DNA from: Pelagovum sp. HNIBRBA483
GTDB taxonomy: Bacteria; Pseudomonadota; Alphaproteobacteria; Rhodobacterales; Rhodobacteraceae
Direction: 5' to 3'
Assembly: GCF_040931995.1 (NCBI RefSeq)
Contig: NZ_CP162412.1
Span: 1,922,001-1,986,000, forward strand
Length of the DNA stretch: 64,000 nucleotides
Position 1 is the first letter of the stretch. Each line of letters begins with the position of its first letter. Below, in pieces: positions 1 through 64,000 of the stretch. The notes under the pieces were generated by a model that saw only the letters and a program-made list of their open reading frames with translations, was not told the DNA's origin and did not search any database. The position numbers and the translations under genes were made by a program.

Positions 1-612
1 GATCGCGATTTGTAGCGGCTTATCGGCAGTCGGTGCGCTGACTGTGTCATCAAACTCATCGTCGTCGCTGACATCGACATCAAGCTCGGGCAGCGTTTCC
101 TCGATTTTCTTCTCCGCTGCTTCGGCAAATGGCATGAGTTCTTCAAGTAGCTCGCCCATCCCCTCTCCATGCTCGGCGGAAAGGCGGATCGGTTCCCCAA
201 GCCCAAGGCTAAAAGCCTCCAGTAGACCGGACTCGCCCGCACGTCCCTCGGCCTTGTTCGCCGCGAGAATGACATGCGCGCCCTTTTTCCTAAGGATATC
301 CGCGAATATTTCATCGGCAGGGGTCACACCTACTCTCGCGTCGATCATGAACAAACAGACATCTGCCATATCGACGGCCTGCTCTGTCAATCTTCGCATC
401 CGGCCCTGAAGGCTATCATCCGTTGCGCTTTCAAGGCCCGCTGAGTCCATCACCGTAAACCGCAGTGGCCCTAGGCGCGCATCTCCTTCTCTTAGGTCGC
501 GTGTAACACCCGGTTGATCATCGACAAGTGCAAGTTTCCGCCCGACGAGGCGATTAAAAAGGGTCGATTTTCCCACATTTGGGCGCCCGACAATGACCAA
601 CGTAAACGACAT
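1..612 (-). CDS. der: Ribosome-assembly GTPase Der (EngA), N-terminal part only
   Basis: Der has two tandem GTPase domains and acts in 50S ribosome maturation. Only the first 204 codons lie in the window; the gene runs off the left edge. The start is the ATG at 612. The P-loop GRPNVGKS is at residues 9-16, followed by a G3 motif written DSAG (DTAG is commoner) and a G4 motif NKAE. This covers the first G domain and the acidic linker before the second. It is the last member of a minus-strand run, YfgM-like, bamB, der, the same order as yfgM-bamB-der in E. coli. Assignment is firm from the P-loop and context; the second domain cannot be checked here. Confidence 0.95.
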
Positions 613-660
613 AGCTTTCCGATCCACTATTCAAGAACGCGCGTCTATACCAAACGAAAG

Positions 661-1980
661 TCAACGGAAAGCGGCGAGTTGTCCTTCAGTGGTCACCACG
701 AACAGAGTACCGCCAACGACGATTGGTCGACTAGCAGCGCCACTCGGCAAAGCCACTTGCGAAACCAGCACACCGTCAACAGGGTTGTAAGATCTCAGGA
801 AGCCGTCGGACGATGCGACAATAAGGCGACCGCCTGCCAATACAGGGCCATAATGAGCGGTAATCTCGCGATCACGCCCCCAGCCAAGCCTGCTTCCATT
901 GTCACGTCCGTCCGGCAAATCAACGGCCCATATCGCCTCACCATTACGCGCATCCAATCGTATCAGTTGGGACAGATCATTGACCGCGAATAAATCATCA
1001 CCGGCCGGCCAGATCGGGCCTGTGGCGCCATGGAGCGCGGTCCAAACGCGCTCGCCCGTCTCTAAATCGAGCGCAGCAATCCGCCCTGAAAAATTACCCA
1101 CATAAACTTTATCGCCAACGATCACCGGATCGCCTGAAATTTCAGAGACTGTCGAGGCCGCACTTCCCAAGCGCTGCCCTCTCACGACTGACGACCATCT
1201 CTCTAGCCCTCCGCGTGGGAAAACAGCAGAGATCTCGCCTGATGCAAAGGGGATGACCGCAATGCGTTGATTGGCTGCGACGCTCGCCCCGAACCCAAAA
1301 CTCGATCTGGACGGAGTTGCATCCGCACTCCATTCAATGCGCCCTGAGCCGACATTGACAGCCCAAGCCGTGCTCTCCCGATCGACGACGAAGGCGAGGT
1401 CGCCCAAAACTGTCGGTGCACTAAGACCCGTCGCATTCAGGTCTTGTCGCCAATCAATAGTTCCTGCCATCAAATCCAGAGCGATCATCTCTCCAAACCC
1501 GGTTGTGGCCAAAAGTTTACCACCACCGATAGCAAGCCCACCTCCCGATGTGACGCTGTTATCCCCCGCCAGATCGGAGAGCTCAGTCTGCCACCGCAAG
1601 GTACCGTCATTGGAAACTGACGATACGGTCCCAAGAGAGTCCATAACGTAGATCACGCCGTTGGAGGCGACAGGGTCAGCAGAAATACGCGCACGTCTGG
1701 TGTTCCCCTGCCCTACATCAGCGACAAATACTTGGGAAAGTTCATCAGCTAATGCGAGATGTCCGCCCGCATGATCCGGCGAAAGATTTTTGTGCGTCCA
1801 ATCGTCGTTGGAATTCGCCGCTCCCAAACGTACAGCCTGAACGCGGTTTTGGAACTCAGTCGTCTCGCCAGAAATCCCGGCCCGATGATCAAGCCTGTCA
1901 CCTTCCAGAATAATTTCCTTTTCACCACATGCGGCAATAAGAAACAGTCCAGACAAGACAAGGTGATAAGCTTTCAACAT
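661..1980 (-). CDS. bamB: Outer-membrane beta-barrel assembly lipoprotein BamB (PQQ-type beta-propeller)
   Basis: Predicted 439-residue lipoprotein of the BAM complex, which inserts beta-barrel proteins into the outer membrane. A signal peptide ends in a lipobox LIAAC with the lipidated Cys at residue 18. The rest is made of repeated propeller blades with motifs such as VYVGNFSGRIAALDLETG, GEMIALDLMAG and GEAIWAVDL, typical of PQQ-like repeats. The ATG at 1980 is kept because it places the lipobox correctly. It lies between the YfgM-like gene and der, probably one operon. Some other PQQ-repeat lipoproteins look alike, but the length, lipobox and position next to der favour BamB. Confidence 0.9.
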   Translation of the reverse strand: MLKAYHLVLSGLFLIAACGEKEIILEGDRLDHRAGISGETTEFQNRVQAVRLGAANSNDDWTHKNLSPDHAGGHLALADELSQVFVADVGQGNTRRARISADPVASNGVIYVMDSLGTVSSVSNDGTLRWQTELSDLAGDNSVTSGGGLAIGGGKLLATTGFGEMIALDLMAGTIDWRQDLNATGLSAPTVLGDLAFVVDRESTAWAVNVGSGRIEWSADATPSRSSFGFGASVAANQRIAVIPFASGEISAVFPRGGLERWSSVVRGQRLGSAASTVSEISGDPVIVGDKVYVGNFSGRIAALDLETGERVWTALHGATGPIWPAGDDLFAVNDLSQLIRLDARNGEAIWAVDLPDGRDNGSRLGWGRDREITAHYGPVLAGGRLIVASSDGFLRSYNPVDGVLVSQVALPSGAASRPIVVGGTLFVVTTEGQLAAFR

Positions 1981-2036
1981 CTAAGTCCCCACATGTAATA
2001 GGTGAAACAGATCTCTGCTGATTTCGTCCCGAAAGA

Positions 2037-2669
2037 TCACAGATCTCCGCCCAGGGCCACAATCATCTGTTGCGAACGTTCACGCAAGCTTTGTGTCACA
2101 GCAGCGTCTTCGAGCACTCGTTTGAGCGTCGCAATCGCCGCTTCATCGTCGCCCATTTCCACCTGAGCAAGCGCCAATTGTTCTTTGGCAAGAAGTGCAA
2201 ATGGCCTCCCGGGGGCAGTCAACGGAATAAGCTTCTCTGCACGATCTTCTGCTGAAGCGATACCTTCCGACACCATCACCTGCTTCAGGAGCGCCAATTC
2301 CTTGTAAAGTTCGGATGTTCCCTCTTCGTCGATGATCCCCTGAAGCAGCTCGATTGCCAAGTCGGCATCGCCTGTCTCACGCGCTGCGGATGACGCAAGC
2401 ATTGAGGTGACCAAATTCGCGGGGAGTCGCTGAAGCTCTGCGAGAACATCCTCGGGGTTATCCATCGAGAGCGCATCGATAATAGCGTCACCATTAGCCT
2501 GCGCCGAAGCGCGTTCTTGCGAACGATTGTATTCGGTCCAAGCCGCCGCACCGACTAAGATAAGTACCGCCAAAACCGCAATCCAGCCGTACCGCCGGAT
2601 ATATCCGAACAACTGATCGCGCCGCACTTCTTCGTTTACTTCATCTATGAAGCTTTCGTTGTTACTCAC
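2037..2669 (-). CDS. YfgM-like membrane-anchored tetratricopeptide protein
   Basis: About 210 residues. A short cytosolic N-terminus (SNNESFIDEVNEEVRRDQ) is followed by one membrane helix (about residues 27-47) and a periplasmic alpha-helical TPR-like domain. This matches the YfgM/DUF2133 family, which in E. coli assists SecYEG and periplasmic chaperones. The GTG at 2669 is chosen because it follows a purine-rich site (GGAAGGGTATTGAG) and gives the family N-terminus; an in-frame start 36 bases further upstream would add an unlikely basic extension. It is the first gene of the run with bamB and der. Function is inferred from family and synteny. Confidence 0.8.
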   Translation of the reverse strand: MSNNESFIDEVNEEVRRDQLFGYIRRYGWIAVLAVLILVGAAAWTEYNRSQERASAQANGDAIIDALSMDNPEDVLAELQRLPANLVTSMLASSAARETGDADLAIELLQGIIDEEGTSELYKELALLKQVMVSEGIASAEDRAEKLIPLTAPGRPFALLAKEQLALAQVEMGDDEAAIATLKRVLEDAAVTQSLRERSQQMIVALGGDL

Positions 2670-2708
2670 CTCAATACCCTTCCAAGGATCGTGCGTTTGC
2701 CCCAATTA

Positions 2709-2761
2709 GCCGCATCAACGCGCATTTGCCAAGAGCCAGCCGCGCCGACAAGTGATGCGGC
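2709..2761. repeat. Inverted repeat in the leader of the YfgM-like gene
   Basis: GCCGCATCA at 2709-2717 is repeated as its exact reverse complement TGATGCGGC at 2753-2761, with 35 bases between. It lies just upstream of the YfgM-like gene and about 125 bases before the RND adaptor. The spacing is long for a protein operator; it could form a hairpin in the leader of the minus-strand operon. No function can be assigned. Confidence 0.35.
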
Positions 2762-2791
2762 AATGCAGCAAACGTCAAAAAAAATGATCTG

Positions 2792-2803
2792 AACTGATCA
2801 GTT
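2792..2803. promoter_or_regulatory. 12-bp palindromic operator candidate upstream of the RND efflux genes
   Basis: AACTGATCAGTT is a perfect 12-base palindrome 84 bases before the efflux adaptor start. A weak promoter can be fitted around it (TAATCT at 2809-2814 as -10), which would place the palindrome in the promoter spacer, a usual position for a TetR-type repressor site. No regulator gene is adjacent, so the binding protein is unknown. Confidence 0.45.
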
Positions 2804-2887
2804 TAGCGTAATCTATGAACAAACGGCTTGCTCATCGTCGTAGAGAGCATATCTCCAAGGCCGCAAAGGTACACGAAGGACCAGTAA

Positions 2888-4282
2888 ATGAGGATCTTCC
2901 CGATCATTTCCGCGATTGTTGCAGCGATCGCTCTATATTTCATCGTCATTGAGCGGGACATGCTCTTTGACTTCGTGTCCCAACAAAACAGCGCAGCGTC
3001 TACGGATGAAACCGCAGATTCCGGTGATACTGCAGTTTCGTCGAGCGATGCGACACCAACTGAGATACAAGTGTCACCCGAAAACTTGGTGAAAGTTGTC
3101 GCCAGAGACTCAGTCGCGCGCCCGCTCGAAAACGCCGTCATCGTAAGAGGTCGCACCGAAGCGGCGCGGCAGGTAGAACTGCGGGCAGAGACGAGCGGTA
3201 AAGTCATTTCAGAACCGCTTCGCAAAGGCTCCCGCGTTCAAGAAGGCGAGGTAATTTGCCGACTGGATCCGGGAACGCGTCAAGTCGCGCTCGCGGAGGC
3301 AGTGTCGAGGCTGGCGGAGGCCAAAGCTCGATTGCCTGAGGCGGAGGCACGGATTCCCGAAGCCGAAGCGCGTTTGCTGGAGGCTCAATCCCGCTTGGCC
3401 GAGGCGATGGCGCGCCGGAGCGAAGCAATCGCTCGGCTTGAAGAAGCCGATCTCAACGCACGCACAGCCCAAACCCTCGAGACCGAAGGGTTTGCGTCGA
3501 AAACCCGTGTAGCAAACGCCCTGGCAGCACTCGAATCCGCAAAGTCAGGGGTCAGCAGCGCAGAGAGCGCCTTGGAGGGTGTTGGTGCATCCATTGCCAG
3601 CGCTGAAGCTGGTGTAGCGTCAGCATCATCCGCCGTCGAGAGCGCCAAAGCAGGCATAGCATCGGCCGAAGCGTCCGTTGCTCGCGCACGGACCGAGCTT
3701 GAAAGATTGGAAATCGCCGCCCCGTTCTCGGGCATTTTGGAGACAGACGCCGCGGAGCTAGGTGCTTTGCTACAGCAAGGCTCACTGTGTGCGACTGTTA
3801 TACAACTGGAGCCAATCAGGTTGGTGGGTTTCATCCCTGAAACCGACGTATCAAAAGTCAGCATTGGCGCACCTGCCGCAGCTCGGCTGGCTACGGGCGA
3901 GGAGGTTTTCGGCAATGTAAACTTCCTATCGCGCTCGGCAGACGAAGCAACCAGAACCTTCCGTGTCGAAGTTGAGGTCGCTAACGGTGAAGGCCGTATT
4001 CGTGATGGACAGACTGCTGAAATGCTGCTCGCCACAGCGGGGCAAACAGCACATCTTTTGGCACAATCGTCCCTCACACTTAACAATGAAGGGCTGCTAG
4101 GCGTGCGCGTCGTCGATGAAAATGATATCGTCCGGTTTACACCCGTCGATATTGTTCGCGACAGTAAGGAAGGCGTATGGGTGACCGGCCTTCCCGAAAG
4201 CGCGCGCATTATCACCATCGGCCAAGAATATGTAACAGATGGCGTACAGGTGGCTGTAACTCTTGAGGAGACAAAGTCGTGA
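2888..4282 (+). CDS. RND efflux periplasmic adaptor (membrane fusion protein, HlyD/AcrA type)
   Basis: 464-residue adaptor that links an inner-membrane RND pump to an outer-membrane channel. An N-terminal membrane anchor (residues 3-20) precedes a linker rich in Ser, Thr and acidic residues, then half a lipoyl domain (RGRTEAARQVELRAETSGKV). A long coiled-coil hairpin follows, built of degenerate seven-residue repeats (EAxARLP-type, then SAEAGVAS-type). The returning lipoyl half (ERLEIAAPFSGILE) and a beta-barrel domain complete it. RBS GAAGGA lies just before ATG 2888. The last codons overlap the permease start by four bases (GTGA), so the two are co-translated. No TolC-like gene is nearby. 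Confidence 0.9.
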   Translation: MRIFPIISAIVAAIALYFIVIERDMLFDFVSQQNSAASTDETADSGDTAVSSSDATPTEIQVSPENLVKVVARDSVARPLENAVIVRGRTEAARQVELRAETSGKVISEPLRKGSRVQEGEVICRLDPGTRQVALAEAVSRLAEAKARLPEAEARIPEAEARLLEAQSRLAEAMARRSEAIARLEEADLNARTAQTLETEGFASKTRVANALAALESAKSGVSSAESALEGVGASIASAEAGVASASSAVESAKAGIASAEASVARARTELERLEIAAPFSGILETDAAELGALLQQGSLCATVIQLEPIRLVGFIPETDVSKVSIGAPAAARLATGEEVFGNVNFLSRSADEATRTFRVEVEVANGEGRIRDGQTAEMLLATAGQTAHLLAQSSLTLNNEGLLGVRVVDENDIVRFTPVDIVRDSKEGVWVTGLPESARIITIGQEYVTDGVQVAVTLEETKS

Positions 4283-7200
4283 CCGGATTGGTTGATTGGG
4301 CGGCCTCCAGAGCCCGCATGATCCTCGCATTTATTGCGCTTTCACTGCTCGCTGGCGGCTACGCCTATGTTGGCCTGCCTAAAGAGGGCGAACCCGACAT
4401 CGAAATCCCCGCTTTGTTTGTGTCTGTTCCATTTCCCGGGATTTCGGCCGCTGATGCGGAAACTCTTCTTGTGAAACCAATGGAAGCGGAACTTGCGGAT
4501 CTCGACGGCCTCAAAAGCATGAGGTCGACAGCCTCGGAGGGCTATGCAGGTGTGGCGCTGGAGTTCGAATTCGGCTGGGACAAGACCCGCACAATGGCCG
4601 ACGTCCGCGACGCCATGAACAGTGCCGAAGCACAATTCCCATCTGGCGCCGACAAATATTCCGTAAACGAAATCAACTTTTCGGAATTTCCCATTATCGT
4701 CGTCAATTTGACCGGCAGCCTCCCCGAACGGACCTTGATCCAAGTCGGCAAGGATATGCAAACCCGTTTGGAGAGCCTTGACGCTGTCCTCGAAGCGCAG
4801 CTCACGGGACAGCGGGATGAAATGCTTCTTGTGGAAATCGATCCACTGCGACTGGAAGCCTATAACGTCACTGCCGGTGATCTCATCAATGTAGTGACAC
4901 AAAATAACCTGCTCATTGCAGCGGGTGAGGTGACCTCCGATCAAGGTACATTTGCCGTCAAGATCCCCTCTTCTTTTGATGAACCGCAAGACATCTACAG
5001 CTTGCCTATCAAAACGAACGGCGACCGTGTCGTCACTTTAGGGGATTTGGCCGAAATCCGTCTCGCTTTCGAAGACCGTGTTTCGACAGCGCGCTTCAAC
5101 GGGGAAAATACCGTGGCGCTTCAAGTCGTGAAGCGAAAAGGGTTCAACCTCATTGATACCGCTACACTGGTAAAAGAAACCGTTGCCGAGATCGAAACTG
5201 GCTGGCCGGAAGAACTGCGGTCCGCCATCAGCGTTGGAACTTCCAACGACCAAAGCCGTAACGTTTCCTCGATGGTGAGCCAACTTGAAGGCTCCGTCCT
5301 TACGGCGATCGCTCTTGTCATGATCGTCGTGCTCGCCTCGCTCGGACCCCGACCAGCTCTTCTGGTTGGCTTCGCGATTCCAACATCATTCTTGCTGACT
5401 TTCGCACTTCTGGCGGTAACAGGAATTTCCATTTCCAATATCGTTATGTTCGGCCTCATTCTGGCCGTTGGCATGCTCGTAGATGGTGCAATCGTCGTCG
5501 TTGAATATGCCGACAAGCGGATCACTGAGGGATCCGGCCCGATGCACGCCTATGTGGAAGCCGCAAAGAGAATGTTCTGGCCGATTATCTCCTCGACGGC
5601 CACAACACTTTGCGCATTCTTGCCAATGCTCTTCTGGCCGGGAGTTCCGGGCGAGTTCATGGGAATGCTGCCAGTAACACTGATTTTCGTTCTATCCGCT
5701 GCATTGGTCGTTGCGCTTGTCTACCTTCCGGTCGTTGGCGGCGTATCGGGTAGGGTCAGTCGCGTGTTCACGCGTTCCTCAAACGCCCTTAGACACTCTA
5801 CGCCTTGGATCGTCCGCGCCGCTTTGGTTGTTGCGTCAGGCATCGCAGTCTTTACCGGCGCTATGTTGACCCTCAACCCCGGCTACTTTTCGGGCGTAGC
5901 GCGCCAGACGAGTGGGCTCGTTGACTCCCTTCCCGGCATTATTTTGTTCCTCGTAGGATGTGTTTCCATTTCGATCACCATTGGCGCTGCACGTTTCGAA
6001 CGGAAAGATCGCAAGGTTAATGCAGGTTACAAACGCTCCGTCTTCGGACATTGCATTCATTTTATCGCCGGCAATCCAATCATGCCGCTGGTTTCCATCG
6101 CAGCGGTTGGCTTCTTCATTGCTTGGGTCTTCGCGCTCTATTCCGACAACAACAAAGGTGTCGAATTCTTCGTCGAGACGGAACCGGAACAGGCCATCGT
6201 CTATGTGCAGGCGCGCGGAAATCTCTCGCTTGTTGAAAAAGACGCATTGGTCAAGCAAGCGGAAGAAATCGCCCTAACCGTCGAGGGGGTCCGCAGCGTA
6301 TTCTCGTTCGCTGGTGCCGGTGGCCTCAATCAAAATACAGCTGGTGCAGGCGGACCGGGCGACGCTATCGGGCAGCTCCAACTGGAATTGGTGCCATGGG
6401 AAGAGCGCGCCGAATTTGCAGCGTCTAACCCCGATGTTTCAATTGCTGACCTTGGTGGCAATGCAGTCATAAAGACACTTCAGAACCGGCTGAACGAGAT
6501 CCCAGGAATTGAGACAGAAATCCTGAATTTGGCGATGGGTCCAGCTTCGTCAAAGCCGGTTCACTTACGCTTGAAAGGCGACAACTGGTCGGAACTGATC
6601 AATTTGACGGCGCGTGTGCGCGAAAAATTTGACAGCATAGACGGCCTAACTCTTGTCGAAGACACCCGCCCCCTGCCCGGTATTGACTGGCAACTTGATG
6701 TCGATGTCGAAAAGGCAGGTCGGTTCGGGGCCGATGTGGCGACAGTCGGCGGCATGGTGCAGTTGGTGACCCGCGGGATCTTCCTCGACACCATGCGGGT
6801 CGACACATCTGACGAAGAAATCGAAATTCGGGTACGTCTCCCCGAAGAGTACCAAGTCTTGTCCACACTCGATACGCTAAGGGTCAGGACACCATCCGGC
6901 CTGATCCCATTGTCCAACTTCGTGACACGGACGCCCGTTCCCAAACTGGCGCAAATCGATCGCGTAGACCAAATGCGCTATTTTGATATCCAGGCGGGTG
7001 TCGAAATGGGACTTGTTAAAATCGTGGACAGCGCAACAGGAGAAGTTCGTCAAATTCTTGCTGAGACAGATCTTCAGTCGAACGAAGACCTGATGTCTGG
7101 GATAAATGACGGCAGCCTAAAGTCGATCGCTGTAAACGCCAACGAGCGGATCGAAGTGATTGAGGAATGGCTCTCAACCGAAGCCAACCTGCCTTCAACT

Positions 7201-7950
7201 GTGACATACAGTTGGGTTGGCGACCTCGCAGATCAGCAGGAAAGCACCGCCTTCCTAGCAACAGCCTTCGCAGGTGCGCTCGGCCTCATGTTCATCATTT
7301 TGCTGGCGCAATTTAACAGCTTCTACAACTCCGCTCTGGTGCTTCTGGCAGTTGTGATGTCAACTGCTGGTGTTCTGATCGGCATGGTTGTGATGGATCA
7401 GGCTTTTTCGATCATCATGACGGGCACCGGTATTGTCGCGCTGGCTGGTATCGTGGTTAACAACAACATCGTGTTGATCGATACCTATCAAGAATACGAG
7501 CAGTACATGCCCCGTATCGAGGCAATTACACGGACCGCAGAAAGCCGCATTCGGCCCGTTTTGCTCACCACGATTACAACGATGGCTGGTCTAACACCTA
7601 TGATGTTCGGCTTGAGCTTGGACTTCTGGAACGGCGGATACACAATCGACAGCCCAACCGCTCTTTGGTGGAAGCAGCTCGCAACTGCGGTCGTATTCGG
7701 CCTCGGTATCGCGACAGTCCTGACCCTTATTTTCACCCCATCGATGCTGGCTCTACGAGTTTGGGTCACAACTTATGCACGATGGGCCGCTCGGCTGCTG
7801 GCAAAGCTGTCGTTTGGTCGCGGCAGCCAAGCCGCAAGAGACTGGGCAACGATGCGCGAAGCACGCGGTGTCAAATCACCCGAGATCATTTGGTCGGAAG
7901 ACTCGACCAGTACGTTCGGCACGACCCAAACTCTGCGCGCCGCCGAATAA
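4279..7950 (+). CDS. RND-family efflux permease
   Basis: Inner-membrane proton-driven pump of 1223 residues, longer than the usual 1000-1050. It starts with GTG overlapping the adaptor stop. The first transmembrane helix is followed by a periplasmic porter domain, a block of helices containing LVDGAIVVVE (Asp402, matching the RND TM4 proton-relay motif), the second periplasmic domain and a second helix block ending GIVALAGIVVNNNIVLID. Two features account for the extra length: an insertion with two added hydrophobic segments at about residues 510-565, and a polar C-terminal tail of about 60 residues. Substrate is unknown. The pair lacks its own regulator and outer-membrane factor. Confidence 0.92.
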   Translation: MTGLVDWAASRARMILAFIALSLLAGGYAYVGLPKEGEPDIEIPALFVSVPFPGISAADAETLLVKPMEAELADLDGLKSMRSTASEGYAGVALEFEFGWDKTRTMADVRDAMNSAEAQFPSGADKYSVNEINFSEFPIIVVNLTGSLPERTLIQVGKDMQTRLESLDAVLEAQLTGQRDEMLLVEIDPLRLEAYNVTAGDLINVVTQNNLLIAAGEVTSDQGTFAVKIPSSFDEPQDIYSLPIKTNGDRVVTLGDLAEIRLAFEDRVSTARFNGENTVALQVVKRKGFNLIDTATLVKETVAEIETGWPEELRSAISVGTSNDQSRNVSSMVSQLEGSVLTAIALVMIVVLASLGPRPALLVGFAIPTSFLLTFALLAVTGISISNIVMFGLILAVGMLVDGAIVVVEYADKRITEGSGPMHAYVEAAKRMFWPIISSTATTLCAFLPMLFWPGVPGEFMGMLPVTLIFVLSAALVVALVYLPVVGGVSGRVSRVFTRSSNALRHSTPWIVRAALVVASGIAVFTGAMLTLNPGYFSGVARQTSGLVDSLPGIILFLVGCVSISITIGAARFERKDRKVNAGYKRSVFGHCIHFIAGNPIMPLVSIAAVGFFIAWVFALYSDNNKGVEFFVETEPEQAIVYVQARGNLSLVEKDALVKQAEEIALTVEGVRSVFSFAGAGGLNQNTAGAGGPGDAIGQLQLELVPWEERAEFAASNPDVSIADLGGNAVIKTLQNRLNEIPGIETEILNLAMGPASSKPVHLRLKGDNWSELINLTARVREKFDSIDGLTLVEDTRPLPGIDWQLDVDVEKAGRFGADVATVGGMVQLVTRGIFLDTMRVDTSDEEIEIRVRLPEEYQVLSTLDTLRVRTPSGLIPLSNFVTRTPVPKLAQIDRVDQMRYFDIQAGVEMGLVKIVDSATGEVRQILAETDLQSNEDLMSGINDGSLKSIAVNANERIEVIEEWLSTEANLPSTVTYSWVGDLADQQESTAFLATAFAGALGLMFIILLAQFNSFYNSALVLLAVVMSTAGVLIGMVVMDQAFSIIMTGTGIVALAGIVVNNNIVLIDTYQEYEQYMPRIEAITRTAESRIRPVLLTTITTMAGLTPMMFGLSLDFWNGGYTIDSPTALWWKQLATAVVFGLGIATVLTLIFTPSMLALRVWVTTYARWAARLLAKLSFGRGSQAARDWATMREARGVKSPEIIWSEDSTSTFGTTQTLRAAE

Positions 7951-7960
7951 ACCTTGGAGT

Positions 7961-7983
7961 CCGCCTAGCGATAGCCTAGGCGG
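7961..7983. terminator. Bidirectional hairpin between convergent genes
   Basis: CCGCCTAG and CTAGGCGG form an 8-bp stem around a 7-base loop. It sits 10 bases after the RND permease stop and overlaps the last codons and stop of the convergent esterase. There is no T-run, so it may be a weak or factor-assisted terminator serving both strands. Confidence 0.5.
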
Positions 7984-8633
7984 TCCTGCATGAAGGCAAG
8001 CGCAACTTGAAGCCCGTCGGGAGCGATCCCGTGACCTGTGCCTTTCATGACATGTGCAAATACGTCTTCCCAACCCGCTTCTTGCAGACCTGTAGCCGCG
8101 GCAGGAAGTGCCTGAATCGGAACGACGTCATCCTGATCACCGTGGACCAGTAAAACCGGCGGACGCGACAGAACATCATCTTTCAGAAATTCCGGTTCAA
8201 GCAAACGCCCTGAAAAGGCACAAATCCCAGCAATTGCATCCTCACGGCGGGGTAGCACATGAAGTGCCATCATGGTTCCTTGCGAAAACCCCAGAACAAA
8301 AACCTGCTCAGGCAGCACATCTTCATCGACCATGACGCCATCAAGAAATGCGTCCAGATCATCTGCCGCACGATATAATCCTTGGCGGCTCTCCTCTTCA
8401 CTTGATCCGTCAATCCATGGGATCGGGAACCACTGAAATCCGTAAGGGGCACCCGCACATGCCTCAGGGGCATCTGGTGCTAGAAACAAGGTATCTGGCA
8501 AATGTTCAGCCAATGGATCGGCCAGCGCCATCAAATCCGCGCCATTTGCGCCGTAACCGTGCAAAAAGATCACGACCGATCTCGCTTCACCTGATAAAGG
8601 TTCGCGGCGGAGCGCTTCCAGAACTCTACTCAT
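7965..8633 (-). CDS. Phospholipase/carboxylesterase-family alpha/beta hydrolase
   Basis: 222-residue serine esterase of the phospholipase/carboxylesterase (YpfH/EstB-like) family. It shows the HGYGANG oxyanion segment near residue 25, nucleophile elbow GFSQG (Ser117), acid Asp168 in HGDQDDVVP and catalytic His201 in GTGHGI. The ATG at 8633 is chosen because it overlaps the stop of the glycosylase (ATGA) and follows AAAGAG. It is thus translationally coupled to the DNA glycosylase upstream. The natural substrate cannot be told from sequence. Confidence 0.88.
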   Translation of the reverse strand: MSRVLEALRREPLSGEARSVVIFLHGYGANGADLMALADPLAEHLPDTLFLAPDAPEACAGAPYGFQWFPIPWIDGSSEEESRQGLYRAADDLDAFLDGVMVDEDVLPEQVFVLGFSQGTMMALHVLPRREDAIAGICAFSGRLLEPEFLKDDVLSRPPVLLVHGDQDDVVPIQALPAAATGLQEAGWEDVFAHVMKGTGHGIAPDGLQVALAFMQDRLGYR

Positions 8634-9277
8634 CTCTTTACCTCGCCTTTGATCACGGCACCGTAGTAGGCCCATAGAAGCCGCGCGGCAACCGCCCTCC
8701 AAGGCGACCACTCTTCCGCCAGAGCACGCAACTCAGTCTTACGAGGCGGTTCGGAAAGGTCCCAAATCTCCTGCACCGCCTTCCGCAGAGCCAGATCTCC
8801 AGCAGGGAAGACATCCGCACGGCCCATTGCTGTCAAAAGGTACACCTCCGCCGTCCACCTGCCGATCCCCTCCAAAGAAACGAGAACAGAAATAGCGTCT
8901 TGGTCATTCAATTTATTCAACTGGGTAAAATCAACATCGCTCTCCACAAGCCGCCGCACATAATGTCTCTTGCGGTAGGACAAACCGGTCTGAATCAAGT
9001 CTTCATCGGTTGCCGACAACAACGCTTCTTTTGTGATCAGGCCCTGTGCGACAAGTTTCCGCCAGATGCTCTCAGCTGAAGCGCGACTGATATGCTGAAA
9101 CACGATTGCTTTGACAAGCGCCTGAAAACCCGCCTCAATTCGCCGCAATGGCGGCATTCCAAGTTGGGTAAAAAGCTCTCCAAAGCGAGGCTCAAGGCGA
9201 GCCAACTCTTCCAGTCCTTTATGTAAGTCATTTTGGGTGTTGATTACCTTATGACTGCCTTGATGTGACATGGTCAT
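8630..9277 (-). CDS. DNA-3-methyladenine glycosylase (AlkA-type, HhH-GPD fold)
   Basis: 215-residue base-excision repair enzyme that removes alkylated bases. It carries the helix-hairpin-helix LEGIGRWTAEVYLL and, after it, the catalytic Asp in FPAGDLALRKAV, both typical of the AlkA/HhH-GPD superfamily. No iron-sulfur Cys cluster is present, and it lacks the N-terminal domain of E. coli AlkA, so it resembles the short single-domain AlkA form. ATG 9277 overlaps the cobK stop by four bases and follows GGAGCAAC. It seems carried in the same transcript as the cobalamin genes, which is probably positional rather than functional. Confidence 0.88.
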   Translation of the reverse strand: MTMSHQGSHKVINTQNDLHKGLEELARLEPRFGELFTQLGMPPLRRIEAGFQALVKAIVFQHISRASAESIWRKLVAQGLITKEALLSATDEDLIQTGLSYRKRHYVRRLVESDVDFTQLNKLNDQDAISVLVSLEGIGRWTAEVYLLTAMGRADVFPAGDLALRKAVQEIWDLSEPPRKTELRALAEEWSPWRAVAARLLWAYYGAVIKGEVKR

Positions 9278-10011
9278 TTGTAATGTTGCTCCACCCAAGC
9301 AATGACCTGACTGTATGAGCTCACAGATTCAATTTCATTTGGCTGATTTGGGCGAGAAATTAGTAACACCTCTACCCCCAACTCCCTGGCAGCTATCAAT
9401 TTACTCGCCCCGTCGACTCCACCCGAGTCCTTAGCCACCAAAATATCGATACCATTTTCCCGGAGAACCCTGCGCTCCTCATCGAGAGAGTAAGGCGGTC
9501 GCGCGGTCAGAATATACCAGTTCGCGAACGGAAATGGTTTTTGAGGGTGTTCAATTTGACGAGCGAATACCTTGCAGCCTCGCAACTCACCAAAATCAGA
9601 AAAGGTTTTGCGTCCCGTAGCGATAAAGACCGAAGTTCCCTCTCGACACGCCAGCGCAGCATCGCGGATCGTATCAAAGTACCGCCAATTGTCATGAGTT
9701 TCCGGTGACCATCTGCCACGTTCAAATCTCACGAAAGGCAACGCCAATGCCTGACAGATTGCATATGTTCGTTCTGTAATCTTAGAGGCAAAAGGATGCG
9801 TAGCATCGACAACCATGCCGATATTGTTCCTTTGAAGAAACTCCACAAATCCGGCCTCGCCTCCGAAGCCCCCCGAAACGGTCGGGATCGGCAGCTTTGC
9901 CGGATCATCTGTTTCACCTGCTAGTGATGCAATCGCAGGAATTTTCAAAGTATGAAACTGTTGGGCGATTTGGCGGGCGTCTCGCGTTCCCGCGAGTAAC
10001 AGAACCGTCAT
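9274..10011 (-). CDS. cobK: Precorrin-6A/cobalt-precorrin-6A reductase
   Basis: 245-residue NAD(P)H-dependent reductase of the corrin ring pathway (CobK/CbiJ family). It starts with the family N-terminus MTVLLLAGTRDARQIA and has the conserved segments VVDATHPFA, FVRFERGRW, VFIATGRKTF and LVAKDSGG. Its ATG overlaps the cbiD stop by four bases, so it is co-translated with cbiD. The sequence does not tell whether the substrate carries cobalt; cbiD next door hints at the cobalt-first branch. Confidence 0.93.
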   Translation of the reverse strand: MTVLLLAGTRDARQIAQQFHTLKIPAIASLAGETDDPAKLPIPTVSGGFGGEAGFVEFLQRNNIGMVVDATHPFASKITERTYAICQALALPFVRFERGRWSPETHDNWRYFDTIRDAALACREGTSVFIATGRKTFSDFGELRGCKVFARQIEHPQKPFPFANWYILTARPPYSLDEERRVLRENGIDILVAKDSGGVDGASKLIAARELGVEVLLISRPNQPNEIESVSSYSQVIAWVEQHYK

Positions 10012-11063
10012 CCCTCCACCTTGGCGCGCACATTACCAGATCGATCGATCACGACTATGTTTAACTTTTCAGGAGGAAAATAACCTTCGAATTGGGAGAG
10101 AGTGTTTCGCTTGGCGGCTTCAGCGACCCTCAAAGCCATTTTCTCCCCTACGCGCTCATATGCATCCAATGCACTGTTCGCTCCATCTATTCGATCATCG
10201 CCAATCAGTTCGCTCAGTTTTTTAAAGTCAATTTGGCTTCGGGAAGAGTGCAGATCCATCGCTCCGAGTGCAAGCTTGCTCATCTTCCCTATCCCACCAC
10301 CGATCGTCAGCTGCGGAACAGGATGTCGTCGCAGGTACTTGAGCATTCCCCCAACAAAATCGCCCATATCAAGCATAGCATGATCTGGCAGCGAGTAGAG
10401 ATTCTGTACGACCTTTTCACTCGTCGCGCCGGTCGTTCCCGCAACATGCATGAGGCCATCAGCGCGCGCGACGTCAATTCCCCTGTGAATAGAGGCAATC
10501 CAAGCGGAGCAAGAAAACGGTCTAACAATTCCGGTTGTGCCTAGGACCGACAATCCATCCACAATGCCCAGCCTCGGGTTCCAAGTTTTTTTTGCAATTT
10601 CGCGTCCACCAGGGATTGAGATCTCGACTCGAAAATCTGGACTTATTCCATAGTCGACAGAGATTTCCGAAATCACTTCGTCCATCATTTGCCGTGGGAC
10701 AGGATTGATCGCGGGTTGCCCCACGTCGAGAGGAAGACCTTTCCGCGTCACCCTGCCAACGCCCTCGCCAGCAGCAAATTGCACCCCACCGTCTGAAGAC
10801 CGCACACGCGCAACAATCAAAAGGCCATGCGTGACATCCGGATCATCACCTGCATCCTTGATGACACCGGCTTCAGCCCAACCATCTCCGGAAGCATGAT
10901 GCGTGATGTCAAAGACAGGCATTTCTCCTCTTGGCAGTCGGATTGACACGGTGGAAACTGGCTTACCCGTCAACAGCTCAAGCAACGCTGCCTTTGTCGC
11001 AGCGGTCGCACAGGCCCCCGTCGTCCACCCACGGCGCAGATTATTAGATGAAGTATCGCTCAC
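10008..11063 (-). CDS. cbiD: Cobalt-precorrin-5B C1-methyltransferase (CbiD)
   Basis: 351-residue SAM-dependent methyltransferase of corrin ring synthesis. The N-terminal LRRGWTTGACATAATKAAL and the later GTTGIVRPFS are hallmarks of CbiD. The start is a GTG at 11063 with only a weak ribosome-binding site. First gene of the cbiD-cobK-glycosylase-esterase minus-strand run, divergent from cobA across a 96-base gap in which I see no B12 riboswitch. CbiD is classically the anaerobic-route counterpart of CobF; other ring enzymes must lie elsewhere in the genome. Confidence 0.93.
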   Translation of the reverse strand: MSDTSSNNLRRGWTTGACATAATKAALLELLTGKPVSTVSIRLPRGEMPVFDITHHASGDGWAEAGVIKDAGDDPDVTHGLLIVARVRSSDGGVQFAAGEGVGRVTRKGLPLDVGQPAINPVPRQMMDEVISEISVDYGISPDFRVEISIPGGREIAKKTWNPRLGIVDGLSVLGTTGIVRPFSCSAWIASIHRGIDVARADGLMHVAGTTGATSEKVVQNLYSLPDHAMLDMGDFVGGMLKYLRRHPVPQLTIGGGIGKMSKLALGAMDLHSSRSQIDFKKLSELIGDDRIDGANSALDAYERVGEKMALRVAEAAKRNTLSQFEGYFPPEKLNIVVIDRSGNVRAKVEG

Positions 11064-11159
11064 AGCCGAACTATAGAAACCCCGTTAAATGCCGCCAATC
11101 CACTTTTCTTTGTCGTATGCAATCTTTATCAGCGGCAAGACACAAGGCATAACGTCCCC

Positions 11160-12011
11160 ATGAGCAACTCTTTTGATTTTCCGACAATGGATTGGCCAAT
11201 TCTTGAGCCTGGCTGGGTGTGGTTATGCGGTGCGGGTCCAGGGGATCCCGGCCTGCTAACAATACACGCGCTAAATGGCCTTCGGCAGGCCGACGTGGTT
11301 ATTTTTGACGCATTGGTGCAAGAAGAAATTCTTAAATGGGCACCGCAAGCAAAGCACATTTATGCGGGCAAAAGAGGCGGTAAACCATCTGCAAAACAGC
11401 GTGACATCTCCCTTCACCTCGTTGATTTAGCCAATCAAGGCAAGCGCGTGTTGCGCCTCAAAGGCGGAGATCCGTTCGTCTTCGGGCGCGGTGGGGAGGA
11501 AGCGCAAACGCTTGTACAACATGGTATCCCAATTAGAATTATCCCCGGAATATCGGCTGGTATCGGCGGCTTGGCATATGCTGGCATCCCAGTGACACAC
11601 CGAGACGTAAACCAATCCGTTACATTTGTGACCGGCCATGATCAAACCGGCGAAACGCCTGATTCTCTCAACTGGGCAGCAATTTCGAGAGGGAGCCAAG
11701 TCATCGTCATTTACATGGGAATGAAGCACATCTCCCAGATTCAAGCAGCGCTGATCAAGGCAGGCAGATCGCTCTCTGAGCCGGTAGCCGTGGTATCGAA
11801 CGCAACCACGGAAAAACAATCGGTACTCGAAACCACGCTAGGCGCTGTCGTCGCGGACATCGAGGCTGAGGGGTTTGAGCCTCCAGCGATTATTTGCGTC
11901 GGTCGTTCTGTACAAATGCGACAAGTTCTAGACTGGCAAAGTCAGGGCCGAGGAGAAGCCCCGCGCAACTTGGATCCGTTGGGCAGAGGACGCCCTGCCG
12001 AGGCATCCTGA
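11160..12011 (+). CDS. cobA: Uroporphyrinogen-III C-methyltransferase (SUMT)
   Basis: 283-residue SAM-dependent enzyme making precorrin-2, the branch point to cobalamin and siroheme. Family motifs are GAGPGDPGLLT near residue 24, KRGGKPS, RLKGGDPFVFGRGGEE, the PGISAG turn and PVTHRD. There is no CysG-type dehydrogenase domain, so it is the single-function form. It starts at ATG 11160 and is followed almost directly by cobB. Divergent from cbiD; both flanks serve cobalamin synthesis. Confidence 0.94.
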   Translation: MSNSFDFPTMDWPILEPGWVWLCGAGPGDPGLLTIHALNGLRQADVVIFDALVQEEILKWAPQAKHIYAGKRGGKPSAKQRDISLHLVDLANQGKRVLRLKGGDPFVFGRGGEEAQTLVQHGIPIRIIPGISAGIGGLAYAGIPVTHRDVNQSVTFVTGHDQTGETPDSLNWAAISRGSQVIVIYMGMKHISQIQAALIKAGRSLSEPVAVVSNATTEKQSVLETTLGAVVADIEAEGFEPPAIICVGRSVQMRQVLDWQSQGRGEAPRNLDPLGRGRPAEAS

Positions 12012-12013
12012 AC

Positions 12014-13303
12014 GTGTTGGGCCGAGGTGTCATCATAGCTGCACCGTCTTCGGGAAGCGGCAAGACCACGATTACCCTCGGCCTCTTAAGAGCGCTTAAA
12101 CAACGCGGGCGGAGCGTTTCAGCTGCCAAATCCGGTCCTGATTATATCGATCCGCAGTTTCACGAAGCGGCTTTGGGAGCAACATCCCTCAACCTGGATG
12201 CCTGGGCTATGGCTCCTGATACGCTACGAATTCGCGCAGCCGAGCATGCCTCCGGAAGCCTGCTCATTATTGAAGCTGCGATGGGGCTGTTTGATGGCGC
12301 CCCGCCCGACGGTCGCGGATCAGCAGCCGACCTCGCAAAGGCTCTGGGACTTCCGGTTCTTCTCGTAGTCAATGCAGCAAGTATGGCCCACTCCATCGCT
12401 CCGCTTGTAAAAGGGTTCGCCAACTTTGATCCCGAGGTGCGGATAGGCGGAATTATCTTAAACAACGTCGGCTCTCCCCGTCATGAGCGCATCTTGAGAA
12501 CGGCACTCTCGAACCAACCGATCCCGGTCGCCGGTTGCGTATACCGATCCACTACTTTGTCTCTCCCGTCGCGGCATCTCGGCCTCGTACAGGCATTGGA
12601 ACATGAAGATATCGACGGCTTCAGCAACACAGCCGCAAGGCAGATTGAAGAGTCCGTTGACATCGATGCCGTCGAGCAAATTGCGGCTCCACTTCACAAG
12701 CCTGGCACCCGTTCCGATAAAACTCCTCAAAAAAGTTATGACAGCATCGCCGTCGCTAAGGACAAAGCCTTCGCTTTTGTCTACCCTCATCTCATAAAAA
12801 ACTGGCAGGAAACCGGAACTGAAATTCGTTTCTTTTCACCTCTGGCCGACGATCCTGTCCCCGACGCCGATCAAGTTTACCTTCCGGGGGGGTATCCGGA
12901 ACTCTTTGCTGAAACGATAGCGTCCGCATCTACATTCCTAACGTCTCTACGACGTACTGCCCTCACTACTAAAATATACGGAGAGTGCGGCGGCTACATG
13001 GTATTGGGGCATACCTTAACCTCAGCCGATGGTCGCGATCATCGAATGGCAGGCCTGCTCGACCTCCACACAAGTTTCGCGCAACGAAAGCTGCACCTCG
13101 GTTATCGCACCCTGAAAAGGTTCGGGAACAAAGATACAGCACAGATCGCCGCGCACGAATTTCATTTTGCCACGACCGTACAGTCGACTGGCACACCATT
13201 ATTTCAGGCTTGGGATGCGGAAGGGGCCCCCCTACCAGACATGGGCCTCTGCGACGGAAATGTGAGCGGCTCCTTTGCCCACATAATCAACCCAACGATT
13301 TGA
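12014..13303 (+). CDS. cobB: Cobyrinate/hydrogenobyrinate a,c-diamide synthase
   Basis: 429-residue glutamine- and ATP-dependent amidase of the CobB/CbiA family. The N-terminal P-loop APSSGSGKTT binds ATP; the C-terminal class-I glutaminase domain has its nucleophile in GECGGYMVLG and the segment LPGGYPE. The GTG at 12014 is preferred: it begins two bases after the cobA stop and follows GAGG at normal spacing, while the longer frame would overlap cobA by 118 bases. TTG 12017 is an alternative. Co-transcribed with cobA. Confidence 0.92.
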   Translation: MLGRGVIIAAPSSGSGKTTITLGLLRALKQRGRSVSAAKSGPDYIDPQFHEAALGATSLNLDAWAMAPDTLRIRAAEHASGSLLIIEAAMGLFDGAPPDGRGSAADLAKALGLPVLLVVNAASMAHSIAPLVKGFANFDPEVRIGGIILNNVGSPRHERILRTALSNQPIPVAGCVYRSTTLSLPSRHLGLVQALEHEDIDGFSNTAARQIEESVDIDAVEQIAAPLHKPGTRSDKTPQKSYDSIAVAKDKAFAFVYPHLIKNWQETGTEIRFFSPLADDPVPDADQVYLPGGYPELFAETIASASTFLTSLRRTALTTKIYGECGGYMVLGHTLTSADGRDHRMAGLLDLHTSFAQRKLHLGYRTLKRFGNKDTAQIAAHEFHFATTVQSTGTPLFQAWDAEGAPLPDMGLCDGNVSGSFAHIINPTI

Positions 13304-13352
13304 GTAACAATCAAACATTGCGATCTTTTTATAATTATCTACAGATGGGCTC

Positions 13353-14594
13353 ATGACCGCTTTTTCAACTACCGACGCAAAGCGAAATGTCCTGATCCTT
13401 GTAATCGCACAGGCGACACTAGGCTCACAGTTGCCGATGATTTTTGTGATCGGCGGCCTTGCGGGGAGCATGCTGGCGTCAAACCCCTGCTGGGCGACCC
13501 TTCCTATCTCGATGGTGATTTTCGGCTCGATGACAACCGCACCTTGGCTATCCCCACTAATGCAGCGGAGGGGCCGTCAATTTGGTTTTACAATTGGCAC
13601 ATTCGCGGGTGCGGCAGGTGCTATGGTTTCAGCTATCGGTCTCTATCAGGGTTCTTTCCTGATATTCCTAACAGGCAGTTACCTCTCCGGCATATATATG
13701 TCTGCACAGGGCTTTTTCAGATTTGCAGCCGCGGACTCCGCGTCTGAGGCATTCCGCCCTCGCGCCATTTCCTATGTTTTGGCAGGTGGACTGATCTCGG
13801 CGATATTGGGCCCCCAGCTCAATAAATTGGTCCAAGATACCTTTGTCGTTCCATTTCTAGGCAGCTATGTGGTCATCGTCGTCATAAACCTTTTGGGGCT
13901 TTTTCTGTTCTTCGGATTGAAATCAGGAACGCAATCGCCTGACGAAACGACCAAAGCAGTGGTGCGCCCCTCGCGCACTCGCCGCGAATTGTTGACCGAT
14001 CCAAAAATCAAAGTCGCAATAATTGTCGCCATGGTAAGCTACGCGTTGATGAATCTTGTCATGACCGCAACGCCCCTCGCCGTCGTTGGTTGCGGATACA
14101 CCACGAACAATGCCAACGATATCGTGACCGCTCATGTACTTGCGATGTTCCTCCCCTCGTTCGTAACCGGACACCTGATCAACCGGTTCGGCACCTACAA
14201 AATAATGGCCGCAGGCTTGATCATTCTGTCCGGCGCAGGTGTCGTTGGGATCATGGGTGTGGAGCTTGAGAACTTCTTTTTAGCTCTCGCACTCCTTGGG
14301 GTTGGATGGAACTTTGGATTCATTGGAGCGACAACCCTTCTATCCTCGGCGCATAACGACCAAGAAAAAGGCGCGGTTCAGGGCATGAATGACCTAATCG
14401 TGTTTGGTTGCGTTACGCTCGCCAGCCTTGCATCGGGCGGGCTTATGAATTGCGCCGGAAGCACACCGGAAACAGGTTGGACCGCCGTCAACATTGCGAT
14501 GCTGCCTTTACTGACTCTGGCGGGTGCAGCTCTGATCTGGCTGGCAATGCTCGCCAAATCTGCAAGCCCCGTGAAGGGCAAAGTGATTAAGTGA
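13353..14594 (+). CDS. Major facilitator superfamily transporter
   Basis: 413 residues with about twelve hydrophobic segments in two six-helix halves; the central loop lies near residues 192-215 (KSGTQSPDETTKAVVRPSR). It belongs to the MFS, but no substrate signature is recognisable. It starts 49 bases after cobB in the same direction and could share its transcript, so a role in corrinoid or cobalt traffic is possible but unproven. Its stop overlaps the convergent phytoene-synthase-like gene by 8 bases. Confidence 0.85.
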   Translation: MTAFSTTDAKRNVLILVIAQATLGSQLPMIFVIGGLAGSMLASNPCWATLPISMVIFGSMTTAPWLSPLMQRRGRQFGFTIGTFAGAAGAMVSAIGLYQGSFLIFLTGSYLSGIYMSAQGFFRFAAADSASEAFRPRAISYVLAGGLISAILGPQLNKLVQDTFVVPFLGSYVVIVVINLLGLFLFFGLKSGTQSPDETTKAVVRPSRTRRELLTDPKIKVAIIVAMVSYALMNLVMTATPLAVVGCGYTTNNANDIVTAHVLAMFLPSFVTGHLINRFGTYKIMAAGLIILSGAGVVGIMGVELENFFLALALLGVGWNFGFIGATTLLSSAHNDQEKGAVQGMNDLIVFGCVTLASLASGGLMNCAGSTPETGWTAVNIAMLPLLTLAGAALIWLAMLAKSASPVKGKVIK

Positions 14595-15336
14595 ATAGCA
14601 GTCGAAAGCGTTTTTGAAACTCTGAAAACTCCAGACCACCTGTATTCACAGCATCAGGATTTCGCACAACCTTTTCAAGGGTCGGCCGAGCCAACCAGCC
14701 AAAACGATGCACCAGCCGAAGGGCCGAACCCTTGCGCGCTGGTATCGCCGCAAGTTCAGCCAAAGCCTTTTGAGCCAAATCGCGAATGACTGGCACATCA
14801 CTTTCGTGGAATAGGCGCTTTCCGCTCGCTTCAAGGCGCGGAACTGCGCGTAGAAAGTTTGCCAAACCGGCCCACTTACCCAGCGTCTGGGCAAACGAAA
14901 GGTCAGCGGCGTTGCAGGAAAGAGCTTGCGCAGCCGCCACGAAGAGACCGCCAGAAGTCTGCTCAAGGTAGCGTTCGAAGTGAACCATATCCTCAAAAGG
15001 TTCCATGTAGATGTCCCAGCGCCGAGCGGCGATCATCTGATCGAGGCACTCTGTATCGATCTCACTTTCGCGCACAACGAGCGCAAGTGGTACTGTTACC
15101 TCATGATTTCGGATCAGCCCGCCAGCGCCAATTTCCGCGATGGCGTCGCGCCACCATTGCAGGCGCATTTCCGCGATCATCGGCTCCTTGGTCATCCAGG
15201 GCGCTCTGGAAACTTCAACATTGAAAGCAAAGAGCGGCATCAACCTCGCCCGCATCTCGGGCGCAAGTGACATCAGCACACGAAACCTCTCAGTATCTCC
15301 GCTTTCAACGAGCCTAGCGCACCCGTCGATGTTCAA
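14587..15336 (-). CDS. Squalene/phytoene synthase-family protein (NDUFAF6-like)
   Basis: About 249 residues of the trans-isoprenyl synthase fold: PMIAEMRLQWWRDAIAEI and the C-terminal LVHRFGWLARP are typical of the short alphaproteobacterial relatives of NDUFAF6. The paired DxxxD motifs of true phytoene synthases are not intact, so a carotenoid role is doubtful and a complex I assembly role is more likely by homology. The start is probably TTG 15336 overlapping the cimA stop (TTGA), because [14 protein letters not shown] aligns with the usual N-terminus; an upstream TTG at 15366 has no ribosome-binding site. Confidence 0.75.
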   Translation of the reverse strand: MNIDGCARLVESGDTERFRVLMSLAPEMRARLMPLFAFNVEVSRAPWMTKEPMIAEMRLQWWRDAIAEIGAGGLIRNHEVTVPLALVVRESEIDTECLDQMIAARRWDIYMEPFEDMVHFERYLEQTSGGLFVAAAQALSCNAADLSFAQTLGKWAGLANFLRAVPRLEASGKRLFHESDVPVIRDLAQKALAELAAIPARKGSALRLVHRFGWLARPTLEKVVRNPDAVNTGGLEFSEFQKRFRLLFT

Positions 15337-16958
15337 GGCTGGGCCCCATCCCGCAAGAGTTTCCAATTGATTGCATCAACGAGCGCGTCAAATGAAGCAT
15401 CGACGATATTTGCCGAAACCCCAACCGTCGCCCAGCGGCGCCCCTTGCCATCCTCGCTGTCGATAATAACCCGCGTAACGGCCTCGGTGCCGCCGTTAGT
15501 GATGCGTACCTTGAAGTCCACAAGCCGCATATCTGCGATATACTCTTGAAACCGCCCCAAGTCTTTACCCAACGCCATGCTCAAAGCGTTAACTGGGCCA
15601 CTATCGCCCAGCGCGCCCCCATGCTCGTTCTCATAGAAAGACGTTGTTTTCTCGGCCCCCATCTGAACAGTCACCACTGCTTCGGAAACGGTCACAATTT
15701 CACCACGGGCATTCCTGCGACGCTCAGAGATGACCCTGTAGCGCTCAACTTCGAAGAAATGCGGCATCGTGCCCAACTCTTCACGCGCCAGCAATTCGAA
15801 CGAGGCTTGAGCCGTATCATAAGAATACCCGCGGGCTTCTTGCTCTTTGATCCGCTCAAGAATTCTGGAGAGCGCCGGATCACCACGCTCAACTTCCAAT
15901 CCAGCGTCTTTCAAACGCATCAGCAGATTTGACTGTCCAGCCTGATTGGACATCGGGACAATGCGGCTATTGCCGACAAGAGCTGGATCGATGTGCTCAT
16001 ATGTTGTCGGATCTTTCGCAATCGCGCTTGCATGCAAGCCAGCCTTGTGCGCGAACGCGGACGCTCCGACATAAGGCGCCTGCTTTGCAGGTAGACGGTT
16101 CAAAATATCGTCCAGCATACGGCTCAACCGCCTCAAACCTCTCAGCTCGTCACTTGTAACCCCTGTTTCATAACGGGACTTGTATGGTTCTTTGAGCAGC
16201 AGCGTCGGGATTATCGTTGTCAAATTCGCATTTCCACAACGCTCGCCTAGGCCGTTTAGAGTACCCTGAATTTGCCGTGCGCCAGCATCTACAGCAGCGA
16301 GACTGTTAGCAACGGCGTGATCCGTGTCATTATGCGTATGAATTCCGAGACGTTCGCCGGGAATCCCAGCGCCGACAACGGCACTAACAATATCATAAAC
16401 CTCGGACGGGAGCGTGCCGCCATTTGTATCGCAAAGAACGATCCACCGCGCACCGGCGTCAAACGCAGCTCGGATCGCCTTCAACGCATAATCAGGGTTT
16501 GCCTTATAACCGTCGAAAAAATGTTCCGCGTCAAAATGCGCTTCTCTGCCTTCAGCGGTTACATGAACTATTGACGCTCGGATGTTTTCTAAATTTTCAT
16601 CCAGAGTAATGCCCAGCGCTGTTTCTACATGAAAATCATGGGTCTTGCCGACTAGACATACGGCATCTGTTTTCGCGTTCAGAACCGCAGCCAACACATC
16701 ATCATTTTGAACCGAGCGTCCTGCTCGCTTGGTCATGCCGAAAGCAGTCAACACCGCTTTTGTTTTTGGGGCGTTGTCAAAAAAGTCGCTATCTGTCGGG
16801 TTTGCACCTGGCCATCCACCTTCTATGTAATCGACACCAAGCCTATCGAGCGCCTCAGAAATGCGAATTTTCTCAGCCGTCGAAAACTGAACGCCTTGTG
16901 TCTGCTGCCCATCCCGCAGCGTCGTATCATAAAGATACAGCCTCTCTTTTGGCATCAA
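15333..16958 (-). CDS. cimA: (R)-citramalate synthase
   Basis: 541-residue enzyme of the LeuA-like family that condenses pyruvate with acetyl-CoA to citramalate, a threonine-independent entry to isoleucine. The N-terminal TIM barrel has the HMGL-like motif [11 protein letters not shown] and the metal-site [16 protein letters not shown] LeuA-type regulatory domain fills the last ~130 residues ([14 protein letters not shown]). Length and the HTHNDTDHA form fit the CimA type rather than 2-isopropylmalate synthase. Its ATG overlaps the cysS stop by four bases. Confidence 0.9.
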
Positions 16959-18322
16959 ACTTCCTCCAGCTTTCCCGCATCAAAATCGCTGCCGGGAACG
17001 AGTTCGACCCCTGATTTTGACATTCGCACCTCAACACCCGCGTCAAGCAATCTAGCTTTCAGCCGATCAACTTCTGAAAAATCCTTGGTCATCATGGCGG
17101 CCTTTCGAGCAGCTGTCAGACGCTCGGCGTGACGTGACAGATCCACATCCGGTGAAACTGCCCACTCCGGTTTATGGTCACCCACCAACCCGAGTAGGGT
17201 CAGTGACGATGCAAGATCGGCAAATCTCCCTGCGCTCACAAATTCATGCAACAAAGACAGCACACGCGGTGTATTCAAATCCTCGCCAAGCGCATTAAGG
17301 ATTTCGGCAGGGACAGGTCCGGAGGTGTCATTTGCGTCCACTTTTGCGTACCATTTCCGGAGCGTTTTATCGGCTTCCTGCGCTTTCTCAGCGGTCCAGT
17401 CCATCGGTTTCCGATAATGCGTGCTCAGCATCACAAATCGAATAACCTCGCCCGGGACACCTGAATCGAGAAGATCGCGGACGGTAAAGAAGTTGCCGAG
17501 GGACTTGGACATTTTCTTGCCCTCGACCTGCAACATCTCGTTATGCATCCAGAAACGTGCAAAATCTCCACCGGGATGAGCGCATTTTGACTGCGCTATT
17601 TCATTCTCATGATGCGGAAATTGAAGATCATTGCCGCCTCCGTGAATATCAAAGCTTTCCCCAAGCAACTCATATGACATCGCAGAGCATTCGATGTGCC
17701 AGCCTGGCCGCCCACGGCCCCACGGGCTGTCCCATCCCGGAACATCTTTGTCAGATGGCTTCCACAGAACAAAATCCATCGGGTTTCGTTTATACGGTGC
17801 CACCTCGACGCGGGCGCCGGCAATCATGTCGTCGACACTGCGCCCTGACAGCGCTCCATATTCAGAGAAACTTTCTACAGAAAAAAGGACGTGACCGTCG
17901 GCCACATATGCGTGCCCTTTTTCCACGAGATCAGCGATCATATCCACCATCGCGCCAATCCACTCGGTCGCCCTCGGCATATGCGTCGGTTCGAGAACCC
18001 CGACAGCAGCCATATCTTCCATGTACCAAGCAATCGTCGTGTCAGTAATGTCTCGGATCGAAAGCCCCGTCGCTGCCGCGCGCGCATTGATCTTGTCATC
18101 CACGTCTGTGAAGTTACGCACATAAGTGACCTGACCCGCGCCGAAAACTTCGGTAAGAAACCGATAAAGAATATCAAACACGATTGCCGGGCGGGCATTG
18201 CCAAGATGAGCGCGTTCATAAACCGTTGGCCCGCAGACATACATCCGCACGTTTTTTGGGTTGATCGGTACGAATTCCTCCCGCGAGCGGGTTTTGGAAT
18301 TGTATAATCGGATCATAGTCAT
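16955..18322 (-). CDS. cysS: Cysteinyl-tRNA synthetase
   Basis: Class I aminoacyl-tRNA synthetase, 455 residues. It shows the zinc-ligand region [19 protein letters not shown] (HIGH equivalent HLGN), the HIECSAMS and [15 protein letters not shown] segments of the cysteine pocket, and [11 protein letters not shown] 18322 is chosen since GGGAGAAG lies just before it; a second ATG two codons on (18316) is also possible. The longer frame has no ribosome site. Followed without a gap by cimA (ATGA overlap), a coupling of translation and isoleucine synthesis of unclear meaning. Confidence 0.95.
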
Positions 18323-18573
18323 AGACTTCTCCCAAAGACGGTCTTCGCCCGCGGGCATAACAATTTACATTTCAGAGGAAAACGTCAAAGAGCAGCCCGC
18401 GCAACAAATGTTAGCGCGCGCAAATGCAGCCGATAATGATGCACATTTTTTCTCTCATGAAGGTTAAGTAGCATTTGCTGCTCAGTTGGTCTAGCACCAC
18501 TATTCCATGAATTGCACGCAAGCAGTGATCCATAGGATTGACAGCTACTTGTTCATTCCATCTCTCTAAGTTG

Positions 18574-19749
18574 ATGAAACCATCAAAACAAATTTCAAAC
18601 TTGACACCTTCCGGCTCTGACGGATGGGAAATTGTCTATGAAAGTTGGAAACTCGCCGCCGCGGGGGAGAAGATCATCTCCTTAGCGGTAGGTGAACACG
18701 ACATTCCGACGTCCAAGCCAATCCTCGACAACATGTTCACCAGCGCCCAAGCTGGAAATACAGGCTACACCCCTGTCGGCGGCGTTCCTGCGCTCCGGGA
18801 AGCAATTGCCGACAAGATAACAAAAACGACTGGCGTCAAGACAGCGGCGGAAAACATCCTCGTCACGCCGGGCGGACAGTTCGCACTGTTTATTGCCCAC
18901 ATGATAGCGCTGGACCCAGGGGATCGCGCCCTTTTTCTTTCCCCATACTACGCAACCTACCCCGGCACGATCCGCTCAGTCGGTGGCGCGCCAATAGAGA
19001 TCGATCCAAAACCAAATTCTGGTTTCCAGCCCAACCTCGCGGAAATCGCGCAAAAAGCCAAAACCGCTCGTAGCCTGCTGATCAATACGCCGAACAATCC
19101 CTGTGGCGCAGTATACGCACCAGACACTATGGAAAGCATTCGGGATATCTGCCGCGCACACGATCTTTGGCTGATCTCCGACGAAGTTTACGAGGCCATG
19201 ATTTGGAACGGGCATCACACCTCGGCTTGGCACGATGCCGGAAACTCGGCGCAATCGATGGTTGTCGGCTCGTTTTCCAAAAATTTCGCGATGACTGGTA
19301 GCCGGGTAGGATGGTTATGCGGCCCACCGGACGTGATTGCCCTTGCCGAGAACCTCGCCACTCACACGACCTACGGCACCCCGGGATACATTCAGCAAGG
19401 CGCTTTGCGTGCGCTCGCGCTCGGAAAGGCGTTGGAGAAAGAAGTCACAGCCCCATTTGAGCGCAGGCGGAACATGGCGCTCGAACTCTTATCCGCACAT
19501 CCCGACGTCGATTTCTTGTCGCCTGATGGGGGCATGTATTTGATGCTCGACATTCGCAAGTCAGGGCTCTCCAGCATAGAGTTCGCGCACCGCCTGCTTC
19601 ATGAGCACAAGATCGTTATCATGCCCGGAGACAGCTTTGGCAAGGCCGCCCGCGGATATGTGAGGATCGCGTTCACCGCCAGCGATGAACAGTTTGCATT
19701 TGGGTTTCATACGATCGTCAAGTTCCTAGAAGACCTCGCAAGTGCATAA
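18574..19749 (+). CDS. PLP-dependent class I/II aminotransferase
   Basis: 391 residues, fold-type I aminotransferase. Schiff-base Lys236 lies in SFSKNFAMTGSRVGW; NTPNNPCGAVY and the Asp in ISDEVYEAM are further PLP contacts. It begins at ATG 18574, which gives the family N-terminus; a longer frame begins with a poor TTG. The substrate (aspartate, alanine, aromatic or other) cannot be assigned. Monocistronic: a 251-base intergenic region lies upstream and a hairpin follows. Confidence 0.85.
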   Translation: MKPSKQISNLTPSGSDGWEIVYESWKLAAAGEKIISLAVGEHDIPTSKPILDNMFTSAQAGNTGYTPVGGVPALREAIADKITKTTGVKTAAENILVTPGGQFALFIAHMIALDPGDRALFLSPYYATYPGTIRSVGGAPIEIDPKPNSGFQPNLAEIAQKAKTARSLLINTPNNPCGAVYAPDTMESIRDICRAHDLWLISDEVYEAMIWNGHHTSAWHDAGNSAQSMVVGSFSKNFAMTGSRVGWLCGPPDVIALAENLATHTTYGTPGYIQQGALRALALGKALEKEVTAPFERRRNMALELLSAHPDVDFLSPDGGMYLMLDIRKSGLSSIEFAHRLLHEHKIVIMPGDSFGKAARGYVRIAFTASDEQFAFGFHTIVKFLEDLASA

Positions 19750-19762
19750 TGTGACGCCTCAC

Positions 19763-19795
19763 GGCCCAAAAACGACCTTTGGTCGCTTTCAGGCC
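19763..19795 (+). terminator. Stem-loop after the aminotransferase gene
   Basis: CGACC-TTT-GGTCG (19773-19785) forms an inner stem, and GGCC on both sides (19763-19766 and 19792-19795) can extend it. It lies 14 bases after the aminotransferase stop. There is no strong T-run, so termination efficiency is uncertain. Confidence 0.5.
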
Positions 19796-19860
19796 AGATC
19801 ATTTGTTGATCACAGATTGATATCGTGTGGAGACACAACGCACATTGAGGCGAAAAGATC

Positions 19861-19944
19861 ATGGTTGGTGGCGCGAAACTGCATCTCGTGATGCTTACGA
19901 TCGGAGCCCGCAGAGGCCGTGCCGCGCGTGGCCGTCCGCACTGA
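19861..19944 (+). CDS. Possible 27-codon arginine-rich small ORF upstream of the MttB-family gene
   Basis: An ATG at 19861 preceded by GAGGCGAAAAG opens a 27-codon frame (MVGGAKLHLVMLTIGARRG, then an Arg-rich end) that stops 53 bases before the methyltransferase gene. The ribosome site is good, but the peptide matches nothing I recognise. It could be a leader peptide or chance. Conservation in relatives would decide. Confidence 0.25.
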   Translation: MVGGAKLHLVMLTIGARRGRAARGRPH

Positions 19945-19997
19945 TTGCTTGACCCCTACGCAGCAATCCCCAATCACCCCCGTTTACGGAAATTCAG

Positions 19998-21548
19998 ATG
20001 ACCCAATCTCAAGCCAAGGGACGCAGCTCCGGCCGTTCCGGCGGTCGCGCAGCCCGCACAGCACTTCGCGCAGCCCCACTCGCGGAAAACCTGCGCCCGG
20101 TGCGCGCCGGAATGAGCGGCGGTTTTTACAAACCTCTTTCAGAGAACGATATTCAGCGCATTCATCGAGCGGCCCTTCAGGCACTCAGCGAAATTGGTCT
20201 TTCAGGCGCGCCACAAAGCGGCATTGAAGTGATGACAGCCAACGGCGCAGAACTCGGCTCTGATGGTCGCCTCAGATTCTCGGAGACGCTGGTCGAGGAC
20301 ATGCTCGCAAAAGCCGCCAGAGGGATCACTCTCTACGGTCGCGACAGCCGAAACGATTTGCAGCTCTCAGGCACCCGTGTGCACTACGGAACCGCCGGTG
20401 CGGCGGTTCATGTGGTCGATGTCGATGGCCGGAATTACCGCGAGTCCCTACTGCAAGATATCCATGACGCAGCAAGAATCGTTGAGACGCTGGATAACAT
20501 CCATTTCCTGCAACGCCCCATGGTCGCCCGAGACATTACGGACCCGCTTGAGATGGATCTCAACACAATCTATGCTTGCTGCTCCGGCACCAAGAAGCAT
20601 GTCGGCACTTCGTTTACAGACGTGAACTCGGTGCCGTCGGCGTTTGAGATGCTGCATATGATGGCCGGTGGAGAGGATAAATGGCGCGAGCGTCCCTTCG
20701 TTTCCAATTCGAATTGCTTTGTCGTCCCGCCAATGAAATTCGCCACCGAAGCATGCCAAGTCATGGAAATGTGCATCGAAGGCGGTATGCCCGTCCTACT
20801 TCTCTCCGCTGGTCAAGCCGGTGCCACCGCCCCTGCCCCGATTGCCGGCGCGATCGTGCAAGCTGTGGCGGAGTGTCTGGCCGGCGTTGTTTATGTAAAT
20901 AGCATCAAGCCGGGTCATCCCGCGATCTTTGGCACTTGGCCGTTTGTATCGGATCTTCGAACCGGCGCTATGTCGGGCGGTTCGGGCGAACAAGCCCTCC
21001 TAACCGCCGGTTGCGCGCAAATGCATCAATTCTACGGCTTACCTGGCGGCGCAGCCGCAGGAATCGCGGATGCCAAACTGCCAGATATGCAGGCCGGTTG
21101 GGAGCAAATGTGTTCCAATGTAATGGCAGGGCTTTCCGGGCTGAATATGGTCTATGAGGCGGCAGGTATGCACGCCTCGCTTCTCGGTTTCTGTCTGGAG
21201 AGCCTAATACTCGGCGATGACCTGATCGGACAGGCCCAGCGCTGCGTCAGAGGCATCGAGGTCTCGGACGAAACGCTCGCTCTCGAAACGATGAAATCGG
21301 TATGTCTCGGCGGACCAGGTCACTACTTGGGATCAGACCAGACTTTGGCACTGATGCAGACCGAATATATCTACCCTGTCTCGGCGGACCGTTCCTCTCC
21401 AAAAGAATGGGAAGAGCGAGGCCGCCCCGATCTTTTGGCGATGACGACCAGCCGGAAAAACAAGATCCTTTCAGAACCGGCCAGCGCACGTTTTGATGAC
21501 CTGACGGACTCAGAAATTCGAAAGAAGTTTCCAATCCACCTGAGCTAA
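19998..21548 (+). CDS. Trimethylamine methyltransferase (MttB) family protein, non-pyrrolysine type
   Basis: 516 residues of the MttB superfamily (corrinoid-dependent methyltransferases acting on quaternary or tertiary amines). Typical segments are RIHRAALQALSEIGL near the N-terminus, GGSGEQALLTAGCAQM and LGGPGHYLGSDQTL. The reading frame has no internal TAG, so it is a non-pyrrolysine homologue, the group that includes glycine betaine methyltransferase (MtgB). The basic Ser/Gly/Arg N-terminus is probably disordered. No corrinoid protein or partner methyltransferase is adjacent, so the substrate is open. Confidence 0.85.
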   Translation: MTQSQAKGRSSGRSGGRAARTALRAAPLAENLRPVRAGMSGGFYKPLSENDIQRIHRAALQALSEIGLSGAPQSGIEVMTANGAELGSDGRLRFSETLVEDMLAKAARGITLYGRDSRNDLQLSGTRVHYGTAGAAVHVVDVDGRNYRESLLQDIHDAARIVETLDNIHFLQRPMVARDITDPLEMDLNTIYACCSGTKKHVGTSFTDVNSVPSAFEMLHMMAGGEDKWRERPFVSNSNCFVVPPMKFATEACQVMEMCIEGGMPVLLLSAGQAGATAPAPIAGAIVQAVAECLAGVVYVNSIKPGHPAIFGTWPFVSDLRTGAMSGGSGEQALLTAGCAQMHQFYGLPGGAAAGIADAKLPDMQAGWEQMCSNVMAGLSGLNMVYEAAGMHASLLGFCLESLILGDDLIGQAQRCVRGIEVSDETLALETMKSVCLGGPGHYLGSDQTLALMQTEYIYPVSADRSSPKEWEERGRPDLLAMTTSRKNKILSEPASARFDDLTDSEIRKKFPIHLS

Positions 21549-21581
21549 TTCAGTGCATCGCGCCAAAGCGGTCCAGCCTGG

Positions 21582-22055
21582 CTAGCCGTCAACGAGGGCA
21601 CCGGGCTGGATATTGCCAAGGTTCCCAAAGAGCTGCTGAATCAAGCCAACATCGCTCAGTCCCGTATCCGTTACACGGCGCGAAAGCGCCACAACACGGC
21701 CTTCCTCCAACCCGAACTCTTCTACATTCGACACCACATCCAACGAGTTGAAAGATATCGCAACGACGCGCCGTTCTATTTCGTTGGGTGCAAAAGGCCC
21801 AACCCGCTCAAAGCGACTTGCAACGTAATATATGGTATCATCGCCAAGTGTGCCCAAGGTAGTGGGCGAGCCGAGCTTTTCCTCAACCGAGCTGCGCGTA
21901 TCCCGACCAAGAACAATGGAGTCTATTTCACTATCGAGAGGAACATATCCATGGTTGCTTACCATGGGTGAGCAGGCCGTAAGTCCAAGCGTTAAAACCG
22001 ATGCGAAAGCAGCAGATCTCATCAATCCATATTTGGATCTCATGTTTGTTGGCAT
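21582..22055 (-). CDS. bamE: BAM complex lipoprotein BamE (SmpA/OmlA)
   Basis: 157-residue lipoprotein of the outer-membrane assembly complex. The signal peptide ends in lipobox LTAC with Cys28; the mature part has the family segments IVLGRDTRSSVEEKLGSPTT and GDDTIYYVASRFE. RBS AAGGGG lies 7-8 bases before ATG 22055. It is divergent from yceD (DUF177), a neighbourhood common in alphaproteobacteria. Second BAM component in the window besides bamB. Confidence 0.9.
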   Translation of the reverse strand: MPTNMRSKYGLMRSAAFASVLTLGLTACSPMVSNHGYVPLDSEIDSIVLGRDTRSSVEEKLGSPTTLGTLGDDTIYYVASRFERVGPFAPNEIERRVVAISFNSLDVVSNVEEFGLEEGRVVALSRRVTDTGLSDVGLIQQLFGNLGNIQPGALVDG

Positions 22056-22125
22056 TTGCTACCCCTTGTAATGCGGCTTCGGCCCTCATATCCCCGATAC
22101 ATCAAGCATAGAGGCACACGCAAGA

Positions 22126-22692
22126 ATGGAAGAAAGATCAGGCGCCCAACCAACCACAAAACTCATTCGCTTCAAAGAGCTGAGAAGCGATGAGAGAAAC
22201 GATTTCTCTTTCTCGCCAAACGCAGAGGAACGGCAAAAGATCGCAGATTTTTTGAACCTTCTTGGGTTGAAAAAGGCAACGCTAAGCGGTTCGATAAACC
22301 CTATCGGCAAAACGGACTGGGAACTGAAAGCTAAGATTGGTGCAACGGTTTCCCAGCCATGCGTCATCACCCTTGAGCCGGTTACGACCAGAATCGATGA
22401 AACCGTCAGGCGATTGTACCTCAAGGACCTCCCCGTCCCCGAAGGCGACGAAGTCGAAATGCCCGAAAACGATGAGGAAGAACAGCTTCCTAGCACGCTC
22501 GACCTCGAAGATCTGTTTGTTGAGGCCTTGTCACTTTCGCTCCCCACCTTCCCGCGGAAAGAGAGCGCCGAATTGGATGAAACTCAATTCACCCGACCGG
22601 GATTGAAAGCCATGACTGACGAAGACACACGGCCTTTCGCCGGATTGTCCGCCTTGCGCGAAAAACTCGAGAAAAAATCGAACTCCGACTGA
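22126..22692 (+). CDS. YceD/DUF177 family protein
   Basis: 188 residues of the YceD (DUF177) family, which accompanies rpmF and is linked to 23S rRNA or 50S maturation. The central ISQPCVITLEPVTTRIDE-type strand (here VSQPCVITLEPVTTRIDE) and an acidic stretch (PEGDEVEMPENDEEE) are characteristic. It precedes rpmF-plsX-fabH-ihfA, the conserved order. A 193-base gap separates it from rpmF. Confidence 0.85.
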   Translation: MEERSGAQPTTKLIRFKELRSDERNDFSFSPNAEERQKIADFLNLLGLKKATLSGSINPIGKTDWELKAKIGATVSQPCVITLEPVTTRIDETVRRLYLKDLPVPEGDEVEMPENDEEEQLPSTLDLEDLFVEALSLSLPTFPRKESAELDETQFTRPGLKAMTDEDTRPFAGLSALREKLEKKSNSD

Positions 22693-22885
22693 GATCACCA
22701 CATAATAGGGCTTGCGAAACGAAGAAATCGCAGTATGTTCCCGACCTCCTCCGACCAAGCGGATTCATATACGAAACTGATGCGACTAGCACTCGACATG
22801 GAGCATCTAATGTCATATGAGCCGCCATCACGTCGAGAAACGAAATCTGGGCCATGTGTGCCCCCGAAATATTGAAGGTTGAGAC

Positions 22886-23092
22886 ATGGCCGTCCAACAG
22901 AACAAAGTATCAAGATCGCGCCGCAACATGCGTCGGGCCCACGACTCCCTCACGGCAGCTAACCCGAACGAATGTTCTTCTTGCGGCGAACTGAAGCGCC
23001 CGCATCACGTTTGCCCTTCCTGTGGTCACTACGCTGATCGCGAAGTGATCGCACAGGCTGACGAGATCGATCTGGACGAAGACGCAGCGTAA
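22886..23092 (+). CDS. rpmF: 50S ribosomal protein L32
   Basis: 68-residue ribosomal protein. Basic N-terminus [20 protein letters not shown] and a zinc-ribbon made by Cys30, Cys33, Cys43 and Cys46 (CSSC and CPSC). It is therefore the zinc-binding (C+) paralogue. Starts at ATG 22886 after GAAGGTTGAG. First of a run with plsX and fabH, as in most proteobacteria. Confidence 0.97.
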
Positions 23093-23114
23093 GCTGCGTT
23101 TGCGGCGGCTCCCG

Positions 23115-24242
23115 ATGACCATCTCCCGGACCGGCGCTGAAGCTACCCCTCAGGGGAAGGCGAAAACCGTTCTGTCCGTGGATGCAATGGGTGGCGACAA
23201 AGGGCCTGCAACGCTCGTTGCGGGCCTCTCTCGTTTTTTGTCTGACGTTTCTGACGCGCGCGCGATTCTTCACGGTCCAAAAGCTGAACTCGAGAAACTT
23301 GTCGAGCGCTATAAGCTGGCTGATCGGGTTACTGTCCGGGACGCGGTAGATGTCGTACAGATGGCTGACAAACCCAGCCACGTCCTCCGGCACGGCAAAC
23401 AAACATCCATGTGGTCGGCCGTTGACGCCGTGCGCAACGGAGAAGCTGATGTCTGCGTGAGCTGCGGCAACACAGGCGCATTAATGGCGATTTCCATGAT
23501 GCGTCTGCGCAAGGCAGAAGGCGTGAAACGCCCAGCAATAGCCTGCCTGTGGCCTTCCCGAAATCCTTCGGGGTTTAATGTTGTGCTTGATGTCGGTGCC
23601 GATATCCGCGCTGATCAAGATGACCTCCTGACCTATGCAATGATGGGATCATCATACGCACGCAATGGAATGGGTATCGAAAGGCCACGGGTTGGTCTCC
23701 TGAATGTTGGCGTAGAAGAGCACAAGGGCCGCGCCGAACTCAAAATCGCCAACGACCTGATCGAACGAGCCGCTCCGCGCGGAGACTTCGACTACCTCGG
23801 CTTCGTCGAAGGGGGCGATATTCCCTCGCAGAAAGTAGATGTCATCGTAACCGACGGTTTTACAGGCAACGTCGCGTTGAAAACGGGCGAAGGTACAGCC
23901 ACACTCATTTCGGGCCTTCTTCGAGAAGCCTTCATGAAGACCCCACTGTCTCGAATTGCCGCGCTTCTCGCAATGACGTCACTGGGTCGCTTGCGCAAAA
24001 GAATTGATCCGCGCGGCGTGAATGGTGGCGTGTTTCTCGGCCTGAATAAGACAGTGGTCAAAAGCCACGGGTCCGCCGACTCTACCGGCGTTGCGGCTGC
24101 GCTTTCGCTTGCGCACCGTCTCGCCACCCTTGGCTTTTCAGACAAGCTTGCGGCACGGGTTGCATCTGCCGCGGCTCTTGCCCAAGATAACCAAACAAAA
24201 GGGGACGAAACCCCCATGGGTGAGGGCACAGAAAGCCAATGA
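23115..24242 (+). CDS. plsX: Phosphate acyltransferase PlsX
   Basis: 375-residue enzyme that converts acyl-ACP to acyl-phosphate for phospholipid synthesis. Family signatures: SVDAMGGDKGPATLV, SCGNTGALMA, NVGVEEHKGR and VTDGFTGNVALK. ATG 23115 is preferred to an upstream TTG at 23100, because it gives the usual N-terminal extension and clears rpmF by 22 bases. The stop overlaps fabH (ATGA), coupling phospholipid and fatty-acid initiation enzymes. Confidence 0.95.
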   Translation: MTISRTGAEATPQGKAKTVLSVDAMGGDKGPATLVAGLSRFLSDVSDARAILHGPKAELEKLVERYKLADRVTVRDAVDVVQMADKPSHVLRHGKQTSMWSAVDAVRNGEADVCVSCGNTGALMAISMMRLRKAEGVKRPAIACLWPSRNPSGFNVVLDVGADIRADQDDLLTYAMMGSSYARNGMGIERPRVGLLNVGVEEHKGRAELKIANDLIERAAPRGDFDYLGFVEGGDIPSQKVDVIVTDGFTGNVALKTGEGTATLISGLLREAFMKTPLSRIAALLAMTSLGRLRKRIDPRGVNGGVFLGLNKTVVKSHGSADSTGVAAALSLAHRLATLGFSDKLAARVASAAALAQDNQTKGDETPMGEGTESQ

Positions 24243-25210
24243 CTATTCGCGCCGTGGTAAAGGGCGTCGGGCATTACCTACCCGAACGCGTCGTGCCGAA
24301 TTCTGAATTCGAAAAGACGCTAGATACCTCGAACGAATGGATCATTTCCAGATCGGGGATCGAGCGCCGGCATTTTGCAGCGGAAAACGAAACCACTTCC
24401 GAACTTGCAGCGCACGCAGCGCGTGCAGCCCTCTCGGCAGCGGGTGTGGAGCCAAACTCGGTCGATGCGATTATTGTCGCAACCTCAACCGCAGATAATA
24501 CCTTTCCTTCTGCCGCCACGATGGTTCAAAACCTGATCGGAAACACCAAAGGCTTTGCATTCGATGTACAAGCGGTTTGTGCGGGTTTCGTCTTCGCTCT
24601 CAGTAATGCGAATGCACTCATCGTGTCTGGCCAAGCCCGCTCGGTCCTTGTCATCGGCGCTGAAACTTTCAGTAGGATCATGGATTGGACCGATCGCTCC
24701 ACATGTGTTCTCTTCGGGGACGGTGCAGGTGCGCTCCTCCTCGCAGCGGAAGAAGGCCAGGGTACCAATGCCGATCGAGGCATCCTGTCCACAGACCTGA
24801 ATTCCGATGGCCGCTATAAAGACATTCTCTATGTTGACGGCGGCGTTGCAACGCAGAACACCGGCGTTCTCAAGATGGAAGGCCGTGAAGTCTTCAGGCA
24901 TGCAGTGGAAAAATTGGCTGCCACCGCCCACACAGCGCTGAGCAAAGCGAATCTTGGCGCCGATGACGTGGACTGGGTGGTCCCTCACCAGGCAAATATC
25001 CGCATTATTCAATCGACAGCGAAAAAGCTTGGCGTCGGCATGGATCGTGTTGTCGTCACTGTTCAAGATCACGGCAATACATCTGCGGCCTCCATCCCAC
25101 TTGCGCTTTCTGTTGGGGTCGAACGCGGACAGATCAAGCCGGGCGATCTCATTGTAACAGAAGCAATTGGCGGTGGACTCGCATGGGGTTCAGTCGTCCT
25201 GCGTTGGTAG
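24239..25210 (+). CDS. fabH: 3-oxoacyl-ACP synthase III (KAS III)
   Basis: 323-residue thiolase-fold enzyme that starts fatty-acid elongation from acetyl-CoA and malonyl-ACP. The catalytic triad is visible: Cys114 (QAVCAGF), His250 (VVPHQANIR) and Asn280 (DHGNTSAAS). The C-terminal GGGLAWGSVVLRW is standard. Its ATG overlaps the plsX stop by four bases. Confidence 0.97.
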   Translation: MTIRAVVKGVGHYLPERVVPNSEFEKTLDTSNEWIISRSGIERRHFAAENETTSELAAHAARAALSAAGVEPNSVDAIIVATSTADNTFPSAATMVQNLIGNTKGFAFDVQAVCAGFVFALSNANALIVSGQARSVLVIGAETFSRIMDWTDRSTCVLFGDGAGALLLAAEEGQGTNADRGILSTDLNSDGRYKDILYVDGGVATQNTGVLKMEGREVFRHAVEKLAATAHTALSKANLGADDVDWVVPHQANIRIIQSTAKKLGVGMDRVVVTVQDHGNTSAASIPLALSVGVERGQIKPGDLIVTEAIGGGLAWGSVVLRW

Positions 25211-25227
25211 GCATTGAGTTTGAAATA

Positions 25228-25256
25228 TTGACTCTCAATTTACCCCTCGCCTAAGG
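25228..25256 (+). promoter_or_regulatory. Possible ihfA promoter
   Basis: TTGACT at 25228-25233 matches a -35 box. The -10 region 17-18 bases on (CTAAGG/TAAGGT) is weak. It lies in the 72-base gap between fabH and ihfA, so ihfA-merR could be transcribed separately from the fab genes. Confidence 0.3.
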
Positions 25257-25282
25257 TTGCAACGCATAAGCGAGGGAGTCCC

Positions 25283-25585
25283 ATGTCAGAAAAGACGTTG
25301 ACCAGAATGGATCTGGCCGAAGCAGTCCATGCCGAAGTGGGATTATCCCGGAACGAAAGCGCCGATCTTGTGGAAAGTGTTCTCGGGCACATCTCGGATG
25401 CACTCGTTAGCGGCGAGTCTGTCAAAATTTCCTCATTCGGTACATTTGCCGTGCGGCAAAAAACTGCGCGCGTTGGACGCAATCCTAAAACGGGCGAGGA
25501 AGTCCCCATTCACCCACGCCGTGTGCTGAGCTTCCGCCCTTCACACCTTCTCAAGGATCGGGTTGCCACCGGCAACCGGAGCTAG
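25283..25585 (+). CDS. ihfA: Integration host factor subunit alpha
   Basis: 100-residue HU/IHF-family DNA-bending protein. The beta-arm consensus [12 protein letters not shown] with the intercalating Pro is intact, and [15 protein letters not shown] is typical. N-terminal [23 protein letters not shown] identifies the alpha subunit. RBS GAGGGAG precedes ATG 25283. It is followed after 11 bases by the MerR-type gene, the usual alphaproteobacterial pair. Confidence 0.95.
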
Positions 25586-25596
25586 GACATTTGGGG

Positions 25597-26310
25597 ATGC
25601 AAAAGTCCCGCGATGCATTTCGAACAATCAGCGAAGTCGCCGACTGGTTAGACACGCCTGCGCATGTGCTTCGTTTCTGGGAGAGTAAGTTCTCTCAAAT
25701 CCGCCCACTTAAACGTGCTGGCGGTCGGCGTTATTATCGGCCTGAGGACATGGAACTTCTGTCAGGTATAAAGTTTCTGCTCCACGAGCAGGGCATGACG
25801 ATCAAAGGCGCCCAAAAACTACTCAGAGAGAACGGCATCAAGCATGTTGCCAGCCTTGGAAGAACGCTCAATCTCGCCAATGAAAGCGCGCCAGCAGACC
25901 CAAATACCGAGGTAATGGAACCAAGCGCAGCTGCACCGGCGGAGCCGCGCGCGAGCACCCCCATCGTCACTGAAAATGGGAACTCCGTTGACGCTGATAC
26001 TCTCCTTGGCACACCTGACAGAGAAGAAATTTCCAACGTAGTCCAAATGGAAACTTCAGCGCCCCTTCAACCCACAGAACAGGTGCGCAGTGACACCCTG
26101 CCCCACGCTTCACAATGGCAGGAAAAGGCGCAGGAGATTCTATCCGGGGTCGACGATGCCGCCGCACATGTTCAAGAGCCGATAAGCGCCGGGGCTTTGG
26201 CTTTTCTCGCGAACCAGTCAAGGTCACGCCTTACATTAAGGAAGCATCGCATTGCGCCCCTCTACAGCCGACTGTCCTCCATCAAGAAACGCATCAGCGA
26301 CGGCGTCTAG
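25597..26310 (+). CDS. MerR-family transcriptional regulator next to ihfA
   Basis: 237 residues. The N-terminal winged helix ([20 protein letters not shown], then [16 protein letters not shown]) is MerR-type. A long middle part rich in Ala, Pro, Thr and acidic residues lacks metal-binding Cys, so it is not a metal or redox sensor of the MerR/SoxR kind. ATG 25597 is chosen over TTG 25591 because AGGA is 9 bases before it. The ligand is unknown. The ihfA-merR pair is conserved in the class. Confidence 0.85.
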
Positions 26311-26403
26311 ATGTTGAAATGCCGGATGATGATGAGCCAGTTTGTAAAATGCGGTACTTTCAGCCTTGCTCTCGCCACTCAAATCAGTATTTACACCCGC
26401 AGT

Positions 26404-26480
26404 CGGGCTATAGCGCAGCCTGGTAGCGCGTCCGTCTGGGGGACGGAAGGTCGCAGGTTCAAGTCCTGCTAGCCCGACCA
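26404..26480 (+). tRNA. tRNA-Pro (anticodon GGG)
   Basis: A 77-base cloverleaf: acceptor CGGGCTA pairs with TAGCCCG, D arm GCGC/GCGC, anticodon stem TCCGT/ACGGA with loop CTGGGGG (anticodon GGG), T arm GCAGG/CCTGC with TTCAAGT, and encoded CCA. It reads CCC and CCU codons. A strong terminator follows 10 bases later. Confidence 0.97.
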
Positions 26481-26490
26481 AAAAATCGCC

Positions 26491-26519
26491 CGCCCGCTCC
26501 ATGCGGTGCGGGCGTTTTT
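26491..26519 (+). terminator. Rho-independent terminator after tRNA-Pro
   Basis: CGCCCGC (26491-26497) and GCGGGCG (26508-26514) form a GC-rich stem followed by TTTTT. It ends the tRNA-Pro transcript just before dcd. Confidence 0.92.
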
Positions 26520-26540
26520 GTAAAGCCAAGGGGATCGCAG

Positions 26541-27629
26541 ATGACAGGTGTTCTACCAAGCCAACACATCAAGGAAATGATCTCATCCGGGGTCATATCT
26601 GGCACACCTGCGGTCATTCCCGAACAAATTCAGCCCGCCAGTTTGGACCTTCGCCTCGGCAAGATTGCCTACCGCGTCAGGGCCTCATTTTTGGCTGGAG
26701 AAGATGCAAGTGTATCCGAACGGATCGCAGAGTTTGAAATGCATCGCGTCGACCTAGAGGGCGGCGCCGTCTTGGAAAAAGGTTGCGTTTACGTCGTTCC
26801 ATTGATGGAAGAACTTGACCTGCCCAATCACATTCAAGCTGTTGCAAACGCGAAAAGCTCGACTGGTCGGCTGGACCTTCTGACCAGAACCATCACAGAC
26901 GGCGGAGTCGAGTTTGACCGAATTGCGCCGGGCTACAAAGGCCCCCTCTACGCGGAAATCTGCCCGCGCTCCTTCAGCGTCCTGGTGCGCCCGGGCATGC
27001 GCTTGAACCAGATACGATTCAGAGACGGTCAGACCGTGCTTTCAGATAGCGAACTGCAAGAACTGCATTCCGAAGTCCCGCTAGTCGATTGTGCGCCTAT
27101 CATCAACGAAGGCTTGGGCTTTTCCGTCGATCTATCCCCTAAAAACGGAACGCTCGTCGGCTACAGGGCGAAGCCTCATACCGGCGTAATCGACCTTGAT
27201 CTGATCGACCACTATGACCCTGCCGAATTCTGGGAACCTGTCTATTTAAAGGAAGGGCGCGTCATTCTCGACCCGGGCGCGTTTTACATTCTTGTCAGCC
27301 GTGAAGCGGTCACCATACCTCCTGAATTCGCAGCCGAAATGGCCCCCTACCTTGCAATGGTCGGTGAATTCCGCGTCCACTACGCTGGCTTTTTCGACCC
27401 AGGATTTGGCCACCATTCCGCAGGAGGCGCTGGCTCCCGTGGCGTCCTAGAAGTGCGTTGCCACGAAGCACCCTTCGTGCTCGAGCATGGCCAAACCGTC
27501 GGACGTCTTGTCTACGAACGCATGTCGGACGTGCCGGAACAGCTTTACGGACGCGAGATCGCGTCGAACTACCAAGGGCAAGGCCTCAAGCTTTCCAAAC
27601 ACTTCAAGACTGCGGAAACTGCATTCTAA
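26541..27629 (+). CDS. dcd: 2'-deoxycytidine 5'-triphosphate deaminase, double-length form
   Basis: 362-residue relative of dCTP deaminase, which makes dUTP on the route to dTTP. Usual Dcd is about 190 residues; here two dUTPase-like halves lie in one chain: residues ~1-170 (IQPASLDLRLG, AKSSTGRLDLLTR, GPLYAEICPRSF) and ~190-362 (GVIDLDLIDHYDP, FDPGFGHHSAGGAGSRG). This long form is known in alphaproteobacteria. ATG 26541 follows a purine-rich AAGGGGATCG site. Its stop overlaps that of scpB by four bases (convergent). Confidence 0.9.
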   Translation: MTGVLPSQHIKEMISSGVISGTPAVIPEQIQPASLDLRLGKIAYRVRASFLAGEDASVSERIAEFEMHRVDLEGGAVLEKGCVYVVPLMEELDLPNHIQAVANAKSSTGRLDLLTRTITDGGVEFDRIAPGYKGPLYAEICPRSFSVLVRPGMRLNQIRFRDGQTVLSDSELQELHSEVPLVDCAPIINEGLGFSVDLSPKNGTLVGYRAKPHTGVIDLDLIDHYDPAEFWEPVYLKEGRVILDPGAFYILVSREAVTIPPEFAAEMAPYLAMVGEFRVHYAGFFDPGFGHHSAGGAGSRGVLEVRCHEAPFVLEHGQTVGRLVYERMSDVPEQLYGREIASNYQGQGLKLSKHFKTAETAF

Positions 27630-28273
27630 TCTTCGAACAGTTCGCTTTGGTGATCAATTTCAGCGACTTCGTCATCTTCGGTGGACGTGCTAGTTGGCGA
27701 CGGTCTGCTTTCCAGCAGCCCTGCGGCGCGCAGTTCCTTCAAACCAGGTAGGTCGCGGGCACTTTCCAGTCCGAAATGATCAAGAAACCCCTGTGTCACA
27801 ACGAAAGTAACCGGGCGCCCAGGGGTCATTTTCCGCCGCCCGAATTTTATCCAGTCCATTTCGAGTAGTTGATCTACCGTTCCACGGCTTACTGAAACGC
27901 CCCTGATTTCCTCAATCTCGGCGCGGGTCACAGGTTGATGATAGGCGATGATTGCAAGAGTTTCGATGGCAGCACGACTTAACTTTCGCGTTTCAACCGT
28001 TTCCTTTTGCATCAAAAAACCAAGATCCGCAGCTGTTCTGAACGCCCATGAATCACCAATCTTCATCAAGGAAATGCCGCGACCCTCGTATCGTTTCCGC
28101 AAATGAACAAGCGCCTCGGCAGGGTCGCAACCGTGGGGCATACGGCTTTCTATTTCCCGAACCGTTATCGGCTCTGCAGTGGCAAATAGAATTGCTTCCA
28201 CCATGCGCTCTTGTTCACCCATTGGCGGGGCCTCGAAAAGGCTATCTCTCTCCGGCGAACTCTCGTCAGACAT
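27626..28273 (-). CDS. scpB: Segregation and condensation protein B
   Basis: 215 residues; winged-helix partner of ScpA and SMC in chromosome condensation. The sequence MVEAILFATAEPITVREIESRMP and the second winged helix LAIIAYHQPVTRAEIEEIRGV are diagnostic. The start ATG 28273 overlaps the scpA end by 8 bases; the longer open frame is only scpA antiphase. C-terminal acidic tail. Next downstream gene is convergent dcd, so the tatABC genes often found after scpB in relatives are not here. Confidence 0.93.
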   Translation of the reverse strand: MSDESSPERDSLFEAPPMGEQERMVEAILFATAEPITVREIESRMPHGCDPAEALVHLRKRYEGRGISLMKIGDSWAFRTAADLGFLMQKETVETRKLSRAAIETLAIIAYHQPVTRAEIEEIRGVSVSRGTVDQLLEMDWIKFGRRKMTPGRPVTFVVTQGFLDHFGLESARDLPGLKELRAAGLLESRPSPTSTSTEDDEVAEIDHQSELFED

Positions 28274-29084
28274 CTCGATCTTTCTTTCTTCGGATTTGAA
28301 TTGGCGCAAAGATTTCTCCCTGTCGAATTTCGATCTTCCCTTCTTTGGCCAGTTCCAAAGACGCGGCGAAATTCGCTGCGGTGGCCGATCTCCGCCGCCT
28401 TGGCTCGGCGCCCCATCCATCCGGAAGATAGGTCGAAATATCGGTCCAATCTCCCGCAAAGCCAATCAGCTTTCGCATCCTGTCCAGCGCCTGTTCCATC
28501 GTCATTATCGCATCACGATCCATGACATATGGCCGGAATTCATCCTTCGTGCGGATACGCGCATACCCTTGCATCAGATCCAGCAACGTGGCGGTGTAAG
28601 TCACGCGCTTTACGCGGGCAACGTCCTCGGTAATTCCCCTTGAGAAAAAGTCCCGCCCAAGCTGATCTCGCGCGAGGAGTTTCGCTGCGGCTTCACGCAT
28701 GGCCTGTAACCGTTCCAATTGAAACGCCAGATGCGCCGCAAGTTCTTCACCGCTCGGCCCCTCTTCGGTCGGATCGGGAGGAAGCAGAAGGCGTGATTTG
28801 AGGAATGCCAACCAAGCAGCCATAACCAGATAATCTGCGGCCAGTTCCAGTCGCAATTGCTTGGCACGTTCCACGAAAGCAAGATATTGTTCCGCCAAGG
28901 CCAATATCGAAATTTGACGGAGATCGACCTTTTGCGTGCGGCTGAGTGTCAAAAGAAGATCAAGCGGGCCTTCAAACGCCCCCACATCAACAATGAGTGA
29001 CTCCGCAGCGAGGCGCTCGGTGACACTCATTTGATCTTCTGCGAATTCTTCAGCCAAATATGCCTCTGTCTTCCGGTCGAACAC
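28266..29084 (-). CDS. scpA: Segregation and condensation protein A (kleisin)
   Basis: 272-residue kleisin of the SMC-ScpAB complex. The signature FEGPLDLLLTLSRTQKVDL and MAAWLAFLKSRLLLPP lie in the N-terminal domain; the C-terminal winged helix binds SMC. Translation may begin at GTG 29084 (used here) or at ATG 29030, which has AGAAG before it and would shorten the protein by 18 residues. It lies 72 bases downstream of the SPOR gene with no nagZ between. Confidence 0.92.
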   Translation of the reverse strand: MFDRKTEAYLAEEFAEDQMSVTERLAAESLIVDVGAFEGPLDLLLTLSRTQKVDLRQISILALAEQYLAFVERAKQLRLELAADYLVMAAWLAFLKSRLLLPPDPTEEGPSGEELAAHLAFQLERLQAMREAAAKLLARDQLGRDFFSRGITEDVARVKRVTYTATLLDLMQGYARIRTKDEFRPYVMDRDAIMTMEQALDRMRKLIGFAGDWTDISTYLPDGWGAEPRRRRSATAANFAASLELAKEGKIEIRQGEIFAPIQIRRKKDRDV

Positions 29085-29104
29085 CCCACCGCCACAGATT
29101 TAGC

Positions 29105-29124
29105 GCGGACGCATGATCGTCCGC
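29105..29124 (-). terminator. Hairpin between the SPOR gene and scpA
   Basis: GCGGACG and CGTCCGC make a 7-bp stem with a 6-base loop in the 72-base gap between SPOR and scpA. No T-run on the minus strand, so it may be a processing or weak termination site. Confidence 0.4.
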
Positions 29125-29156
29125 AGCTTCTAATCGAATGTCAATGAAGCAAAGCG

Positions 29157-30152
29157 CTACCGGACAGATACCGGTGTACACTCCACGTTTTGCGTTAGGA
29201 AGGTCGAGCACAACCGCCGCGCCTCATCAGCGCCAGAGAACCCCATAGCACGCAGCCTGTAGAACGAGACACCACCGCTTGTCGCCTCAAGGATTACACG
29301 CGTTTTTCCGTCAAGATATGCCGGGAAGAGCTGGCTCAATCGCTGCCATTCATGTGCGGCTATTTCGGTGGTGCTAAATGCCCCAAGCTGAATCAGATTT
29401 GTACCAACCGGCAATGCCCCTTGATGCACCAGCGATTGAGGAACGTCAGATATCGCAACTGGAGAAGAAACTAGATCTCCACTCACCTCCAATGAAGCCA
29501 AGAGCGTTTCGGGTCGCGCGCGCGGCCTTATCGTCCGGTTAAGCCCAGGGACCGATGCAGGGAGTATGTCAGAAGGTGTAGCCTGATCCATCGAAACGGC
29601 TGAACCCGCCTCCGCTGAACTGTCCAAAGTGATTTTCTCTACCAACGCAAGGATTTGAGCGTCATCAACATTGGCGTTCAAAACTGCGGCGTCCTGGTCG
29701 GACTCAGTCAATGACACCGATTGAATGTCCGTCAAATCACCTTCGAACGTTTCGCTCTCTGATGAAAACAAAACTGCCTCAATGGGCTCATCAGGCACCA
29801 AAGCCAATTCCGGCGCAACTAGATCACCAGGCTCAATGATCTCCCCCTGAGGGGCCAGGAGAAGCGCATCAGGAGCCGGCGCCGCTTCCCCCTGCGCCGA
29901 GATATGGTTCACCGCAAGACCAGTATTTTCCGAAACGTCGCCACCGGGATTTGTCGGCATGATCCGCAGCGGACCTTCCGCAGCTTTGACTACCGGAATT
30001 CCCGAAACATCCCGTACCACCAACTCATAGCCCCAAAACCCAAGGCCGACGATCAGCGCAAAGGACGCCGCTGCCGCAGAAAGGTTCATCAAAGATGTCG
30101 TACGAATCGCACTGGGGGCGACAAAATCCGCCTCGTAGTTAACGCTTGCCAT
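29157..30152 (-). CDS. SPOR-domain cell-envelope protein
   Basis: 331 residues: short cytosolic segment, one membrane helix (about residues 27-46, FALIVGLGFWGYELV), a long low-complexity acidic periplasmic linker, and a C-terminal SPOR domain (LIQLGAFSTTEIAAHEW ... VSFYRLRAMGFSGADEAR) that binds denuded peptidoglycan at the division septum. ATG 30152 is selected by its GAGGCAGG site. It lies just downstream of argS, the usual alphaproteobacterial order, and is probably involved in cell division. Confidence 0.85.
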   Translation of the reverse strand: MASVNYEADFVAPSAIRTTSLMNLSAAAASFALIVGLGFWGYELVVRDVSGIPVVKAAEGPLRIMPTNPGGDVSENTGLAVNHISAQGEAAPAPDALLLAPQGEIIEPGDLVAPELALVPDEPIEAVLFSSESETFEGDLTDIQSVSLTESDQDAAVLNANVDDAQILALVEKITLDSSAEAGSAVSMDQATPSDILPASVPGLNRTIRPRARPETLLASLEVSGDLVSSPVAISDVPQSLVHQGALPVGTNLIQLGAFSTTEIAAHEWQRLSQLFPAYLDGKTRVILEATSGGVSFYRLRAMGFSGADEARRLCSTFLTQNVECTPVSVR

Positions 30153-30166
30153 ACCTGCCTCATACA

Positions 30167-30190
30167 CCCGCACTTATGCGGGGATTTTTT
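30167..30190 (+). terminator. Plus-strand terminator-like hairpin between argS and the SPOR gene
   Basis: CCCGCA-CTTA-TGCGGG followed by GATTTTTT is a good rho-independent signal, but only when read on the plus strand, whereas both neighbouring genes are on the minus strand. It would stop antisense transcripts, and as a minus-strand hairpin it lies 15 bases before the SPOR start. Confidence 0.55.
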
Positions 30191-30218
30191 GCCTCATGCT
30201 CAGGCCGGCACCGTGCGT

Positions 30219-31961
30219 TTACCGCATCTCTGTAACCGGCTTGACTCCCAGAATAGCAAGACCGCCCGAAATAACAACGGCTACGGAACGAATCAGCGCA
30301 ATTTTTGACTGGGACGATGCAATATCATCAACCTGCAAGAAACGCAGCGAAGCGTCATCATTGCCTCTATTCCACAAGCCATGGAACTCGGAGGCCAATT
30401 CATAAAGGTAGAATGCAATCCGGTGCGGCTCATGGCCTTTTGCCGCAATCTCCACAAGCCTCGGCCACTCGGCCAACTTCTTGGCCACGGCCAATTCAGC
30501 ATCATGTGCCAGCTTTGAGAGGTCCGCCGCACTGAGATCGGTATCGGATACAGGAATACCCTCTTCCCTCGCCTTTCGGAGAACCGAACAAACCCGCGCG
30601 TGGGCATACTGCACATAGAAGACCGGATTATCCTTGGACTGCTCGAGCACTTTGTCGAAATCGAAATCCAGCGGTGCGTCATTCTTACGGGTAAGCATAT
30701 GGAACCGCGTTACATCAGGGCCAACTTGATCGACGACGTCACGCAAAGTGACGAAATTCCCTGCCCGCTTTGACATTTTGAACGGCTCGCCATTCTTCCA
30801 AAGCTTCACGAGCTGGCACAATTTTATATCCAAAGGAACCCTGGCATCGGAAAGCGCGCTCACTGCGGCCTTCATGCGTTTCACATAGCCACCGTGGTCC
30901 GCACCAAACACATCGATCAGTTGGTCAAAGCCGCGTGTGACTTTATCGTAGTGATACGCAATATCTGGAGCGAAATAGGTCCAACTACCATCCGATTTCA
31001 TCACGGCACGATCAACGTCGTCTCCATGCTCGGTCGATTTAAAAAGCGTCTGCTCGCGCGGCTCCCAATCCTCAGGCACCTTCCCCTTCGGAGGCTCAAG
31101 TACGCCCTTGTAAATCAGACCCTTTTCCTCCAACGCGGTGAGAGCACTTTCGATACGCCCGGTTCCATAGAGCGATTTCTCCGAGAAGAATGTGTCCATC
31201 TTGACGCCCAGCGAATTCAGGTCGTCGCGGATCAGATCCATCATAGCTTCGGTCGCGAATTCCCTTACCTCAACGAGCCAGACACTCTCAGGTTGCCCGA
31301 CAAAAGCGTCCCCAACTTTTTCTTTCAGGGCTTCCCCAACGGGCACGAGGTAGTCTCCGGGATAGGTTCCGTCTTCAAACGCAACATCCTGCCCATGCGC
31401 CTCGAGGTATCTCAGATATACAGAGCGCGCCAAGACATCGACCTGCGCGCCACCATCGTTGATGTAATATTCGCGCGTCACGTCATAGCCAGCAAAATCG
31501 AGAAGGCTCGCCAAAGCATCCCCGAATACTGCACCCCTTGTATGGCCGACATGGAGTGGCCCTGTTGGGTTTGCGCTCACATATTCGACGTTAACCTTCT
31601 GGCCACTTCCCAGCATCGACCGACCATAATCCTTGTTCGTCAAAACATCTTTGACCAACGCCTGCCAAACCTGATCATTCAGCCGCAGATTCAAAAATCC
31701 CGGGCCGGCAACGTCAGCTGTGTCCACACGATCATTAGCCCGCAATTTCGCAGCCAGATCCTCTGCGATATCGCGCGGCTTCTTGCCAGCTGGCTTTGCA
31801 AGAACCATCGCAGCATTGGTCGCCATGTCGCCATGCAGCGGGTCGCGCGGCGGCTCCACCGCAATTGCCGAAAAGTCGAGCCCTGATGGCAAGGCACCAT
31901 CAGCGACAAGACTTTCGAGGCTTTCAATTACCAACCGTCTGATTTCTGCGAATAGGTTCAT
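30219..31961 (-). CDS. argS: Arginyl-tRNA synthetase
   Basis: 580-residue class I synthetase. N-terminal Add-1 domain, the HIGH motif in [17 protein letters not shown], the KMSKR form [14 protein letters not shown] and a C-terminal DALR anticodon-binding domain ([17 protein letters not shown]). ATG 31961 is chosen from two adjacent ATGs because it yields the family start [15 protein letters not shown] lies just upstream. It runs with the SPOR gene. Confidence 0.95.
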
Positions 31962-32051
31962 CATCTTTTCTTTCTGGCGTTTCTGTCCGTTTAGCACGGC
32001 ATTCCAAGAGGTCAACGACGCCCAAACGCCTCCCGCCCCGTGAAATTTGAT

Positions 32052-33221
32052 TCAATTGGTGACCCGCGTGCGCTCGATGATATCCGAGCCGGTCAGTCTC
32101 GCATGTTCTTGGATCGCAAAGCGGTCCGTCATGCCGCTGATATAGTCGGCAACGAGACGCGCCAGTTGTTCTTCGGAACGCACCTCCGAGACATCCTTTC
32201 GCCATTGCTTGGGCAGGTTTTCAGGGTGCGCCATAAAAAGCGGGAAAAGCTCCTTTACAGCGGCTGTCACATGTCGCCGCATCTCAACGACGCCTGGCGC
32301 ACGATACATCCGATGGAAAAGGAAATTTCGTATGACTTTCAGATCGCCCCAAAGCGCAGGTGTGAAGCGTACAACCATTCGTCCCGCTCCACGAACATCA
32401 GCAACACTCTGAGGATCCAGCTCTTTCAGATTCCGCCCAGCGACCTGAATGACGTCCTCGACCAAAATTCCAAAGAACCTCCGCAGGGCCTCATGGCGCC
32501 GACGATAAATATTCAGTCCGGGGTATTTACGGTCAACCTCGGCAAAGCACTCTCTCAGCACCGGAAGCTCAGCTAATTCCCCCGTGGAAAACAATTCCGC
32601 ACGAAGGCCATCATGAAGGTCATGATTATTATAGGCGATATCGTCTGCCAATGCGGCGACCTGTGCCTCCGCGCTAGCGTGAGTGCCCAATTCAAGATCA
32701 TGTTTCTCGTTATATGCCGCGAGTGCATAGGGATATGGCTCAGCAACAGGTCCATTGTGTTTGGCAATGCCTTCAAGCGTCTCCCAAGTCAGGTTCAACC
32801 CATCCCACTCAGCATAGTGTCGCTCAAGCGAAGTGACGATGTGGATCGCCTGCGCGTTGTGATCAAAGCCCCCATATGGCTGCATCAACGCATCCAAAGC
32901 ATCCTCGCCCGTATGTCCGAAGGGCGGATGCCCCAAATCATGCGCGAGGGCGACCGCTTCGGTGAGTTCAACATTCAAACCGAGTGCCGCCGATATCGTT
33001 CGCGCGACTTGCGCAACCTCAATCGAGTGCGTGAGCCGCGTCCGGAAATAGTCGCCTTCATGTTCAACAAAAACTTGGGTTTTATGCTTGAGACGTCGAA
33101 AAGCGCTCGAATGGATAATCCGATCACGATCCCGCTGGAACGGAGAGCGAAATGCGCTCTCCTCTTCCGCATAAAGTCGTCCGCGCGAAGTTTTCGGATC
33201 CGTTGCATACTTGGCCAGCAT
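32052..33221 (-). CDS. Deoxyguanosinetriphosphate triphosphohydrolase-like protein
   Basis: 389 residues, HD-domain dNTPase. Metal ligands are seen in RLTHSIEVAQVAR and ALAHDLGHPPFGHTGEDAL; the N-terminal RDRDRIIHSSAFRRLKHKTQVF is the dGTPase signature. ATG 33221 is chosen because GGAGAG precedes it and the longer frame would cover the divergent erpA start. It probably lowers or balances dNTP pools. Lies upstream of argS in the same direction. Confidence 0.92.
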   Translation of the reverse strand: MLAKYATDPKTSRGRLYAEEESAFRSPFQRDRDRIIHSSAFRRLKHKTQVFVEHEGDYFRTRLTHSIEVAQVARTISAALGLNVELTEAVALAHDLGHPPFGHTGEDALDALMQPYGGFDHNAQAIHIVTSLERHYAEWDGLNLTWETLEGIAKHNGPVAEPYPYALAAYNEKHDLELGTHASAEAQVAALADDIAYNNHDLHDGLRAELFSTGELAELPVLRECFAEVDRKYPGLNIYRRRHEALRRFFGILVEDVIQVAGRNLKELDPQSVADVRGAGRMVVRFTPALWGDLKVIRNFLFHRMYRAPGVVEMRRHVTAAVKELFPLFMAHPENLPKQWRKDVSEVRSEEQLARLVADYISGMTDRFAIQEHARLTGSDIIERTRVTN

Positions 33222-33304
33222 CAGCTCTCCGTTACTTGCTTTGACTTGTTGTTGAAAGACAGGGCCTCTATATTCTAAGCAGACGCAAACCGATAGGTCG
33301 GAAT

Positions 33305-33634
33305 ATGCTAAATCTGCCACCAAAAGTTACTGAGCGCGCATTTGCCAGACTTGCTGAAATAGGAGCCTCCGCCGATGGAAAGGCTCTCCGCATTGCGGTT
33401 GAAGGCGGCGGTTGCTCGGGCTTTCAATACGATATCGTGCTGGACGCACCGACAGATGATGACATTGTTCTGGAGAGCGGCAATGGAGAAAAAGTTGTCG
33501 TGGACAGCGTTTCCCTACCATTTCTCGCTTCTGCTACCATTGATTTCTCTGACGAGCTGATCGGCGCGAGGTTCGTGATCGACAACCCGAACGCAACATC
33601 TTCCTGTGGCTGCGGGACGAGTTTTTCTATGTAA
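33305..33634 (+). CDS. erpA: Iron-sulfur cluster insertion protein ErpA (A-type carrier)
   Basis: 109-residue A-type Fe-S carrier. The three cluster ligands are Cys37 (GGGCSGF), Cys101 and Cys103 (SSCGCGTSF). The short N-terminus and DNPNATSSCGCG favour ErpA/HesB rather than a NifU-type scaffold. It is divergent from the dGTPase gene and convergent with the glycerate kinase. Confidence 0.9.
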   Translation: MLNLPPKVTERAFARLAEIGASADGKALRIAVEGGGCSGFQYDIVLDAPTDDDIVLESGNGEKVVVDSVSLPFLASATIDFSDELIGARFVIDNPNATSSCGCGTSFSM

Positions 33635-33638
33635 TCGG

Positions 33639-34862
33639 TTAGGGATCAAACCGGAAAAGCACCCCAAGGTCGGCCACATTCGTTCCCGTAGGTCCGGTAA
33701 TCAGCAAATCACCCGCATGCCACAGTGCCTCATAGCTGTCGTTGCACCGAAGAAGGCTGTGAATATCCTGTCCGGACATCTGGATCCGTGTGAGCGTCCC
33801 ACCATCCACCAGCGCTCCGGCTGCATCAGTAGGGCCATCCCGCCCGTCGGTTCCAGCTTGTAGGCAAACCCAATTCCCGCTCCAGCCGCGCCGCTGTGCT
33901 TCCAAGGCGATCCATAAAGCCATCTCCTGATTGCGGCCGCCTTTCCCGTTTCCTCGAAGTTTGACTGTGGTTTCACCGCCCCAAAGCGTAATGCCCCGCT
34001 CAGCTTGATCGCAAACATAGCGCGCCGCATCTTCGACATCGCCTTCAATTGGCGTAGAGATACGAACAGCATTCCCCCCTGCGGCCTCAAGCATGGCCTC
34101 GACGCTCTTGCCATTCGACCCGATCAACTGGTTTACAGCGACAGGAACAGGATCCGGATCTGGTGCGGTTTCCAGGTAGCGCCGCACAGATTCAGGGACC
34201 CTTTCCCAAAGATCGAAACTTTCGAGAAGTTTTCTGGCCCCCAACGGGTTCGAAATAGGCGGCACGGTAGGGCCGCTCGCGATGACCGAGAGATCATCCC
34301 CGATAACATCGGACAGAATCAAGGCGGTCACCTTGGCTGGCGATGCAAGGCGCACCAATCCGCCACCTTTCAAACGTGATATTTGTTGCCGGATCAGATT
34401 CATCTGTCCGATATCAGCGCCAGAAGCGAGAAGAAGGCGGTTCACCTCAGCCTTTTCAGCAAGCGTCACCCCCGCCACCGGCGCGGGTAAAAGTGCCGAT
34501 CCGCCGCCCGACACCAAGACGAGAACCTCCTGTTCGTCACTGACATGCTCAAGTGCTTCAATTACCGTGTGCGCAGCATATTCGCCTTTCGCATCAGGCA
34601 CAGGATGACCAGCAGGCAGAATCGTCGCACCGTCAAGTGCCTCAGCGTTTTCGTAATTGGTCACAACAATGGTTTGCACACCTGGATGCACCGAAAGCGC
34701 CGCCTCCGCCATGCGGCGTGCTGCCTTTCCAATTGCGATAATCAAGCTCGGTTGAACCGCTCGCCTTTCCAGCTCGGTGATAACCGCTTGATATGGGTCA
34801 GCGGCAGCGACGCCGGCCATAAAGAGTCTGCGCGCCTCCGTGCGCGCCTGATCAATATCCAT
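33639..34862 (-). CDS. Glycerate 2-kinase (MOFRL family)
   Basis: 407 residues of the GckA/TtuD family that phosphorylates glycerate to 2-phosphoglycerate, used in serine-cycle and hydroxypyruvate metabolism. N-terminal Rossmann-like domain (LIIAIGKAARRMAEAAL, LVLVSGGGSALL) and C-terminal MOFRL domain (GRNQEMALWIALE, QAGTDGRDGPTDAAGALVD). ATG 34862 has GGGGGAG close upstream. Its promoter region is shared with the divergent imuA. Confidence 0.9.
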   Translation of the reverse strand: MDIDQARTEARRLFMAGVAAADPYQAVITELERRAVQPSLIIAIGKAARRMAEAALSVHPGVQTIVVTNYENAEALDGATILPAGHPVPDAKGEYAAHTVIEALEHVSDEQEVLVLVSGGGSALLPAPVAGVTLAEKAEVNRLLLASGADIGQMNLIRQQISRLKGGGLVRLASPAKVTALILSDVIGDDLSVIASGPTVPPISNPLGARKLLESFDLWERVPESVRRYLETAPDPDPVPVAVNQLIGSNGKSVEAMLEAAGGNAVRISTPIEGDVEDAARYVCDQAERGITLWGGETTVKLRGNGKGGRNQEMALWIALEAQRRGWSGNWVCLQAGTDGRDGPTDAAGALVDGGTLTRIQMSGQDIHSLLRCNDSYEALWHAGDLLITGPTGTNVADLGVLFRFDP

Positions 34863-34947
34863 TCGCTCCCCCCTTGTAGGCCTGCGATCACCGTAGTGAT
34901 AAGCCCTCCCTATCCAAGCGAAAACCCCTTTCCACCCCTTCAGATAT

Positions 34948-34976
34948 TTGACGCGCATCCTTCAAAAATATAGAAC
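34948..34976 (+). promoter_or_regulatory. Predicted promoter of the imuA-imuB-dnaE2 operon
   Basis: TTGACG at 34948-34953 is a near-consensus -35. At 17 bases comes TAGAAC (34971-34976), overlapped two bases earlier by TATAGA (34969-34974, 15-base spacing). The predicted start of transcription is near 34981-34983, inside the LexA box. Confidence 0.55.
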
Positions 34977-34987
34977 AAAAAGAGAAC
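34973..34987. promoter_or_regulatory. LexA (SOS) box controlling the mutasome operon
   Basis: GAAC-N7-GAAC, the reverse-complement reading of the alphaproteobacterial LexA site GTTC-N7-GTTC, with exact half-sites at 34973-34976 and 34984-34987. It overlaps the predicted -10 box and ends directly before ATG 34988. Confidence 0.85.
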
Positions 34988-35683
34988 ATGGAGATTCTAT
35001 TGAAAAGCGCACCACCGCCCCTCAAAACAAAGCTGGACACTCTGCGCACCCGCTCACGGCGGCTGGAAACACCTACGCAATCACAACCTGCAACCTTGAT
35101 AGAGGTCTTTTCCAGCGCCCCGACAGACGGCGCCGCAACCGGCTTTACCCTTGCCAGCCTCGGCCACATCACAAAACCGGTCCTCTGGATACAAGACCAC
35201 CTAAGCAGGCGCGAATGCGGTCAGCCTTATTTTCACGGCCTTCCATATAAAGACAACGACATTCTATATTTGGAAATATCACGCCCAAAAGATGCGCTAT
35301 GCGCCGCCGAAGAAGGCCTGAGATGCCACTCTCTCGGTGCTGTCATCACGGAAATCTGGGGCAATCCCAACGTTGTTGACTTCACAGCAACCAAACGTCT
35401 CGCCTTACGCGCCGAAGCATCAAGAGTTCCGATCTGGTTCTTGCGACATGCAGCCGAGGCAGACCTCAGCGCGGCCCGCGAGCGTTGGCGCTTATCCTCT
35501 CTCCCAAGTCACCGCCACCCATATGACATGCGCGCCCCGGGCGCTGAAATCTGGAAGGCACACTTATTTCGGGCGCGCTGGCGTCCGACAGGAGAATGGG
35601 TCGCCAGTGTAGAGCAAGGCCGCCTGCACCTCCAACACGCCACCGAACACAACACACATCAGCTTGCGATCAATGCTCTGTAA
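34988..35683 (+). CDS. imuA: SOS mutasome protein ImuA
   Basis: Up to 231 residues; distant RecA-like partner of ImuB and DnaE2 in damage-induced mutagenesis. Recognised by the segments FTLASLGHITKPVLWIQD, EEGLRCHSLGAVITEIWG and the C-terminal FRARWRPTGEWVASVE, and by its place in front of imuB and dnaE2. ATG 34988 abuts the LexA box and has little room for a ribosome site. TTG 35000 has GGAG six bases before it and may be the true start. No Walker A consensus is seen, as is usual for ImuA. Confidence 0.85.
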   Translation: MEILLKSAPPPLKTKLDTLRTRSRRLETPTQSQPATLIEVFSSAPTDGAATGFTLASLGHITKPVLWIQDHLSRRECGQPYFHGLPYKDNDILYLEISRPKDALCAAEEGLRCHSLGAVITEIWGNPNVVDFTATKRLALRAEASRVPIWFLRHAAEADLSAARERWRLSSLPSHRHPYDMRAPGAEIWKAHLFRARWRPTGEWVASVEQGRLHLQHATEHNTHQLAINAL

Positions 35684-35709
35684 AAACTGAAACCATAGGA
35701 GAACCAAAA

Positions 35710-37308
35710 GTGAAGCGCGAGGACCAGCTGCCGGATCTCGCCCAGCGCCTAAGCCGCCAAACCGCACCACACTCCATTAAAGAACGCAGAATACTCGCCG
35801 TTCACCTCCCGGAATTTGCGATCGAAAGGTGGCAGATATGGTGCGCAAGACACGCAAGCACTCTGCCTGAAGAGTTGCCCGTCGCGTTGGCCGTCGATAC
35901 CGCCCATGGCCCCGTCGTCCACGCGACAAATCGTGCGGCGGCAATAGCGGGTGTTCGTCGCCATGCGCGCATTGTCGATATGCGCGCACTCTGCCCCGAG
36001 CTGAAGGTCGAATATGCCGATACCCTTGGCGATGAAAAACTATTGGAAAACCTAACATTCTGGAGCCGTCAATGGGGGCCGTGGAGCGTTGCAGACGCAC
36101 CCGATGGCCTCTTTTGCGACACCTCAGGCGTGGCACACCTACATGGCGGAGAGGACAGGCTCCTCAGGAATGTCGAAGAACGCTTTTCCAAAATCGGCTT
36201 CCAAACCCAGCTCGCCTTAGCACCAACACCCGGCGCGGCATGGGCCTTGGCACATTACGGCCCAGTCCGCAGCACCGCCACTTCCGCCAACCTTATGCGG
36301 ATGCTGGCCCCTCTCCCCGTCGCGGCACTACGCCTATCGCCCAAAACGGTCACGACGCTTCAACGCCTCGGGCTGAAAACGATTGGAGCGCTGGCGGATG
36401 TACCGCGCATTGCGCTCGCGCGGCGGTTTCGCGATCATGCCGATCCTTCAGACACGCCGCTGCACCGCCTCGATCTCACCCTTGGGAGGCAGGCAGATCC
36501 ACTCAACGCACAAGCCGATCCGATACGTTTCGTTACCACGGAAAATCTCACAGAGCCGGTACTGGACCCCGCGCCCTACCTTCCCGATCTTTGCGAAAAG
36601 TTATGTGTACAACTGGCGCGATCTCAGCATGGGGTACGGCGCCTGCGCTTATCCGCATACCGCACGGACGGCATGGTCGCGACCAGCTTCTTGACCACGG
36701 CACAACCCAGCAACAATCCCGAACACCTGCACAGCCTTCTCCTTGGCAAGCTTGACCACATAGATCCAGGTTTTGGCTTTGATGTTCTCACGCTAACCGC
36801 CGAGAGCACTGAAAATCTCGACATCGTGCAAACACGTCTGGATGGAAATCCCGATGACGGCACCGAACTCGCCCGATTAATTGACCGCCTTGCCGCCCGT
36901 TTCGGCCCAAACAAACTTCAGCGCGTTGCCCTGTCCGGCAGTCACATTCCCGAGCGCGCCGCCAATTGGCACCCAGCACCACAGCAATATGCTTCCCCCC
37001 TTCCCTCGACACAGCGCCGCCCGATACGCATTTTCGCCCCGCCAGAAGAAATTCGTGTGCTTTACGCAGTGCCGGAAGGTCCGCCAGCAAAATTCATCTG
37101 GCGCCGCGTGACGCATCGCGTCATCCGTTTTGCAGGGCCGGAAAGGGTCGCCCCTGAATGGTGGCATGACCGTCCCGGAACCCGCTTGCGTGATTATTAC
37201 CATATCGAAACCGAAACAGGCCGCCGCCTTTGGATTTATCGCAATGGACTGCATGGCGATGGGCGTGGCGGTGAACCATCGTGGTTTTTGCATGGTGTTT
37301 TCGCATGA
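35710..37308 (+). CDS. imuB: Y-family polymerase-like protein ImuB
   Basis: 532 residues of the ImuB branch of Y-family polymerases. The N-terminal strand that normally bears the catalytic Asp reads LAVHLPEFAIERW, so the active-site acid is lost, as in other ImuB proteins that act as adaptors between the clamp and DnaE2. GTG 35710 is chosen: AGGAG lies 8 bases before it and it clears the imuA stop by 26 bases. The conserved C-terminal part (WWHDRPGTRLRDYYHIET) is typical. Second gene of the operon. Confidence 0.92.
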   Translation: MKREDQLPDLAQRLSRQTAPHSIKERRILAVHLPEFAIERWQIWCARHASTLPEELPVALAVDTAHGPVVHATNRAAAIAGVRRHARIVDMRALCPELKVEYADTLGDEKLLENLTFWSRQWGPWSVADAPDGLFCDTSGVAHLHGGEDRLLRNVEERFSKIGFQTQLALAPTPGAAWALAHYGPVRSTATSANLMRMLAPLPVAALRLSPKTVTTLQRLGLKTIGALADVPRIALARRFRDHADPSDTPLHRLDLTLGRQADPLNAQADPIRFVTTENLTEPVLDPAPYLPDLCEKLCVQLARSQHGVRRLRLSAYRTDGMVATSFLTTAQPSNNPEHLHSLLLGKLDHIDPGFGFDVLTLTAESTENLDIVQTRLDGNPDDGTELARLIDRLAARFGPNKLQRVALSGSHIPERAANWHPAPQQYASPLPSTQRRPIRIFAPPEEIRVLYAVPEGPPAKFIWRRVTHRVIRFAGPERVAPEWWHDRPGTRLRDYYHIETETGRRLWIYRNGLHGDGRGGEPSWFLHGVFA

Positions 37309-37388
37309 CCCAAAGAAAAAAACCAATAATCACCAATACCGCATGCGTTTTTCTAACCATCTGCATTTGTGCGGCAGGAGCATTGTGA

Positions 37389-40300
37389 ATGCCGGAAAAC
37401 CTCACTCACAAACCGCGCACATCCTTACCGGAAGGTTATAAATCCGCACCCAACGCGCGTGCTCCATTTGTCGAACTTGGGCTGGCAAGCTGTTTCTCCT
37501 TCCTGCGTGGCGCTTCCGAAGCCGATGAATTGACCCATACAGCAAATGAACTCGGATATGACGCGCTGGGAATTGCCGATCTCAACAGCTTCGCGGGGGT
37601 TGTCCGCTTTCACACCGCCGCACAAAACCTCTCTCTCCGGCCGATCATCGGCACACGGATAAAGCTGATATCCGGAGAGGTATTTCTGGCCTACCCGACC
37701 AATCGCGATGCCTATGGCCGCCTGTCCCACCTGATCTCGAAAGGGCGCCGATACCGGCCAGACGGCAGCTGGCAATCAAAAGGGGAATGCGATCTCACGC
37801 TTGATTTGCTCGCAGCACATTCCGAAGGCAGTATCCTGATCCTCATCCCCGAGGTATCCCTCACAGGTCTGGAGCGCACCCTGCCCAGCCTCTGCGCCGC
37901 CCTGCCACAACTGGCATACATTGCCGCGTGCTGGCACTATCAAGGCAATGATCGCGCCCGCATAAACAGGTTGGATCAGCTAGCCACACAAAACGGGCTT
38001 TCAATCCTCGCGACAAATGACGTTCTCTATCATGCACCGGACCGACGCCCTTTACAGGATGTGATGACGTGTATCCGCGAAAAGGCGCACCTCGCAGATG
38101 CGGGGCGCCTCCTTCTCCCCAATGCGGAACGTCATCTTAAAGCACCCGCAGAAATGCAAAGGCTCTTCGCGGAATGGCCGCACGCGATCAGGGCAACCCG
38201 CATCGTTGCGGATCAATGTCGCTTTGACCTCCGCGAACTCGCCTATGAATACCCCCGTGAAGTGGTGCCGGAAGGCATGACACCGCAAACCCGCCTTGAA
38301 CAGCTCACATGGTCCGGCGCCGAAACCCGCTACCCTGACGGCATCCCTACGGAGACACAAAATACCCTGAAAAAAGAGCTTTCCATGATCAAAAAGCTCA
38401 ATATCGCCCAATATTTCCTTACAATTCACGATATCATCCGCTTTGCGCGAGAGGATTGCACCCCACCAATCCTTTGTCAGGGTCGTGGTTCTGCCGCAAA
38501 CTCGGCCGTCTGTTACGTCTTGGGCATTACATCCGTCGACCCTGCAAAACATCAGCTGTTGTTCGAACGCTTCATCAGCGAAGAACGCAAAGAACCCCCG
38601 GACATTGATGTCGATTTCGAACATGAGCGCCGCGAAGAGGTCATCCAACACATTTACCAGAAATACGGACGGGATCGCGCTGGCCTTTGCGCAACCGTGA
38701 TCCATTATCGCCCACGCTCCGCCATCCGCGAAGTGGGCAAGGTGATGGGTCTGTCGGAGGATGTCACAAGCGCGCTGGCCAAAACAGTCTGGGGTAGTTG
38801 GGAAAGCGACCTCGACAACGACCAAGCCAAAGAAGCCGGCGTCAATCTGCATGATCCACACCTCCGCAAGGTTCTCCATATCGCCCGCCAACTTATCGGC
38901 ATGCCGCGCCATCTCGGGCAGCATGTCGGCGGCTTCATCCTGACCGAACGCCGCCTGAGCGAAACTGTCCCCATCGGCAACGGCGCGATGGCCGATCGTT
39001 CCTTCATCGAATGGGACAAGGACGATATCGACGCCCTCGGCATTTTGAAGGTCGATATCCTCGCCTTGGGAATGCTCACCTGCATCCGCAAATGTTTCGA
39101 TCTGATCGACGCCCATTATGGTCGCCGGTACACACTCGCCAGCGTGCCTCAAGACGACGCCCGCGTTTACGAAATGCTCTGCCGCGGCGACAGTATCGGC
39201 GTGTTCCAAGTGGAAAGCCGCGCGCAGATCAATATGCTTCCCCGTCTCAGGCCGCGCGAATTCTACGATCTGGTCATCGAAGTCGCCATTGTACGCCCCG
39301 GCCCCATTCAGGGGGATATGGTGCATCCATACCTCCGCCGCCGAAACGGAGAAGAGGCCGTCGAATACCCATCGCCCACTCCGCCTAATGACCCAGCAGA
39401 GCTTAAAAACATTCTCAGCCGCACACTCGGCGTTCCGATCTTTCAGGAACAAGCGATGAAAATCGCGATTGATGCAGCGCAATTCTCCCCCGCAGAAGCC
39501 AATGAATTACGCAAGGCAATGGCGACCTTTCGCTCCAAAGGCACAATTGGCCGCCTAGAGGAAAAAATGGTCACACGCATGACAGCACGCGGTTACGAGG
39601 AGGATTTCGCCACACGATGCTTCAATCAGATCAAAGGTTTCGGAGAATACGGCTTCCCCGAAAGCCATGCCGCAAGCTTTGCACATCTGGTCTACGTTTC
39701 CAGTTGGCTCAAATGTCACTACCCCGCGGCCTTCACATGCGCCCTTCTCAACTCCCAACCGATGGGCTTTTATGCCCCCGCGCAACTGGTCCGCGATGCA
39801 CGCGAACACGGCGTCCAGGTCCGGCCTATAGATGTCAATTTCTCGCAATGGGACAGCACACTCGAACCGGCTTCCCTGCGCAGTGACCACGGTACCGAAC
39901 CGCATGGACCGGAAACGTTACCACCCCCACCCACCTACGCATTACGCCTCGGCTTTCGCCAAATTACCGGGTTCCGCAAAGAGAGCGCAGACAAACTGCT
40001 TTCCACCCGCACATCCCCCTTTCCGGACGTGGAAACACTGCACCGACAAAGCCGCCTGAGTGCCGCCCCCATCCGCAAACTCGCCGAAGCGGATGCCATG
40101 CGCTCCATGTTCATCGACCGCCGCCAAGCTCTATGGGAGGCCCGCGCCCTCAAGGACGCCCCCGCCCTGCCACTCTTTAATGAAACCGCCGATGAAGGAG
40201 CGGAAATTCCCGTACCCCTGCCCGAAATGCCGGTCTGCGAACAGGTGGTCAACGATTACCAAACCATGCGCCTCTCCCTAAAAGCGCATCCCATGACGTT

Positions 40301-40718
40301 TTTCCGATCAAGCCTCCACGAACAAAACGCCACCACCTGCGCAAACTTACAGAACAGTCGAAACGGACAACAAATCACACTTGCAGGCTTGGTCCTGATC
40401 CGCCAGCGACCCGGCAGCGCAAAGGGTGTTTGCTTCATAACCATCGAGGATGAAACCGGTGTCGCCAATATTGTCGTCTGGCCGCAAACGATGAAGGCCT
40501 ACCGCAGCGTCGTCATGCAGGCGCGACTGCTTCTTGTACAAGGGCGCATCCAAAGGGATGTCGACATTATTCACGTCATCGCCGACCGCCTGGAAGACCG
40601 GTCCGACCGCCTTCTTGCCCTCTCGAAAGATCGCGAGTTGCAAAGTACGCCCGCAGCCGCGTCTCACGGCCACCCACGAAACAACAGGATCATCCCCCAT
40701 AGCCGTGACTTCCACTAA
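37389..40718 (+). CDS. dnaE2: Error-prone DNA polymerase DnaE2 (ImuC)
   Basis: 1109-residue C-family polymerase for translesion synthesis. Order: PHP domain (VELGLASCFSFLRGASEADEL), polymerase core with catalytic PDIDVDFEHERR and QGRGSAANSAVCYVLGI, helix-hairpin-helix region (LRLGFRQITGFRKESA) and an OB-fold (LAGLVLIRQRPGSAKGV). AGGAG stands 8 bases before ATG 37389. It lies 80 bases after imuB in the same direction. ImuA, ImuB and DnaE2 together form the mutasome used in bacteria without PolV. Confidence 0.95.
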   Translation: MPENLTHKPRTSLPEGYKSAPNARAPFVELGLASCFSFLRGASEADELTHTANELGYDALGIADLNSFAGVVRFHTAAQNLSLRPIIGTRIKLISGEVFLAYPTNRDAYGRLSHLISKGRRYRPDGSWQSKGECDLTLDLLAAHSEGSILILIPEVSLTGLERTLPSLCAALPQLAYIAACWHYQGNDRARINRLDQLATQNGLSILATNDVLYHAPDRRPLQDVMTCIREKAHLADAGRLLLPNAERHLKAPAEMQRLFAEWPHAIRATRIVADQCRFDLRELAYEYPREVVPEGMTPQTRLEQLTWSGAETRYPDGIPTETQNTLKKELSMIKKLNIAQYFLTIHDIIRFAREDCTPPILCQGRGSAANSAVCYVLGITSVDPAKHQLLFERFISEERKEPPDIDVDFEHERREEVIQHIYQKYGRDRAGLCATVIHYRPRSAIREVGKVMGLSEDVTSALAKTVWGSWESDLDNDQAKEAGVNLHDPHLRKVLHIARQLIGMPRHLGQHVGGFILTERRLSETVPIGNGAMADRSFIEWDKDDIDALGILKVDILALGMLTCIRKCFDLIDAHYGRRYTLASVPQDDARVYEMLCRGDSIGVFQVESRAQINMLPRLRPREFYDLVIEVAIVRPGPIQGDMVHPYLRRRNGEEAVEYPSPTPPNDPAELKNILSRTLGVPIFQEQAMKIAIDAAQFSPAEANELRKAMATFRSKGTIGRLEEKMVTRMTARGYEEDFATRCFNQIKGFGEYGFPESHAASFAHLVYVSSWLKCHYPAAFTCALLNSQPMGFYAPAQLVRDAREHGVQVRPIDVNFSQWDSTLEPASLRSDHGTEPHGPETLPPPPTYALRLGFRQITGFRKESADKLLSTRTSPFPDVETLHRQSRLSAAPIRKLAEADAMRSMFIDRRQALWEARALKDAPALPLFNETADEGAEIPVPLPEMPVCEQVVNDYQTMRLSLKAHPMTFFRSSLHEQNATTCANLQNSRNGQQITLAGLVLIRQRPGSAKGVCFITIEDETGVANIVVWPQTMKAYRSVVMQARLLLVQGRIQRDVDIIHVIADRLEDRSDRLLALSKDRELQSTPAAASHGHPRNNRIIPHSRDFH

Positions 40719-40838
40719 ACTTGGCGTCACGGCCCACCAACGAGGGCAAGATCCCAACAGCGCTCACGACAAAATATCGCGCTCAACACTCGCCGTGTTT
40801 CTCAACCCGTGCTACAAAATGAGAAAAGAGCACAAGAC

Positions 40839-41450
40839 ATGACAAAATCAGAGAAACCTTACAGCCGCATTCAAAAGCAAAATCGCGAGAAAATCCTCGA
40901 TGCGGCTCTCGTCGTCTTCTCACAATTCGGCTTTCGCGGCGCGACACTCGATCAAATCGCCACGGCGGCAGGCCTGTCAAAGCCCAATATTATTTACTAT
41001 TTCAACGGCAAAGAAGATATCCACCGCACTCTGTTGGAACATCTACTAGACGCATGGCTCGCCCCGCTCCGCGCACTAGACCCAAACGGCGACCCCCGCG
41101 AGGAAATCCTCAAATATGTCCGGCGCAAATTGCAAATGAGCCGCGAAATGCCGCGTGAAAGTCGCCTTTTCGCCAACGAAGTCCTGCAAGGCGCGCCACG
41201 ACTGGGCGAAATCCTCGGCAGCGATCTCAAGGAACTCGTTGATGAAAAGGCATCGGTGATCGCGCAGTGGTCATCCGAAGGCAAGATCGCAAACATAGAT
41301 CCGTACCACCTGATATTCTCGATCTGGGCTCTCACCCAACACTATGCGGATTTCGACACCCAAGTTCGCACAATCTTGGAAAATCAGGATCCTTTTCCGG
41401 GAGCAACGGATTTCTTAGAACACGTCTACACGAGTATTCTGAGAGCCTAG
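40839..41450 (+). CDS. TetR-family regulator with RutR-like C-terminal domain
   Basis: 203 residues. N-terminal HTH: REKILDAALVVFSQFGFRGA, then TLDQIATAAGLSKPNIIYYF. The C-terminal part (ILKYVRRKLQMSREMPRESRLFANEVLQGAP and HLIFSIWALTQHYADF) is like the pyrimidine-sensing RutR/YcdC group. ATG 40839 gives the usual N-terminus. No rut genes are adjacent, so the target is unknown. It marks the left side of the AT-richer accessory stretch. Confidence 0.82.
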   Translation: MTKSEKPYSRIQKQNREKILDAALVVFSQFGFRGATLDQIATAAGLSKPNIIYYFNGKEDIHRTLLEHLLDAWLAPLRALDPNGDPREEILKYVRRKLQMSREMPRESRLFANEVLQGAPRLGEILGSDLKELVDEKASVIAQWSSEGKIANIDPYHLIFSIWALTQHYADFDTQVRTILENQDPFPGATDFLEHVYTSILRA

Positions 41451-41627
41451 ACGGCCACACATAGGAGTTCCCTCCTACGCCTAATTCGTCTCGACCATTC
41501 TAGCGGCGCCACAAATTTATAACCGCAACAAGAATTCACCTACACCATTACATTAGTGGAAACCCTCCATTGATTTGCACTTAGGTTTTGATCTCATACT
41601 AAACGCCATTTATCGAAGGCGAGGTGT

Positions 41628-42401
41628 ATGTTTGATAGTGTAAATCAAGCAGAAATTGCAGTACAGAGCATCGAGAAAATTCTGCTCAGCAATAGCCTTT
41701 GCGATGCTTGGGAAAGCCTAAGACGACCCCTTGAAAGCTTCGGCCTGAACAGGATCATTTATTGTCAAACAAGCGCCCAACTCGGACAAGGCACGACCAG
41801 CGAGGCTGAATGCCTGATTTTCACAAATCACGATAAAGATTACTCAGACTTCTTCATTGACTCATTCCGTTATCAATATTCCCCATTCTTTATTTGGAGC
41901 GTCAGAAATCCAGGCTTTATCAGTTGGGAAGTACTTACCAGCTACAAACTCCCCTCAAGCATGGAAAAAGCAGCGAAGAAAATTTCAAAGAGATTCTCAG
42001 AGTTCGATATTAGAGCCGGATATGCGGTAAGCTTTCCAAACACCACTCAAGGCAGAAAATCTGCAGCGTCTATATGCGGCAAACCCGAAGTTACGCAATC
42101 TGAGCTGGACGATATTTGGGAGAAGAATAGATTATTGATCGAAACACTCTTGTTAGCATTTGACAGCAAGGTCGCAACACTACCACATCCTGAGAACAAA
42201 ATAAGTTTAACGAAGCGCCAGAAGCAAGTGCTCTCATGGGTCGCCCAGGGAAAAACCAATCAGGATATATCTGATATTATGAATATTTCCACCAGTACAG
42301 TAGAAAAGCATTTGAGTGCAGCACGAGACGCCATGAATGCAACAACCACAACGCAAGCGGCAACCAAACTCGCGCTACTCAATAATTTAATATTAGAATA
42401 A
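41628..42401 (+). CDS. Solo LuxR-type regulator (autoinducer-binding-like domain plus HTH)
   Basis: 257 residues. N-terminal domain (about 1-165) resembles the acyl-homoserine-lactone binding fold; the C-terminal HTH (ISLTKRQKQVLSWVAQG, then TVEKHLSAARDAM) is clearly LuxR/GerE. No luxI synthase is nearby. In the ligand pocket the usual Asp-Pro reads Ser-Pro (YQYSPFF) while the later Trp is kept (FISWEV), so canonical AHL binding is doubtful. Base composition is AT-richer than the flanks, which suggests acquisition. Targets unknown. Confidence 0.8.
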   Translation: MFDSVNQAEIAVQSIEKILLSNSLCDAWESLRRPLESFGLNRIIYCQTSAQLGQGTTSEAECLIFTNHDKDYSDFFIDSFRYQYSPFFIWSVRNPGFISWEVLTSYKLPSSMEKAAKKISKRFSEFDIRAGYAVSFPNTTQGRKSAASICGKPEVTQSELDDIWEKNRLLIETLLLAFDSKVATLPHPENKISLTKRQKQVLSWVAQGKTNQDISDIMNISTSTVEKHLSAARDAMNATTTTQAATKLALLNNLILE

Positions 42402-42427
42402 AGCCATTCTATTCAGTTATTTTTGAG

Positions 42428-42808
42428 CTACAGTTCTTCCGCTGTCACTTTATCGAACATAAACCCACCCAATTCGCAAAAGAGTTCTCGATCCAGCCTG
42501 ACCAGTTTCTTGCGCCGGTTTGCAGGATCAGGTTCAACCACGATGACACCAGCATCTTTCAAACGATTGATAAAACGGCCAAAAGCCTCCCTATGCGGCC
42601 GGCCATTCCGGATCATCATCCAAAGCTCATCTATTCCGAGACTGCTATCATCATAGACGTACAAATAAAGCAGAACCTCAAAGCCGTATGCCCGCTCATT
42701 GAATGGGTGGCATAATTTTAAAAAATCGTTGAAACTATCAAGTAATATTCTGTCAGCCGACGGTATTCTAAACCTGTCCTCTACGAGATCACTCCTAAAA
42801 CCAGGCAT
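42428..42808 (-). CDS. Small winged-helix DNA-binding protein, MarR-like
   Basis: 126 residues with a predicted winged helix-turn-helix: SLGIDELWMMIRNGRPH, then REAFGRFINRLKDAGV as recognition helix, and VVEPDPANRRKKLVRLD as wing. It resembles MarR-family proteins in layout but I cannot place it in a named subgroup. It is convergent with luxR (26-base gap). Function not known. Confidence 0.6.
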   Translation of the reverse strand: MPGFRSDLVEDRFRIPSADRILLDSFNDFLKLCHPFNERAYGFEVLLYLYVYDDSSLGIDELWMMIRNGRPHREAFGRFINRLKDAGVIVVEPDPANRRKKLVRLDRELFCELGGFMFDKVTAEEL

Positions 42809-42980
42809 TTAGAACCGTCCCACAACTTCTTTTCTTTAAGGTACCTGAAACGTTATAGCAAATAACTAGCGGAAAACCGGAGAAAATGGCTGAAATATAC
42901 GATATATCATTATCTTTATTCCGTATTTTCTTTCCGCATGGACGACCGATATTGCAGGTAGCTCCTCGTTTGGTCACTTC

Positions 42981-43496
42981 ATGAAAAAAACACTCATCTT
43001 CCTCGTCGCGCATTCATACATCGCTGTGATCGGGTATCTCATGTTCACGGCAATGGCTGCACTGGCCGACACTCAGCCTCAAGATACCGACGAAAACTTG
43101 AACCTAGCAGAATTCGCTGCCTTCGTTAGCAAATACTCACCGGCTGTTGGTACCGGTCAGGCAGTTCAAGTTCTTCGGAACGATCACTACAGCTGCCGAT
43201 CTCTTTACTTTAATGCGTATATTTGCAACCAATCTGGCAGAGTCGGAGATATCACCCTCCTGCCCGGCAAATCCGGCGTCGGAACAATATACGTTATCGA
43301 TTGCTCATATTTTAGGTTGTGCTCGATGCCTGACGAGGACGTCATTGCGCACACGAAAAGGATTATCGAACCCAAAAACGACCGCCCTGCCTCTATCTTT
43401 CAGGTGCCACCAAGGTCGTTAGCATTGCCAGAACTCGGGGCGCGTGTAGCTTATTTTAACTTTGCCGCACGGATTTACCCAATCAACTCAAACTAG
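42981..43496 (+). CDS. Secreted protein of unknown family with four cysteines
   Basis: 171 residues starting MKKTLIFLVAHSYIAVIGYL; a signal peptide with probable cleavage after ALA (about residue 29). The mature part has four Cys (YSCRSLY, YICNQS, DCSYF, LCSMP), an even number that could form two disulfides in the periplasm or outside. No family is recognised. It lies in the AT-richer stretch, divergent from the winged-helix gene. I see no enzyme motif. Confidence 0.6.
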   Translation: MKKTLIFLVAHSYIAVIGYLMFTAMAALADTQPQDTDENLNLAEFAAFVSKYSPAVGTGQAVQVLRNDHYSCRSLYFNAYICNQSGRVGDITLLPGKSGVGTIYVIDCSYFRLCSMPDEDVIAHTKRIIEPKNDRPASIFQVPPRSLALPELGARVAYFNFAARIYPINSN

Positions 43497-43809
43497 ACTT
43501 AACTTTTCCACATTCCGCCGATACGGAGAGGCAAATATAGGCACCGCAACCATTCTGTCGTACCAATCCAATATGCGGCGAAAATGGCTCTGATCATACG
43601 CGTGATGCCGATTCAGCACCGGAGAGACGCTTTCATCCGCCGGTTCATAGACATTTCCCTACGAGAGATACATCGCGGCGATTCCATGTCGACTGGTGTT
43701 CAAATACTTTCAGCAGCCTAACAAACCAAGGATGCGACAGCTTTTCCTGGCACTGAAGAACAATAGAAATCTGACCTAAGGCTTTGACAAAATAAGATAT
43801 TTTTGAAAA
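43497..43809. other. Non-coding stretch before tRNA-Thr
   Basis: 313 bases without a convincing gene between the secreted-protein gene and tRNA-Thr. I looked for a repeat of the tRNA 3' end that would mark an integration site and found none, nor an integrase. No clear hairpin or operator was seen. Confidence 0.6.
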
Positions 43810-43885
43810 TGGTGCCCCCACACGGACTCGAACCGCGGACCTACTGATTACAAATCAGTTGCTCTACCAGCTGAGCTATAGGGGC
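43810..43885 (-). tRNA. tRNA-Thr (anticodon TGT)
   Basis: A 76-base cloverleaf on the minus strand: acceptor GCCCCTA/TGGGGGC (one T-G pair), D arm GCTC/GAGC, anticodon stem ACTGA/TCAGT with loop TTTGTAA (anticodon TGT), T arm CGCGG/CCGTG with TTCGAGT, and encoded CCA. It bounds the AT-richer stretch on its right. Confidence 0.97.
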
Positions 43886-43926
43886 ACTGACCGCCGTTTA
43901 ATCGTTCATTCTTCCGGACGCAAGCC

Positions 43927-45582
43927 TCAACGATTGGCTCTTGCAAGGAAGATTACCGCCACGAGCCCGACCCCCGTAATCATCAAAGATGCTGTCGATG
44001 CTTCGGCAATTTTCTCCAACGACGCTTTTTCATGAACGAGCGTGGCCAGGGTATTATAGTTGAATGGGCGCAAAAGCAGCGTCGCAGGAAGCTCTTTCAC
44101 CGCATCTACGAAAACCAACAACAGCGCGGAGCCGACCGAGGCGCTCATAAGCGGAAGATAAACGCGCCTCAATGCACCGCCCGCCCCTTGCCCGAGCGAT
44201 CTGGCGGCCATCGGCAAACTCGGTGAAATGCGCCCAAAGGCGGCATCAACCGTTCCCTGCGCAATCGCAAAGAACCGCACGACATAAGCCAATACCAAAG
44301 CCGCCGCCGTTCCGGTAAAGAGCAACCCCGGATCCCACCCGGAAAGCGCGAGAATGCCATCCGCGAACCAGTTATCGAAGGCGGCAAGCGGCACCAAGAT
44401 TCCCAGCCCCAGAACAGCCCCGGGCGCGGCATAGCCAATCGCTGTGACAGGCATCAGCATGGACGGCAGTTTCCGGCGCGAAATTCTCACCCCGTAGACC
44501 ATAAATACGCCGCCGATGACGGTCAAAAGCGCCGCTACCCCGCCGACGAACACCGTATGCCAAAGCGCTCGCAACAGTCCGGGGCGGGCCCAGTCTGCCG
44601 CATCAAGCGAGTGCGAGATCAACACCGATACCGGCAACAAAAAGCCCATAAAAAACGGCAAGAAACAGGCAATAGCCGCCGCCGCCGCCCGCATTCCCTG
44701 CAAAGGCGTGCGCACAACCGGCCTAAAGCCGCGGGCCGAGCTGGAGAACTGGCTTCGCCGCCTACTCAGTTTCTCCAATGTGACCAAGATCACGATAAGC
44801 GCGAGAACACAGGTCGCAATCTGGGCCGCACCACCTAGGTTGCCCGCCTGTAACCAAACCGAGAAGATCCCCGTCGTCAGTGTTTGAACCGCAAAAAAAT
44901 CGACCGTCCCAAAGTCATTGACAGTTTCCATCATCACGACTGCAACGCCCGCCATGATCGCAGGTCTTGCAAGCGGTAGGCCCACGCGAATGAACCGTCC
45001 AAGCGGCCCTGCCCCAAGCGCACGCGCGACCTCAAATGGAGCGCCGCTCTGCTCGCGAAACGCTGCTCTCGCGAGGATATAAACATACGGAAAAAGCGCA
45101 CCACTCAGGACAACAACAGCCGCGCCTCGCGACCGGATCGGGGGGAACCAATAGTCCCGCGAACTTTCCCAGCCGAAAAGGCCGCGCAGTCCTGTCTGAA
45201 CTGGGCCTGCGTACTCTAAAAAGTCAACGAGAGCGAAAGCGCCGACATAGGCTGGGACTGCTAAAGGTAACAACAACGCCCACTCCAGCCAACGGCGCAT
45301 CGGAAAATCATACATAACAATCAACCAAGCCGCGCCTGCTCCGACCGATGCCGTTATCGCCCCCACGCTGAACATCAAGATCAGCGAATTAGCGGCGTAG
45401 CGAGGCAGCGTGGTCGCCAAGAGATGCGGCCAGATGTTCTCGCTTGGAAAAAATGCAAAGTAGAAAACCGCAGCAATCGGCAATAGAACCAATATCGCGA
45501 TGACGGCAGCGCCGATTGACCACGGATCTGCGCGTTTGACAGAGCGGCCTTTCGCTAAAAACTGACTCGTTTTATCAGACAT
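43927..45582 (-). CDS. Iron(III)-type ABC transporter permease, two fused domains
   Basis: 551 residues with two homologous permease halves, each with an ATPase-docking EAA loop (EVARALGAGPLGRFIRVGLPLARP and MAARSLGQGAGGALRRVYLPL). This is the FbpB/SfuB layout of ferric-iron importers. Neither a binding protein nor an ATPase gene is adjacent, so partners must be encoded elsewhere. Iron is the likely but unproven substrate. Confidence 0.85.
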   Translation of the reverse strand: MSDKTSQFLAKGRSVKRADPWSIGAAVIAILVLLPIAAVFYFAFFPSENIWPHLLATTLPRYAANSLILMFSVGAITASVGAGAAWLIVMYDFPMRRWLEWALLLPLAVPAYVGAFALVDFLEYAGPVQTGLRGLFGWESSRDYWFPPIRSRGAAVVVLSGALFPYVYILARAAFREQSGAPFEVARALGAGPLGRFIRVGLPLARPAIMAGVAVVMMETVNDFGTVDFFAVQTLTTGIFSVWLQAGNLGGAAQIATCVLALIVILVTLEKLSRRRSQFSSSARGFRPVVRTPLQGMRAAAAAIACFLPFFMGFLLPVSVLISHSLDAADWARPGLLRALWHTVFVGGVAALLTVIGGVFMVYGVRISRRKLPSMLMPVTAIGYAAPGAVLGLGILVPLAAFDNWFADGILALSGWDPGLLFTGTAAALVLAYVVRFFAIAQGTVDAAFGRISPSLPMAARSLGQGAGGALRRVYLPLMSASVGSALLLVFVDAVKELPATLLLRPFNYNTLATLVHEKASLEKIAEASTASLMITGVGLVAVIFLARANR

Positions 45583-45661
45583 ATCGAGCGGTTACCGAAA
45601 TCCGGTTTCGCTGTCCAGAAATGTCCTTATATTGAGAACAAACAACAGACAGGCAAAGACC

Positions 45662-46540
45662 ATGCAAATCGCCTTCCACATTGGCGCCAATTGCACCGAC
45701 GATGACCAGCTCATCAAGTCGATCCGTAAAAACGCAGCCGCGCTCGAGATGGAAGGTATCCATGTCCCGCCAATAGGGCGGTATCGCAGAATTATCCGTG
45801 AAACCGTTCAGAACCTCGACAGCCCGCAACCCCATATCGACGTTCGCGAAAAACTCCTCGACGCGATCATCGATAACCCGCATCACACTGAGCGCCTCGT
45901 TCTGTCGAACAGCGCATTCCTATGCGTCTCTAACAGAATATTTGAAGGGGCTAGTTTCTACCAACTCGCCGACGAAAAGATTGAAGCCATCAGCAGGATA
46001 TTCGCCAACGACGAATTGGAGCTGTATTTAGCCATCCGGAATCCTGCCAGCTTTGTCCCCGCGGCTTACATGGAATCCAAGAAAGCCACCTTCGGCGCAT
46101 ACATGCACGGCATGAACCCGAATGACATTAGATGGTCCGAGCTGATCACGCGTATCCAAGCGCTGGCACCCAATGCCACCCTAACCGTTTGGGCCAATGA
46201 AGATACACCTCTTATTTGGGCTGAGTTGATGAGAGAGCTGTCCGGGGTTGACCCTCTCACCCGCATCACAGGCGGGTTTGATCTGCTCGCAACCATCATG
46301 TCAAAGGCTGGGATGCAACGCTTTACCAGTTACCTGAAGAGCCATCCCCCCCAGAGCGAAGCCCAAAAAAGGCGCGTGATTTCCGCCTTCCTCGACAAAT
46401 TCGCTCTTGAGGAAGAAATCGATCAAGAGATCTCGATCCCAGAATGGACCGAAGCGCTCGTCGACAAACTCACGGAGACGTACGAAGACGATCTCGTCAC
46501 GATTCAACAAATGCCGAATGTGCGATTCATCGCGCCCTAG
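45662..46540 (+). CDS. Protein of unknown function
   Basis: 292 residues, no signal peptide or membrane segment. It starts at ATG 45662 after an AGGCAAAG site, giving MQIAFHIGANCTDDDQLI. An N-terminal beta strand and a later ELYLAIRNPASFVPAAY segment recall sulfotransferase-like nucleotide-binding folds of marine bacteria, but no PAPS-loop is clear. Divergent from the iron-type permease. The family is not one I can name. Confidence 0.6.
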   Translation: MQIAFHIGANCTDDDQLIKSIRKNAAALEMEGIHVPPIGRYRRIIRETVQNLDSPQPHIDVREKLLDAIIDNPHHTERLVLSNSAFLCVSNRIFEGASFYQLADEKIEAISRIFANDELELYLAIRNPASFVPAAYMESKKATFGAYMHGMNPNDIRWSELITRIQALAPNATLTVWANEDTPLIWAELMRELSGVDPLTRITGGFDLLATIMSKAGMQRFTSYLKSHPPQSEAQKRRVISAFLDKFALEEEIDQEISIPEWTEALVDKLTETYEDDLVTIQQMPNVRFIAP

Positions 46541-46546
46541 GTTGCC

Positions 46547-46804
46547 TCACATCCCAAGCGCGGCCTTGTACATATCCAAAACAGCTTCTTCTTCTGCGAT
46601 GTCATTGGCGTCCCGCTTGCGCAGCGCAATCAGCTTACGCATAACTTTAGTGTCGTAGCCGCGGCCTTTTGCTTCAGCCATCACTTCTTTTTGGGCGTCA
46701 GCGATATCTTTCTTTTCGATTTCCAAGCCCTCATAGCGCTCGACAAATTGCCGCAATTCCTGTGCAGCTACCGAAGATTGTGCGTCGGTTACGTCATCGC
46801 TCAT
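46547..46804 (-). CDS. gapR: Nucleoid-associated protein GapR (DUF2312)
   Basis: 85 residues: SSVAAQELRQFVERYEGLE, a coiled coil (EKKDIADAQKEVMAEAKGRG) and YDTKVMRKLIALRKRD, the complete DUF2312 family. GapR in Caulobacter binds overtwisted AT-rich DNA ahead of replication and transcription. It is an alphaproteobacterial marker. Confidence 0.93.
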   Translation of the reverse strand: MSDDVTDAQSSVAAQELRQFVERYEGLEIEKKDIADAQKEVMAEAKGRGYDTKVMRKLIALRKRDANDIAEEEAVLDMYKAALGM

Positions 46805-46933
46805 GTTTTTTCTCCTACCCCGATATTGGTTCGCTCTGCGTCCTATTCGCTGCCGTTCAAACGCACAAGCCCACCCTTGTCAAAGCCACAATCCATCGCT
46901 ACGCCAGCTGCAACAAAATCGAAGGAAATTGGC

Positions 46934-47149
46934 ATGGAATGGCTCGTCTACATCGGCGCTCTTATCTCGGCGATCGGCCTGTTCGGAATTGTATGGACAA
47001 TCACAAAGGTCGCCTCAGCCCGCCGCGCGAAACTCGAAGACGCAGAACTGCGCGCCCGCCTTTCACGCATTCTTCCAATCAACATCGGAGCACTGCTTTT
47101 TTCCATCATCGGCCTTATGATGGTCGTGGTAGGTGTTCTATTGGGCTGA
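46934..47149 (+). CDS. Small two-helix membrane protein
   Basis: 71 residues from ATG 46934 (AAGGAAA six bases upstream). Two membrane helices (WLVYIGALISAIGLFGIVW and ALLFSIIGLMMVVVGVLLG) flank a basic-acidic loop (VASARRAKLEDAELRARL). Similar small proteins occur in Rhodobacteraceae, without known function. The longer frame upstream is not supported by a ribosome site. Convergent with bigR-type gene, 4-base gap. Confidence 0.75.
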   Translation: MEWLVYIGALISAIGLFGIVWTITKVASARRAKLEDAELRARLSRILPINIGALLFSIIGLMMVVVGVLLG

Positions 47150-47153
47150 CGGC

Positions 47154-47477
47154 TCAGTCGATATCGCAGAAAACCTCGTAAAGCCGCTCCAGAATTGGAT
47201 GAACCCGTTGGTCTGCAATTCGATAGCGGATCACCCTGCCCTCACGCGTCGCGGATACGAGCCCTTCAGCCCGCATCTTCGCAAGCTGACCCGAAACATA
47301 CGACTGACTGGCACCGAGCGCTTCCTCTATGTCTCCGACACACTGCTCCCCCGGCAAGAGGGCACACATTATTCTGAGCCGTGCAGGATTTGCGAGCACC
47401 TTGAGCAGTTCAGCGGCCTCATCAGCGGCTGCATCCATGGCGTTTGCTTTTTCTATCATGTCCATCGGATTCACCAT
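47154..47477 (-). CDS. ArsR-family persulfide-responsive repressor (BigR/SqrR type)
   Basis: 107-residue winged-helix repressor. HTH: CVGDIEEALGASQSYVSGQLAKM; wing REGRVIRYRI. Two Cys, Cys38 (RLRIMCALL) and Cys104 (EVFCDID), are 66 residues apart, the same spacing as Cys41/Cys107 of SqrR that form a persulfide-sensing bridge. A third, Cys46, is extra. It probably represses the divergent YeeE/YedE genes, relieved by sulfane sulfur. ATG 47477 is used; ATG 47465 is also possible. Confidence 0.85.
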   Translation of the reverse strand: MVNPMDMIEKANAMDAAADEAAELLKVLANPARLRIMCALLPGEQCVGDIEEALGASQSYVSGQLAKMRAEGLVSATREGRVIRYRIADQRVHPILERLYEVFCDID

Positions 47478-47498
47478 TCACATACATACCTGATTTTT

Positions 47499-47520
47499 TA
47501 TATTTTAATATTGAAATATA
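47499..47520. promoter_or_regulatory. Inverted-repeat operator candidate for the BigR/SqrR-type repressor
   Basis: TATATTT (47499-47505) and its reverse complement AAATATA (47514-47520) with an 8-base spacer, in a very AT-rich patch between the repressor gene and the divergent transporter genes. BigR sites are AT-rich inverted repeats of this kind. Confidence 0.6.
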
Positions 47521-47667
47521 TAAGCACACGATCTAACTAGTTCCAGTAACAATTCATCTTGCGGTTCGCGTCAACTGTGAACTGCCAGAGGTGAAGGGTT
47601 TACCTTGTAAAACCACCCCTGGTTGATCGAGGTCGCAATAGAAACTGTAGCGAAACGGACACGCGCA

Positions 47668-48093
47668 ATGCAGCAAGAATGGATACTCGGCCTCATAGGA
47701 GGCGGAATTATTGGCTTAGGAGGAGCAATATATCTCCTTTCGAACGGTAGGATCATGGGCGCCTCGGGCATCATAGGCGGCGTCGTAGATGGTTCGGCAG
47801 GGAATCAACGCAATGAACGGCTCGCATTTATTGTAGGGCTGTTCCTCGTACCAACCATCATCGCTTTGTGGGTTGGCGGCTTTGACACCCATGTCACTGA
47901 TAACCTTGTGGTGCTTGTCGCTGCGGGCCTCTTGGTCGGTATCGGGACCAGATTCGCGAATGGTTGCACCTCTGGTCACGGTGTTTGCGGCATTTCGCGC
48001 CTCTCTCTGCGCGGGATTGTTGCAACAGTTTTCTACATCGGGGCCGGTGGTTTGTCTGTCGTCCTCTTCCGCCATCTTTTGGGAGTGATCTGA
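47668..48093 (+). CDS. YeeE/YedE-family sulfur transporter subunit (PmpA-like)
   Basis: 141 residues, about four membrane helices. It holds the YeeE/YedE signature FANGCTSGHGVCGISRLS with the Cys pair that, in characterised members, passes thiosulfate or sulfane sulfur. ATG 47668 is chosen as it gives MQQEWILGLIGGG, the family start. Its stop overlaps the next gene (TGATG). It is divergent from the persulfide repressor, so the pair is probably its target. Confidence 0.85.
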   Translation: MQQEWILGLIGGGIIGLGGAIYLLSNGRIMGASGIIGGVVDGSAGNQRNERLAFIVGLFLVPTIIALWVGGFDTHVTDNLVVLVAAGLLVGIGTRFANGCTSGHGVCGISRLSLRGIVATVFYIGAGGLSVVLFRHLLGVI

Positions 48094-48527
48094 TGCGAAA
48101 TTTCATGGCATTCATCGCCGGCAGCACTTTCGGCACCGGACTGCTGATTTCTGGAATGACCGATACGACCAAGGTTCAAGGTTGGCTCGATATTTTTGGC
48201 GCATGGGACCCGACGCTCGCATTCGTAATGTCAGGCGCAATCATTCCGATGGCTATAGCATGGCGCCTTGCAGCTGGCCGAACACCGCTTCTAGGCGGGC
48301 TTTTCCCTCCTCGCCCAGAACCCCGTCTCGGCCGCAACCTGATCATTGGTTCAACGCTATTTGGCGTAGGCTGGGGCTTGGCCGGTCTTTGCCCGGGCCC
48401 GTCAATCGCCGCGCTCGGCTTCAGCGGCATCGGCGGAATCACATTCGTGGTGAGCATGTTGCTCGGGATGTGGCTGGCACCTTTTATCCGGGCGCAAATC
48501 GATCAACTGAGCCCAGTCTCTGCCTAA
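48093..48527 (+). CDS. YeeE/YedE-family sulfur transporter subunit (PmpB/DUF6691-like)
   Basis: 144 residues, four membrane helices, with the second family motif GWGLAGLCPGPSIAAL carrying one Cys. It pairs with the upstream subunit to form a complete two-part YeeE/YedE transporter. The ATG shares one base with the upstream stop. A strong hairpin follows. Confidence 0.85.
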   Translation: MRNFMAFIAGSTFGTGLLISGMTDTTKVQGWLDIFGAWDPTLAFVMSGAIIPMAIAWRLAAGRTPLLGGLFPPRPEPRLGRNLIIGSTLFGVGWGLAGLCPGPSIAALGFSGIGGITFVVSMLLGMWLAPFIRAQIDQLSPVSA

Positions 48528-48533
48528 TCATTG

Positions 48534-48565
48534 GCCTCGCCTGTTCTGCAGGCGAGGCTCTTCAT
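48534..48565. terminator. Terminator hairpin between convergent genes
   Basis: GCCTCGCCTG and CAGGCGAGGC form a perfect 10-bp stem (48534-48543, 48549-48558) with a 5-base loop, followed by TCTTCATT. It lies after the YeeE/YedE pair and before the FliM-like gene end, so it can act for both. Confidence 0.75.
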
Positions 48566-48581
48566 TATCGATACGCGGGTT

Positions 48582-49484
48582 TCAACACCCGTTTCGGGTT
48601 GAAAGCAGGGCCTCCCCCAAACGGTCGATCCGAACGGCCCGTTGCCTTTCATCAGCCCCCAAAACCCCACTAAAAACCGCAGCACCACCCGCCGAAACCA
48701 TGTCGACCGACGGCGAATGCGCAGACTGTTCCAGCGGGATCACCTGCCCCTTCGACATTTGCTCGACGATTCCCAAAGCGACCGTCGCGCGCAAATTTAC
48801 CGATAAACGCAGAGCAATATCGCCCGACCGTGCAGCAAGGCTGTGTGGCGTTAGTAAACCGCTCTCAACCTCGGCGGACTGACGAGGCACCGCTGATTTC
48901 CGCGCGAAGGTAATCACATCCTGGGGCTGGTCCTCTGCAAACAGGATCGAAAGTCGCAACCAAGAATAGTGGCCAGCGGAGAGTAAGTCCCGAGCAACAT
49001 CCTTGTCACCAAGCCCAGAGCCGCATTGGCAGCTTGAGAGCAAAGTCCGCGCTCCGTCTCCCTCCGGAAGATCTCTACAAATTTCCTTGAGCAAGCCCTC
49101 CATGAACAGCCCTATAAGCGCAAAGTCTATCCCTGTCGGCGCACGAGCGAGTTGTTCTGCGCTGTTTGGAACACCGCACCCCTCGCGACGCAGAGCGCCA
49201 AGTACATATGCACGCACTCCGCGGCTCATTGCGACGAAACCGTCACAATCATCCAATGTCTCAGATTCCGAAAAACGACAGATCAGGTCGCGCTCTCCCA
49301 TCGCATCAAAAATCTGATCGAGCGCCATCTCACCAACCTCCACCTCAATTTCAAGCGGAACGCAGGACAGCGCATCGCGCGCGGCCCTGCGAACTGAACG
49401 CGCAATAAGGTATGCAGCGGAGTCGTCGCCTCTCGGCGCCTGTTCGTGCCTGCGTAGAATGTTTCGTATCAAGCCGTCCGGCAT
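48582..49484 (-). CDS. FliM/FliN-like SpoA-domain protein
   Basis: 300 residues. The C-terminal ~75 residues (SVNLRATVALGIVEQMSKGQVIPLEQ and FSGVLGADERQRAVRIDRL) have the pattern of the SpoA/FliN surface-presentation domain of flagellar C-rings. The N-terminal part looks like a divergent FliM middle domain with several Cys. No flagellar genes are adjacent. It may be the divergent FliM of roseobacters, or a signalling relative. Starts at ATG 49484. Confidence 0.65.
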   Translation of the reverse strand: MPDGLIRNILRRHEQAPRGDDSAAYLIARSVRRAARDALSCVPLEIEVEVGEMALDQIFDAMGERDLICRFSESETLDDCDGFVAMSRGVRAYVLGALRREGCGVPNSAEQLARAPTGIDFALIGLFMEGLLKEICRDLPEGDGARTLLSSCQCGSGLGDKDVARDLLSAGHYSWLRLSILFAEDQPQDVITFARKSAVPRQSAEVESGLLTPHSLAARSGDIALRLSVNLRATVALGIVEQMSKGQVIPLEQSAHSPSVDMVSAGGAAVFSGVLGADERQRAVRIDRLGEALLSTRNGC

Positions 49485-49537
49485 GCCCGCCCCTTCTCAT
49501 TCTGGGGCAAATCTCAGCCAAAAACGTAAAGAATTCC

Positions 49538-52216
49538 CTAGGCTTCCAGTGAATAGGGAACGGTAATTCGGAACGCGGCACCACCTTGGCCAGGCAGATA
49601 GGCCACGCTGCCGCCAAGACGTTGCATGATCTCCAAGCAGATCGCCAACCCCAAGCCCGCGCCCCCTGCCTTTCGATGATCAGTCAATCGGGAAAATTTC
49701 TCGAAAATCATATTCTGGTTCTCGACAGAAATTCCCGACCCATTATCAACGAAGTCAATCACGATGGCATGCGCCGTTTTCTTTGCGCTGATCGCCAGCG
49801 TGGGTCTTTCCGCATCACAATATTTGGCAGCATTCGAGATGAGATTGATAAAGACCTGCGAAAGGCGATCAGGATCGGTTTTCAAAGCAATATTCTCACT
49901 TTGAACGTCCCTCGTTATCCTCAGCCTTTCATCTTCCGCCCGGAAACCGGCTGATGACACCGCGCGGTCAATCAACTGCTCAAGCGAAACCTCCTGCACA
50001 TTCAAGACTACCTTCCCGTTCTCAAGAATGCTAAGGTCGAGCAGATCATCCAGCAAACGGGTCAACCGCATTGTCTCGTCGTGAATGATGCCGGCGTATC
50101 TCAGGCGTTGCTCCTCATCGGCATCCACATCCTGCAAAATCTCCGAAAAGGACCGGATCGACGTCATCGGCGTCCGCAATTCGTGGCTGATCTGGCTTAA
50201 GAAAGCATCTTTTTGCACGGACAAAGCTGTTAGTTTTTCATTCGCCTGCCGCAATTGCCGCGCCGTCCGCTCCTGCTCTTGGGATTTTTCCTCCAAACGG
50301 TTGGAATATTCCATTATCTGCGCTGCTTCGTCAGCAACCGCCATAAGGTCTTCTACAGAAACCGTCGCCCCGGGCAGCAATTGGCCGATCATCGCATGCG
50401 CCGTCGCAGCCCCGACCGAGCCGGCAAGAACGCGCTCCAGTTGCTGAATAAATTCCGGCGTCACATCCGGCAGATAGCCGGTCTTTCCTTGCTGGGCGGC
50501 GGCATTTTGAAAAACGTTTTGCGCCTCGGCCGCCCCCAATAATCGTTGCGACATGATAAGCAAATCATCAGCGGCCGCGGCACTCGGCGTCCAGTTCTGT
50601 GAACCAGCGGTATTTTCAAACACATTTACAAATTGCGCACCCTGCAATCGTTCCAATGGCGTGGGGAAGCTGAAGACCGACCCCAAAATGAACGTGAGCG
50701 CGTTCAAACTTACGGACCAGAAAACGCCGTGCAAGAGCGGGTCCTGACCAGCCATGCCGAAGAGTGCCTGCGGGCGCAGCCAGTCCAGCCCGAACGGCCC
50801 CGAAACCATGACGCTTTGCGACAGAAACGCATCCACACCGAAGCTCGGCAAGAACAAAGTCCATGCCCAGACAATCAACCCGACCGTCAGACCAGCAGAT
50901 GCGCCCACCCGTGTGGCCCCGCGCCAAAAGAGTGCGCCAATGATTGCGGGCAAGACTTGTATTGCGCCGGTGAAAGAGATCAAACCAATGGCAGTCAATG
51001 CAGTACCGCCGCCTGAGCTTCGGAAGTACAAATAGCCCAGCGCCAATACCGCAATGATCGAAAAGCGGCGCGCACCTATCACGACCGAACGCACATCACC
51101 CGAAACCAATGCCCCTTCCCGCTGGCTCGATAGCCAGATCGGCACAACGATATGGTTGGACACCATCGTCGCCAACGCAATCGTCGCGACGATCACCATC
51201 GACGTGGCGGAGGAAAATCCTCCCAGAAATGAGAATGCGGCAAGCCCTTCCTTCGACTCCGAAAGCGGCAGCGTGAGAACGAATAGGTCAGGGTTGCTGC
51301 CTTCGGGCAATCGGTCTAGGCCAACAACCGCGATTGGCAGAACGAACAGGCTCATCGCCAGCAAATATAAAGGGAAGGCCCAACTCGCTGTCGCAAGATG
51401 GCTTTCGCTCTCGTTCTCGACGACCATCACTTGAAACATTCGCGGCAAACAGACGAATGCAGCGGCAGAGACAAAGATCAATCCTGCCCAGCGCCCTCCC
51501 GACTGCTGCCATTCGGAGATAGGGGAGGCGTCAATCATCGCGAGTGTTTCACGCACTCCGCCCGACAGACCCCAGACAACGAAGGTGCCAACAGCCACAA
51601 GGGCGCACAGCTTCACAATCGCTTCAAGCGCAATGGCGGTAACGATCCCGTGGTGCTTCTCGTTGGCATCGAGGTTTCGGGTGCCAAACAAAATGGTAAA
51701 TATTGCAAGCCCTATAGACACCCAAAGGGCCGAGCGGTTCACTTCCGCAGCGCCCCACGGCTTACCAGAATTCTCTGAAAACACTGCCAGTGACTGAACA
51801 ACCGATTGTAACTGAAGCGCAATGTATGGGGTGGCTGCAATAATCGCGATGATTGTCACCAGAACCCCTAATGGCGTCGATTTCCCAAAACGCGATGAGA
51901 TCAGGTCAGCGATCGACGTCACGCGCTGCGCGCGCCCAACCCAAACAAGTTTTCTCAAGAACCACCACCACCCCACCATCACAAGCGTGGGGCCCAGATA
52001 AATGGTGGCGAACTCCAGCCCGTTGCGCGCAGCATTCCCAACCGCGCCGTAAAACGTCCAAGCCGTACAATAAATCGAAAGCGACAATGTGTAGACCGCC
52101 GGAGAGCCAAGCCAGCCTGCCCTCCCGCTTTTCGCGCGACTGTCGGCGATAAAGGCAACCAAAAATAGGAACCCAGCATATAGAAACGCGATAACGAGGA
52201 GGAGGTTAAAGGACAT
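49538..52216 (-). CDS. Sensor histidine kinase with sodium/solute symporter (SSF) domain
   Basis: 892 residues. Order: SSF transporter domain of about 13 helices (residues ~1-510), STAC-like segment (LLIMSQRLLGAAEAQNVFQ), a linker with FIQQLERVLAGSVGAATAHAM, coiled coil, HisKA (His678 in SHELRTPMTSIRSFSE) and HATPase (NLISNAAKYCD, DNGSGIS, GAGLGLAI). This is the CbrA/CrbS architecture; CrbS controls acs in other bacteria. ATG 52216 has AGGA at 5 bases and overlaps the preceding gene by 11 bases. Likely senses a carboxylate it binds or transports. Confidence 0.9.
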   Translation of the reverse strand: MSFNLLLVIAFLYAGFLFLVAFIADSRAKSGRAGWLGSPAVYTLSLSIYCTAWTFYGAVGNAARNGLEFATIYLGPTLVMVGWWWFLRKLVWVGRAQRVTSIADLISSRFGKSTPLGVLVTIIAIIAATPYIALQLQSVVQSLAVFSENSGKPWGAAEVNRSALWVSIGLAIFTILFGTRNLDANEKHHGIVTAIALEAIVKLCALVAVGTFVVWGLSGGVRETLAMIDASPISEWQQSGGRWAGLIFVSAAAFVCLPRMFQVMVVENESESHLATASWAFPLYLLAMSLFVLPIAVVGLDRLPEGSNPDLFVLTLPLSESKEGLAAFSFLGGFSSATSMVIVATIALATMVSNHIVVPIWLSSQREGALVSGDVRSVVIGARRFSIIAVLALGYLYFRSSGGGTALTAIGLISFTGAIQVLPAIIGALFWRGATRVGASAGLTVGLIVWAWTLFLPSFGVDAFLSQSVMVSGPFGLDWLRPQALFGMAGQDPLLHGVFWSVSLNALTFILGSVFSFPTPLERLQGAQFVNVFENTAGSQNWTPSAAAADDLLIMSQRLLGAAEAQNVFQNAAAQQGKTGYLPDVTPEFIQQLERVLAGSVGAATAHAMIGQLLPGATVSVEDLMAVADEAAQIMEYSNRLEEKSQEQERTARQLRQANEKLTALSVQKDAFLSQISHELRTPMTSIRSFSEILQDVDADEEQRLRYAGIIHDETMRLTRLLDDLLDLSILENGKVVLNVQEVSLEQLIDRAVSSAGFRAEDERLRITRDVQSENIALKTDPDRLSQVFINLISNAAKYCDAERPTLAISAKKTAHAIVIDFVDNGSGISVENQNMIFEKFSRLTDHRKAGGAGLGLAICLEIMQRLGGSVAYLPGQGGAAFRITVPYSLEA

Positions 52217-52487
52217 CACCGTCCTTTTTCCCATTATCGGGGCCGTTTTCGCTCTCTTGCGTTGGCTTTCCTAAAAGAGCCGCAATCACAACCAAAACAA
52301 ACCAAACGGCAAAGACAAACGTCATCGCATCGGCTGTTCCGCGTGTTGTTTCCGTGTCCTGTAACCAAAACAAAGGGATCATGAACAGAACAAGCCCTGC
52401 GACGGGCAGGACACGCGAGGCGTCACGCAAACGACGCCGCTGATAGGACTTCCGGGCAAGAAAAATCGGCGCCTTCTTGTCAGCCAT
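52206..52487 (-). CDS. Small two-helix membrane protein upstream of the SSF kinase
   Basis: 93 residues: basic N-terminus (ARKSYQRRRLRDASRVLP), two helices (VAGLVLFMIPLFWL and MTFVFAVWFVLVVIAALLG) and a charged C-terminus. It is coupled to the receiver gene (TGATG) and to the kinase gene (11-base overlap). The position suggests an accessory subunit of the kinase. No family name can be given with confidence. Confidence 0.7.
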   Translation of the reverse strand: MADKKAPIFLARKSYQRRRLRDASRVLPVAGLVLFMIPLFWLQDTETTRGTADAMTFVFAVWFVLVVIAALLGKPTQESENGPDNGKKDGDVL

Positions 52488-52852
52488 CAGTCAACAAGGC
52501 CGCGAATGTTTTCCAAGACCTCTGCATTGGAAAAGGGCTTACTCATGAATTTTGTCGCCCCTAACTCCTCTGCAAGTTCTCGATCTCGGGCTTGCCCCCT
52601 CGCCGTCAGCATCAATACAGGAATTTCGGCGACATCTTGATCGGCACGCAAATCCCGCAAGATATCGTAGCCGCTCTTCCCAGGCAGCATGACATCCAAG
52701 ATGATCACGTCCGGCGGTGTCGCTTTGATCCGGCCGTTTGCAGTTTGGCCGTCACTATGCGTGTGCACAGTCCAACCGTCGCGCGACAGGATGAAGCTGA
52801 TCGCCTCTATTATGTTCGGTTCATCCTCGATGACCAAAACCCGTTTCGCCAT
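52487..52852 (-). CDS. Stand-alone response-regulator receiver
   Basis: 121-residue CheY-like protein without an output domain. Acid pocket Asp10/Glu11, phospho-acceptor Asp53 (ILDVMLPG), Thr83 and Lys105 are present, so it should be phosphorylated. ATG 52852 gives MAKRVLVIEDEPN; the longer frame is not supported. It is co-transcribed with the small membrane protein and the SSF kinase, its likely donor. Output must pass through another protein. Confidence 0.9.
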   Translation of the reverse strand: MAKRVLVIEDEPNIIEAISFILSRDGWTVHTHSDGQTANGRIKATPPDVIILDVMLPGKSGYDILRDLRADQDVAEIPVLMLTARGQARDRELAEELGATKFMSKPFSNAEVLENIRGLVD

Positions 52853-52920
52853 CCCGAAGCCCCTCCCCTGGCACCGACATGAAACATATTCCTCGACTAT
52901 TATGAGAAACGATCGCCGAG

Positions 52921-54237
52921 TCAAAGCGATGTCGACGTTACACGCGCAGCAGTTGTGACGAGCAGCGACGGCTCCCGCCGCATCAAGCAGCCTTGCAGCA
53001 CACAAAATCGGCACCCCGGTCCGACTTCTGTTTCAACAGCGCCCTCAGGTGCATCTGTTGGCAGCACGACCAGATATCCACGGAGCGCCTGCGTCGCTGC
53101 ATCTACGAACACGCCGCCCGTCGCCTCATACAAGATCTTCTCGCGCCCAACGAAACAGATGATTTGGCGCAGCAGCACTCCGGGCTGTGCTTGCGCCGCA
53201 AATACGGGCCATTTCGGGCAAAGCTCCGCAGCAGCCGTCAGACCAAGTCCCAAGGAGTCATCCGCGCGAGCTATTTGCCCCGCGCTGTCAAACTCGAAAT
53301 AACTGTAGTCACTGGCAGCATCTTTCTCGATACGTTTCCACAAAGCGTAGCGCCGCAAAACAAGTGGAATCGACCTGCCCGAGCGCGCGATCAACTCATG
53401 CAGGTCGCCGCCCGCCTCCTCCGCGCTCGACTGCACCTCTTGATAGGGCCATAACCGCTCGTCGTTCCTGAGCCCCTCAATCATACGCTCAAGCCGAAAA
53501 CGTGCCGCCTCCCCAACGGCGAAAGTAACACCGTCATCTTCTTCGGCGGCGCGCTCTTCGCAGGAAAGGCTTTGCACACCAACAGTGTCCAGAGCCAATG
53601 AGAGTGCTCGTTCAGCTTCCTCGACAGGCGACAGTAATACATCCGGATCATCGCCCTGCTTTTCCAGAAACGAAACAAGCGCGCGGCTCTGCTCGGCCAA
53701 GCGAAGACTATCTTGATAGACGTTCTTATGAAATCGCTCTGTCCATTCCCGATCGAGCTCCCCCCCTTCGACAAGAATTGACGCCGTTGACCTGATGGAG
53801 GTCACCGCCGTGATCACCTCATGGAGCGCCTCGGCAAGTTTTGGATCGTGAGACAGACGGTCGCCAAGCAATTTGACCCTGCCCTCAAGCGACTCGATTG
53901 CCGCTTGGAGCGAAAGCACCATTTGTGCCCACCCAGGGAATTGGCTGGCAAACGCCTCTGTTCGCCCTGCATCCAACGTGTCCAGATCGTGGCTTTGTGC
54001 AATCTCGGCAAGCTTCCCCAACAGAGTCGCCTCACCTCCATCGGCGAGATGACTCGGATCGAGATCAAGCGCGCGGGCTATTCGGTTAAGCACCCGCCCG
54101 CCGATTTTGCGGCGATTATGTTCGATGAGATTTAGGTAAGACGGTGAAATGCCCGCCTCGTGGGCCAATTCCGTCTGCCGCATTCCACGACTGATGCGCC
54201 AGTCACGGATACGATTTCCGGTAAGCAAACCAACCAT
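52921..54237 (-). CDS. XRE-family regulator of short-chain acyl metabolism (ScfR/PccR/RamB type)
   Basis: 438 residues: N-terminal XRE helix-turn-helix (RIRDWRISRGMRQTELAHEA, then ISPSYLNLIEHNRRKI), a middle domain and a C-terminal DUF2083-like domain with Cys-rich GPGCRFCVLQGCLMRREP. The family includes regulators of propionate, acetate and glyoxylate genes that sense acyl-CoA. ATG 54237 follows AGGGGGTGGAA. Divergent from the binding-protein gene; a palindrome lies at its promoter. Confidence 0.88.
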   Translation of the reverse strand: MVGLLTGNRIRDWRISRGMRQTELAHEAGISPSYLNLIEHNRRKIGGRVLNRIARALDLDPSHLADGGEATLLGKLAEIAQSHDLDTLDAGRTEAFASQFPGWAQMVLSLQAAIESLEGRVKLLGDRLSHDPKLAEALHEVITAVTSIRSTASILVEGGELDREWTERFHKNVYQDSLRLAEQSRALVSFLEKQGDDPDVLLSPVEEAERALSLALDTVGVQSLSCEERAAEEDDGVTFAVGEAARFRLERMIEGLRNDERLWPYQEVQSSAEEAGGDLHELIARSGRSIPLVLRRYALWKRIEKDAASDYSYFEFDSAGQIARADDSLGLGLTAAAELCPKWPVFAAQAQPGVLLRQIICFVGREKILYEATGGVFVDAATQALRGYLVVLPTDAPEGAVETEVGPGCRFCVLQGCLMRREPSLLVTTAARVTSTSL

Positions 54238-54284
54238 TTCCACCCCCTGTTGCCGCTCGGAGCGCAAGTCGGCGCCAGCGATTT

Positions 54285-54300
54285 TGTAAATTAATTTACA
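54285..54300. promoter_or_regulatory. Perfect 16-bp palindrome at the XRE regulator promoter
   Basis: TGTAAATTAATTTACA is its own reverse complement, 48 bases upstream of the XRE regulator start and 164 bases before the binding-protein gene. It contains TTTGTAAA (54283-54290), one change from the TTTGCAAA site of PccR/RamB-type regulators. A second copy in reverse, TTTACAAA, lies at 54328-54335. Confidence 0.7.
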
Positions 54301-54463
54301 CAAAATCTGCGTGAGGTGTCTACATTTTTTACAAAATAATCGTTCTTAAAAAAGGCTTTGTTGCGAACTTTTCGAACCCGCGCTGATAATAGGTCAGCAT
54401 TGAAAAATGCGCGTCGGACGGGTGAGGAGGCCCGCACGACAAATCATCAAAGGGAGGATATCT

Positions 54464-55807
54464 ATGTCCAAAACGAACTTCTCGCGCCGCGGCGTCCTGA
54501 AGACCGGCGCCATTGGTGGTGCTGGCCTCGCGCTTCCGACGATCTTCACTTCGTCTGCCTCGGCTTTCACAAACGAGCCCACTGGCTCGAGTGTGAAATT
54601 CGGCTTCAACGTACCGCAGACCGGCCCCTATGCCGAAGAAGGCCTCGACGAACTGCGCGCACAGGAACTCGCTGTCGAACACCTGAACGGTGAAGGTGAC
54701 GGCGGCATGCTCAACACTTTCAGCTCGAAAGCACTTGGCGGTGACGGCATCCTCGGCAAGAAAGTCGAATTTGTCACCGGCGACACGCAGACAAAGTCTG
54801 ACGTTGCCCGTGCTTCTGCGCAGTCGATGATCCAGAAAGACGGCGTGATCATGATCAACGGCGGCTCGTCCTCGGGCGTTGCAATCGCTGTTCAGGGCCT
54901 CTGCCAAGAAGCTGGCATCATTTTCATGGCCGGTCTGACCCACTCGAACGACACCACCGGCAAGGACAAAAAAGCCAACGGCTTCCGCCACTTCTTCAAC
55001 GGCTACATGTCCGGTGCCGCACTTGGTCCGGTGCTTCAGAACGAGTACGGCAGCGAGCGCCGTGCCTATCACCTGACTGCCGACTACACTTGGGGCTGGA
55101 CCCAGCAGGAATCGATGGCAGCCGCCACCGAAGCGCTCGGCTGGGAAACCGTGAATAACGTCCTGACGCCGGTTGGCGCAGGCGACTTCTCGTCCTACAT
55201 CGCTCCGGTTCTGAATTCCGGCGCCGATACGCTGATCCTCAACCACTACGGTGGGGACATGGTGAACTCGCTGACTCAGGCAGTGCAGTTCGGTCTGCGC
55301 GACAAGCAGGTCAACGGCAAAGACTTCACGATCATCGTTCCGCTTTACTCTGAACTGATGGCCGCAGGTGCTGGCGACAACATCCAAGGCGTGTTCGGCT
55401 CCATGAACTGGAACTGGCAGCTGCAGGACGAAGGCACCAAAGCCTTTGTGAAGTCCTTCGGTGAGAAGTATGGCCGTCCGCCATCTGGCTCGGCTCACAC
55501 CTGCTATGTACAGACACTGCTCTATGCAGATGCTGTGACCCGTGCAGGTTCCTTCGCACCTTGTGCGGTTGCCGAAGCGCTCGAAGGCTTCGAGTTCGAC
55601 GGTCTTGGCAACGGCCCGACCCTCTACCGCGCCGACGACCACCAGTGCTTCAAAGACGTTTTGGTCATGAAGGGTGCGGAAAACCCGACGAACCAGTACG
55701 ACACTCTGGAAATCGTCGAAGTTACGCCAGTTGAGCAGGTCACCTATGACCCCGATCACCCGATGTTCGCCGGTGGCGATCTCGGTGAATGCAACAACGG
55801 CGCATAA
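54464..55807 (+). CDS. Branched-chain-type ABC substrate-binding protein, Tat-exported
   Basis: 447 residues of the type I periplasmic-binding fold (LivK/UrtA-like). The signal peptide has a twin-arginine motif SRRGVLKTG and ends near SSASA, so it is exported folded. The mature part has VKFGFNVPQTGPYAEEG and LILNHYGGDMVNS. ATG 54464 follows GGGAGG. First gene of a transporter-acs run. Ligand not fixed: its neighbours suggest a short-chain carboxylate or related compound rather than branched amino acids. Confidence 0.88.
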   Translation: MSKTNFSRRGVLKTGAIGGAGLALPTIFTSSASAFTNEPTGSSVKFGFNVPQTGPYAEEGLDELRAQELAVEHLNGEGDGGMLNTFSSKALGGDGILGKKVEFVTGDTQTKSDVARASAQSMIQKDGVIMINGGSSSGVAIAVQGLCQEAGIIFMAGLTHSNDTTGKDKKANGFRHFFNGYMSGAALGPVLQNEYGSERRAYHLTADYTWGWTQQESMAAATEALGWETVNNVLTPVGAGDFSSYIAPVLNSGADTLILNHYGGDMVNSLTQAVQFGLRDKQVNGKDFTIIVPLYSELMAAGAGDNIQGVFGSMNWNWQLQDEGTKAFVKSFGEKYGRPPSGSAHTCYVQTLLYADAVTRAGSFAPCAVAEALEGFEFDGLGNGPTLYRADDHQCFKDVLVMKGAENPTNQYDTLEIVEVTPVEQVTYDPDHPMFAGGDLGECNNGA

Positions 55808-55822
55808 TCCGTCTAGCAAAAA

Positions 55823-55849
55823 GGACCGGTCGCCCTGCGTGACCGGTCC
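55823..55849 (+). other. Intercistronic hairpin after the binding-protein gene
   Basis: GGACCGGTC and GACCGGTCC make a perfect 9-bp stem with a 9-base loop, no T-run. It lies in the 107-base gap before the permease gene. Such stems often protect the binding-protein message and lower downstream expression. Confidence 0.6.
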
Positions 55850-55914
55850 ATCTCGAAAAGCGGCTGCTTACGGCTGCTTTCACTTCCAGCCATTCCTAAG
55901 TCAGGGCGGGACCA

Positions 55915-56946
55915 ATGGACGCAATCATCCTTCAAATTCTCAACGGGCTCGATAAGGGCTCGGCCTATGCGCTGATTGCGCTCGGCCTCACTCTCATTTT
56001 CGGCACCCTCGGCGTTGTTAACTTTGCGCACGGCGCCTTGTTTATGGCCGGCGCCTTCTGCACGGTGACCATGCAGCGGATACTCAATCTGTCTCAAACC
56101 GTGGTCGACGAAACGCAGACAGACTTTTTGGGCAACCCACTCAAGGTCGAAGTCCCCTACGTCCAATCATGGTTCGGCAACGAATTTGGCGCTGCCCTGC
56201 AAGACTGGTCCGTTCTCCTCGCAATCTTCCTGACTGTGCCAGTGATGTTCTTCCTCGGTTGGGCAATGGAACGCGGTCTGATCAAGCATTTCTACAAGCG
56301 CCCACACGCAGACCAGATCCTCGTCACTTTTGGACTTGCCATTGTGATTGGTGAAATCATCAAGGCGTTTTTTGGTGCAAACCCAATTCAGACACCGATG
56401 CCGAGCGCGTTCGTCGGCACTGTCGATCTTGGCGCATGGCTCGGTTTTGACTCTGGGACGATCCTCTATCCAACATGGCGCTTGGTCTATTTCTTCTTCT
56501 CCGCCGTCATCATCGCCGCGGTGTTCGCCTTCCTGCAATTCACAACTTTCGGCATGGTCGTCAGAGCGGGCATGGCTGATCGCGAGACCGTAGGTCTTCT
56601 CGGTATCGACATCGACAAGCGTTTTACACTGATGTTCGGCCTCGCCGCCTGCGTGGCTGGTTTGGCGGGTATGATGTACACGCCGATCCTGTCACCCCAC
56701 TACAACCTCGGCATGGACTTCCTCGTGCTCAGCTTCGTGGTGGTGGTAGTGGGCGGCATGGGTTCCCTACCCGGCGCGGTTGCCGCAGGCTTCCTGCTCG
56801 GCATTCTGCAAAGCTTCGCATCCATGAACGAGGTTAAAGCCATCATCCCAGGTATCGACCAGATCATCATCTATCTCGTCGCCATTATCATTCTGCTGAC
56901 ACGTCCCCGTGGCCTTATGGGTCGCAAGGGCGTGATGGAGGACTAA
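55915..56946 (+). CDS. livH: Branched-chain-type ABC permease (LivH family)
   Basis: 343 residues, about eight membrane helices. Family segments are [33 protein letters not shown] and [17 protein letters not shown]. Inner-membrane half of an ABC importer, pairs with LivM next door (4-base gap). The family symbol reflects fold, not a proven amino acid substrate. Confidence 0.9.
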
Positions 56947-56950
56947 GACC

Positions 56951-58177
56951 ATGCTCGGATTGAATTCCAAAGATTTCAAGCTCTTCGCGATCGTTGTCGT
57001 GCTTGCGCTTGTCGCCCCGATCCTCCTCAACCCGTTCCCAGTCGAGAGCTCGCTGGGCCAGAGCTTCAACGCAGGTTATCCCGCACTCATGCAGCGGTTC
57101 ATGATCTTCGGCCTGCTGGTAATTGGCTTCAATATTCTATTCGGCTTGACTGGCTACCTCTCCTTCGGCCACGCGGCCTTTCTGGGTGTCGGCTCGTTTG
57201 CGGCTGTTTGGATGTTCAAGCTCCTTAGCTATAACATCGTTCCAGCCATCATCCTGTCTGTGGTCGTCGCTGGGCTGTTCTCGGTAATCATCGGCTTCAT
57301 CGCTCTACGGCGCTCCGGCATCTACTTCTCGATCCTGACCCTCGCCTTTGCGCAGATGATGTACTCGATTGCCTACTCGGACCTCATCGGCAAGTTCTTC
57401 GGAACCGTGATCACCAATGGTGAAACTGGCCTTCAGGTATACAATGACGACCCGCAAATCTTGATGGGTGCAGGCGATCCGAAAGTACCGCACCTCTTCG
57501 GGCTCGAAATGAACGCACAAAGTGTCATGAATGTCGGCGGGTGGCAGTTCACATTCCAGAACGGTTATTACCTCTCTGCAATCTTCATGATCCTTGGTTT
57601 CTATCTGGCGATCCGCATTTTCCGCTCGCCGATGGGTATGATGCTGCGCGCAATCAAGTCCAACCAAACCCGCATGCACTACACCGGCGTAAACACGAAG
57701 CCGTATATGCTAGCCGCTTTCGTCATCTCTGGCATGTACGCCGGCCTCGCGGGGGGGCTACTGGCTGCAATGGACCCGCTGACCGGCGCGGAACGTATGT
57801 TCTGGACGGCGTCAGGCGAGATCGTTGTTATGTCGATCCTGGGTGGTGTCGGTACTCTGATCGGACCTGTCGTCGGCGCTGGCGTCATCAAGTATCTTGA
57901 GAACATCGTCTCCAAGATCAACGATGGCATTCTGCACAACTGGTTCGCCTTCATGCCGGATTGGCTGGACAATCTGCTCGTGACAATCATTCACCCCTTC
58001 ATCGGCAAAGGCTGGCACCTTACGTTAGGCCTGCTGTTCATGGCCGTGGTCATCTTCCTTCCAGGCGGCCTCGTTGAGGGCGGTCAAAGGATCGGCAAGC
58101 TGTTCCGTGGTCGTAAAAGCAAAGCCTCCGGAAGCGACAAAAGCGCCGCCGGTCAACCCAACACCCCCGCCGAATAA
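56951..58177 (+). CDS. livM: Branched-chain-type ABC permease (LivM family)
   Basis: 408 residues with about ten membrane helices. [21 protein letters not shown] near residue 57 and [14 protein letters not shown] are the LivM signatures. A charged Lys/Ser tail ends the protein. Second permease half; the ATPase gene follows after 12 bases. Confidence 0.9.
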
Positions 58178-58189
58178 GGAGACTGACCT

Positions 58190-58948
58190 ATGGGTATTCT
58201 AGAAGTCAAAGGCGTCAACAAGCGCTTCGGCGGGTTGCAGGCACTTGGTAACGTGAACCTTTCCGTCAAGGAAAACACCTGCCACGCAATCATCGGCCCC
58301 AACGGCGCAGGTAAGTCCACCCTACTGAACTGCCTCGTCGGGAAACTGATCCCAGATTCTGGATCGGTGATGTTCGATGGCCAGTCCGTTCTCGGGCGCA
58401 AACCATTCGAAATCAACCAGATGGGTATCAGCCGCGTTTTCCAGACCCCCGAAATTTTCGGAGATCTAACTGTCATAGAAAACGTCATGATCCCGTGCTT
58501 TGCAAAGCGCGACGGTGCCTTCCGTATGCATGCCTTTGAAAGCGTCGCACAAGAAGTGGAAATTCGCGAACAGGCCGAAGCGATCCTCGCCGACGTCAAC
58601 ATGCTCGAAAAGCTGAACATGCACGCGGCCAGTCTTTCTCGCGGTGATAAACGCCGCCTTGAGATGGCGATGTGCCTCGTCCAAGAGCCGCGCCTGCTGC
58701 TGCTCGACGAACCAACAGCAGGCATGGCGCGTGCCGACACCAACAACACGATCGATCTTCTAAAGGAGATCAAGGAAAAGCGCGACATCACGATGGCGAT
58801 CATCGAGCATGACATGCATGTCGTGTTCTCGCTTGCCGACCGCATCACGGTTCTCGCGCAGGGTACGCCCCTCGTGGAAGAAACCCCTGACAACATCAAA
58901 GGCCATCCAAAGGTACGCGAAGCGTATCTGGGTGAAGCGCAGGTTTAA
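58190..58948 (+). CDS. livG: Branched-chain-type ABC ATPase (LivG family)
   Basis: 252 residues. Walker A GPNGAGKST (near residue 37), signature loop SRGDKRRLEMA (a degenerate LSGGQ, written LSRGD), Walker B LLLLDEPTAG and the switch His in IIEHDM. It couples ATP hydrolysis to the importer. The signature form LSRGD departs from the usual LSYGQ/LSGGQ. Confidence 0.9.
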   Translation: MGILEVKGVNKRFGGLQALGNVNLSVKENTCHAIIGPNGAGKSTLLNCLVGKLIPDSGSVMFDGQSVLGRKPFEINQMGISRVFQTPEIFGDLTVIENVMIPCFAKRDGAFRMHAFESVAQEVEIREQAEAILADVNMLEKLNMHAASLSRGDKRRLEMAMCLVQEPRLLLLDEPTAGMARADTNNTIDLLKEIKEKRDITMAIIEHDMHVVFSLADRITVLAQGTPLVEETPDNIKGHPKVREAYLGEAQV

Positions 58949-58959
58949 GGAGCGCAGAT

Positions 58960-59742
58960 ATGACGACCGAAACCGTGACAAATCAGCCAGATACCACACC
59001 GGGCTTTGACCCGAATGCCAATCACGCATCGACCCATCCCGCCTTTCTATCGGTATGGGATGTGCAGGCCTATTACGGGGAAAGCTACATCGTTCAAGGC
59101 GTCAGCTTTAACATCCACGAAGGCGAAATCCTGGCCCTTCTGGGTCGGAACGGCGCAGGCAAAACCTCGACACTGCGTACGATTGCGCGCCTCGATAATC
59201 CGGAAATCCGCCATGGCGAGATCTGGCTTGACCACAAACCACTGCATGAGATGAAATCCCATCAGGCAGCTGCCGCAGGCATTGCTCTGGTGCCGGAAGA
59301 CCGCCGCATTATCCCAGGCCTTACTGTGGAGGAAAACCTGCAACTGGCGCAAATCGCGCCACCAAAAGGCTGGTCCTTGGAACGCATTTACGAGCTCTTC
59401 CCCCGCTTGGGCGAACGTCGCAAACAAGAGGGCGTTACCCTCTCCGGCGGTGAACAACAGATGCTCGCCATCGCACGCGCTTTGGCCAGAGACATCAAGG
59501 TTCTTCTCCTCGACGAGCCATATGAGGGGCTCGCACCTGTCATCGTCCAAGAAATCGCAAAGACGCTAAAAATTATTCGCGATCAGGGCATCACAACGAT
59601 CATCGTCGAGCAAAACGCCGTCGCGGCGTTGAAACTTGCTGATCGTGCTGTCATCCTCGACACCGGAACCGTCGTTTTCGACGGTGACGCAAAAGAAGTT
59701 CTTGAAGACGAAGAGCTTCGCGCGAAATATCTCGCAATCTAA
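58960..59742 (+). CDS. livF: Branched-chain-type ABC ATPase (LivF family)
   Basis: 260 residues. Walker A GRNGAGKTS, signature LSGGEQQ, Walker B LLLDEPYEGLAP and the LivF form VEQN of the switch region (IIVEQNAVAAL). An N-terminal extension of about 30 residues precedes the ATPase fold. Second ATPase of the importer; acs follows after 57 bases that hold a hairpin. Confidence 0.9.
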   Translation: MTTETVTNQPDTTPGFDPNANHASTHPAFLSVWDVQAYYGESYIVQGVSFNIHEGEILALLGRNGAGKTSTLRTIARLDNPEIRHGEIWLDHKPLHEMKSHQAAAAGIALVPEDRRIIPGLTVEENLQLAQIAPPKGWSLERIYELFPRLGERRKQEGVTLSGGEQQMLAIARALARDIKVLLLDEPYEGLAPVIVQEIAKTLKIIRDQGITTIIVEQNAVAALKLADRAVILDTGTVVFDGDAKEVLEDEELRAKYLAI

Positions 59743-59748
59743 ATTCCT

Positions 59749-59771
59749 GCGCCCGCACCCCGAGCGGGCGC
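59749..59771 (+). other. GC-rich hairpin between livF and acs
   Basis: GCGCCCGC (59749-59756) and GCGGGCGC (59764-59771) form a perfect 8-bp stem with a 7-base loop and no T-run. It may partly separate acs from the transporter genes or stabilise the upstream message. Confidence 0.6.
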
Positions 59772-59799
59772 ACCCCATTCCAAGACCAAAGGGATTGCT

Positions 59800-61752
59800 A
59801 TGACCACCAGCTCGACCTACCCCCCTTCTTCCGAAGTCGCCGCAAAAGCCCACATCGATGCGGCGAAATACGAAGAAATGTACGCCGCATCAATTAATGA
59901 CCCAGAGGCCTTTTGGGGCGAGCACGGCAAGAGAATTGACTGGATCAAGCCCTACACCAAGGTCAAGAACACGAACTATGATTTTGGCTCTGTCTCGATC
60001 AACTGGTACGAAGACGGCACGCTAAACATCGCCGCAAATTGTATTGACCGCCACCTCGCCACCCGTGGCGATCAAACCGCCATCATTTGGGAACCTGACA
60101 GCCCCGACGACGAAGCCCTTCACATTACCTACAAGCAGTTGCATGAAGAGGTTTCCCGTTTCGGCAACGTGTTGCGCGATATGGGCGTAAACAAGGGCGA
60201 CCGCGTTGTCCTTTATCTTCCGATGATCCCACAAGCAGCCTATGCAATGCTAGCCTGCGCACGCATTGGCGCGATTCATTCGGTGGTCTTTGCCGGCTTC
60301 TCGCCCGATGCCCTCGCCGCCCGCGTGAATGGCTGCGACGCAAAAGTCGTCATCACCGCAGACGAAGCCCCACGCGGCGGCCGCAATACACCTCTCAAGA
60401 CCAATGCCGACAAAGCTTTCGCCAAGGTCGATGGCGATGCCAAGATGCTCGTGGTGCGCAGAACCGGCGGAGACGTCCCCATGCAGGAGGGTCGCGACTT
60501 CTGGCTCGATGAACTCGAAGCGAATGTCAGCGCTGATTGCCCACCCGAGGAGATGAACGCAGAAGATCCGCTGTTCATCCTCTACACATCAGGTTCCACC
60601 GGCCAGCCCAAAGGTGTCGTTCACACCAGCGGTGGCTATCTCGTGTTTGCCTCAATGACCCATGAATATGTCTTCGACTATCATGACGGCGATATCTACT
60701 GGTGCACCGCCGACGTGGGTTGGGTCACGGGTCACAGCTATATTGTCTACGGCCCACTCGCCAACGGCGCGACGACCCTTATGTTCGAAGGTGTCCCCAC
60801 CTACCCTGACGCATCACGCTTCTGGCAGGTCTGCGAAAAGCATAAGGTAAACCAGTTCTATACCGCCCCCACGGCCATTCGCGCGCTGATGGGACAAGGT
60901 AACAGCTTCGTCGAGAAGTGCGACCTCTCGTCCTTGCGTATTCTGGGCACCGTGGGTGAGCCGATCAACCCGGAAGCATGGAACTGGTACAACGATGTCG
61001 TCGGTCATGGCCGTTGCCCCATCGTTGATACTTGGTGGCAAACCGAAACCGGCGGCCATCTCCTCACCCCGCTCCCCGGCGCAACCCCGCTCAAGCCGGG
61101 ATCGGCAACGAAGCCGTTCTTTGGCATTCAGCCGGTCATTCTCGATCCGCAATCCGGCGCAGAGATTTCCAGCACCGAAGCCGAAGGCGTCCTCTGCATC
61201 AAAGACAGTTGGCCAAGCCAGATGCGCACCGTATGGGGCGATCACGAACGTTTTGAAAAGACGTACTTCTCTGACTATAAAGGCTACTATTTCACTGGCG
61301 ACGGTTGCCGCCGCGATGCAGATGGAGACTACTGGATCACTGGCCGCGTCGATGACGTGATCAACGTCTCCGGTCACCGGATGGGCACAGCCGAGGTCGA
61401 AAGCGCACTTGTCGCACACAAGGCCGTCTCGGAGGCCGCGGTGGTCGGCTACCCGCACGAGATCAAAGGACAGGGCATCTACGCCTACGTTACCCTTATG
61501 GGCGGCGAAGAGCCTTCAGAGGCGCTGCGCAAAGAACTTGAAACATGGGTGCGCTCCGAAATTGGACCAATCGCCAAACCAGACCTCATCCAATGGGCTC
61601 CCGGTTTGCCAAAGACACGCTCGGGCAAGATCATGCGCCGCATTCTGCGCAAAATCGCTGAAAATGACTACGGCTCCCTTGGCGATACGTCCACGCTTGC
61701 GGATCCATCAGTCGTCGATGATTTGATCGAGAACCGCATGAACCGCGGCTAA
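59800..61752 (+). CDS. acs: Acetyl-CoA synthetase
   Basis: 650-residue acetate-activating enzyme (acetate + ATP + CoA to acetyl-CoA). P-loop-like [22 protein letters not shown] and the conserved catalytic Lys (about 610, in TRSGKIMRR) that is the usual acetylation site are present. Length and the [18 protein letters not shown] segment fit Acs rather than propionyl-CoA synthetase. It ends the transporter run and has a strong terminator. Confidence 0.95.
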
Positions 61753-61773
61753 GTCGGCCCAAATCTCCTCGAT

Positions 61774-61799
61774 AGCACCGGGCATTGCCCGGTGCTTTT
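61774..61799 (+). terminator. Rho-independent terminator after acs
   Basis: AGCACCGGGC (61774-61783) and GCCCGGTGCT (61787-61796) form a perfect 10-bp stem with loop ATT, followed by TTTCGTTT. It ends the livK-type to acs transcript. Confidence 0.92.
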
Positions 61800-61948
61800 C
61801 GTTTCAAATAGCACTTTCAGCGGCACCGCTCAAAAATCCTGAAAGCGAATGCTTTCCACCCAATTCACCTTCGCGTATAACAAGCTGCTAGACGCGCCTC
61901 TCCAAACAGAGCCGCGCAATTTGGATAACGGGCAAAGCCGAGGACAAC

Positions 61949-62440
61949 ATGAGCACCAAAAAAAACCACGACGGCGATGTAGGTTTCATCAAAGCGCTCG
62001 CAGAGCTCCTGCGCGACAACGATCTGACAGAACTCGAAGTTCTGCGTGAATACAGCGAAAATGATAGCCTTAACGTTCGCGTCAGCCGTCAGACACAGGT
62101 TGTCTCGCAAGTTGCTGCCCCTGCTGCCGTTGCAGCACCCGTGCAAGCCGCGGCTCCGGCCGCCGCTGCAGCCCCCGCGCCCGAATCGGCCGATCCGGTC
62201 GATCACCCCGGCGCGGTGACATCGCCAATGGTCGGCACCGTTTACCTGGCGGCCGAGCCTGGCGCCGCACCGTTTGTTTCTGTTGGCAGCAAAGTCAACG
62301 AAGGCGACACGCTGCTGATCGTAGAAGCAATGAAAACGATGAACCAGATCCCTGCCCCGCGCGGCGGAACTGTGACGCGGCTCCTCATCGAAGACGGCGC
62401 TCCTGTCGAATTCGGTGCGCCCCTGATGATCATCGAATAA
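61949..62440 (+). CDS. accB: Biotin carboxyl carrier protein of acetyl-CoA carboxylase
   Basis: 163 residues. Biotin Lys129 in [10 protein letters not shown]; an Ala/Pro-rich flexible linker (about residues 57-80) joins it to the N-terminal domain. RBS GAGGA lies 5 bases before ATG 61949. It supplies the carrier for malonyl-CoA formation and is followed by accC after 10 bases. Confidence 0.96.
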
Positions 62441-62450
62441 GGCCTTGGCA

Positions 62451-63800
62451 ATGTTCGATAAAATCCTGATCGCCAACCGTGGAGAGATCGCTCTCCGTGT
62501 CGTCCGCGCCTGTCGCGAAATGGGTATCAAATCCGTTGCGGTCCATTCCACGGCTGATTCCGATGCGATGCATGTGCGTATGGCCGACGAGGCCGTCTGC
62601 ATCGGGCCGCCCTCCTCCGCGCAAAGCTATCTCAGCTTTGCTGCGATCATTTCAGCTTGTGAGATCACAGGCGCGCAGGCCATCCACCCTGGCTACGGCT
62701 TTCTCTCCGAAAACGCAGCCTTTGTGCAAGCGCTCGAAGATCACGGCATATCCTTCATCGGCCCCACTGCGGAACATATCCGCATCATGGGCGACAAGAT
62801 CACCGCAAAGGAAACAGCTGAAAAGCTTGGTATTCCGGTGGTTCCGGGCTCGGACGGCGGCGTGAAAGACATTGCCGATGCAAAGCGCGTCGGCAAGGAA
62901 ATCGGTTACCCCGTGATCATCAAAGCCACGGCAGGTGGCGGCGGTCGCGGGATGAAAGTCGCCCGCAACGAAGCCGAGATGGAAACAGCCTTCTCGACCG
63001 CGCGGTCCGAGGGCAAGGCCGCGTTCGGCAATGATGAGGTCTATATCGAAAAGTACCTCACGACCCCGCGCCATATCGAAATTCAGGTCTTTGGCGACGG
63101 CAAAGGCAACGCGGTTCACCTTGGCGAACGTGATTGTTCATTGCAGCGGCGTCACCAAAAGGTGTTCGAGGAAGCCCCAGGCCCCTGCATCACCGAAGAG
63201 GAACGCCAGAAGATTGGTAAAATCTGCGCCGATGCTGTGGCAAAAATCAATTACATCGGCGCGGGCACGGTCGAGTTCCTCTACGAGAACGGCGAATTCT
63301 ACTTCATCGAGATGAACACCCGCCTTCAGGTCGAACACCCGGTCACTGAGGGCGTCTTCGGTCAGGATCTCGTACGCGAACAAATCCGCGTCGCGGCTGG
63401 TTTGCCGATGTCGTTCACGCAGGATGATCTGGTTCTGTCCGGCCACGCAATCGAAGTCCGCATCAATGCCGAACGGTTACCGAACTTCTCGCCCTGCCCC
63501 GGTAAGATCACCCAATATCACGCTCCGGGTGGTCTCGGCGTCCGCATGGATTCCGCCCTTTATGATGGCTACTCTATCCCCCCCTACTACGACAGCTTGA
63601 TCGGTAAGTTGATTGTACACGGGCGCGACCGACCAGAGGCATTAGCACGGCTCAAAAGGGCTTTGGGTGAATTGATTGTCGATGGCATCGACTCGACCAT
63701 CCCGCTTTTCCACGCCTTGCTGGAGGAAGAAGCCGTCCAAACAGGTGAATACAACATTCACTGGCTCGAACATTGGCTTGAGCAAAATCTATCCGCCTAA
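62451..63800 (+). CDS. accC: Biotin carboxylase subunit of acetyl-CoA carboxylase
   Basis: 449 residues, ATP-grasp enzyme that carboxylates biotin on Acc[15 protein letters not shown] at the start, the Gly-rich ATP loop GGGGRGMK and [16 protein letters not shown] are diagnostic. ATG 62451 is chosen over TTG 62445 because AAGG is at proper spacing. Co-transcribed with accB. Confidence 0.96.
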
Positions 63801-63830
63801 AAGTCGGTTACACCACATTCAGGATCGTCG

Positions 63831-64000
63831 ATGAAAGACGAACCGTTCGAAATAACAACGGAAATCTTGCTGAGGGCTTACACCCTCGGCATTTTTCCGA
63901 TGTCCGAATCCCGCGACCAACATGAAATCTTCTGGGTCGATCCGAAACGGCGCGGCATTCTCCCAATCGAGAGGTTTCATATCTCGCGATCCCTCCGCCG
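63831..64000 (+). CDS. aat: Leucyl/phenylalanyl-tRNA-protein transferase, N-terminal part only
   Basis: The first 56 codons lie in the window and the gene runs off the right edge. ATG 63831 follows AGGA at 6 bases. [17 protein letters not shown] and [17 protein letters not shown] are the Aat signature. The enzyme adds Leu or Phe to proteins with N-terminal Lys or Arg, marking them for ClpAP. It follows accC by 30 bases, probably in the same transcript. Confidence 0.93.

Follow-up and report, generated by a model that had tools for sequence, protein, structure and literature searches.

A probable TTG start codon for imuA behind a promoter overlapped by a predicted LexA operator in Pelagovum sp. 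HNIBRBA483

The imuA-imuB-dnaE2 cassette of the alphaproteobacteria is described as persistently regulated by LexA wherever it is present (PMC3323433), and both the GTTCN7GTTC box and the control of the cassette by LexA are given as established in the class in the portions of the literature drawn on here (PMC3323433, PMC12700426, PMC3901139). On the distance between the 5' end of an mRNA and its start codon, the portion of the Sinorhizobium transcription start map used here sets the minimum leader of a start with a Shine-Dalgarno (SD) sequence at 14 nt, defines leaderless transcripts as those transcribed from the AUG itself, and records 171 transcription starts of leaderless mRNAs in S. meliloti (PMC3616915). 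The combination of imuA, LexA and leaderless is represented in the literature searched by one Deinococcus paper, in whose accessible text the word “leaderless” occurs in the reference list only (PMC8072749); the titles and abstract openings of related work mention no mapped imuA start in the family Rhodobacteraceae, and the portion of PMC6473078 drawn on here makes no mention of imuA. The locus described below shares with the LexA-regulated cassette its gene order and the direct repeat GAACN7GAAC (equivalent to GTTCN7GTTC) laid over the promoter.

The window, which is the whole stretch of 64,000 nucleotides that was analysed (contig NZ_CP162412.1, positions 1,922,001 to 1,986,000), contains an imuA-imuB-dnaE2 cassette at 34988/35000-40718, divergent from a glycerate 2-kinase-like gene (Table 1). 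The first gene is identified as an imuA homologue by tblastn matches to plasmid genes labelled “ImuA family protein” (for example H15, 5e-10), and it is adjoined by imuB and dnaE2 as its downstream neighbours. Its best named matches lie in Rhodobacteraceae and kin, such as Marivivens, Loktanella and Paracoccus. The product finds no match among Pfam profiles and scores 29.5 bits (E 6.2e-7) against the NCBIfam ImuA equivalog NF033429, under the curated cut-off of 150, so that on its sequence it is classed as a divergent homologue outside that equivalog. The cassette as a whole is an ordinary one of the SOS type, with a misplaced longest-ORF start. The longest-ORF starts of two neighbouring genes are also worth recording: that of imuB, ATG 35596, falls within imuA, and GTG 35710 with its AGGAG is the likelier start, while that of the glycerate kinase-like gene on the minus strand, ATG 34958, extends beyond the imuA -35 region, and ATG 34862, preceded by GGGGGGAG, is the more likely choice.

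Table 1. Features of the imuA promoter region and the surrounding genes, in window coordinates.
Feature	Position	Strand	Remarks
Glycerate 2-kinase-like gene	33639..34862	-	Pfam DUF4147 and MOFRL
Probable -35 element TTGACG	34948..34953	+	TTGAC conserved at 36/58 orthologous loci
Probable -10 element TAGAAC	34971..34976	+	overlaps left LexA half-site; TA before box 44/58; spacer 17
LexA box (predicted operator) GAACAAAAAGAGAAC	34973..34987	+	GAACN7GAAC; kept at 58/58 distinct orthologous loci
Inferred 17-nt leader	34983..34999	+	predicted transcription start ~34983, from promoter geometry
First in-frame ATG, probably not the start	34988..34990	+	ACG in L010; in-frame ATG here at 1/58 loci
Shine-Dalgarno GGAG	34990..34993	+	six bases (34994-34999) before TTG 35000; conserved in L010
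imuA from the proposed TTG start	35000..35683	+	227 aa; 231 aa if from ATG 34988
imuB	35710..37308	+	GTG start with AGGAG; Pfam IMS and DUF6504 above cut-off
dnaE2 (imuC)	37389..40718	+	NCBIfam NF004225 error-prone DNA polymerase, 1424.6 bits, cut-off 939

The bare pattern GAACN7GAAC does not by itself distinguish the box from chance. The window contains four copies against 2.27 expected, a count that is reached by 17 of 100 shuffles, and the genome contains 84 against 124 for a control pattern read backwards; significance drawn from the pattern alone was accordingly rejected, since it is enriched in neither. What sets the box above chance is its conservation in place, because the pattern stands immediately ahead of imuA at every one of the distinct orthologous loci. 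The conservation extends beyond the half-sites: 56 of 57 counted loci have A directly after the first GAAC, and TA lies immediately 5' of the box in most of the set.

A simple promoter scan of this region returned no sigma-70 site; it misses TAGAAC because it demands a second hexamer that ends in T, and conservation was therefore used to judge the promoter. An exact TTGAC spaced 16-18 from TA-GAAC is present at 36 of the 58 loci (27 of them at a spacing of 17) and missing in 22, compared with a mean of 0.146 and a maximum of 2 in 500 shuffles, which preserve base composition only, while the relatives themselves are non-independent. The predicted start of transcription lies 17 nt from TTG 35000 and 5 nt from ATG 34988. 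The same genome encodes lexA (TIGR00498) and recA (TIGR02012), both above cut-off, with boxes 48 and 50 nt ahead of the first in-frame ATG. With the box, the TA and the TTGAC conserved, and with lexA and recA also carrying boxes, the box is most likely a LexA operator that overlaps the -10 region of the core promoter, to which LexA is predicted to bind. An effect of RNA structure at the start was considered separately and rejected (fold z-score +0.44).

A cluster of GAAC/GTTC half-sites was also observed outside the window, at L091:1321-1499 (G000:C1:1696820-1696998), behind a gene read by eye as recG. After 18 nt it is followed by a 40-aa open frame (MAKDIKRAIFRSKST...) that has AGGAGG ahead of it. 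Among 61 genomes of the family, 18 have a match to this frame, its own among them, and a recG-like gene is present at 17 of these 18 loci, the exception being L146. All 17 realigned loci (L139 excluded) carry GTTCN7GTTC or GAACN7GAAC within 130 nt upstream, as do 4.4% of random 130-mers. Neither Pfam nor NCBIfam gave a match for the two members compared with them; as a guess, the frame may encode a small membrane peptide induced in the SOS response.

TTG usually ranks last in strength among the three common start codons, and the potential of each candidate imuA start for ribosome binding was evaluated as the energy of its SD duplex. A typed pattern for the 3' end of 16S rRNA had one exact match in the genome that contains the window, with CACCTCCTTTCT, and no match in the draft genome G001. 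The duplex for TTG 35000 has an energy of -7.5 kcal/mol, which is equalled or bettered by 9% of 3000 random 20-mers from the window; that for ATG 34988 has -2.9 kcal/mol, and 58% of random 20-mers do as well. The corresponding values for the downstream genes are -7.3 kcal/mol at imuB GTG 35710 and -9.4 kcal/mol at dnaE2. The elements described by the earlier note are all present in the arrangement it gave, with a box that ends at 34987 directly before an ATG at 34988, a promoter with a 17-base spacer (TTGACG-17-TAGAAC at 34948-34976), and GGAG six bases ahead of TTG 35000.

The comparison within the genus rests on one further genome, L010, whose ImuA is 73% identical. It aligns without an indel from the -35 element into imuA, in the layout GAACAAAAGGTGAAC-ACGGAGAACGAA-GTG, so that GAACAAAAGGTGAAC ACG GAG AAC GAA GTG stands opposite GAACAAAAAGAGAAC ATG GAG ATT CTA TTG in the window: the abutting ATG is replaced by ACG, GGAG is kept, and TTG 35000, which lies in frame twelve bases past the box, becomes GTG. 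One residue is kept in the four codons before TTG 35000 and 11 in the 20 after it, a difference that is weak by itself. L010 has a further in-frame GTG within the box, which is unlikely to be used because it is located at the predicted start of transcription. In six further relatives the codon homologous to TTG 35000 is ATG. Alignment of the ImuA N-termini, which the earlier note had proposed as a check, gives the same result: eight of nine near N-termini (window, L010, L011, L012, L018, L123, L124, L125) align by eye without gaps from the TTG 35000 codon, with the shared pattern M-x-S-A-P/L-P-x-P/L-K-T/S, and the ninth, L015, aligns with them in no clear way. An in-frame stop separates the box from the ATG in L011, L012, L123, L124 and L125, and a start upstream of the stop is therefore impossible in those five loci. 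The suggestion that TTG 35000 is the real imuA start is consequently backed by the GTG of L010, by the kept GGAG and by the six relatives with ATG, while the other option offered alongside it, a nearly leaderless imuA at ATG 34988, goes unsupported, that ATG being ACG in L010.

The wider comparison of box-to-start spacing was based on 60 loci, made up of the best 48 of 106 matches, eight others, L010 and three more, with the 58 weaker matches (E of 6.4e-9 or higher) and those outside the family but within the class left out; the removal of L013 and L024 as duplicates gave the 58 distinct loci, window included. The window alone has an in-frame ATG that abuts the box; L028 has an abutting ATG that is out of frame. 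An in-frame start is found 10-39 nt past the box in 57 of the 58 loci (36 ATG, 16 GTG and 5 TTG), a figure that describes rather than proves, because the rule applied, which takes the nearest start no closer than 9 nt to the box, was the analysts' own. In 13 loci the frame is interrupted by a stop between box and start, and 14, the window included, have an in-frame start codon less than 9 nt from the box. In L051 an ATG lies 4 nt past the box and the next in-frame start only at 61 nt. In two named relatives the annotation places the imuA start at 14 and 15 nt from the box, in one case skipping an in-frame ATG at 2 nt. L041, L042, L048 and L049 each carry two in-frame ATGs, one 2 nt and the other 14 nt beyond the LexA box, and for L127, a named locus of similar build, the annotation takes the ATG at 14 nt. 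An ATG beside the box is easily acquired, because A follows the box in 54 of 57 counted loci and in 35 the next two bases begin with AT.

The reading that best accommodates these observations, and that is very probably correct as far as sequence comparison can establish it, is that translation of imuA, the first gene of the imuA-imuB-dnaE2 operon, is initiated at TTG 35000, led by an SD sequence, on a transcript from a promoter covered by LexA. RNA polymerase would recognise TTGACG/TAGAAC; LexA, if bound to GAACAAAAAGAGAAC, would cover the -10 element and the start point and keep transcription off until DNA is damaged; with LexA removed, the mRNA would begin within the right half-site at about 34983; and the GGAG in the short leader would set the ribosome on TTG 35000. 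ATG 34988 would then be an in-frame ATG, absent from the sister genome, with only some 5 nt separating it from the predicted 5' end of the mRNA. If imuA does start at TTG 35000, its leader is short but ordinary, and the result is mainly a correction of annotation, where “annotated” refers to the earliest start codon in the open frame.

That imuA instead begins at ATG 34988, on a nearly leaderless mRNA (a leader of about 5 nt) translated by 70S ribosomes or through weak 30S initiation, is very improbable. No start codon precedes it in the open frame, alphaproteobacteria do have leaderless mRNAs, as the S. meliloti data cited above indicate (PMC3616915), and in-frame ATGs occur at 2 nt in L041, L042, L048 and L049 and at 4 nt in L051. 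The first four of these loci, however, also have the ATG at the site annotated in L127, the in-frame ATG that abuts the box is confined to one locus of the 58 and is ACG in L010, its SD energy is no better than that of the median 20-mer, and a 5-nt leader matches neither the SD-led class (at least 14 nt) nor the leaderless class as these are given in the part of the Sinorhizobium map used here (PMC3616915). The use of both codons, which share a reading frame uninterrupted by a stop and would yield two forms of ImuA four residues apart, is even harder to credit, given that L010 shares only one of the four extra residues and has no start codon at the place of the ATG. Least probable of all is an upstream promoter whose longer mRNA would supply ATG 34988 with a normal leader: the 125 nt between this ATG and the likely start of the divergent gene would accommodate one, but in 36 of 58 loci the TTGAC-TA-GAAC core shares bases with the box, and the SD pairing at ATG 34988 would still be no better than the median.

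What is new here, and well supported by the comparison, is a correction of the start site together with a measured box-to-start spacing for one family; the biology is ordinary. A start at TTG 35000 would set the likely N-terminus of ImuA four residues further in, and reporters or expression constructs for ImuA would use this codon; the first start codon of a frame may turn out to be a codon of the leader. In many imuA promoters of the family the operator, the -10 element and the predicted transcription start coincide. The predicted imuA leaders across the family are about 15-44 nt, with the right half-site of the operator as the predicted mRNA 5' end, and GTG or TTG accounts for 21 of the 57 starts that the 9-nt rule selects. 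On a speculative and rather unlikely reading, the LexA operator would form part of the imuA mRNA throughout the family, and the very short leaders and frequent weak start codons would keep translation of this first mutagenesis gene low by design, with the start codon at liberty to drift within one genus (ACG/ATG, GTG/TTG).

Compared with the LexA-regulated alphaproteobacterial cassette, the window differs in nothing of kind, and its box-to-start distance of 12 nt is close to the lower limit of the 10-39 nt spanned by the examined loci. It would resemble the leaderless mRNAs of S. meliloti, as these are characterised in the portion of PMC3616915 drawn on here, only if ATG 34988 were used, which would place the start codon near the predicted end of the mRNA; unlike those mRNAs, the window is one in which comparison favours an SD-led start 17 nt into the predicted transcript.
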